Assembly: GCA_003249795.1 (NCBI GenBank)
Contig: QKHZ01000057.1
Location: forward strand, 1-34,322
Origin: a bacterium
Lineage (GTDB): Bacteria; Planctomycetota; SZUA-567
DNA: 34,322 nucleotides
Direction of reading: 5' to 3'
The notes under the pieces were generated by a model that ran no database searches, was not told where the DNA came from, and saw only the letters and a list, made by a program, of their open reading frames with translations. Each line of letters opens with the position of its first letter. Position 1 is the first letter of the stretch. Shown in pieces: positions 1 through 34,322 of this stretch. Made by a program: the position numbers and the translations under genes.

Positions 1-604
1 TACGACCACGTTTGGCTTTTTTTACGACTTTTTGTGCCGATGTTTTAACGGCATCTTTTGCCGGACGACCGCGTTTGCCGGTTTTCTTAACAGCCTCAGG
101 CTTTGCTTTTGTCTTGGGGCCGGGTTTGCCCGGAGCCTTTTTTGCAGAGCTTCCAGTCATTTCCTGATACATCTGGTGCGCTTCACGCTTGCCAAGTCCC
201 ATAATTGCAGCAAACTTTGCCAGCGTTCCAGCCCGTAACGACAACTTGCCGGTTGCATTTTCCCACTTCACAATTGATGGAACACTTGCATCCAGCATCT
301 TGGCAAACTCACCTTGTGAGAAACCAAATTTTTTGCGCAGTGTGCGAATTGTTTTTGCTGTAGGACGAATTTTCGCAGAAGCAGCGTTTTCTTCAGATTC
401 GACCGAAGACGCAGTAACCGTTGACGTTGCAGCCTTGGCAGCGGCTTTTGATGCCTTGGCACAAGCGGCCATTTCTTTTTTCATTGCGACTAGAGCCTTG
501 CGGAATTTCGTATTATCTGAACGCAATTTACGAATTTCCTGCGTAACTTCACGCTTTGCGATCTTACGAATTTCATCCTTTAATGTTTTCTCAATGCTTC
601 CCAT
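1..604 (-). CDS. XRE-family helix-turn-helix DNA-binding protein with lysine-rich AT-hook-like tail (3' end cut by window edge)
   Basis: Reading the minus strand from the ATG at 604-602 gives 201 residues with no stop before the window edge, so the C-terminus is missing. Residues 1-45 are charged and predicted helical (begins MGSIEKTLKDEIRKIAKREV). About 80-137 form an XRE/Cro-type helix-turn-helix (IRTLRKKFGFSQGEFAKML, then SIVKWENATG). The remainder is rich in Lys, Ala and Pro and holds KRGRPAK at 177-183 and KRGR at 198-201, which resemble AT-hooks or histone H1-like tails. A GGAG lies about 11 nt before the start. The HTH with a conserved helical N-terminus is a known bacterial pattern (YiaG-like regulators); the tail suggests a nucleoid-associated or AT-rich-DNA role, which is inference. 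It is divergent from the zinc-ribbon ORF at 815. Confidence 0.8.
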   Translation of the reverse strand, partial: MGSIEKTLKDEIRKIAKREVTQEIRKLRSDNTKFRKALVAMKKEMAACAKASKAAAKAATSTVTASSVESEENAASAKIRPTAKTIRTLRKKFGFSQGEFAKMLDASVPSIVKWENATGKLSLRAGTLAKFAAIMGLGKREAHQMYQEMTGSSAKKAPGKPGPKTKAKPEAVKKTGKRGRPAKDAVKTSAQKVVKKAKRGR

Positions 605-814
605 ACTGAAATCTTCTCCAAATCCAAAAACAGAATAATATATTAAACAACATAAAAGAGTATATTTCTCCTGCTACAAATTTCCAGAACATTTCTAAAA
701 ATCCAGATATTTTCAACCTGCGATACAGCTCGCGCAACATGAACAGTTGATATTTCAAAACGTTTTTGCAGAATTTTGTTTAATTAAAATATCAAAATCG
801 GTATCTTATTAATT
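605..814. other. AT-rich divergent intergenic region with a 9-bp inverted repeat
   Basis: This 210-bp spacer separates the minus-strand XRE gene from the plus-strand zinc-ribbon ORF. It contains TTGATATTT at 747-755 and its exact inverse AAATATCAA at 787-795, arms centred 40 bp apart, just ahead of the ORF start. No convincing -35/-10 pair was found on either strand. The inverted repeat could be an operator for the XRE protein, or chance in AT-rich DNA. Confidence 0.3.
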
Positions 815-1003
815 ATGTTTTTCAAAAAGTCAAAGACAGATCAGCATACAAAAAAACGTTGCGCAGCCCCCTGTGTTAATTGCGATAGCAGGAGGACGTA
901 CTTCTGTGACATGTACCGATTTCGCTGGTACCGAAAGTGGCAGAAACGCGTAAAAATCCGCTGCAGAGATTGCGGAACAATCTGGTACGTTCCTTATCCG
1001 TAA
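815..1003 (+). CDS. Small basic zinc-ribbon protein, function unknown
   Basis: The 62-residue product has two CxxC pairs, C20-x2-C23 and C50-x2-C53 (followed by GTIW), the classic spacing of a zinc ribbon. The intervening segment is rich in Arg, Lys, Tyr and Trp, which would suit nucleic-acid binding. No Shine-Dalgarno motif is visible before the ATG (upstream is AT-rich), so translation is less certain than for its neighbours. It stands alone between the divergent XRE gene and the kinase. The fold is inferred from cysteine spacing only, and I do not recognise a family. Spurious ORF is the alternative; the intact paired cysteines argue against it. Confidence 0.45.
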   Translation: MFFKKSKTDQHTKKRCAAPCVNCDSRRTYFCDMYRFRWYRKWQKRVKIRCRDCGTIWYVPYP

Positions 1004-1135
1004 GAAATTAAAAATTACGCGTCAAAACAACCGATATTATCTCAGTATTTTCATTTTCTTTCGATAACCGCCTAAATATTCTACTAACAACACTCACGTT
1101 CAAACAAATGAATTAGGTTCAGAAAATATGCTTCA

Positions 1136-1154
1136 TGAAATGATCATCATTTCA
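1136..1154. promoter_or_regulatory. 19-bp palindrome upstream of the kinase promoter
   Basis: The sequence TGAAATGAT-C-ATCATTTCA is a perfect palindrome with 9-bp arms around one central base. It is centred near 1145, about 58 bp upstream of the start point predicted from the -10 element at 1191-1196. There is no T-tract, so it is not an intrinsic terminator for the preceding ORF. The position fits a dimeric regulator binding upstream of the promoter. Confidence 0.4.
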
Positions 1155-1167
1155 TCCTGATGACCTC

Positions 1168-1196
1168 TTGCGCTATCAATCAAATCCAGCGATAAT
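1168..1196 (+). promoter_or_regulatory. Putative sigma-70 promoter for the kinase gene
   Basis: TTGCGC (1168-1173) and GATAAT (1191-1196) are separated by 17 bp. The -10 matches consensus at five of six positions, the -35 at three. It lies 68 bp upstream of the kinase ATG. Confidence 0.4.
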
Positions 1197-1264
1197 ATTT
1201 ATTAGTAATCTGTCAGGAACCGAAACACAATTGTACAGCTATCGGCGGATTCGTTCAGGAGAAC

Positions 1265-3802
1265 ATGTTGACCGAAAATGAAGATGGGCGCATCACCTGC
1301 CACCACTGCTCGACACGCTACAAGATAGGAAGTATGAAACCGGGGCAGATCTTCAGCTGTACCCGTTGCGGCGAACTTGTCCGCACCCCCGGAACCAACG
1401 CACAAGATACATCCAGTATTTATGAACGTGCATTCGGTGAAAGCGCTATTACGTTGGGATACCTGACGCCAACCCAACTTGAACATGCATTACAAACGCA
1501 AATATCCGCAGCAAATGCAAAAAAACGTCTTCCCGATATTCTACTGCAAATGAACGTCTTGAGCTATCAGCAACTCAGGAATGTCCTGCAACAACAGAAT
1601 GCCGAAATTACAGATTACATCCCCGGCTATGAAATCGTCCGAATACTGGGTAAGGGCGGCATGGGCGCCGTCTACAAAGGCATGCACATCATCAGCAATA
1701 AAACCGTCGCAATTAAGGTTTTGGCTCCACACCTGACCGGAAATGATATTTTCCTTGAACGATTCCACCGCGAAGCACGCGTGGCAATCAAACTTGACCA
1801 TCCGAATATCGTCAAAGGGTATGATGAAGGTTGTGTGGGCGATACACACTACTTCGTCATGGAATATGTCCACGGAAAAAGCGTCGGGCGCGTCCTGAAA
1901 AAACGCACCCATTTCGGTGAACGCCGCGCGTTCGACATCATCCGACAAGTTACGCTTGCGCTGGAATATGCCCATGCGCGCGGGATCGTCCATCGCGATG
2001 TCAAACCTGACAACATCATGCTGACACGTGAAGGCAAGGCTCGACTGGCAGATTACGGTCTCGTGAAATTTGCAGACGACCTATCGGTCGCAGGACTGAC
2101 TACCGAAGGGCAAATCATGGGCACGCCTAACTATATCTCGCCAGAACAGGCCGGCGGCGAAAGCAACATCGACATCCGCAGCGATATTTACTCTCTGGGC
2201 GCAACACTGTTTCACATGATTGTGGGCCGCCCTCCGTTCAAAGACAAGAAACTTACGGCGATCCTGAACCATCACCGGTTTTCACCGCTTCCGAACCCGC
2301 GAGAACTGAACCCTGACCTGTCCGAATCAGCCAGCAACCTTGTTCAAAAGATGATGGCAAAAGAACGAGTAAACAGATTCCAGACTCCGAAAGAATTGGA
2401 AGAGGCCATCTCAAGCTATTTCCGCGGTTCGTCAATCTATATGACTGAAGAAGACCTGATGCCAGAAGCTGAAGGGGAGATTGATCCTGAAAATCTTCAA
2501 GCCGATCCGTCCAGCGGGAGCTTGACAGCCCAGCCAGAGATTTTACATGAGCAGGAGAGCGATGAGGAACCGATCAAGTTCTACCAACGCCCTGCATTTG
2601 CTATCGGCCTCGGAATCGGAATCGCTTCCATAATGCTGGCTGTCTTTGCATGGATCATGTCTGCGCGCAAAACAAACACCCAACCGCAACCGCCGGAAGA
2701 AAAAATGACGTCATCAACGGAAAAAAGCAACGGGCTGATCCGTACGGAAAAGCCGCCTGCGCTTTCACCTGAAGACGAAGTTTCGACAGAAGAAAGCATC
2801 TCTGCAGACCTGTACAGGCAAGCGCTGTTGACCGACAAAGCGGAACAACGGAAGATTTTCGAAAATCTCGTCAATCAATACCCAAGCACTACGTCCGGCG
2901 TTCTGGCACAGCAGGAACTTGACCGAATCAGAGCAGAAGAACGTCGTCAAAAACAAGTCGAACAACTTGCAAAGAAACAACGATATGAACGCGCAGCTGA
3001 AAATGCCCTCGCCGATGCCATGACAAAAGTCAGCAGTGGTAGTGATGCTTTTTCAAAAGCCCTGACCATGGTTACCCAAAAGTACAAAGAGACACCGGCA
3101 GCGCAAAAAGCGCAAAAAGAACTCGATCAACTAAATGCAAGCCTCGCGGCAGAACAAAAACGCATCGAAGAAGAGAAACGGCTTGAACAACAACGGATTC
3201 GCGCACAGAAACGTCTGGAGATTGAAGAACGCATTCAGCCGATCCGTAACCGGTTCATCTCCTATTATATCCCCGCACTGCAAAAGCACGATTACGATGA
3301 TGCGGAGAAATACGCGCGTTTTCTCTCAGAAGACGATAGATACCCAGAACTGAAACCGCTGGGCAAATCCTGCCTGAGCGATATTGAAGACCTGCGCAAG
3401 ATCGATGCCGGCATTGCACACACGCTCAACAATGCCGCTGAAAGCGGCGAAACCGTCACGCTGAACTTTAACTCAGGCCGCACTGTTGAGGCTACAATTA
3501 AAGAGATCAACGGAAACACCATCCGGATGCTGGCAGACGGGCGGATTCCGCTGGTTCGCCAAATGTCTGATTTAACAGAAGAAACTTTTTTCGGACTCTA
3601 TACAAAAGGTCGCAGCGAAGAAGACCCGTCGCCGGAGCTGGCAAAAGCGCTGTGGCTGCTGGCAGAGCGCAACCCGTACACAGGCGCAGCCTTCCGGAAA
3701 ATCGGCAAAAACGATCCGCGCTACGGCCATCACATGGGCTTTGTCCATTGGCTGGATTTGAATGAAAAACCAAAACCGGCGGCTCCGCAAACCGACAAAT
3801 AA
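1265..3802 (+). CDS. Membrane-anchored Hanks-type Ser/Thr protein kinase with N-terminal zinc ribbon
   Basis: This 845-residue protein opens with a zinc ribbon (C12-x2-C15 and C32-x2-C35). Residues 53-115 (ITLGYLTPTQLEHALQTQ and on) resemble the N-terminal helical domain of GspE/PilB ATPases. The kinase domain spans about 121-390: GKGGMG 129-134, ATP-binding K151, catalytic HRDVKPDN 243-250, DYG 263-265 in place of DFG, SPE 292-294, and DIYSLG further on. A transmembrane helix lies at about 444-466. A charged coiled-coil-rich region follows to about 690, then a C-terminal domain I do not recognise. The topology predicts a cytoplasmic kinase and an extracytoplasmic C-terminal half. AGGAG sits just upstream of the ATG. 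The catalytic set is complete, so it should be active; its substrates are unknown. Confidence 0.93.
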   Translation: MLTENEDGRITCHHCSTRYKIGSMKPGQIFSCTRCGELVRTPGTNAQDTSSIYERAFGESAITLGYLTPTQLEHALQTQISAANAKKRLPDILLQMNVLSYQQLRNVLQQQNAEITDYIPGYEIVRILGKGGMGAVYKGMHIISNKTVAIKVLAPHLTGNDIFLERFHREARVAIKLDHPNIVKGYDEGCVGDTHYFVMEYVHGKSVGRVLKKRTHFGERRAFDIIRQVTLALEYAHARGIVHRDVKPDNIMLTREGKARLADYGLVKFADDLSVAGLTTEGQIMGTPNYISPEQAGGESNIDIRSDIYSLGATLFHMIVGRPPFKDKKLTAILNHHRFSPLPNPRELNPDLSESASNLVQKMMAKERVNRFQTPKELEEAISSYFRGSSIYMTEEDLMPEAEGEIDPENLQADPSSGSLTAQPEILHEQESDEEPIKFYQRPAFAIGLGIGIASIMLAVFAWIMSARKTNTQPQPPEEKMTSSTEKSNGLIRTEKPPALSPEDEVSTEESISADLYRQALLTDKAEQRKIFENLVNQYPSTTSGVLAQQELDRIRAEERRQKQVEQLAKKQRYERAAENALADAMTKVSSGSDAFSKALTMVTQKYKETPAAQKAQKELDQLNASLAAEQKRIEEEKRLEQQRIRAQKRLEIEERIQPIRNRFISYYIPALQKHDYDDAEKYARFLSEDDRYPELKPLGKSCLSDIEDLRKIDAGIAHTLNNAAESGETVTLNFNSGRTVEATIKEINGNTIRMLADGRIPLVRQMSDLTEETFFGLYTKGRSEEDPSPELAKALWLLAERNPYTGAAFRKIGKNDPRYGHHMGFVHWLDLNEKPKPAAPQTDK

Positions 3803-3853
3803 ACAAAACGCTCAAAAACAGCGCTGCTGACAAAAGAGACAGGAACCGTACCC

Positions 3854-4918
3854 GTGCCCGATCCCCGCATTACCTTTGGCATGATCGTCCTCAACGCGGA
3901 GCCGTTTGTGCGCTACAATCTCCGCGCACTACTGCCGTTTGCACATGAGATCATTGTTGTTGAAGGGGCGACGCACTCCGCACGCAGTGTTGCCGATGAA
4001 ACCGGCCACTCCAAAGACGGAACACTGCAGCATCTCCGTGAATTCATGAAAACAGAAGACCCGGACAAGAAAATCCGCCTGATTACCGCCGAAGACGAAG
4101 GGCGTCCCGACGGTTTCTGGCCGGGTGAAAAAGATCAGATGAGTCAGGCGTACGCGCGGCGGGCAACAGGAGACTGGCTCTGGCAGATCGATGCCGATGA
4201 GTTTTATCATCCCGAAGCCATGCGAACGGTGTTATCTTTTTTACAAGCGCATCCTGAAACGACAGCGGTCAATTTCCGGCAGATCGGTTTCTGGGGATCG
4301 CCTGCAATCCGAGTCGACAGTTGGTATCTGTATCGCGGCGGGCACTGCGACTTTCAACGGCTCTTCCGCTGGAAACCGGGCTACCGCTACACCTCGCACC
4401 GGCCTCCGACAGTTGTCGATGAAAACGGGCGCAACCTGCACACGATCCGTCCCGTCACGGCAGGACAAATGAAAAAACGCGGCGTGGTTCTCCTGCATTA
4501 CCTATTGCTGCTCCCGAAACAGGTCGAAGAGAAATGCGCCTATTACGCCGCTGCAGAATGGGCCGGACGCCAAGGCGCACTCGACTGGGCCGAAAATGTT
4601 TATCGCAATTTATCCGACCCGTACCATGTCCACAATGTTTACCAATACCCCGGATGGCTTCAGCGATACAGATATGAGTGGCCGCCGCAGATCCGGCAAA
4701 TGTGGCAGGAGCTTTTCAGCGGCAAACTCGGGATACAAGTGCGCAACAATACAGATGCCGAACGATTGTTATCTTCACCGAACTACCTCGCAGCCTGTTT
4801 CTTTTTAAGGCTCAGCGCTGCACCATCAGCGTGGTTATTGCGCATCTGGCTGTGGCTACGCTACTATCCGGGAAGCCTGCTGCGGCGTCTAACTGGAAGA
4901 AACACCGGCGCAAAATAA
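3854..4918 (+). CDS. Glycosyltransferase, family 2-like
   Basis: The 354-residue product begins ITFGMIVLNAEPFVRYNL, the N-terminal beta-strand/helix of GT-A family 2 transferases. It has a DxD-like metal/nucleotide-sugar motif in QIDADEFYHP (D113, D115). It should transfer a sugar from a nucleotide donor to a glycan or protein; the acceptor is unknown. The start is GTG with AGGA about 10 nt upstream; an internal ATG at 3881 would remove the first strand and is less likely. Residues 313-350 are hydrophobic and basic, suggesting peripheral membrane contact. It follows the kinase gene by 51 bp with no terminator between them, so the two may be co-transcribed. Confidence 0.85.
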   Translation: MPDPRITFGMIVLNAEPFVRYNLRALLPFAHEIIVVEGATHSARSVADETGHSKDGTLQHLREFMKTEDPDKKIRLITAEDEGRPDGFWPGEKDQMSQAYARRATGDWLWQIDADEFYHPEAMRTVLSFLQAHPETTAVNFRQIGFWGSPAIRVDSWYLYRGGHCDFQRLFRWKPGYRYTSHRPPTVVDENGRNLHTIRPVTAGQMKKRGVVLLHYLLLLPKQVEEKCAYYAAAEWAGRQGALDWAENVYRNLSDPYHVHNVYQYPGWLQRYRYEWPPQIRQMWQELFSGKLGIQVRNNTDAERLLSSPNYLAACFFLRLSAAPSAWLLRIWLWLRYYPGSLLRRLTGRNTGAK

Positions 4919-5006
4919 CGTTGCTATACAGATCGAGGTTAACAACGACGCGATTTTCGTGACAGTAATAATTCGGCAAGGATAACAACAGGCAAAAGGC
5001 GGATTT

Positions 5007-6113
5007 ATGGAAGCATTGGTATTTCTTGCGGTACTGGTTCTGGTCGGCTTTGCGTGGCATGAACGCCGCGCACGCACTCAGCCCTCGCATGAGAATTTCC
5101 ACAAACCCAACCAGCCCAAAACACCGCAAGAAACCGCACGCCGTGACGCAGCGACAGAAAAAGTCCTCACCCAATTAACCGACATCCGCAAATCCCTGCA
5201 GAAACAGGTTGAAGAAACGGTCAAGGAAGATCCGCGCAAAGCAGCCAATACCGTGCGCACGATGATGAACCAGAAAAACGAGGCAAATGCCTCATCCCGC
5301 CAGCGAGGGTTCTCACTTGTTGAGGTATTGGTCGTCACCGCAATCATCGCAATCCTTGCCGGAATTTTATTGACCGCACTCTCAAGCGGAAGCGCCAGCG
5401 CGCGACAAGCCGCGTGCGTGCAGAACAACTCCCAGCTCATGAAAGCTTGGCAACTCTGTGTCAACCAGTCACCAATCACGGAAGTCCCCGGCGCGCAAGG
5501 CTACTCCGTACCCAAGGTGCAAAACGAAGACGGCACGACATGGGTCGACACACTTTCTCCGTTCCTGGGTGACAATACAAATGTCCTGTATTGCCCGTCA
5601 CATGAAGCAGAAAAAAAGTATAGTTACGGAATGAACCCGCTTGCCGGCGCATCATGGACATACGCGGCTGGTTATTTCGGGCAAGGATATCTGCTTACTC
5701 CGGAAGAAACACGCGCCCGACCCTTCAGTATGATCAACAACCCGGCCGGAACCCTGATCCTGTGCGATGCAGGACAAATCACGGATGCATCGAAAGACAA
5801 CCAGCCTCCGGAGTGGCAGGAAGACCTGTCCGCATCATGGAAACCATACGTTGCCTTCAGCGTAACTGACCACTCCAGCACGTGGTACAAGCAAACCGGC
5901 CTCGCTGTTACCTATGGATATGACTGGGGATCTTCCGTCCCGCTCAGCGGCGTCGGGGCAATGGGTTGGAACGGGCTTGTGCGCGCCCTTGGCCGCCATG
6001 AAGGGCGCGTTGTCTGCGGCTTTGCCGACGGCAAGGTCGCTGCCCTTCCGATAGTCGGCGTCGTTTCGCATGACTGGGGATCTGAAATGTGTTTGTTTGA
6101 TAATCAGTGGTGA
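5007..6113 (+). CDS. Pseudopilin-like protein (prepilin N-terminal motif, H-x9-DG C-terminus) with an extra N-terminal membrane segment
   Basis: Residues 97-126 contain a textbook type IV prepilin processing site: RQRG101/F102SLVE106 followed by a hydrophobic helix. The C-terminus carries RHEGRVVCGFADG, an exact H-x9-DG motif typical of the many PVC pseudopilin-like proteins (DUF1559 type). Such proteins usually start 5-20 residues before the cleavage site. Here the frame stays open from 5007, adding an N-terminal membrane helix (residues 2-17) and a charged linker. Met86 (5262) would give a normal 16-residue leader but has no ribosome-binding site. The ATG at 5007 has an AAGGCGG-like site five bases upstream. 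The product may therefore be a fusion or two overlapping translation products. Its function is probably surface display or secretion; the substrate is unknown. Confidence 0.82.
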   Translation: MEALVFLAVLVLVGFAWHERRARTQPSHENFHKPNQPKTPQETARRDAATEKVLTQLTDIRKSLQKQVEETVKEDPRKAANTVRTMMNQKNEANASSRQRGFSLVEVLVVTAIIAILAGILLTALSSGSASARQAACVQNNSQLMKAWQLCVNQSPITEVPGAQGYSVPKVQNEDGTTWVDTLSPFLGDNTNVLYCPSHEAEKKYSYGMNPLAGASWTYAAGYFGQGYLLTPEETRARPFSMINNPAGTLILCDAGQITDASKDNQPPEWQEDLSASWKPYVAFSVTDHSSTWYKQTGLAVTYGYDWGSSVPLSGVGAMGWNGLVRALGRHEGRVVCGFADGKVAALPIVGVVSHDWGSEMCLFDNQW

Positions 6114-6125
6114 ATCCGCTATACT
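6097..6125 (+). promoter_or_regulatory. Sigma-70-type promoter for the TatD-radical SAM gene
   Basis: TTGATA (6097-6102), a 17-bp spacer and TATACT (6120-6125) match consensus at five of six positions each. The -35 lies in the last codons of the pseudopilin gene. The predicted start is about 50 nt before the ATG at 6185, so this gene need not depend on the upstream one. Confidence 0.55.
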
Positions 6126-6184
6126 TTCCCACCTGAGAAAAAGAACACGCGCCGACGAAAAATGAATAAGGGACAAATAGAATC

Positions 6185-7573
6185 ATGCAACGCTACTTCG
6201 ATACGCACTGCCATTTGTATTGCCCCCACTTTGATGATGACCGCGAAGGCGCGATCACCCGCGCGGCCGGCTTGAATGTCAGCATGTTGAGCGCGGGAAC
6301 GTGCGCAGAGAGTTCGCGCACCTGCGTAGAACTGGCAGGGCGGTTCCCGAATGTTTATGCCGCTGTCGGGATTCATCCAAACGATGCGGACCGTCTGGAA
6401 ACAGAGTGGGACGAAATCAAGAAACTGTGCGGTACGGACAAGGTGATCGCTATCGGCGAGACCGGGCTTGATTACTATCACGATCATTCTGACCGCGGCC
6501 AGCAAAAGAAATGTTTTCAGGCACACATCGATCTTGCACAGGAAAAGAACCTTCCGCTACTGCTGCACGCACGTGACAGCGCCGATGACGTCCTGACGAT
6601 GACTGAGCCGTTCATGCGCAACGGCGGCAAAGCCGTCTGGCACTGCTTTATCGCTCCGAAGAAAAAAATCGAATCGCTCCTTGACCGCGCGCTGGAGATG
6701 GGGCTTTATCTCGGCATGACCGGCCTTGTGACGTTTGACGACCAGATCCCGCTTCACAAAGCGGTCAAGCGCATCCCCGACAAACACCTGCTTCTGGACA
6801 CCGACGCACCATACCTCAGTCCGCGCCCGAAAACAGGCGGCTATAACGAACCGGCAAACTGCATCCGCATCGCAGAACGCTTGGCTGAAATCCGCGGGGT
6901 CACGCTTTCGGACATCGCACGCATTACAACCCGCAACGCCTGTAGCTTCCTTAGCCTTGCCTTGCCTGAGGAAGAAGAAGCCGCGCGCGTGGCGTATCCG
7001 ATCCGCAACAGCCTCTATATCGCACTGACGAATGAGTGCAACAACAACTGCAGTTTCTGCGCACGCAATCAGGGCTATGTCGTCAAAGGCCACAACATCA
7101 AACTTGATCATGCCCCGAGTGCGGACGAAGTCATTGTCGCGATGGGAGACGTCTCGCAGTATGAGGAAGTCGTGTTCTGCGGCTTTGGCGAGCCAACCCT
7201 CAGACTGAATGTCCTACTGGAGATTGGCCGTTACCTGAAGCAGAAAAATATGCGCGTGCGACTCAACACCAACGGGCTTGGCAATCTCGAATACAACCGC
7301 GACATCGTTCCGGAACTTGCAGGCATTCTCGACCAGATCAGCATCTCGCTCAATACAACAGATCCCGATCAATATCAACAACTCTGCAACAGCCGCTTCG
7401 GCTCTGGCGCGCACGCGGCCGTCTGCGCCTTTATCCAGCGCTGTGTCCAGATCGGTATCGACACAACCGCAACCGTTGTCGAGATGCCGGGGATCGATGT
7501 CGAAGCGGCCAAGCGTCTGGCAGAATCACTGGGGGCAAAGTTTCGCGCCCGCAGTTTTGTCGACGCCGGCTGA
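6185..7573 (+). CDS. TatD-family metal-dependent hydrolase fused to a radical SAM domain
   Basis: The 462-residue chain has two domains. Residues 1-260 are a TatD-type TIM-barrel deoxyribonuclease/hydrolase with its metal ligands: H8 and H10 in DTHCH, E92 in GETGLDYY, H128 in LLHARD, H153 in VWHCF, and D207 in LLDTDAPYL. Residues 275-462 are a radical SAM domain with C285-x3-C289-x2-C292 for the 4Fe-4S cluster and GFGEPT at 334-339. A radical SAM family that accompanies TatD genes is known (the TatD-associated radical SAM group); its reaction is not established. The two are in one frame without a stop, so they are expressed as a single polypeptide. AAGGGA lies 11 nt before the ATG. Possible roles are nucleic-acid or nucleotide repair or turnover, which is inference. 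Confidence 0.9.
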   Translation: MQRYFDTHCHLYCPHFDDDREGAITRAAGLNVSMLSAGTCAESSRTCVELAGRFPNVYAAVGIHPNDADRLETEWDEIKKLCGTDKVIAIGETGLDYYHDHSDRGQQKKCFQAHIDLAQEKNLPLLLHARDSADDVLTMTEPFMRNGGKAVWHCFIAPKKKIESLLDRALEMGLYLGMTGLVTFDDQIPLHKAVKRIPDKHLLLDTDAPYLSPRPKTGGYNEPANCIRIAERLAEIRGVTLSDIARITTRNACSFLSLALPEEEEAARVAYPIRNSLYIALTNECNNNCSFCARNQGYVVKGHNIKLDHAPSADEVIVAMGDVSQYEEVVFCGFGEPTLRLNVLLEIGRYLKQKNMRVRLNTNGLGNLEYNRDIVPELAGILDQISISLNTTDPDQYQQLCNSRFGSGAHAAVCAFIQRCVQIGIDTTATVVEMPGIDVEAAKRLAESLGAKFRARSFVDAG

Positions 7574-7641
7574 TTTCTCTACACCTGCCACATCCCCCTG
7601 AGTTCGCGAAAAATTCAGCGCGCTTTCGGCTGTCTTTTTGG

Positions 7642-7670
7642 TTGCACGGCAGTCAACCCCGAGTTACAAT
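7642..7670 (+). promoter_or_regulatory. Putative sigma-70 promoter for uvrA
   Basis: TTGCAC (7642-7647), a 17-bp spacer and TACAAT (7665-7670); the -10 matches at five of six. It lies inside the longest possible uvrA reading frame but upstream of the preferred start at 7704, which supports that start. No LexA-type palindrome was recognised around it. Confidence 0.45.
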
Positions 7671-7692
7671 TTTCAGATTCGTGGCTGGCAAA

Positions 7693-7698
7693 AAGGAG
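7693..7698 (+). promoter_or_regulatory. Ribosome-binding site fixing the uvrA start
   Basis: AAGGAG lies five bases before the GTG at 7704. The only upstream in-frame alternative, a TTG at 7638, has no such site. Confidence 0.7.
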
Positions 7699-7703
7699 CT
7701 ACC

Positions 7704-10523
7704 GTGGCCGTTCGTCAGATTGAAGTCCGGGGTGCGTGCGAACACAACCTGAAAAACGTCTCCATCGATATCCCGCTGGGCAAACTGTCGGTCGTGACCG
7801 GCCTGTCAGGTTCCGGAAAATCGTCGCTTGCGTTTGACACCATCTACGTCGAAGGACAGCGCCGGTATGTCGAAAGCCTCTCGGCATATGCAAGGCAGTT
7901 TCTGCAAAACCTGCAAAAGCCCAATGTTGAACAGATCACGGGACTGCCGCCCACAATCGCTATCGAACAGCGCAAAGGCAGCGCTAACCCGCGCTCGACC
8001 GTTGCAACCATCACAGAAATTTACGACTACCTCCGTCTGCTTTATGCCCGCGCGGGTACGCCCCACTGCTGGCAATGCGGTAAACCCATCACCCAGCAGA
8101 CCCCGCAGCAGATCGTCGACCATATCCGCCTGACCGGTGACGGCTGCCGCGTGATGGTTCTCTCGCCGCTGGTTCGTGGGCGCAAAGGTTCGCACAAAGA
8201 CGTTCTGCAGGCTCTCAAACGTGAAGGCTACGTTCGCGTCCGGATTGACGGTGACGTTGTCGAGACACGTGAGATCAAGGAACTGTCACACAAAAACCGC
8301 AAGCACACTATCGAAGCGATTATCGACCGGCTGCAACTGAAAAACGGCTCAAAGACTCGTCTCACCGAAGCGGTCGAAGCAGCACTCCGCCTCGGCAATG
8401 GTCTTGTCATCGCCGCCGTCGAGCGCAACAACAAATGGGTCGAAACAACCTACAGCGAAAACTACGCCTGCCTTGACTGTAATCTATCATTTGAAGAACT
8501 CGAACCGCGCATGTTCAGTTTCAACTCACCGTACGGCGCGTGCCCCACGTGTGACGGCCTAGGCACAAAGCTCGAACTCGACCCGGATCTGATCATCCCT
8601 GACCGCACGAAGTCGATCGCTGATGGAGCCGTCGACGCATGGCGTAAAGGCGGAAAGCGCATGGCGATCCATTACCATTACATTCTGAAAGATTTCTGCA
8701 AGGATTATAAAGTAGACGAAAATCTTCCGGTCGAAAAACTGACCCAACGCCAGCGCGACATTCTTCTCTATGGCGATCCTGAGGGAAAACACGGCGCAGG
8801 CTTTGAAGGCGTCATTCCTAATCTCGACCGGCGTTTCCACAACACCGACAGCGAATATGTCAAGCAACGCATTCACGAATACATGTCCGTCCTGCCCTGC
8901 CCCGACTGCAAAGGCGCGCGCCTCAGGCCCGAAGCCCTTGCCGTACGCGTCAGCGACCTGACCATCCGCGAGCTAACAGGCCTGACCGTCTTAAACGCAT
9001 TGGAGTTCATGACAAAGCTGACGCTAGATGCAGAAGGCCAGGCAATCGCCGCACCGATCCGCACCGAAGTGTTAAAGCGACTTCAGTTCATGCGCGACGT
9101 TGGTCTCGGCTACCTTACCCTCGACCGCACGTCCGGCTCTCTTTCAGGCGGCGAAGCGCAGCGCATCCGTCTGGCAAGCCAGGTCGGAAGCGGGCTTGTC
9201 GGCGTCTGCTACGTTCTGGATGAACCGACCATCGGCCTGCACCAGCGCGACAACGAACGACTGCTCAACACCCTGATCAAAATGCGCGACATCGGCAACA
9301 CCGTAATCGTCGTCGAACATGATGAGGACGTAATCCGCGCGGCAGACTATCTCGTGGATGTCGGCCCCGGCGCCGGCATCCACGGCGGACAGATCATTGC
9401 CGCCGGAACCGTTGAGGAGGTCATGAACCGCCCCGAAAGTCTGACGGGGCAATACCTGTGCGGCACCGAGTTCATCCCGATCCCGGAAAACCGCCGCAAG
9501 ACCCGCACACGCGGTGAAGTATTGCGCATCACAGGTGCAAAAACAAACAATCTGAAAAACGTCTCGGCTGTCTTTCCGCTCGGAACGCTGATTGCCGTCA
9601 CCGGCGTTTCCGGCTCAGGCAAAAGCACGTTAATTAATGAAACGCTGTACAAGGCGCTGGCGAGAAATCTGAACCACGCCAAAGACCGCCCCGGCGAATA
9701 CAAGACCCTGCACGGGCTTGACCATGTCGACAAAGTTATCGATATCGACCAGTCACCGATCGGAAAAACACCGCGCTCGAACCCGGCTACCTACACAGGC
9801 ATCTTTGACGAAATCCGCAAGCTGTTTGCGCAGGTCCCCGAAGCAAAGATGCGCGGCTACAAACCCGGACGCTTTTCGTTCAACGTCAAAGGCGGACGTT
9901 GCGAACATTGCCAGGGCGCAGGCGAAATGCGGATCGAAATGCATTTTCTGCCTGACGTCTTTGTCACCTGCGAGCAGTGCAAAGGGCTGCGCTACAACCG
10001 CGAAACACTTGAGGTCAAATACAAAGGCCTCAACATCGCAGACGTCCTGAAAATGAGCATCAACGACGCATGCCACTTTTTCAAAAACGTTCCGACGCTG
10101 CGGCAGGGGCTTGTGACACTCGCCGATGTCGGTCTCGGCTACCTCGCCCTCGGCCAAAGCAGCACAACCCTCTCCGGCGGTGAAGCCCAGCGCGTGAAAC
10201 TCGCCGCAGAACTCGCGAAAAAATCGACCGGCCGAACCGTCTATATTATGGACGAACCGACAACCGGCCTGCACTTTGCCGACATCAAACGGCTGCTTGA
10301 CGTCCTCATGCGGCTGGTCAACCGAGGCAACACGATTATCGTGATCGAACACAACCTTGATGTGATTAAAAGTGCTGACTGGATTGTCGACATGGGACCA
10401 GAAGGTGGAGACGGCGGCGGTACGGTCGTTGCGTACGGTACCCCCGAAGACGTTGCAATGTGCAAGGAAAGCCATACAGGACGGTATTTAAAAAAGATCT
10501 TAGGCAAGCGAGTCGGCAAGTAG
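7704..10523 (+). CDS. uvrA: Excinuclease ABC subunit A
   Basis: UvrA is the damage-recognition ATPase of nucleotide excision repair and loads UvrB on lesions in the cytoplasm. The product is 939 residues, the normal length. It has two ABC modules: Walker [10 protein letters not shown] near residue 33 and GVSGSGKST in the second half; signatures [14 protein letters not shown] and [15 protein letters not shown]; and Walker B regions ending DEPTIGLH and DEPTTGLH. Zinc-binding cysteine pairs are visible: CWQCG, CLDC with CPTC in the first insertion, and CEHC with CEQC in the second. The GTG start at 7704 is preceded by AAGGAG and gives [19 protein letters not shown], the expected N-terminus. It is a single gene here; uvrB and uvrC are not in the window. 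Confidence 0.98.
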
Positions 10524-10586
10524 CGATCACGTTGTCCCATCACACAAGCCGCTATCCCGCAGAAGCCGAATGATAAAGGGCATCAT

Positions 10587-11852
10587 ATGCAAAACATAAT
10601 CGCTGCTGGCGGGATTGTCGGGATTCTGGCCTTTGCGTGGATTTTTTCGACGAGCCGAAAAAGTGTTTCACCGCGTTTGATCATCGGCGGGATCGGATTG
10701 CAACTGATCTTCGGAGCGATAATCTTTCTGCTGCCGGCAGGCCGCGGCTTTTTTCTGAAAATCAATGATGCAGTCAATGCCTTGCTGGTTCCCGCAACTG
10801 CTGGAGCAGAGTTTGTGTTCGGCCCGCTTGGGGTCGGCCCCGGCGGTAAAACCGGATCGGGTGAACAGTCGATCGGCTTTATCCTCGCGTTTCAATCGTT
10901 GTCTCTAATTATCTTCTTCAGCGCACTGATGGCGATTCTTTACTACATCGGCGTGCTGCCGTTTCTGATCCGCTGTTTTGCCAAAATCTTTTCCAAAGTC
11001 ATGCGCGTCTCCGGCGCAGAAAGCCTGTGCGCGGCAAGCAACATCTTTGTCGGCGTTGAATCGGCCACCACAGTCCGCCCGTTCCTGCAACAGATGACCC
11101 GCTCGGAACTCTGCACCGTCCTGACCGCAGGGATGGCAACGGTTTCGTCAAACGTGATGGGACTCTATGTCATGGCCGTCGGACAAAAGCTGCCGACCAT
11201 CGCCGGACACCTCGTCTCTGCCTCGATCCTCTCGGCTCCGGCTGCAGTCGTTCTCTCCAAAGTCCTTCTGCCGGAAACAGAGCAGCCGGAAACATTGGGG
11301 CAACACGTCAACGTCCACTACGAAAAAGAGCGGTCGTTATTTGAAGCAGTTCTTGCCGGATCCGAACAAGGCATGAAGATGGCGCTTGGCGTTGCAACAT
11401 TGCTGTTGTCACTGCTGGGACTGGTTGCACTTGCCGACATGCTGCTGGGACTCGTTGCCGCAGGCACGACGATCTCGGGACTCATGCAATACCCGTTTTA
11501 TCCGTTTGTGTGGCTGATGGGCATCCCTGCCTCAGAAGCCGGTGAAGTCAGCCGGATCATCGGCGAGCGCATGATCAAGACAGAAGTCGCCAGCTACTTC
11601 CACCTCGCTGCCGTGGCCGATACACTCAGCCCGCGCACGGTTGTCGTTACGTCCTACGCGTTGTGCGGCTTTGCTCATGTGGCGTCGGTTGCAATTTTCG
11701 TGGGAGGTGTCGCCGCCCTTGTCCCCTCACGCCGCTCAGACTTGACTCAGGTCGGCGGACGGGCATTACTTGCCGCGACTCTCGCGTGCCTGATGACCGC
11801 GTGCGTTGCAGGAATCTTTTATCACGACGGCATCACCGCAGTCACCCAATAA
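10587..11852 (+). CDS. Concentrative nucleoside transporter (CNT/NupC family)
   Basis: The 421-residue protein is strongly hydrophobic with about 8-10 membrane segments. It shows the CNT signature in SNIFVGVESATTVRPF (G156, E158, S159), plus FQSLSLIIFFSALMAILYYIG before it and the re-entrant region TAGMATVSSNVMGLY after it. Family members import nucleosides across the inner membrane with H+ or Na+. AAGGG lies six bases before the ATG. It follows uvrA by 63 bp with no clear terminator, so the pair might be co-transcribed. NupC, NupG-unrelated and eukaryotic-type CNTs share these motifs; the exact substrate cannot be read from sequence. Confidence 0.92.
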   Translation: MQNIIAAGGIVGILAFAWIFSTSRKSVSPRLIIGGIGLQLIFGAIIFLLPAGRGFFLKINDAVNALLVPATAGAEFVFGPLGVGPGGKTGSGEQSIGFILAFQSLSLIIFFSALMAILYYIGVLPFLIRCFAKIFSKVMRVSGAESLCAASNIFVGVESATTVRPFLQQMTRSELCTVLTAGMATVSSNVMGLYVMAVGQKLPTIAGHLVSASILSAPAAVVLSKVLLPETEQPETLGQHVNVHYEKERSLFEAVLAGSEQGMKMALGVATLLLSLLGLVALADMLLGLVAAGTTISGLMQYPFYPFVWLMGIPASEAGEVSRIIGERMIKTEVASYFHLAAVADTLSPRTVVVTSYALCGFAHVASVAIFVGGVAALVPSRRSDLTQVGGRALLAATLACLMTACVAGIFYHDGITAVTQ

Positions 11853-12276
11853 TCGGCTCTTGGCGGTCTCAATTTTTTTCGGATATATTCGACAAAAACA
11901 GTCCGTTTTTATACACAAGTTCGTAAGGAAACTCTCCGACGACGACTCTTGCATATACGCAACCACCGACAAGGCCATTGGATCAAACAAAAACGCATAG
12001 CGCATTATCTCTTTATAAATAAGCAAGTTACAAGCACAATCACCCATACGTTCAGCCCCAAAACTTGAGCATCACAAAACCATACATTACATATAACAAC
12101 GTGAAAACATAATATGTATGTGATCTAGCAACCGTTATGCCAGACCAGCTTTATCGTTTGACTCGTCCCGATTGCAAGGTATGATGTACGCGTTCATTTA
12201 CAAGCGGATCAGCGTAACAGATACAGGGGAATCATGATACCCCATCGCGCGATCCTATCATTATTAAGGAAAACAC
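11853..12276. other. 424-bp intergenic region before rpoN
   Basis: No gene was recognised here. It begins with a T-run (11872-11878) after the transporter gene. An inverted repeat has arms CATACAT (12081-12087) and ATGTATG (12114-12120), and the rpoN promoter is at 12158-12185. The DNA is more AT-rich than its surroundings. A small RNA cannot be excluded. Confidence 0.4.
12158..12185 (+). promoter_or_regulatory. Sigma-70-type promoter for rpoN
   Basis: TTGACT (12158-12163) and TATGAT (12180-12185) are separated by 16 bp, each matching consensus at five of six positions. The predicted leader is about 85 nt, ending at AAGGA (12266-12270) before the GTG. Confidence 0.6.
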
Positions 12277-13902
12277 GTGGCACCCGATTATACACAGGGC
12301 CTGTCCCTGCAAATGAACCAACGCATGGAAATGGTCATGACGCCGCAGATGATCCAGTCAATGGAGATGCTGCAGCTTCCCCTTATGGCCCTAGAGCAAC
12401 GAATCCAGCAGGAACTCCTGGAAAACCCTGCACTGGAACTGGTTGATCTGGAAGATGACGCCGATTCGTTCGATTCCTCAGACGCAGCAGACAACGATTC
12501 AGGAACTGACAGCGGCTCGTCAGCAGATTCCGAATCAGCAGGCGAAAAGTCACCAGCCGTCGAAAGCGATGATTTTACATCCGATGACAGCCCCGACTAT
12601 CTGGCCGATAATGGAGAAGAAAGCCTCAGCCGCATTGATGAGGTTGACTTCGAGTGGGACGACTACTATGACGACAGCGCGCCGCGCCGTGGTTTTGAGG
12701 ATGATGAAGAACGGTTTGATTTAATTGAAAACACCGCCGCATCCGAAATCTCTCTCGCCCAGCACCTTGAGGAGCAGTTGTCATTCCTTGAACTCCCGGA
12801 AGTCACTCTCGCCTGTTGCAACGTACTGATTTACCGGCTTGCGCACAACGGCTATCTGGACGCGCCTCTGGAAGAAATCCTTGCACAAAATCCTGATCTG
12901 GATGCAACAGCCGATGACATGGAAGAAGCGCTTCTGACGGTACAGGAACTTGACCCTCCCGGCATCGGCGCACGCGACCTGCGCGAATGCCTGCTGCTAC
13001 AGCTCGACCGGCTGGGGCCAGAACACACCTTCACCCGCATGCTGGTGGAAAATTATCTGGAAGACGTCGCCGCAAACCGCCTGCCGAAAATTTCGCGCGC
13101 TCTCAGCTGCACGATCGATGACGTCAAACTCGGGATCAACGACCTGCGCACCCTCAACCCAAATCCGGGTCTGCAGTTTGCCCCGAGTCAGGTCACCGCA
13201 GCACGCGCCGACTTGATCGCGGAAATGAATGACAACGGCGAGTGGGACATCACCCTTCCCAGCGGATCACGCCCCGAGATTTCAGAAACCTTCCTCGCAC
13301 TGTTTGACACGACCAAGCACGGCAAAGCGCTGCGCGAAAAGCTCGAGCAGGATGCAGACCGCAGCGAAGAGTTCAAACGCCTGCGCGAACTCCTGCGCCG
13401 CGGCGAAGAGGGGCGGCAACTGCGCGAGAAATACCAGTCCGCGCGCTGGCTGTTGACGGCAATCGCCCAACGCGAACGTACGCTTTATCGCGTTGCGGTC
13501 GAAGTCGTTGACGTGCAGTCGTCATATCTGAGCGGACAGGACGATGCGCCCGCGCCGCTGATGATGCAGGAAGTCGCCGACCGCATCGGGATCGACATCT
13601 CGACCGTCTGCCGCGCGGTTCATGACAAATACATGCAGACCCCGCTCGGGCTGTTGCCGCTGCGCAACCTTTTCACACGCGCAGTCGGCGGTTCGGACAA
13701 TGACGGCAAGAAAAGCTCGAACGTCCACATCATGAACCGGATCCGTGAGATGATCGAAGCAGAAGATAAAACAAAACCGCTGAAGGACGACCAGATTCAG
13801 GATATGCTCAAAGAACAGGGCATTGAAATCCAACGGCGCACCGTTGCCAAATACCGCGACAACCTTGGCTATCTGAGCCACTCCAAGCGAAGGACTTATT
13901 GA
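12277..13902 (+). CDS. rpoN: RNA polymerase sigma-54 factor
   Basis: Sigma-54 directs core RNA polymerase to -24/-12 promoters and needs AAA+ activators. The 541-residue product starts with region I (SLQMNQRMEMVMTPQMIQSMEMLQLP, Gln- and Leu-rich; activator-responsive). It continues with an acidic region II stretch at about 55-150, longer than usual, then the core-binding domain. Near the C-terminus is the RpoN box, RRTVAKYR at 520-527, which binds the -24 element. The GTG start has AAGGA six bases upstream; no other start preserves region I. Typical RpoN proteins are about 430-500 residues, and the extra length is mostly Asp/Ser/Glu in region II. No activator gene or obvious -24/-12 promoter was seen in the window. 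Confidence 0.97.
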   Translation: MAPDYTQGLSLQMNQRMEMVMTPQMIQSMEMLQLPLMALEQRIQQELLENPALELVDLEDDADSFDSSDAADNDSGTDSGSSADSESAGEKSPAVESDDFTSDDSPDYLADNGEESLSRIDEVDFEWDDYYDDSAPRRGFEDDEERFDLIENTAASEISLAQHLEEQLSFLELPEVTLACCNVLIYRLAHNGYLDAPLEEILAQNPDLDATADDMEEALLTVQELDPPGIGARDLRECLLLQLDRLGPEHTFTRMLVENYLEDVAANRLPKISRALSCTIDDVKLGINDLRTLNPNPGLQFAPSQVTAARADLIAEMNDNGEWDITLPSGSRPEISETFLALFDTTKHGKALREKLEQDADRSEEFKRLRELLRRGEEGRQLREKYQSARWLLTAIAQRERTLYRVAVEVVDVQSSYLSGQDDAPAPLMMQEVADRIGIDISTVCRAVHDKYMQTPLGLLPLRNLFTRAVGGSDNDGKKSSNVHIMNRIREMIEAEDKTKPLKDDQIQDMLKEQGIEIQRRTVAKYRDNLGYLSHSKRRTY

Positions 13903-13992
13903 TAATCACAAAGGCTGCTGTTGCGGTGAGTGTGAATCGAACTCTTACGCATTCCATATGCAGCCTGATATAAACAGATACTGGAGGAAGCG

Positions 13993-15732
13993 ATGCTGCC
14001 GACATTGAGCACGACTGATTCTTATTGCCGCACGAAATTACTTCACCGCCGTTTTTTCCTGTTTTGCGCAACTGCGGCCATGGCCGTTCTGCTGCTGCGG
14101 CTGCCGGTGCAAAATCTCCTTCTAGGCACCGCATGCGCGGCAGAAACGGCTCCGGCAAACAAACACCCCTCTCTTGCTCCAGCTGTGGGCACAGACTTGC
14201 TGCCGATCTTCTCAGACGCACACGCAGGACGCCCGTTACGGGCAGTTGCAATCGGCGGTTCAATTACACAGGCCGGAAACGGCTGGATCGGCCCGTGGCT
14301 GAAAACGCAGTTCCCGCAATCAGCGGTACAGATGTATAACGCCGGCGTCAGCGCTACCGGCAGCGATCTCGGCGTTTTCCGCTTAGAGCGGGACGTAATC
14401 AGTCTGCAACCGCATCTTGTGCTGATCGAGTTCGCCGTAAATGATGGCGGAGAACCTGACGACGACGTCATCTGGTATCTGGAGAGCATCATCGTCCGGC
14501 TAAAGCGTCTACCGCGGCCGCCTGCGATTGTGTTTGTCGAAACCGCTTTTGAAAACGGATCAAACCGTGCGCGTCATGAAAAAGTCGCGGGACACTATGG
14601 CTTTCTCAATATCGATCTGCAAAACGCCGTTGACGCGCATCTCGCTGGCAGTGGAGACAAATGGCGCGATTTATACACAGACGGCTGCCATCCGAATGAG
14701 AAAGGGCATGCGTTTTATGCCGATGTCATTTCAAAAGCGATTGCGCCCTTTGTGGAGCGTGCCAGATCCGACTCGACAGCCCCCGGCCCCATCCCCGGCG
14801 CCCTCAGCAAAAGGCCGCTGCTTCTGGACGGACGACTCGTGCCGCTGGTCGCTCAGGAGGGCTGGAAACAGACTGACCCCGGCAACTACTGGTACAAACG
14901 TTTTTTCGGATCCGTTCTGGAATGCAACCAACCGGGATTTTCCCTTGAAATTCCTTTCCGCGGAACATGCGTCGGCCTGTGGATAATGCGCAATACATCC
15001 TTCGGACAAGTGCAGGTCGGCGTCGACGGTAAAATGCCGATTCAGGTCGAATGCGGAAAACGCGGCGGCTATTCAAACCGGATCATCGAAACGAATCTGC
15101 CCGCTGGCGAACATATCATCCGCCTTGCACTCCCGCAGGGACAAACCAAGCCTGTTCAGGCAGCCTATCTTCTCGTTGCCGGCGACAACGGCATCTCGAC
15201 ACCGGCCAAACAAGAGCAATACACAGGAAAAGCCTTTACCGAATTTGCTTACGTGGACGTCCCTGCCCGCCTGTGGAAATGGATCGGCCCCTTTGGCGGA
15301 ACAGAGATCACATCCGGAACAACAACGGACTTTGCAACTGCATTCGGCCCCGAACTGGACGGATATAACGCGGCAAAAAGCTACAAGATTGAGAACGGCA
15401 AAACAGCAAGCTGGCAACCCGTTCCGGCATCGACAGAAGGGACGAAGGTCGATTTGAAAGAACTCACCGGCTTCGGTGATCGTGGTGTATGTTATGCGTA
15501 TGCGGAACTTACATCCGAACACGGCGGCGCCCGGGTCATGTCGCTTCAGGTCGACTATTTTGCGAAGATCTGGATCAACGGGGAACTCGCCGCGGAAGTC
15601 AATCAGGCTCACGGCAGCTCGGAAGAACGGGTTCTATTGCCCGTTACTCTTAAGCAAGGTCCCAACACGTTTTTGCTGAAAATCCACTCCGGATCACAAG
15701 GAAACAACTTCTCCGTTGGTTTCTCCAAATAG
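13993..15732 (+). CDS. Secreted or lipid-anchored SGNH hydrolase/esterase with C-terminal beta-sandwich domains
   Basis: The 579-residue protein has a basic N-terminus and a hydrophobic signal segment (residues 21-46) followed by TACAAETAPA. It is therefore exported, by signal peptidase I or possibly as a lipoprotein via the TAC motif. The SGNH catalytic set is visible: S90 in IGGSIT (the GDS block), N150 in FAVND, and D230/H233 in DGCHPN. Members deacylate carbohydrates or lipids. Residues about 290-400 and 440-579 look like beta-sandwich domains (the latter ends KIWINGELAAEV...NTFLLKIHSG), probably carbohydrate-binding. GGAGGA is four bases before the ATG, and a TATAAA lies at 13969-13974 without a good -35. 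It is monocistronic, closed by the terminator at 15755. The substrate is unknown; acetylated glycan is the usual guess. Confidence 0.87.
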   Translation: MLPTLSTTDSYCRTKLLHRRFFLFCATAAMAVLLLRLPVQNLLLGTACAAETAPANKHPSLAPAVGTDLLPIFSDAHAGRPLRAVAIGGSITQAGNGWIGPWLKTQFPQSAVQMYNAGVSATGSDLGVFRLERDVISLQPHLVLIEFAVNDGGEPDDDVIWYLESIIVRLKRLPRPPAIVFVETAFENGSNRARHEKVAGHYGFLNIDLQNAVDAHLAGSGDKWRDLYTDGCHPNEKGHAFYADVISKAIAPFVERARSDSTAPGPIPGALSKRPLLLDGRLVPLVAQEGWKQTDPGNYWYKRFFGSVLECNQPGFSLEIPFRGTCVGLWIMRNTSFGQVQVGVDGKMPIQVECGKRGGYSNRIIETNLPAGEHIIRLALPQGQTKPVQAAYLLVAGDNGISTPAKQEQYTGKAFTEFAYVDVPARLWKWIGPFGGTEITSGTTTDFATAFGPELDGYNAAKSYKIENGKTASWQPVPASTEGTKVDLKELTGFGDRGVCYAYAELTSEHGGARVMSLQVDYFAKIWINGELAAEVNQAHGSSEERVLLPVTLKQGPNTFLLKIHSGSQGNNFSVGFSK

Positions 15733-15754
15733 AAAACGCAACACATAATTCAAA

Positions 15755-15797
15755 CGGAGCCTCTTCATGCTGGATGTGAAGAGGCTCCGGCTTTTTC
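15755..15797 (+). terminator. Strong intrinsic terminator after the SGNH hydrolase gene
   Basis: A perfect 13-bp stem (15755-15767 with 15777-15789) has a 9-nt loop and is followed by CTTTTTC. It separates the SGNH gene from the glycosyltransferase cluster. Confidence 0.93.
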
Positions 15798-15803
15798 AGG
15801 CGA

Positions 15804-15832
15804 TTGACATCACAAAGCCTGACGGTTATACT
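15804..15832 (+). promoter_or_regulatory. Near-consensus sigma-70 promoter for the GT4-AsnB-flippase cluster
   Basis: TTGACA (15804-15809, exact consensus), a 17-bp spacer and TATACT (15827-15832, five of six). It starts just after the upstream terminator and leaves a leader of about 135 nt before the ATG at 15976. This is the best promoter match found in the window. Confidence 0.75.
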
Positions 15833-15975
15833 CTGTCTTTTACTGTAGTTACGCGAATATACAGTCCGATTTGATCATGCGTTTGTGACGCATCCTGCTG
15901 GCTGAAACGCCGGATCACCATCGCAGGATCACGACAGCCAATAAACGCCATTAAATCAGAGAAAAGGGAATATTC

Positions 15976-17235
15976 ATGGAGGAGGCTGCCCCATCATCTG
16001 TTGCGCAACCGTCTTCGCAACATTTCCGCATCGCCGTACTTCTTCCAGAATCGCTTCGCCGCATGGGTGGCTATGAAGTTTTCTTCTATAACCTTTTAAT
16101 CCGGCTTCACGCCCATGGCCACCAAATCGATGTTTATCTTCCTCACGCAGAAGTCATGAAAAACCGGGACTTTTACAACGCGATGCCGTTTGCCGTCAAA
16201 CCACTCTGCCGACGTTTCATGAGCCTGCTTCACTGGATGCCTTGGCTTGCTGGCATGTGGTTACGCCGGCGCCAGAAACAAAATCGCTATGACCTCTGGC
16301 AACTGAGCGGCGCGTATCCCGGCGGAGCATGCGCTGCGCTGCTTTCCGGACTTGTCCCCACCGTCGTGCGCACACACGGACGTGACATCCAGAAAGATCT
16401 GTCAATCGGTTTCGGAATGAGGCTTGTCCCCTGGATGAATACACGAATCGAAAAGACCCTTCCCCATGCGTCAGCCGTCATCGCAATGACAGAGAAAATG
16501 GCGCAGTGCTGCGACGAGGTAGGAGTCGCCGAAAACAGAATCATCCGGATCGCAAACGGGTTTGATCTGAAACGTCTGCAACGCAATCCGGCGAAGGAAT
16601 CACAGCCCAAGCAAGACAGAAACGTCTGTGGAATTACAATCCCCACGGATACGCTCCTGATCCTGACCGTCGGCCGGTTCCAGAAAGTCAAAGGGCAGGA
16701 TCTGATTCCGCCTGCGGCGGCTCTCTTGAAGAAACAAGGAATCCGGTTCTGCTGGCTGCTGGTCGGACGGGATACGGATAAATTGGACGAACGGATCACG
16801 GAAAATGATGTCGGCGATTGTGTCTTCACACGCCACGAAATCGGCCCGCATGACAACCGCGGGCACGGCCAGTTCGCACAGGTTCCTGATGACGCATTGA
16901 TTGCGCTTTACCATATGGCCGACATCTGCGTCTGTCCCTCGCGTCTGGAAGGATTCCCCCGCGTTGTCGGTGAAGCGATGGCCTCAGGCTCTGCCGTCGT
17001 GACAACTGATGCTCCAGGCTGCGCGGATCTGGTGCAGGATGGAGTGAGCGGCATTGTCGTGCGCGCTGGTGATCCGCAAGCACTCGCAACTGGTATCGAA
17101 AAACTTGCGTCAGACAGTAAACAGCGAGAAACCCTCGCCAGCGCTGCAGAAAAAGCGGCTGCCTCGTTTGACTTTGAAACCATTACCCGGCAATATGAAG
17201 ATCTTTATCATTCATTGTCGGCAGGAAAGGCGTGA
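15976..17235 (+). CDS. Glycosyltransferase family 4 (GT-B fold)
   Basis: The 419-residue product has an N-terminal Rossmann half (FRIAVLLPESLRRMGGYEVFFYNLLIRLHAHGH) and a C-terminal donor-binding half. The latter carries the GT4 E-x7-E signature (E325 and E333 in SRLEGFPRVVGEAMASG), then TTDAPGCADLVQDGVSGIVV. It should be a retaining cytoplasmic transferase for a lipid-linked or surface glycan. AAGGGA is six bases before the ATG. The next gene starts three bases after its stop, so the two are translationally coupled. With the following amidotransferase and flippase it forms an exopolysaccharide- or O-antigen-type cluster. The sugar donor is not readable. Confidence 0.93.
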   Translation: MEEAAPSSVAQPSSQHFRIAVLLPESLRRMGGYEVFFYNLLIRLHAHGHQIDVYLPHAEVMKNRDFYNAMPFAVKPLCRRFMSLLHWMPWLAGMWLRRRQKQNRYDLWQLSGAYPGGACAALLSGLVPTVVRTHGRDIQKDLSIGFGMRLVPWMNTRIEKTLPHASAVIAMTEKMAQCCDEVGVAENRIIRIANGFDLKRLQRNPAKESQPKQDRNVCGITIPTDTLLILTVGRFQKVKGQDLIPPAAALLKKQGIRFCWLLVGRDTDKLDERITENDVGDCVFTRHEIGPHDNRGHGQFAQVPDDALIALYHMADICVCPSRLEGFPRVVGEAMASGSAVVTTDAPGCADLVQDGVSGIVVRAGDPQALATGIEKLASDSKQRETLASAAEKAAASFDFETITRQYEDLYHSLSAGKA

Positions 17236-17238
17236 CCC

Positions 17239-19161
17239 ATGTGCGGGATCTTTGGTGCAGTCCAGCTTGACCGGAACACGGCACAACCGCTGAAACCCGC
17301 AGTGGAGAAAGGTGTGTCGCTTCTTGCACACCGAGGCCCGGACGCATCCGGTGTCGTCTGCCAGAATGAAGTCGCCTTCGGCCATGCGCGCCTGAGCATT
17401 ATCGATCTCGGCGGCGGTACGCAGCCCATGAAGAGCGCAGACGGATTGGGACTGCTGTCTTACAACGGAGAAGTCTACAACTTCGCAGAACTTCGCTCTG
17501 AGCTTGAAGCCAAAGGACAGACTTTTTCAACGCATTCAGACACGGAAGTGGTTCTGGCCGCATACCGGCAGTGGGGAGCAGACTGCGTCCGCAGATTACG
17601 CGGGATGTTTGCATTCGCGGTCGCAGACTTCAGGCGCAGAACGGTACTGCTTGCGCGCGACCATCTCGGCGTCAAACCGCTTTTCCATACGGCGCTTGAT
17701 TCGGCCTCGGCTAAAACGCTCTGGTTTTCCAGCGAGTTGGAACCGCTTTATCAGGCAGCCGGCCCGTTCTCGCTTGACCTGTCATCGGTTGACGACTGCC
17801 TGGAGTGGCAGTACATCGCTGCACCCAAAACGATCTACAACGAGGTTGGCCAGCTTCCTCCCGCCCACTGGATAGAGATCGATCTGGATACCGGCAAATC
17901 GGTTTGCCAGCGCTACTGGCATCCGGAATTTCATGAAGACAAAACACTGTCGGAAGAAGAATGGGGACTGGCGCTGGACAAGACACTCCGCGAATCGGTC
18001 AACCTGCAGCTGGTCAGTGACGTTCCCTTCGGCGCGTTTTTAAGCGGCGGGATCGACTCCAGTCTGGTTGTCGGCTACATGTCAGAAATCATGAGCACGC
18101 CTGTCAAAACATTCACCGCTGTCTTTGGCGAGCGTGAATTCTCGGAGGCCGACCACGCCCGCGCGGTTGCGGACATTTTCAAAACAGAACATTTTGAAGA
18201 ACAGATCAGCCCGGAGTGCCTCGACCTCCTGCCACTGCTGGTCAAGCACTATGGCCAACCGTATGCCGACTCATCTGCAATCCCGACCTACTACGTTTGC
18301 CACATGGCACACAAACACGTCAAAATGGCTCTCAGCGGCGATGGCGGGGACGAAAACTTTGCAGGATACCGCAGTTATGAACTTGCGTTGCGGGCGCTAA
18401 TGCCTGACTGGCGGGATGGCGACGGCATATACGGACGCGCACGGGCGATTGCCAGATACATGTACCGGAAATGGATGCACCACGGGCTTTCCATTCAGGA
18501 AGCGGCGCTGCGGATTCATAGCGGCAACTCGCGCCACTTTTCTGCACCGGGACGAAACCGGCTGTGGTTACCGTCCGGACAGAAGTTGCTGAGCGAGAAA
18601 CGGAAAACCGCTGCAATGGATGCACGGCGCGAATGGATGCACACGGACAACCAACCCATTGTCAGCAGCCTGCAGCGGCTGGATCTGTTGGGATACCTGC
18701 CCTACGACATCCTGACGAAAGTCGATATTGCGGCCATGGCCTGTTCGCTGGAAGTGCGCGTCCCGCTGCTGGACCATATCGTTGTCGAAACCGCCGCCCG
18801 AATGCCTGCATCATTAAAACTGAAGGCGCTGACCGACAACACCGGCCGCAAACGTTATGAGAAAAAATATATTCTGCGGGAACTGGCGCGCAGGAAGCTG
18901 CCGGTCGATCTGGTTGACAGACCGAAACAGGGATTCCGTTTGCCCCTGAAGGTCTGGTTTGCCAATGAACTCCGCAGCGAGATTCGCCAGCGTTTGTGCA
19001 GTTCTGAAATTATGGGCGGATTGTTCGACATCAGGGAGGTATCCCGCCTTGTCGACAACCACAGCCTCGAACATGACGCGTCGCCGAGGATCTGGAACCT
19101 GCTGTTTCTTGAGCAGTGGCTCAAAACGCATCCAGATGCGTTGGCGAAAACGATTCGATAA
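17239..19161 (+). CDS. asnB: Asparagine synthase (glutamine-hydrolysing)-type amidotransferase
   Basis: The 640-residue protein begins MCGIFG, so Cys2 becomes the N-terminal nucleophile of a class II glutamine amidotransferase. GPDASGVV and SYNGEVYNF follow. The synthetase domain holds the PP-loop S269GGIDSS275 and SGDGGDENFAGY. The basic reaction is aspartate + Gln + ATP to Asn. In polysaccharide loci related proteins are thought to amidate uronic acids or other glycan precursors, and the position between a GT4 and a flippase fits that role; this is inference. The length is normal for the long AsnB form. A purine-rich AGGAAAGG lies before the ATG. It cannot be excluded that it is simply the cell's asparagine synthetase. 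Confidence 0.93.
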   Translation: MCGIFGAVQLDRNTAQPLKPAVEKGVSLLAHRGPDASGVVCQNEVAFGHARLSIIDLGGGTQPMKSADGLGLLSYNGEVYNFAELRSELEAKGQTFSTHSDTEVVLAAYRQWGADCVRRLRGMFAFAVADFRRRTVLLARDHLGVKPLFHTALDSASAKTLWFSSELEPLYQAAGPFSLDLSSVDDCLEWQYIAAPKTIYNEVGQLPPAHWIEIDLDTGKSVCQRYWHPEFHEDKTLSEEEWGLALDKTLRESVNLQLVSDVPFGAFLSGGIDSSLVVGYMSEIMSTPVKTFTAVFGEREFSEADHARAVADIFKTEHFEEQISPECLDLLPLLVKHYGQPYADSSAIPTYYVCHMAHKHVKMALSGDGGDENFAGYRSYELALRALMPDWRDGDGIYGRARAIARYMYRKWMHHGLSIQEAALRIHSGNSRHFSAPGRNRLWLPSGQKLLSEKRKTAAMDARREWMHTDNQPIVSSLQRLDLLGYLPYDILTKVDIAAMACSLEVRVPLLDHIVVETAARMPASLKLKALTDNTGRKRYEKKYILRELARRKLPVDLVDRPKQGFRLPLKVWFANELRSEIRQRLCSSEIMGGLFDIREVSRLVDNHSLEHDASPRIWNLLFLEQWLKTHPDALAKTIR

Positions 19162-19215
19162 AATCAAGATCACTCATGACGCGATGTAATTGCGTCTAAT
19201 AACAGGAACCAATAC

Positions 19216-20796
19216 TTGAGTTCACTTAACCGGACCATCTTCAAGCAATCGGTCATTGTCAGCGTTCTCGGGCTGGTGGCGCAAGTCCTCGGATTTGCAT
19301 CGACAGTTCTGATTGCAAAACAATTCGGTGCCAGCTGGCAGACAGACTCGTGGTTTTTCTCATATGCGATTGCGATGGTCGTCGTCAATACCGTCGCGGG
19401 GATCGCCAAACTGGTCTTTGTCCCTATTTTTGTTGAAGAACGCGTTCAGGCTCCGGAGCGGGTGCAGGCAACAGTCGGCATGATCGTCACCTCGATGCTG
19501 GCGATCTCGGCAGTGTCACTGCCCTGCATCTGGTTTCTTGCAGACATGGGGCTCATGAATGTTGGCTCAACCGAAAAGATGCAGGACCTTGTCGTGCAGC
19601 TAGTCACGGAAATGCTCCCCTGCATTCCATTCGCCATCCTGAGTACGATTTTCATGATGATTTATCAGGCCTATCAGAAATTCGGCTGGGCGGAACTGGC
19701 AATGGCGCTGCGCCCGCTCATGGTCATTCTGACGCTGCTGTTCAAACCCGACTGGGGCATCCATTGTCTGGCCATCGGCAACAATATCGGCTATCTTTTC
19801 TCCACGATCGCAATGGCCATTATTCTCTATACAGGTACAGGCTTGAACGTCTGGCCAAAATGGGGGTTCTCTCCTGTTGTCAAGAAGATGGCGGTAATGG
19901 CGGCATTTCCACTGCTCTCGATTTTACCTTCCCAAATAGAACCGGTTGCGCTCCGTGCCATCTGTGCGAAAATGGCAGAAGGAAGTATCTCCGCACTCAA
20001 CTATGCCGACCGGCTCGCGGTCATCCCGATGCTGCTGATCGGCAAAGGCTTCATGGGGGTGATCCTCTCGCACTGGTCAAAATGTTCTGCAGAAAATGCG
20101 CTCGACGAAGTCGGCCGCAGCCTGAACAGGGCGCTGTCGATGCTCTTCACCATCGTCTGTCCAATCGTTGCAGGGCTGATTGTCACGCGCTCGCATCTGG
20201 TGCGCTTTGCGTTCCGCCGTGGTGAGTTTACCGAGCAGGACGTTGCCCTGACCATTGGCGTTTTCATGTTTCTCAGTATCAGCATCATCCCGGAATATCT
20301 AAAAATGCTGCTGACACGCGTGCTCGTGATCTGCCGCGACATGAAAACCATGTTTGTCCTCACAATGATCTATACCGTCACAGAACTCGGACTGGCGTTA
20401 GGGCTTGGGATTCACTGGCAGATGGGTGTATACGGCGTCGGTGCCGCAATTCTTTCAGCACGCGTAATCATGTTTGTCTTATGCCTGCTTGCACTCAAAC
20501 GCTACAATGTGCAGGTTCTCTGGCTCACGCACGCGATAAACAGCCTGAAAGTCATTATCGCATGCGGAATCATGAGTATTGGCGCAAAGCTAATCCAATG
20601 GCATGGGCACGAGCTGTTCCTGAGTGCAGCACGCGGGATTCGTGATCACGTAAACATCCGCTGGGTAACAGAAATGGCGATGATTCTGGAAATCGGATCA
20701 ATGGCTTTGGCCGGTGGAATCATCTACATCGGCTTGCTGATGCTGATGCGACATGCAGATGCAAAAAGCCTTCTGTCTTTTGTCCGACTAAAATAA
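19216..20796 (+). CDS. MurJ/MviN-type lipid-linked flippase
   Basis: The 526-residue polytopic membrane protein starts SSLNRTIFKQSVIVSVLGLVAQVLGFAST, the conserved first helix of the MOP superfamily MviN/MurJ group. It shows about 12-14 membrane segments and internal motifs such as LNYADRLAVIPMLLIGKGF. MurJ flips lipid II, and close relatives in polysaccharide loci flip undecaprenyl-linked glycan units. The start is TTG with AGGA eight bases upstream, and the first residues fit the family. It lies 54 bp after the amidotransferase gene, probably in the same operon. Because the neighbours are a glycosyltransferase and an amidotransferase, a glycan-precursor flippase is as likely as the essential MurJ; a second copy elsewhere in the genome would decide. 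Confidence 0.9.
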   Translation: MSSLNRTIFKQSVIVSVLGLVAQVLGFASTVLIAKQFGASWQTDSWFFSYAIAMVVVNTVAGIAKLVFVPIFVEERVQAPERVQATVGMIVTSMLAISAVSLPCIWFLADMGLMNVGSTEKMQDLVVQLVTEMLPCIPFAILSTIFMMIYQAYQKFGWAELAMALRPLMVILTLLFKPDWGIHCLAIGNNIGYLFSTIAMAIILYTGTGLNVWPKWGFSPVVKKMAVMAAFPLLSILPSQIEPVALRAICAKMAEGSISALNYADRLAVIPMLLIGKGFMGVILSHWSKCSAENALDEVGRSLNRALSMLFTIVCPIVAGLIVTRSHLVRFAFRRGEFTEQDVALTIGVFMFLSISIIPEYLKMLLTRVLVICRDMKTMFVLTMIYTVTELGLALGLGIHWQMGVYGVGAAILSARVIMFVLCLLALKRYNVQVLWLTHAINSLKVIIACGIMSIGAKLIQWHGHELFLSAARGIRDHVNIRWVTEMAMILEIGSMALAGGIIYIGLLMLMRHADAKSLLSFVRLK

Positions 20797-20832
20797 CACA
20801 AGAATCCCGAAGTTCACTAATTCGCGAATAAC

Positions 20833-21747
20833 ATGAATTGTGCAAATTCGGCTTATCCACAAATAAGTATTGATGAGAAACCGCGCCAACAGATTGGAAT
20901 CCGCATGGACAACTGGATTGAAAAGGATATCTTCCCCGGCGTAATGCTGCCGCCATTTTACTACGCGTGTTTCACACGCTTTCACGGATTCTCAGAAGAC
21001 CGCACGTACACAGTTCACGCCAGCTTCCAAATTATCCTTGGGCTCAAAGGGACGCTGCACTTTGAACTGGAAGACAAAACAATCATCCACCACACCGCAG
21101 GACATATTTTCGTTCTCAGCCCCGGAATCCGCCATCGGTGGTTTACCGACCCAGACGGCTTCTGCGAAAATTTCATGTTCTTCTGTAACGGCTTTAACGA
21201 TGACGAATCCGGTCTGGGACAAATCATGAACCTGACGCAAACCAATCTCATCTGGAACTTCCCTCTCGCAAAATCGATCAGTTCTACATATATTCAACGG
21301 TTCCGCGAGATTATCGGCGGAAACGGCAGCTGCCACCCCAACCTCATGCATGGACTATTGTACGCATTTACGGCCGAGGTCTGCTCGCTTGCCTGCCAGA
21401 AAAAAATATATCTTCCTCACCAGGACCAACACCCCGCGCTGCGGCTTGCACTACAGTATATCCAACGAAACTACCGACAACCGATCACACTCACAGAGCT
21501 TGCACTTGAATGCAATCTCGGTACAAGCCGTCTGTCGGAGCTGTTCCGCGGCGCATTTGGCCTGTCTCCGCTGCAATATATTTCATGGCTGAAGACCCAG
21601 AAAGCCAAGCAGCTTCTGGAGCACTCCGATATGAATGTCAGCGAAGTCGCTGAATATCTCGGTTTTGAATCCATCCATTATTTCAGCCGCTTTTATAAAA
21701 AACAAACCGGTGTCTGCCCGACACAGACGCCACCGGCAGAGCCATAA
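20833..21747 (+). CDS. AraC-family transcriptional regulator with cupin-type sensor
   Basis: The 304-residue protein has an N-terminal cupin-like ligand domain (about 30-170: VHASFQIILGLKGTLHFELEDKTIIHHTAGHIFVLSPG). The C-terminal AraC DNA-binding domain has two HTH motifs (about 200-300: ITLTELALECNLGTSRLSELFRGAFG, then NVSEVAEYLGFESIHYFSRFYKKQTG). It probably binds a sugar or sugar acid and activates the dehydratase-SDR pair just downstream. The start at 20833 has no ribosome-binding site. The ATG at 20905 (MDNWIEKD) has GGAA five bases upstream and may be the true start, leaving a leader that includes the 12-bp repeat at 20837. Either choice keeps both domains. Confidence 0.92.
   Translation: MNCANSAYPQISIDEKPRQQIGIRMDNWIEKDIFPGVMLPPFYYACFTRFHGFSEDRTYTVHASFQIILGLKGTLHFELEDKTIIHHTAGHIFVLSPGIRHRWFTDPDGFCENFMFFCNGFNDDESGLGQIMNLTQTNLIWNFPLAKSISSTYIQRFREIIGGNGSCHPNLMHGLLYAFTAEVCSLACQKKIYLPHQDQHPALRLALQYIQRNYRQPITLTELALECNLGTSRLSELFRGAFGLSPLQYISWLKTQKAKQLLEHSDMNVSEVAEYLGFESIHYFSRFYKKQTGVCPTQTPPAEP
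20837..20848 (+). repeat. 12-bp direct repeat, copy 1 (candidate AraC site)
   Basis: ATTGTGCAAATT occurs here, at the 5' end of the araC-type gene, and again exactly at 21759-21770 before the dehydratase gene. If translation begins at 20905 this copy lies in the leader or promoter region, as expected for autoregulation. Confidence 0.5.
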
Positions 21748-21758
21748 TAAACCGTAAG

Positions 21759-21770
21759 ATTGTGCAAATT
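21759..21770 (+). repeat. 12-bp direct repeat, copy 2 (candidate AraC site)
   Basis: This is the second exact copy of ATTGTGCAAATT, between the araC stop and the dehydratase ATG (84 bp before it). A looser version (TTGCTCCAAAG, from 21780) follows about two helical turns downstream, a spacing AraC-type activators often use. A -10-like TACAGT lies at 21811-21816 without a good -35, as expected for an activator-dependent promoter. Confidence 0.5.
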
Positions 21771-21853
21771 TAAACTCATTTGCTCCAAAGACAATCCCCC
21801 ATCCCTGCAGTACAGTGTTCATATGATCTGACACCGATACAGCAGGAGACATC

Positions 21854-23017
21854 ATGAAGATCACAAAAATTGAACCGGTTATTGTCGGCGCCCCCACCCC
21901 CGGTTGCGGGCTGTTATCCAACCGCAACTACATCTTTATCAAAGTCCACACCGACGACGGGATCACCGGCCTCGGCGAAGCGACTCTGGAAGGATACGAC
22001 CAGACCATCAAAGGAATTCTCAAGGATCTTGAAAGCCTGCTCATCGGTGAAGACCCGACCCGGATCGAGTATCTTACCCAGGTCATGATCCGCCAGAAAT
22101 TCTGGAAAGGCGGAATCCTCAAAGGCTCAGCGGTCGCAGGCATCGAACTCGCCTTGTGGGACATCCTCGGCAAATCAGTAGGGCTTCCTGTATATAAACT
22201 GATCGGAGGGGCGTGCCGTGACAAGATCCGCGTCTATGCAAACGGCTGGAGCGGAGGCGCAACCGACCCGGCTGAAATCAAAGATAAAGCCTATGTCGCT
22301 AAAGATGCCGGTTACCGCGCGTTCAAGTTCAGCCTCGCCGAAGCAGGCTGGCCACTGAATGACCGCGCACTAATCCGGAAAATTGTCAAAGCCGCTGAAG
22401 TAATCCGTGAAGCCATCGGCATGGACGTGCCGCTGATGTTTGACGGCCACGGCCGCTATGACGCCGACCTTGCCATCAAGATCGGTAAAGCCCTAACCGA
22501 TGTCGATCTTTATTTCTTTGAAGAACCGGTGCAACCCGAAGACGTCGCCGCGATGAAAAAAGTCGCCGATGCGGTTCCGATGCCGCTGGCCGGTGGAGAA
22601 CGCTTGGGGCTGAAGACAGACTTCCGCGCGTTTCTTGACCAGAAAGCTCTCGCGATTTTACAACCTGATCTTGCGCACTGCCACGGATTCGGCGAGGGAC
22701 TCAAGGTCGCCCACCTTGCAGAAGCGTACTCGGCGTGGGTCGCGCCGCACTGTCCGATGAGCCCGGTCATCACGGCGATTTCCATGCACCTCGACGCAGT
22801 CGCGCCGAACTTCCTGATTCAGGAGCGGCTCTTTCTGAACGACTGGCGTAATGAAGTCATCACCGAGCCGCTTGTTGTCAAAGACGGGTTTCTGGAGCTG
22901 AACGACAAACCTGGCTGGGGGATCGAGCTTGACGACGAATTGTGCGCCGCACATCCGGAGATTCCGATTGCCATGCCGCGCCTGTTCCGCCCCGACGGAT
23001 CGGTCTGCGACTGGTGA
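21854..23017 (+). CDS. Enolase-superfamily acid-sugar dehydratase (galactonate/mannonate dehydratase type)
   Basis: The 387-residue product has the two-domain plan of mandelate racemase/muconate-lactonizing relatives. Metal ligands are E223/E224 (FFEEPVQPE) and E249 (GGERLG). D197-G-H199 (FDGHGR), H299 (APHCPMSP) and E324 (NFLIQERL) match the residue set of the D-galactonate/mannonate/gluconate dehydratase subgroup rather than the KxK set of mandelate racemase. The expected reaction is dehydration of an aldonic acid to a 2-keto-3-deoxy acid in the cytoplasm. The operon has an AraC regulator in front and an SDR behind. The nearby fucosidases make L-fuconate a conceivable substrate, but the residue set argues against classical FucD. 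The ATG is preceded by CAGGAG. Confidence 0.88.
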   Translation: MKITKIEPVIVGAPTPGCGLLSNRNYIFIKVHTDDGITGLGEATLEGYDQTIKGILKDLESLLIGEDPTRIEYLTQVMIRQKFWKGGILKGSAVAGIELALWDILGKSVGLPVYKLIGGACRDKIRVYANGWSGGATDPAEIKDKAYVAKDAGYRAFKFSLAEAGWPLNDRALIRKIVKAAEVIREAIGMDVPLMFDGHGRYDADLAIKIGKALTDVDLYFFEEPVQPEDVAAMKKVADAVPMPLAGGERLGLKTDFRAFLDQKALAILQPDLAHCHGFGEGLKVAHLAEAYSAWVAPHCPMSPVITAISMHLDAVAPNFLIQERLFLNDWRNEVITEPLVVKDGFLELNDKPGWGIELDDELCAAHPEIPIAMPRLFRPDGSVCDW

Positions 23018-23064
23018 AATATCATTAACCCGACATCATCCCCAACCACCCAAAGGATCAGAAC

Positions 23065-23829
23065 ATGAGCGCCATAGAAACGTTCAACGGAAAAAATGCA
23101 CTCATTACCGGCGCGTCGCAAGGACTGGGCGAAGCCATCGCAAAAAGTTTTGCCGAAGCAGGCGCGTTCGTTTTTGTCAACTGCGCGCACGGCGTCGACA
23201 ACGCAAAGCGGGTCGTCACTGAAATCGAATCGGCTGGCGGCCGCGCGGAAGTATTCCAGTGCAATATCGCTGACGAAGCAGAAGTCAACGCAAAGTTTTC
23301 GGCCTTGATCAGCCGCTGCGGAAGCATTGACATTCTGGTCAATAACGCGCGGCTTGATCCGTATAAGCGAACAGAGAAAGATACAGACGGCGAGTGGTTT
23401 GACAAAACGCTGGCGATCAACCTGAAGGGGGCGTATCTGCCGATCCTTGCAGTTCTTGATGCAATGAAGAAAAAACGGTGGGGCAGGATTATCAATGTCT
23501 CATCGGTGTGGGCCTATTGGGCTGCAACTCCAAAGATGATCCCGTACAGCGTTTCCAAAGCTGGCATGCACGCTCTTACGCGCGCCTTTGCAAGAGAAGG
23601 CGCACCGTTCAACATCAGCGTCAACACCGTCGCCCCCGGCCTGATCATGACGGAAAACATCAGTAACCGCCTGACAGCCGAACAGCTCAAAGCCGAGACC
23701 GCAACCGTCCCTCTCGGCCGCGGAGCAACACCGGAAGAGATCGCACAGATCATTCTGGACACGGCCCGCAGCGGATTCATCACAGGCGAAACGATCAACG
23801 CAAACGGCGGCGCGTACATGGGGCTTTAA
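23065..23829 (+). CDS. Short-chain dehydrogenase/reductase (SDR)
   Basis: The 254-residue classical SDR has the cofactor motif TGASQGLG (15-22), NNAR at 93-96 where NNAG is usual, a catalytic serine in NVSS (146/147), and Y161-x3-K165. It probably oxidises or reduces a sugar or sugar acid using NAD(P). It sits 47 bp downstream of the dehydratase with AAAGGA seven bases before the ATG, so the two are likely one operon and one pathway. The NNAR change affects a residue that normally helps stabilise the central sheet, but the catalytic triad is intact and activity is expected. Substrate assignment is not possible from sequence. Confidence 0.92.
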   Translation: MSAIETFNGKNALITGASQGLGEAIAKSFAEAGAFVFVNCAHGVDNAKRVVTEIESAGGRAEVFQCNIADEAEVNAKFSALISRCGSIDILVNNARLDPYKRTEKDTDGEWFDKTLAINLKGAYLPILAVLDAMKKKRWGRIINVSSVWAYWAATPKMIPYSVSKAGMHALTRAFAREGAPFNISVNTVAPGLIMTENISNRLTAEQLKAETATVPLGRGATPEEIAQIILDTARSGFITGETINANGGAYMGL

Positions 23830-23861
23830 AAGCCCGAAACGCTTGGATCAGACACCCAACC

Positions 23862-23892
23862 GGCCGGATAATCCAAACCGGGTTATTCGGCC
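23862..23892. terminator. Candidate bidirectional hairpin between convergent genes
   Basis: A 10-bp stem (GGCCGGATAA with TTATTCGGCC, one G-U pair) has an 11-nt loop and overlaps the stop codon of the minus-strand gene. There is no U-tract in either direction, so termination would need another factor. A second short hairpin, GGGCT-TTAAA-AGCCC at 23821-23835, overlaps the SDR stop. Confidence 0.3.
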
Positions 23893-24806
23893 TTGAATTC
23901 ATCCACTGCCTTTTGCGCCATCTGCCGCAAGAAGAGCGCGTCGGAATCGCTGACCATTTCCGGAACGAATGTCACCTCACTTGTCGGCGCCCCGAACAGG
24001 AACGCAAACCATACGCATGCCTGAAGATATTGCCCGCGCTGGTTCAAATGGATCGTATCGCGGCCGAGTTTCATTTCGCCGGTTTCTTTATCTTTTCTCC
24101 AATGAAGCTGGCCGACAACATCGCCTGCCTGCAGCGGCATATCCGGCCATTTCAATGATGTCATCAGGCTTTCGTCATACGGGGTAAATTTGTCTGCCGC
24201 GTACTGACGAGTCAGTTGAACCGCATAGCCGGTCGGAATCACGCGCAGGTTATTCTCGCTCGCCAGCGACGTATAGGCTTTTGTCAGGTTCTCATACATG
24301 CCACTCTGCCCGATAGTAAAACTGCCAGACGGAACTGCCGCGCCCATCTCAACCGCGCGCTGAATATATCCTTCATCATATTTCCATTCATTTCCGGGGC
24401 GGATGCGGGGATCGTCTTCACGATACGCCCACGTCTGCTGAACACATACCTCGGCATCCGGCGCATGCGTGTGGACATAGTTAATAATGTTATTGGCAAA
24501 CGGCTGAAATGTTTCATACCGCCAGCTGCAATGGCTTGCCTGCTGAACCGTCACAACATCCCATTTCTCACGGGCGAGAATTTCGCGCATTTTGTAGCGA
24601 CGATCCTGATAGAGGCTGTAGACGCCATCGCGTTCTTCATTCTCAATATAACTCCAATGCCGGTGCAACTCGCAACCGCCATGATTTGCCCGTTCAAAGT
24701 GAAGCTGACAACCCGCGGACTCAACAACCTGTTGAAAAAATGCGGCCAGACTATCAGTAAAACTGTTGCCAATCGTAAGGATCTTCAGGCTTTCACGTTT
24801 GCTCAT
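23883..24806 (-). CDS. SGNH/DUF4886-like hydrolase
   Basis: The 307-residue protein begins MSKRESLKILTIGNSFTDS; S15 in GNSF stands for the GDS serine of the SGNH fold. Near the C-terminus DTIHLNQRG supplies the D250/H253 pair, and VVTVQQASH gives the central block. There is no signal peptide, so it should be cytoplasmic. DUF4886-like SGNH proteins are frequent in polysaccharide-utilising bacteria but are not biochemically well described; esterase or deacetylase activity on a sugar is the natural guess. It has its own promoter at 24890-24918 and follows the terminator at 24960, so it is separate from the upstream fucosidase operon. GGGAA lies about six bases before the ATG. Confidence 0.85.
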   Translation of the reverse strand: MSKRESLKILTIGNSFTDSLAAFFQQVVESAGCQLHFERANHGGCELHRHWSYIENEERDGVYSLYQDRRYKMREILAREKWDVVTVQQASHCSWRYETFQPFANNIINYVHTHAPDAEVCVQQTWAYREDDPRIRPGNEWKYDEGYIQRAVEMGAAVPSGSFTIGQSGMYENLTKAYTSLASENNLRVIPTGYAVQLTRQYAADKFTPYDESLMTSLKWPDMPLQAGDVVGQLHWRKDKETGEMKLGRDTIHLNQRGQYLQACVWFAFLFGAPTSEVTFVPEMVSDSDALFLRQMAQKAVDEFKAE

Positions 24807-24889
24807 CTTGCATTCCCATCATTTAAACGCATCGCGATCTCCACATAAATACAGTACACAATCGAATATAACAACATATTACTCAATTC

Positions 24890-24918
24890 ATTATAAAAGT
24901 CAAATTGGTTGCGTTCAA
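24890..24918 (-). promoter_or_regulatory. Sigma-70 promoter for the SGNH/DUF4886-like gene (minus strand)
   Basis: On the minus strand TTGAAC (24918-24913), a 17-bp spacer and TATAAT (24895-24890, exact consensus). It is the only promoter candidate between the terminator and this gene, and leaves a leader of about 75 nt. Confidence 0.65.
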
Positions 24919-24946
24919 TTCCCCTGCCGGATGATACTGTTCAGCA

Positions 24947-24960
24947 TATCATCGATGATA
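24947..24960. promoter_or_regulatory. 14-bp perfect palindrome, candidate operator
   Basis: TATCATCGATGATA is self-complementary and lies 29 bp upstream of the -35 element of the minus-strand promoter, next to the T-tract of the upstream terminator. It could bind a dimeric regulator, for example the GntR/LacI-type protein encoded at 32902. Confidence 0.35.
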
Positions 24961-24991
24961 AAAAAAACTGGCTATACCGAAATATCGCCAG
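24960..24991 (-). terminator. Intrinsic terminator of the glycan-degradation operon
   Basis: On the minus strand CTGGC pairs with GCCAG around an inner AT-rich stem, and the hairpin is followed directly by eight T residues. It lies 54 bp beyond the stop of the 691-residue fucosidase gene. Confidence 0.75.
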
Positions 24992-25044
24992 AGACGCGCA
25001 TCAAAAATGCGGTATCGAATTCAGATGTAGAAATTGCCGAACGG

Positions 25045-27120
25045 CTATTTTGCCAGAATCGCTCCAATACCGGCGACAACGACATAACAGCGATTATCAA
25101 GACAATGAGTGGCAACAAACCGGATGTAACGCGCCGGCATCGGCTCCGGCAAATTGATGCGCTGCATTCCAGGATTTGCTTTGAGATTTCCGAACTCACC
25201 GCATGCAGCGGCAGTCCAATCCTCACCGTCAAGGCTGAGATACACCTCATACTTATCCGGCGCGCCTTCCATTTCAGAACCCGGAATCATCCGCGGCATC
25301 ATGGTGATTGCCGCAAGCGTCTGGGACTTACCCATATCGAGGACAACCTCATGAGGCGGAGCGCTTTGTTTTTTTTCAGTATGGTATGTGTGCCAGTATG
25401 TTGTCGGATCATCATTTAACAGATGCTCTTTGCAGGCGTTTCCACCATTGGTGAATTCACTTTCAAGACTGACACGGACAACGCACCAGTTACTGCGGTC
25501 ACAGCCAAACTCCGCCGTTGTTACAGAGGTTTTGGCATTGTCCTCATTCGGAATGATACCGACAGCTTTAACAACCCCACCATCCGGAAGCACCAGCGGC
25601 TGCATGTAAACCGGCGAGTTTTGATCCGGCTCTGTTCCGTCTGTGGTGTAGTGGATTTCAAATCCGTCACTGCCTGCGCGAATACTAACGCGGCCTTCCT
25701 TATTTCTCGTGATCGCAATCCTGCTGTTCATAACCAGATTTGCAGAGGCCTTATAGAATCGAATATGACGGATCACTGGCGGCGCAATAAAGCGAGTGAA
25801 GCGGATGCGGACCTGATCCGTCATGGCGGTCTTGATGATCAGCAACCGCTTGTATCCGATGCTTGTAGCGGTTGCCGTCTGTTGCCAACTGCCATCCTGC
25901 CAGACATCAACGGCAAATTCATCAACCCGCTGGCCGTATTCAATCGCCTCTGAAATCTCGATCACATTGAATGCTGTCCCCTCATCCAGTTTTACCACAA
26001 GAGCAGGTTCTTTCTCACCCTCACCAGCCAGCCAGAATGACATATCGTCGCTCAAAACACTGCCTGCAGAAAACGGTTCCTGTGCCGCATCAGACTCTGA
26101 GAGGTCATTGGCCGCGTCCGCAGTTTTAATCCGGCTTTGGCTGAAGATCTGATTCTTCTGTTTACTCCAAGCGCGAAGGCTTTCTGCATCATCGTCACAG
26201 ATCAGCCCCCTGCGGTCAGGCGCCAGACCGATATTCATGCAGCAACCGAGACCAACCGACTTGAAGTACACATCCATCAACCGATCCGGTTGTTTTACCG
26301 CATCGTGCTCATGATAAAACCACCCCTCACGCAACGGAAAGTCACACTCTCCCGGCATCCAATGCGTACCGTTTCGCTCCCCCTGCTCCAGTATTTTCCC
26401 ATCAGCAGTTGAAAACGGATCGACTGCAAGTGTCGCCCAGCACGGGTCATGCGCATAACCGTGTTCGTTGCCGATAAACCGCAAGTCGGCAATTCCGAAC
26501 ATGCAGGCATCCGGCTGATATTTCCGGATCATTGCGCGAACGGTGTCCCACTGATAATAATCTTTACCAATACTGCGGCGGTCGTAAGCGCCTCCATAGT
26601 AACCGTCACCACCATGTGCACCGTCGAACCAAAACTCAAACAGCGATCCATAACCTGTCAATAACTCACGAAGCTGCTCGTGATAAATGTTGACATAATC
26701 CTCAGCTCCATAGCCCGGATTATTGCGATCCCACGGCGAGCAGTAGATGCCGAATTTCAATCCGTGACGTGCGCACGCCTCAGATACATCTTTAACCACA
26801 TCGCCCTTGCCGTCACGCCACGAACTGTTGCGGACACAATGCTCCGTCGTTTTGGTCGGCCACAGGCAGAAACCGTCGTGATGCTTGGCGACAAGGATCA
26901 TACCGTTGATGCCAGTCTCTTGGCACAACCGCACCCACTGGTCAGCGTCAAATTCAGCCGGATTGAAAAGATCCGGCGATTCGTCGCCAAAGCCCCATTC
27001 TTTATCCGTATACGTATTGAGGCTGAAGTGGACCAGAGAGTATACCTCTGTCTCGTGCCACTTCATCTGGCGAGGGCTTGCATACGGCCCAACCGGCGCG
27101 ATCCCGACTTGTGTGGTCAT
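25045..27120 (-). CDS. GH29-type alpha-L-fucosidase with C-terminal carbohydrate-binding-like domains
   Basis: The 691-residue product has a GH29 barrel at about 1-370. KHHDGF is at 79-84, the nucleophile is D166 in FEFWFDGAHGG, and E258 in MPGECDFPLREGWFY is the probable acid/base. A chitobiase/hexosaminidase-C-like segment follows at about 480-530 (EIHYTTDGTEPD), then an F5/8 type C (CBM32-like) domain at about 555-690. It releases alpha-linked L-fucose or a related sugar. There is no signal peptide, so the site of action looks intracellular. A TTG codon at 27138 could extend the frame, but the ATG at 27120 has AAAGG seven bases upstream and is preferred. It is the last gene of the operon, 26 bp after the next fucosidase gene. 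Confidence 0.88.
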   Translation of the reverse strand: MTTQVGIAPVGPYASPRQMKWHETEVYSLVHFSLNTYTDKEWGFGDESPDLFNPAEFDADQWVRLCQETGINGMILVAKHHDGFCLWPTKTTEHCVRNSSWRDGKGDVVKDVSEACARHGLKFGIYCSPWDRNNPGYGAEDYVNIYHEQLRELLTGYGSLFEFWFDGAHGGDGYYGGAYDRRSIGKDYYQWDTVRAMIRKYQPDACMFGIADLRFIGNEHGYAHDPCWATLAVDPFSTADGKILEQGERNGTHWMPGECDFPLREGWFYHEHDAVKQPDRLMDVYFKSVGLGCCMNIGLAPDRRGLICDDDAESLRAWSKQKNQIFSQSRIKTADAANDLSESDAAQEPFSAGSVLSDDMSFWLAGEGEKEPALVVKLDEGTAFNVIEISEAIEYGQRVDEFAVDVWQDGSWQQTATATSIGYKRLLIIKTAMTDQVRIRFTRFIAPPVIRHIRFYKASANLVMNSRIAITRNKEGRVSIRAGSDGFEIHYTTDGTEPDQNSPVYMQPLVLPDGGVVKAVGIIPNEDNAKTSVTTAEFGCDRSNWCVVRVSLESEFTNGGNACKEHLLNDDPTTYWHTYHTEKKQSAPPHEVVLDMGKSQTLAAITMMPRMIPGSEMEGAPDKYEVYLSLDGEDWTAAACGEFGNLKANPGMQRINLPEPMPARYIRFVATHCLDNRCYVVVAGIGAILAK

Positions 27121-27146
27121 CAGAATACCTTTATTCAATCACGTTA

Positions 27147-28553
27147 TTATTCAAATGTAACTGCGACGACATCAACAAACGTTGTCCGCATCGGCTCCGG
27201 GATACGCACAATGAGATTGTCCGCCTGCTGCTCAAACAGAACGGCTTCACCTGTAGCGAGCATCGTCGCACTCTTGGCCTTGCCGACGCCAGTCAAAGTC
27301 GCCTGCCCTTCATTCAGATAGTCGAAGTGGACATACCATGTTTTCCCGCGGATCGTAACCGGCGCGTCCGACCGCTCAGGCCACGGCCCCGGTTCGACAT
27401 CAAAGACGGATTCTGCGTGCTTCTGCATCCAACTTTGAATCTGCTGCATTCTTTTATAGAACCCCGCCGGCATCTGCCCGTGCGCATCAGGCGCGAAGTT
27501 CGGCAAAAAGTTTCCGCCCCACGCACGCGCCTTGACAAGCTCCGCAAGCAACCAGCCAACCGGCTTATACCCGTCATGCTCGCGGTATCCCCATCCGCCG
27601 TCTTGGCTGACGTGGCAATATTCCCACCATCCCCGATGGCGTTTGTCAGGGAAACGACACTCTGACGTGTCGAAGTCACCGTACCCAAGCGCTCGTGGAT
27701 TAAACAACATCGACGGTTGCAACTTGCGCATTTCTTCAACACTCAATGTCTCTTCACCGTTCGGGAAAGCGCCATCATACCAGAGCACATCAATCGGCCC
27801 GTAGTTTGTGATCAGCTCCAACGTTTGCCCACGGACAAGCGCGTCGTACTCTTCATCCTGTTTTTTATTTTCTTCTTCAGACTGAACCGGCAGATATGCG
27901 GGACGGCCGCCTTCTGAAGGTGCAATTGTCACTCCATCCGGAAGATTTACCGGCTCATGATTCACATCAAGCGGTGGCTGCTGTTTACCATAATGAAACG
28001 ACATGCGATTACGGTTAAAGTACCAGTCCGGCGGCGAATAATACAGCCCAACCTTTAGACCTACCTCGCGACATGCATCCACATACTCGCGCACGATATC
28101 ACGTCCCGGCTGGTAGTTACCAATATGAAAGCCGCCGAAAGCACTCGGCCACAGACAGAAACCGTCGTGATGCTTGGTCGTCAGAACCGCGTATTTACAT
28201 CCGGCTTCTTTTGCCGCAGTCAGGATCGTAACCGGATCAAATGCATCGACAACAAAATCCTTTGCCATCGCCCAATAATCCGACGGGCGCATGCAAATGC
28301 GCAAATTGAACAGGCCATAACTTTTGACCGCATTCTCGCGTGTTGAGCTATCGTTCTTGATCATTCCCCACGAGAGATCGCACTCCCCGCGCACGGCGGA
28401 GATCCCGAAGTGGAGAAACAACCCCAATCCGGCCGATGCAAACCACTGCGCATCCGGATGGTCATTGCGCTGAAACGCAGGCGCTGCATCCTGCGTAACA
28501 TTTCCGATCATCGCGTGCTGTTCGGAAACAACTGCATCTTCTTTCTTGCTCAT
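27147..28553 (-). CDS. GH29-type alpha-L-fucosidase
   Basis: This 468-residue protein has the GH29 barrel: FLHFGISA near residue 47, TTKHHDGFCLWPS at about 125-137, YYSPPDWYF, and LWYDGAFP with the nucleophile D260. A small beta-domain ends the chain. Like its neighbour it lacks a signal peptide. The two GH29 enzymes differ clearly in sequence and in C-terminal domains, so they may act on different linkages. A GTG at 28562 overlaps the stop of the GH116 gene (GTGA); the ATG at 28553 has AGGAAAG at a better distance and is preferred. Either way translation is tightly coupled to the GH116 gene. The assignment to GH29 is firm; the linkage is not. Confidence 0.93.
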   Translation of the reverse strand: MSKKEDAVVSEQHAMIGNVTQDAAPAFQRNDHPDAQWFASAGLGLFLHFGISAVRGECDLSWGMIKNDSSTRENAVKSYGLFNLRICMRPSDYWAMAKDFVVDAFDPVTILTAAKEAGCKYAVLTTKHHDGFCLWPSAFGGFHIGNYQPGRDIVREYVDACREVGLKVGLYYSPPDWYFNRNRMSFHYGKQQPPLDVNHEPVNLPDGVTIAPSEGGRPAYLPVQSEEENKKQDEEYDALVRGQTLELITNYGPIDVLWYDGAFPNGEETLSVEEMRKLQPSMLFNPRALGYGDFDTSECRFPDKRHRGWWEYCHVSQDGGWGYREHDGYKPVGWLLAELVKARAWGGNFLPNFAPDAHGQMPAGFYKRMQQIQSWMQKHAESVFDVEPGPWPERSDAPVTIRGKTWYVHFDYLNEGQATLTGVGKAKSATMLATGEAVLFEQQADNLIVRIPEPMRTTFVDVVAVTFE

Positions 28554-28558
28554 AAGTT

Positions 28559-31144
28559 TCACTTTCCTACTGTAAGGACAACGTCTTCCGATGTTCGCAC
28601 CATCTCAATTTTAACGACAGGTTTCGCTGACGAAAGTGACCATGCCCCCTGCCGGATCATTTCACCGATTGCGATTGACTTCAACTCAATCTCGCCATGC
28701 AGGACTTCGAACACAAGTTCGAAACGCCCTTCGCAAAGCGCCAGTTTGTATGTACCCCACGCAGAACCGTTCGACCAGAAAAACGTGCCGACCCGTTCTG
28801 ATATGTGAAGCAATTTACTGAGAGCGCTGTAATCGAATCCAGTCAGCGCCACGACTGCCGACCAGCTTGCCATACCGCGCGCATAATGGTGACCGCACTC
28901 GGTTTCGTCAAACGGGCTTCGCTTTGCACCGTCATACCGGTTACGGATATCATCTATACATTGCATGCCTTCTTTTTCCAGTCCTTCATACAACATGCCA
29001 ACAGCAGCCGTGTATTCAAATCCGGTCATGACCTCCGCGTAATAAGGAAACGGCGCTTTGGGGCGCTTGCCTTCCGGAAACGCCGCCATGAGCAGCGCGT
29101 TTTCATCACCGACGACAAACGAGCGCATCGGGTTGAAGTGGTCGAATACAGTCTTCTTCCGGTTCATGGTAAAGATTGTCTGCAGAGTCTTTCTGACATA
29201 TTCCGGTTTATGCAGATACCCGAGTCCGCAAATATGCGCCATATATTGGCCGACAAGCTGGTCGACAAGACAACCTTCAGCAATCTGATAGTCCGGATCA
29301 GACAGATCCTGCGCACCCGAGTCGCCATGAAAACACAGATCGATCGGCTGCGTCGGCGAAACGACCTTCTGGATATAATACGAACCGTTAAACAGATTCT
29401 CATCCATCCAGCGGCTTCCGTTTTCGGCAAGCCTTTCGCATTCAGTTGCAAACTCGGTTTCACCAAGATATTCTGCCATGATCCCGGCAGCTTTTAGCGC
29501 GCCGATATACCAGCCGGTCATCTGCGGGTTGGGGCCGTAATACTCCACATCCATCGTATTGTGCTGACAGCCTTCCATCACGCCGTCGCGGTCTGCATCC
29601 CAACCGCCGCTGATCCAGCAGAACTCCAACGCCTTCTTTGCCATCGGCCACACCGACTTCAGATAATCAGTATCGCCCGAGAGTTTCCAGTCGCGATACA
29701 GCTTCATGATGCAGCCCATCTGCCCGTCAGCGGCGCATTTATCAAACCCCAGCGAATCCGTCAGCGGCAGATTGATCCGGAAGTTCATCATGCCCCTGCT
29801 GTCGGTTGCATAGTTGAATTCCAAGTCCCGCATCTTGCGCGACAGATCACCGAAGAGAAATCCTGTCGCCTGCTCATAGTTCCACACGTGCGTGCAGTTT
29901 CCATAGCATGAACCCGAACGCGGCAGAGATCCTTCAAATCCGAAGAAGTAACCGTCCGGTGTACGGAAACACGTCTGGCAGCGAAGCGTACTCAGGTTAT
30001 ACAGTGCCGCTTCCTTGACAGACTGCGGCAAATCGCTTTCCGTAAACGCCGAGACAAACTGAACGGTTTTTTCTTCAAGTGATGCCAGTTGCGGCTGGAT
30101 CTTTGCAGCAGCGTCCCACGCATCCGCAAACTGCGTGCAATAGTAATTGCCGATCCATGTGCGCTGCGCGCCTTCTCCGCGATGCCGGTCAGGTGTCCAG
30201 TCATACCGGTTGGGGAAATGCCAACTCAACAGAAACGTGAACGACGCCTCTTCTCCAGCCGCAATCTCTTTCGTCAGCGCAAGGCTTGCCACCGGCCTGT
30301 CCTGCTCGTCTTCTGCGCGGTCATCCAGCAGGCCGTCTTCTGTCAGATCATCCCAGAAGTCACGCAGCGGCTTGTTCCATTTTCCGGCTTCCGCCCACTG
30401 CAGACGCTTGGTGACGGTTGCCTGATCCGGCGTTGTCAAAGCAATCGTGCCCCAGGCTTCTGCTTTGACATCCGGATGATCCGAGCGCATCAGAATCCCG
30501 CGCAGGTTTTCGCTTTGCTTCCACTCGTTTCTGTTCTTGCAGTCCTCACCGCCAAAAAAGATCTTGCTGGCACTGTTAATCTCTCTCGTGTCGCCGTCAA
30601 TACCGATGAAGTTCGGCAGACTTCCGCAGACGGTAACGGCTTGTTTTTGATCCGATGTATTTTTCACATGATACCGCAGCATGACAAACGGCAACCCGCT
30701 CGCATCAGACTCAGCCGGAATCAGCGGATTATATGCCTGCAACGATACCTGCAGCGGAAGCGACGGACTTTCAAAATCGAGCTGCGCCATCGGATATGCC
30801 GCCCGGAACGTGCATTTGTCAAAACGGGGCAAGCCGTGATTCTGATTTTTCGGGCCGCCCGGACCTTCATAATCAGCCGGATCCAATGGGCCTTCAATCA
30901 TCCGCGCGTGGGTTTTGCCGTCTGAAGTTTTTGAGACGACAGCGAAAAACGGCCCGTTTTCGTGACCGATCCACGGCGAAAAATCTTTGCCCGGACGATT
31001 CATGATCTCCCAGTCACACAGGTTTCCCCGCCCGCCGATGGAGACAGCACCGGTGCCGATCCCTCCCAGCGGCATCGCGACCCGAAGTAAGCTTCTACCT
31101 TCATACGATGTTAATACCGGCCATTGTTTCATTGTTTTTCTCAC
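28559..31144 (-). CDS. GH116 family glycoside hydrolase (GBA2/beta-glucosidase type)
   Basis: The 861-residue protein has the GH116 layout. The N-terminal beta-sandwich domain starts with AMPLGGIGTGAVSIGGRGNLCDWEI, and the C-terminal (alpha/alpha)6 barrel contains GNCTHVWNYEQATGFLF, DGVMEGCQHNTMDVEYYGP and GCLVDQLVGQYMA. The block around HNTMD (near residue 532) lines up by eye with the acid/base region of human GBA2. The nucleophile is probably a Glu in the FGFEGSL-to-NYEQA stretch, but I cannot assign it. Family members cleave beta-glucosides, beta-xylosides or N-acetylglucosaminides. There is no signal peptide. The GTG start at 31144 is used; ATG at 31132 is an equally plausible start. It is 49 bp after the LamG-SGNH gene. 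Confidence 0.9.
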   Translation of the reverse strand: MRKTMKQWPVLTSYEGRSLLRVAMPLGGIGTGAVSIGGRGNLCDWEIMNRPGKDFSPWIGHENGPFFAVVSKTSDGKTHARMIEGPLDPADYEGPGGPKNQNHGLPRFDKCTFRAAYPMAQLDFESPSLPLQVSLQAYNPLIPAESDASGLPFVMLRYHVKNTSDQKQAVTVCGSLPNFIGIDGDTREINSASKIFFGGEDCKNRNEWKQSENLRGILMRSDHPDVKAEAWGTIALTTPDQATVTKRLQWAEAGKWNKPLRDFWDDLTEDGLLDDRAEDEQDRPVASLALTKEIAAGEEASFTFLLSWHFPNRYDWTPDRHRGEGAQRTWIGNYYCTQFADAWDAAAKIQPQLASLEEKTVQFVSAFTESDLPQSVKEAALYNLSTLRCQTCFRTPDGYFFGFEGSLPRSGSCYGNCTHVWNYEQATGFLFGDLSRKMRDLEFNYATDSRGMMNFRINLPLTDSLGFDKCAADGQMGCIMKLYRDWKLSGDTDYLKSVWPMAKKALEFCWISGGWDADRDGVMEGCQHNTMDVEYYGPNPQMTGWYIGALKAAGIMAEYLGETEFATECERLAENGSRWMDENLFNGSYYIQKVVSPTQPIDLCFHGDSGAQDLSDPDYQIAEGCLVDQLVGQYMAHICGLGYLHKPEYVRKTLQTIFTMNRKKTVFDHFNPMRSFVVGDENALLMAAFPEGKRPKAPFPYYAEVMTGFEYTAAVGMLYEGLEKEGMQCIDDIRNRYDGAKRSPFDETECGHHYARGMASWSAVVALTGFDYSALSKLLHISERVGTFFWSNGSAWGTYKLALCEGRFELVFEVLHGEIELKSIAIGEMIRQGAWSLSSAKPVVKIEMVRTSEDVVLTVGK

Positions 31145-31193
31145 TTATCTTTTCTGGAAAAAGTCTATCAGGAATGGTTTACACTTATATTTT

Positions 31194-32603
31194 CTACGGA
31201 AGATTTTTCTCGATCTCTGCGTTAATCATCGCAGCCATCTGCTCTTCAACATGAATCCGGCCCAACTCCTCCGGACTCAATTTTGTGCTGAGATTGTTCT
31301 GGATAGACTTGCGATCCCAGTGCAAGGTGTCGCGGCAATGCAGCGGAACCTGCTTCATATTTTCAACGCACAGCCCGTACAAATCGACCTCGGGGATACC
31401 AAACTCATTCATCACGTTGTCGACGATTGCGTTATATTTAACCACGCGGTCGTTACCGGGATTGTCGATTGTCGATGTGCCGTCATCCTGCAGCTTGCGG
31501 ATCGGTGTGCAGCGGATCCAGAGAAAACGCGTCTTCGGCGCTTCTGCTTGTAAAAACCGAACCATCTCTGTCATGTTTGGCGCAAGCGATTCTTCAGGAC
31601 AACGTTGCGGAAGATTCGGCGTCCACATATGCAGCGTCATCGAATTCCAGCTGACCACGTCATACGGCCCGTGCGAGAAAATCCCTTTCCACGCCTGCTT
31701 GATCTTTGAACCTTCCGTACTTACGTCAGCCGGATCAAGCCACCCGCCGCCAACCCAGTAGTCAACAGTTGCCTTGCCTTTGAAATGATCTGTGATGTAT
31801 TTGCGATACCCCATTGAAATCGAGTCACCCACAACCAGAATCCGCGGCAGATCCGGATCCTCAATTTCCGCACGCATCAGCACATATCCGGGTCCCGAGC
31901 AAATTTTCATCGTTTTTACAGACGGGTCGAAACCGTCGGGGATAATCGCCGTGTTGTAGATTTTGATTTCACTGATTGTGATCGGAACGCTTGCGCCCTT
32001 TTTGATCTGCCCAAACTGCAGCGGAAGCGAGGATGAATTAATTTCATCCGTTGTCGCCAGCAGAAGACCATTACGAAACACCTGCATCTGCCTGTCTTTC
32101 ATGACCAGCGTGATCTTGCAGGTCTGCGCACTCGACATGGCGAACAACGCACCGCCCATCCCGCCGCCCTGCACAAGCTTTCCGTTAATCTCCAGCGCGA
32201 TGCCGTCAGCATCGGTCGCTTCATAGTCTTTCCGCAGCGGAAAATAGACAAAGCCGAATCCGGCCTGTTTTTCTTTGTCAGTGTTTTCGACAATAGACAG
32301 GCAGTCATGCCACGGGTTTTCCGACATCAGCGCCGGACGCCGGACAGTAAACTCAATCGAAAAGTTATCAGGATCTGTTATTGTATCTGCTGGTAGCTCA
32401 AAAGCATTCGCCCCGTCAAACGTAACTGAGTCGCCATCCCGCAGCAGTTTTCCCGTAATGCGCTTTTCATCAATCTTCCCGTTAGATGTCCAGACCGGCG
32501 TCTGCGATTGCGGGTTCATTGGTAGATCCTGTGCTATAGAAAAATCCGATACCATTACCCAAACCACCAAAAGCAGGCTGCTCAGGATTCCTTTTTCCAC
32601 CAT
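31194..32603 (-). CDS. Exported LamG-SGNH hydrolase
   Basis: The 469-residue product starts MVEKGILSSLLLVVWVMVSDFSIAQ, a normal signal peptide cut near SIAQ/D. Residues about 50-210 form a concanavalin/laminin-G-like beta-sandwich (FSIEFTVRRPALMSENPWHDCLSI). The SGNH domain follows: S261 in VVGDSISMGY, a WNSMTLHMW block in the position of the usual GxND block, and DTLHW (about 424-428) with the Asp/His pair. It probably removes acyl groups from a glycan outside the cytoplasm. The frame stays open to 32693, but GGGAG precedes the ATG at 32603 and the promoter-like sequence at 32662-32689 lies between them, so 32603 is preferred. It is the first gene of the minus-strand operon. Confidence 0.87.
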   Translation of the reverse strand: MVEKGILSSLLLVVWVMVSDFSIAQDLPMNPQSQTPVWTSNGKIDEKRITGKLLRDGDSVTFDGANAFELPADTITDPDNFSIEFTVRRPALMSENPWHDCLSIVENTDKEKQAGFGFVYFPLRKDYEATDADGIALEINGKLVQGGGMGGALFAMSSAQTCKITLVMKDRQMQVFRNGLLLATTDEINSSSLPLQFGQIKKGASVPITISEIKIYNTAIIPDGFDPSVKTMKICSGPGYVLMRAEIEDPDLPRILVVGDSISMGYRKYITDHFKGKATVDYWVGGGWLDPADVSTEGSKIKQAWKGIFSHGPYDVVSWNSMTLHMWTPNLPQRCPEESLAPNMTEMVRFLQAEAPKTRFLWIRCTPIRKLQDDGTSTIDNPGNDRVVKYNAIVDNVMNEFGIPEVDLYGLCVENMKQVPLHCRDTLHWDRKSIQNNLSTKLSPEELGRIHVEEQMAAMINAEIEKNLP

Positions 32604-32661
32604 ATCGCTATCTCCCGAATCGAAATCCTGTAGCAATCCAACGCCACCAGCGCTTATCGGG

Positions 32662-32689
32662 ACTTTAGCACGCACAGGCTGAAAAGCAA
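32662..32689 (-). promoter_or_regulatory. Putative promoter of the minus-strand glycan operon
   Basis: On the minus strand TTGCTT (32689-32684), a 16-bp spacer and TAAAGT (32667-32662). The match is moderate, three of six for the -35 and four of six for the -10, so an activator or a different position is possible. Confidence 0.35.
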
Positions 32690-32889
32690 GCAAGTAGCAT
32701 TATTTTTTAATAAATAGATCGTTTCTTGATGCGCGTTTTCTCTAACCAGCCGAAACAGCAACGAACACAACATTATATCTATCAATAATTAACATCATAC
32801 AGACAAAGAAGATCCACACTTTTTGATCAGGCTTGAATGTCATAAATTTAGTTTCATTCTGTCGATGTACGCGATATAGTAGTAGAAAC

Positions 32890-32896
32890 AAGGAGG
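32890..32896 (+). promoter_or_regulatory. Ribosome-binding site fixing the regulator start
   Basis: AAGGAGG ends five bases before the ATG at 32902. An upstream in-frame ATG at 32833 has none. Confidence 0.8.
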
Positions 32897-32901
32897 ATGC
32901 T

Positions 32902-33957
32902 ATGGCTAAAAAACAAGGCGCAACGATTGACCAACTCGCTTACCAAAAGGTTGTCGCGGGATTGTTCGAATTCATCGCCAGCGCCGAGTATGATCGGGGC
33001 GGATGGCTTCCAGCCGGACGTGATATGGCCAAGCGCTTTGATGTCAGCCACCGCACCTACTGTAAAGCGCTGAAGTTTATTGAAAAAGAAGGGGCGGTGC
33101 GGAGCTTTCCGCCGACCGGTTTTTATGTTTCCCCGAAAGAACTCCGCTTCAAAAAGATCGGCATTATTGTGGATGGTGGCGACATGTCCCCCTTTATCCG
33201 CACAGCACTGCCTGCGGCCGGAATGAGCTACACAGGCAACCTCACAGCGGCGTTTGAGTATGTAATCCAGCAAGGAATGTATGTCCAGCTGATTCAGGCC
33301 TCGCATCTGGATCAGCTGCAGGCAGTTGCACAATCCTATGGTGTAATTGGGGTTATTTGGATGAACCCGCCGCAGAAGGCAACAGACCAGCTCGAATCCA
33401 TGGTCCGAAGCCGCATTCCTGTCATCGTTGTCAAGGACGATGAAGTCAGCAGCACCATTGCCTGCCCAGTGGTGACGTACGACCATACGGGCATGGATCA
33501 GGAGCGAGCCCGGTTCATGATCAAGCGCGGCCACAAATGCCTGGGATACATGGGACCATACGAACGCGCGCAGGCACACGGACTACCGCAACTGTTTGAG
33601 CAGGAAGGCATCGAATTCGGCCCACAATACTGTCATACCGATATCGCCAGAAACACGAAACGCTTTATGACCAATCTTCAGGCAAATCCTGTAACCGGAA
33701 TTCTAGGCCCGCACAGTGAGCAGGGACAGGCATATCTACTCAGAGAACTTGCATCACTTCCGGCAAATGAGCAGCCTGAGGTTCTGATCACCAATCACAA
33801 ACACCGGCACCCGTTTGAAATAGACCAGTACCAGATCCGCATCGTCTGGATGAACCGCGAGTTGTCGACATTACCCGGGTTTGAAGCCGCACGCAGGTTG
33901 ATTGCCCATATCCGTGATGGAGATCCCCTGCAGAGTACCGCCATTGGCTTTTATTAA
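32902..33957 (+). CDS. GntR/LacI-type transcriptional regulator
   Basis: The 351-residue protein joins a GntR winged-helix domain (about 8-75: LPAGRDMAKRFDVSHRTYCKALKFIEKEGAVRSFPPTGFYV) to a LacI/periplasmic-binding-like sensor (about 80-351: KIGIIVDGGD, GVIGVIWMNPP, RIPVIVVKDD, RARFMIKRGHKCLGYMGP). Such fusions sense sugars. It is transcribed away from the LamG-SGNH/GH116/GH29 operon and shares its promoter region, so it is the natural regulator of that operon; this is inference from position. The strong Shine-Dalgarno site at 32890 fixes the start. The C-terminus ends DGDPLQSTAIGFY, normal for the sensor fold. Effector and operator are unknown. Confidence 0.92.
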   Translation: MAKKQGATIDQLAYQKVVAGLFEFIASAEYDRGGWLPAGRDMAKRFDVSHRTYCKALKFIEKEGAVRSFPPTGFYVSPKELRFKKIGIIVDGGDMSPFIRTALPAAGMSYTGNLTAAFEYVIQQGMYVQLIQASHLDQLQAVAQSYGVIGVIWMNPPQKATDQLESMVRSRIPVIVVKDDEVSSTIACPVVTYDHTGMDQERARFMIKRGHKCLGYMGPYERAQAHGLPQLFEQEGIEFGPQYCHTDIARNTKRFMTNLQANPVTGILGPHSEQGQAYLLRELASLPANEQPEVLITNHKHRHPFEIDQYQIRIVWMNRELSTLPGFEAARRLIAHIRDGDPLQSTAIGFY

Positions 33958-34182
33958 AACCGAGCGAAATCGCTTCTACACATCGACTATTTTTTTATCC
34001 ACATTTTAGCTTTCAAGCCAATAAAATCAGTCCACACAGAACCGCATATTTTCATTTTAGAAATCATAAATCATTTAATAGATTGATATTGTAAGTATTT
34101 TTAGCTTTCGTATTATTGTTTTTTGTTTTAGCTTCCGCTTTGTTGTATGTTAATATATATGAGTACATAGGCGGAAAGACGC
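33958..34182. other. AT-rich intergenic region with three TTTTAGCTTYC repeats
   Basis: No gene was seen. TTTTAGCTTTC occurs at 34004-34014 and 34099-34109, and a one-base variant at 34126-34136. The last two are 27 bp apart and lie shortly before the AbiEi-like gene, as autoregulatory sites would. A weak hairpin (AGCG-AAAT-CGCT) near 33963 is not followed by a close T-tract. Confidence 0.4.
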
Positions 34183-34322
34183 ATGAAAACAGACAAGCAG
34201 AAGCTCAGGAAGATCGCAGAAAGCCAGTATGGCTACTTCACTTCCCATCAGGCAGCTGAATGCGGATATGTGACAGCCAATCAGACGTATCATGTCAAAA
34301 AAGGCAACTGGCTGAAGGTCGA
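34183..34322 (+). CDS. AbiEi-like antitoxin, N-terminal part (cut by window end)
   Basis: The frame opens at ATG 34183 and runs off the window after 46 complete codons. The peptide KLRKIAESQYGYFTSHQAAECGYVTANQTYHVKKGNWLKV resembles the N-terminal winged-helix domain of AbiEi-type (type IV toxin-antitoxin) antitoxins and related transcriptional regulators. AGGCGGAAAG precedes the ATG. If the assignment holds, an AbiEii-like nucleotidyltransferase toxin gene would be expected downstream, outside the window. The fragment is short, so an unrelated DNA-binding protein is possible. Confidence 0.6.
   Translation, partial: MKTDKQKLRKIAESQYGYFTSHQAAECGYVTANQTYHVKKGNWLKV

Follow-up and report, generated by a model that had tools for sequence, protein, structure and literature searches.

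A TatD-family nuclease fused to a TIGR04038 radical SAM domain in a Planctomycetota bacterium

Introduction

Class II TatD nucleases are marked by an HxH motif, and the E. coli enzymes TatD and YcfH show 3'-5' exonuclease and AP-endonuclease activity (PMC10085689). By this motif, E. coli YcfH and YjjV are class II like the TatD half of the fused protein described here, and TatD/YcfH (TIGR00010, PF01026) have the whole domain, the HxH motif and the metal ligands in common with it; the fused protein differs from them in adding a C-terminal radical SAM (rSAM) extension and in the conserved D243 and R246 of its last TatD helix. TatD is part of a wide metal-hydrolase superfamily of the amidohydrolase type, and the true TatD substrate may be something other than DNA. 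Another TatD-family nuclease, QatD, works with the nucleoside-type enzyme QatC in the Qat anti-phage system.

On the radical side, TIGR04038 is named "TatD family nuclease-associated radical SAM protein"; the name itself states the TatD link, and both fused and adjacent forms occur. We know of no reaction assigned to TIGR04038, and a literature search by family name or accession found no paper on it. Its closest sister family is the TIGR04100 family radical SAM protein (rSAM_pair_X). Pyruvate formate-lyase (PFL)-activating enzyme, NifB, viperin and MoaA have a similar minimal rSAM fold (TM-score ~0.7 on our query) but differ from it in sequence (15-20% identity), act on other substrates and have no TatD domain. 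The fused form of TIGR04038 physically ties a widespread rSAM family to a nuclease family with known assays, so that the reaction is directly testable on one purified polypeptide. We analyzed such a fused member in a contig of 34,322 nucleotides (QKHZ01000057.1, assembly GCA_003249795.1; Planctomycetota, SZUA-567), hereafter the window.

Results and discussion

An intact gene for a two-domain protein

The gene and its parts are as follows, with residues numbered along the protein.

6185..7573, + strand: whole gene, TatD nuclease fused to a TIGR04038 radical SAM domain, 462 aa
6194..6955, + strand: TatD metallo-nuclease domain, class II (HxH motif), residues 4-257; PF01026, TIGR00010; ligands H8/H10/E92/H128/H153/D207 conserved
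6911..6913, + strand: Asp243, fusion-specific, last TatD helix; 93% of fused, 18% of unfused and 0/4 separate TatDs
6956..6988, + strand: short linker between the family matches, residues 258-268; variable in 80 homologues
6989..7558, + strand: minimal radical SAM domain TIGR04038, residues 269-458; 242 bits; fold like PFL-activating enzyme, NifB and viperin
7004..7006, + strand: Arg274, fusion-specific, first rSAM strand, proposed partner of Asp243; 74/80 fused, Gly in 6/7 separate rSAMs
7037..7060, + strand: CX3CX2C [4Fe-4S] cluster motif, residues 285-292; invariant in 80 fused and 7 separate homologues
7175..7195, + strand: FCGFGEP motif (GGEP-like, SAM-binding), residues 331-337; C332, G333, G335 and E336 invariant

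An earlier note, made from the sequence alone, had placed TatD and rSAM in one polypeptide and had named two findings that would speak against this: a stop or frameshift between the domains, and separate synthesis of the halves. The frame begins with ATG and runs through without a stop or frameshift, and both domains were matched by Pfam and NCBIfam. Codon 268 is a GTG preceded by purine-rich sequence and in frame, and could conceivably serve as a separate rSAM start; however, ATG, GTG or TTG occurred anywhere in the linker in only 5 of the 80 homologues, indicating that separate synthesis is not a conserved feature, and translation of the rSAM half from this internal start was rejected. A chance or assembly-made fusion was ruled out by the same two-domain length in homologues of other phyla.

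In the TatD half, PF01026 (TatD_DNase) matched residues 5-256 (1.5e-66, 225 bits), and TIGR00010 matched residues 4-257 with 223 bits, over its curated cut-off. D6, H10, E92, H128, H153 and D207 were invariant across the 80 aligned fused homologues and H8 was present in >90%; the H8/H10 pair and the remaining metal ligands place this half in class II. By analogy with E. coli YcfH and TatD, it would have 3'-5' exonuclease and AP-endonuclease activity. The QatD model scored 82.9 bits, far under its cut-off of 230, and a Qat defence role was therefore rejected; qat genes were not identified in the window.

In the rSAM half, TIGR04038 matched residues 269-458 with 242.3 bits over 190/192 positions, nearly double its curated threshold (129.7 bits), and the TatD association expected of the family is found within the same polypeptide; the earlier claim that this is a known TatD-linked rSAM family was thus borne out. 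PF04055 (Radical_SAM) matched residues 281-447 (1.1e-17), and the full-length match to the sister family TIGR04100 (181.1 bits) fell under its cut-off of 262. Both superfamily motifs are present, the cluster motif as C285/C289/C292 and the GGEP-like motif as FCGFGEP; the three cysteines and G333-x-G335-E336 were invariant in the 80 fused homologues, and the active-site residues of both halves are those that the earlier note had listed. R340, R359, R372, R454 and R456 were also invariant or near-invariant in this alignment, a set that would suit a negatively charged substrate bearing phosphate or carboxylate.

Modelled alone, the rSAM half reached a pLDDT of 95.1. Among solved folds, it resembled PFL-activating enzyme (the best structural match), NifB, viperin, SkfB, MoaA and QueE, with TM-scores of ~0.6-0.75 at 15-21% identity. 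Sequence profiles gave RlmN as the top solved match (1.5e-5), followed by a sactipeptide-type rSAM protein, MoaA and PFL-activating enzyme, all of them weak. These likenesses identify no substrate. No SPASM or peptide-binding domain was found among the Pfam and NCBIfam matches of the protein.

The fused form is the usual form of the family

The earlier note had proposed a search for the same architecture across genomes; the fused form was found to predominate over many phyla, and separate-gene cases also occur. The 80 best loci of a GTDB contig scan comprised 73 fused and 7 separate, a proportion biased toward fused forms because the loci were picked by likeness to the fused query. The fused loci among these 80 came from at least 15 phyla, including, by record labels, Thermodesulfobacteriota, Myxococcota, Nitrospirota, Nitrospinota, Planctomycetota, Omnitrophota, Zixiibacteriota, Calditrichota, Ignavibacteriota, Bacteroidota, Chlorobiota and Acidobacteriota. 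Five of the 7 separate loci were from Bacillota, and tatD was directly adjacent in 3 of the 7. The long frames L041 and L068 (664 and 831 aa) contained no extra Pfam domain.

In a set of 60 genomes, made up of that of the window and 59 relatives, TIGR04038 exceeded its cut-off in 13; the frames measured 456-500 aa except for one cut by a contig edge. No TatD besides the fused protein was found in 9 of these 13; the window's genome also encodes an unfused, divergent TatD-family protein (G000:C136:11264-12070, a 303-aa frame). A wider Planctomycetota census gave the family in 71 of 392 genomes, nearly all in fusion-length frames, fusion being inferred from frame length for most of the 71. Of four shorter or doubtful frames examined, one was cut by a contig edge beside TatD sequence, two were frameshifted next to TatD sequence and one (G178) stood alone. 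The TatD-rSAM architecture is thus the usual form of a family already named in databases, and the finding is real but ordinary. What is added here is the census, the natural rSAM loss and the fusion-specific residue pair described below.

Several members stood apart from the fused form. The stand-alone TIGR04038 gene of G178 (L139/L140, C219:28812-29387), with no TatD in the stretch examined, lies between genes for a membrane protein bearing ferredoxin-type cysteines and for a beta-eliminating-lyase-like protein, and may show an rSAM function divorced from TatD. A Geobacteraceae locus of 11.9 kb carries a stand-alone family rSAM (L093:4214-4864) and no TatD, whereas the fusion is present in other Geobacter. 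In a Bacillota MAG, a separate TIGR04038-like rSAM (L072:6935-7807) has a C-terminal extension of ~70 residues with no Pfam match.

Fusion-specific residues suggest fixed docking

The earlier note had taken the fusion to mean that the two activities are functionally coupled, acting on one substrate or in strict sequence, for example to repair or remove a modified nucleotide end. This reading is partly supported, in that features on both sides of the domain boundary fit a functional coupling. The whole protein was predicted by AlphaFold2 from an 80-sequence alignment with a pLDDT of 95.5 and a pTM of 0.88. At position 243 in the TatD half, Asp was associated with fusion; Arg at position 246 was present in 94% of fused TatDs compared with 29% of unfused and 50% of separate ones. 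Across the boundary at position 274, Arg of the fused proteins gives way to Gly in most separate rSAMs. The two fused proteins that lack an acid at 243 (L014 and L051) also lack a base at 274, and none of the fused proteins keeps the base at 274 without the acid at 243. We infer that Asp243 and Arg274 form an inter-domain salt bridge; this pair is a new observation. As both residues are kept in fused proteins, missing from most separate ones and lost as a pair, they suggest, together with the confident model, a fixed docking of the two domains. Inter-domain covariation by mutual information (~67 effective sequences) was noisy and was set aside, and the domain distance correlation of 0.70 carries little weight, being expected anyway for domains that are inherited as a unit.

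For TatD, the coupling is nevertheless optional, since close relatives keep the nuclease unaccompanied by an rSAM domain. In the TatD tree, the window protein grouped with 5 fused and 3 unfused TatDs of its own family and order at 97-99% SH-aLRT. The 3 unfused TatDs form a clade inside this group; their genes stop where the TatD domain ends and retain no trace of an rSAM sequence. The radical half thus looks dispensable, and its loss is the simplest account of a group whose internal branching is weakly resolved. Over the whole tree, fusion state needed 12 changes, but just 2 are forced by well-supported branches, so that the fusion may have arisen once or several times. Natural rSAM loss in sister taxa and the fusion-specific residues offer ready-made comparisons.

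Enrichment of the family in low-oxygen lineages

In the first 60 genomes, COX1 was found in 0 of 13 with the fusion compared with 27 of 47 others (one-sided p 1e-4). In the larger Planctomycetota sample, it was found in 29 of 71 genomes with the family compared with 271 of 321 without (p 4e-13, kinship ignored); a heme-copper oxidase was lacking in 42 of 71 and 50 of 321, respectively. The family is therefore enriched in low-oxygen lineages but not confined to them, and the association is strong but confounded by kinship. Strict restriction to anaerobes is refuted by COX1 in the 29 genomes.

Gene neighbourhoods

In many bacteria, tatD ordinarily lies in the order metG-tatD-ksgA. With gene names assigned by reading the sequences, the commonest neighbours in 79 homologous loci were metG (28, mostly directly upstream, a metG-linked position like that of TatD/YcfH), holB-type (19), PSP1-type (17), tmk (13) and ksgA (7) genes; a second neighbour set, typical of anammox bacteria, comprised rpsP, trmD, rplS and a yraN-type gene. 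Beyond such housekeeping genes, no conserved partner gene was found in the 79 neighbourhoods. In the window, a pilin-like gene lies upstream and uvrA downstream, an order not common to other members of the window's family; a functional operon with uvrA was rejected because the downstream uvrA is not conserved in those members. A promoter and terminator scan at the window gene gave results at chance level.

Possible function of the fused enzyme

Of several readings, the most likely, which we hold tentatively, is that a single nucleic-acid substrate is processed in two steps. In this mechanism, the two domains would be docked in a fixed arrangement, helped by the Asp243-Arg274 contact, and the rSAM domain would make a 5'-deoxyadenosyl radical. 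The radical may alter a nucleic acid, or a nucleotide freed from it, at a sugar or base; before or after this radical step, the TatD site would hydrolyse a phosphodiester. In bacteria that live by a low-oxygen metabolism, such an enzyme could have an accessory part in end-processing or repair. The domain matches, the intact residues, the known TatD/YcfH activities (PMC10085689) and the predominance of the fused form argue for this reading, as do the confident two-domain model with fusion-specific D243/R246 and R274, the conserved rSAM arginines, the weak likeness to the RNA-modifying rSAM enzyme RlmN (1.5e-5) and the enrichment in genomes lacking a heme-copper oxidase. Against it stand the width of the TatD superfamily, the absence of the rSAM half in sister taxa, the stand-alone rSAM in G178 and a neighbourhood not common to the window's own family; moreover, the best fold matches act on a protein, a metallocluster and CTP (glycyl-radical activase, NifB and viperin), so that the fold gives no hint of a nucleic-acid substrate. 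A more specific proposal is doubtful: a welded two-site enzyme in which the rSAM half would alter a nucleic-acid end or lesion and TatD would cut it, an undescribed radical-based reaction spread over many low-oxygen phyla and often encoded at a standard tatD locus.

Alternatively, the rSAM half may make or modify a small nucleotide- or carboxylate-like molecule and TatD may be the hydrolase that acts next, with no polymeric nucleic acid involved. The minimal rSAM domain resembles MoaA, QueE and viperin, whose substrates are GTP, a pterin and CTP; TatD is an amidohydrolase-type metal hydrolase; and the fused gene is often the only TatD of its genome. We consider this unlikely, however, given that no biosynthetic cluster accompanies the gene, its neighbours being tmk, holB, metG and ksgA or ribosomal genes and trmD, and that the TatD proteins assayed to date have proved to be nucleases (PMC10085689).

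Less probable still is that the rSAM half modifies a separate protein post-translationally or acts as its activase, TatD being only a carrier or coupled in expression. Its best fold match is indeed PFL-activating enzyme, and other minimal rSAM enzymes are activases, but the 79 neighbourhoods show no conserved partner gene other than housekeeping genes; the fusion-specific residues conserved in the TatD half and the lack of a SPASM or peptide-binding match also argue against it.

A purely regulatory cluster site, which would sense oxygen or SAM to gate the nuclease and would catalyse nothing itself, seems quite improbable. The enrichment in genomes lacking a heme-copper oxidase and the ability of TatD to do without the rSAM half are consistent with a sensor, but all SAM-binding and radical motifs are invariant, beyond a sensor's need, and stand-alone rSAM copies exist.

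A TatD-type D-aminoacyl-tRNA deacylase, DTD3, occurs in cyanobacteria; a DTD3-like TatD half with an rSAM half acting on tRNA ends would fit the metG and trmD neighbourhoods but is very improbable, as DTD was found in 7 of 13 genomes with the fusion, and replacement of DTD was rejected because an ordinary DTD (PF02580) is present in the window's own genome (G000).

Other genes of the window

The plus-strand frame at 5007-6113 has its prepilin N-methylation motif match starting at residue 97, and the listed start may be ~90 codons early. An 845-aa protein with a Ser/Thr protein kinase domain is encoded at 1265-3802 (+). On the minus strand, 25045-32693 encodes two alpha-L-fucosidase family proteins, a GH116-type glycosidase and a GDSL-type protein, and beside these genes the plus strand carries a mandelate-racemase-type enzyme, a short-chain dehydrogenase and an AraC regulator; the region 25045-32693 looks like a fucose or glycan utilisation locus.
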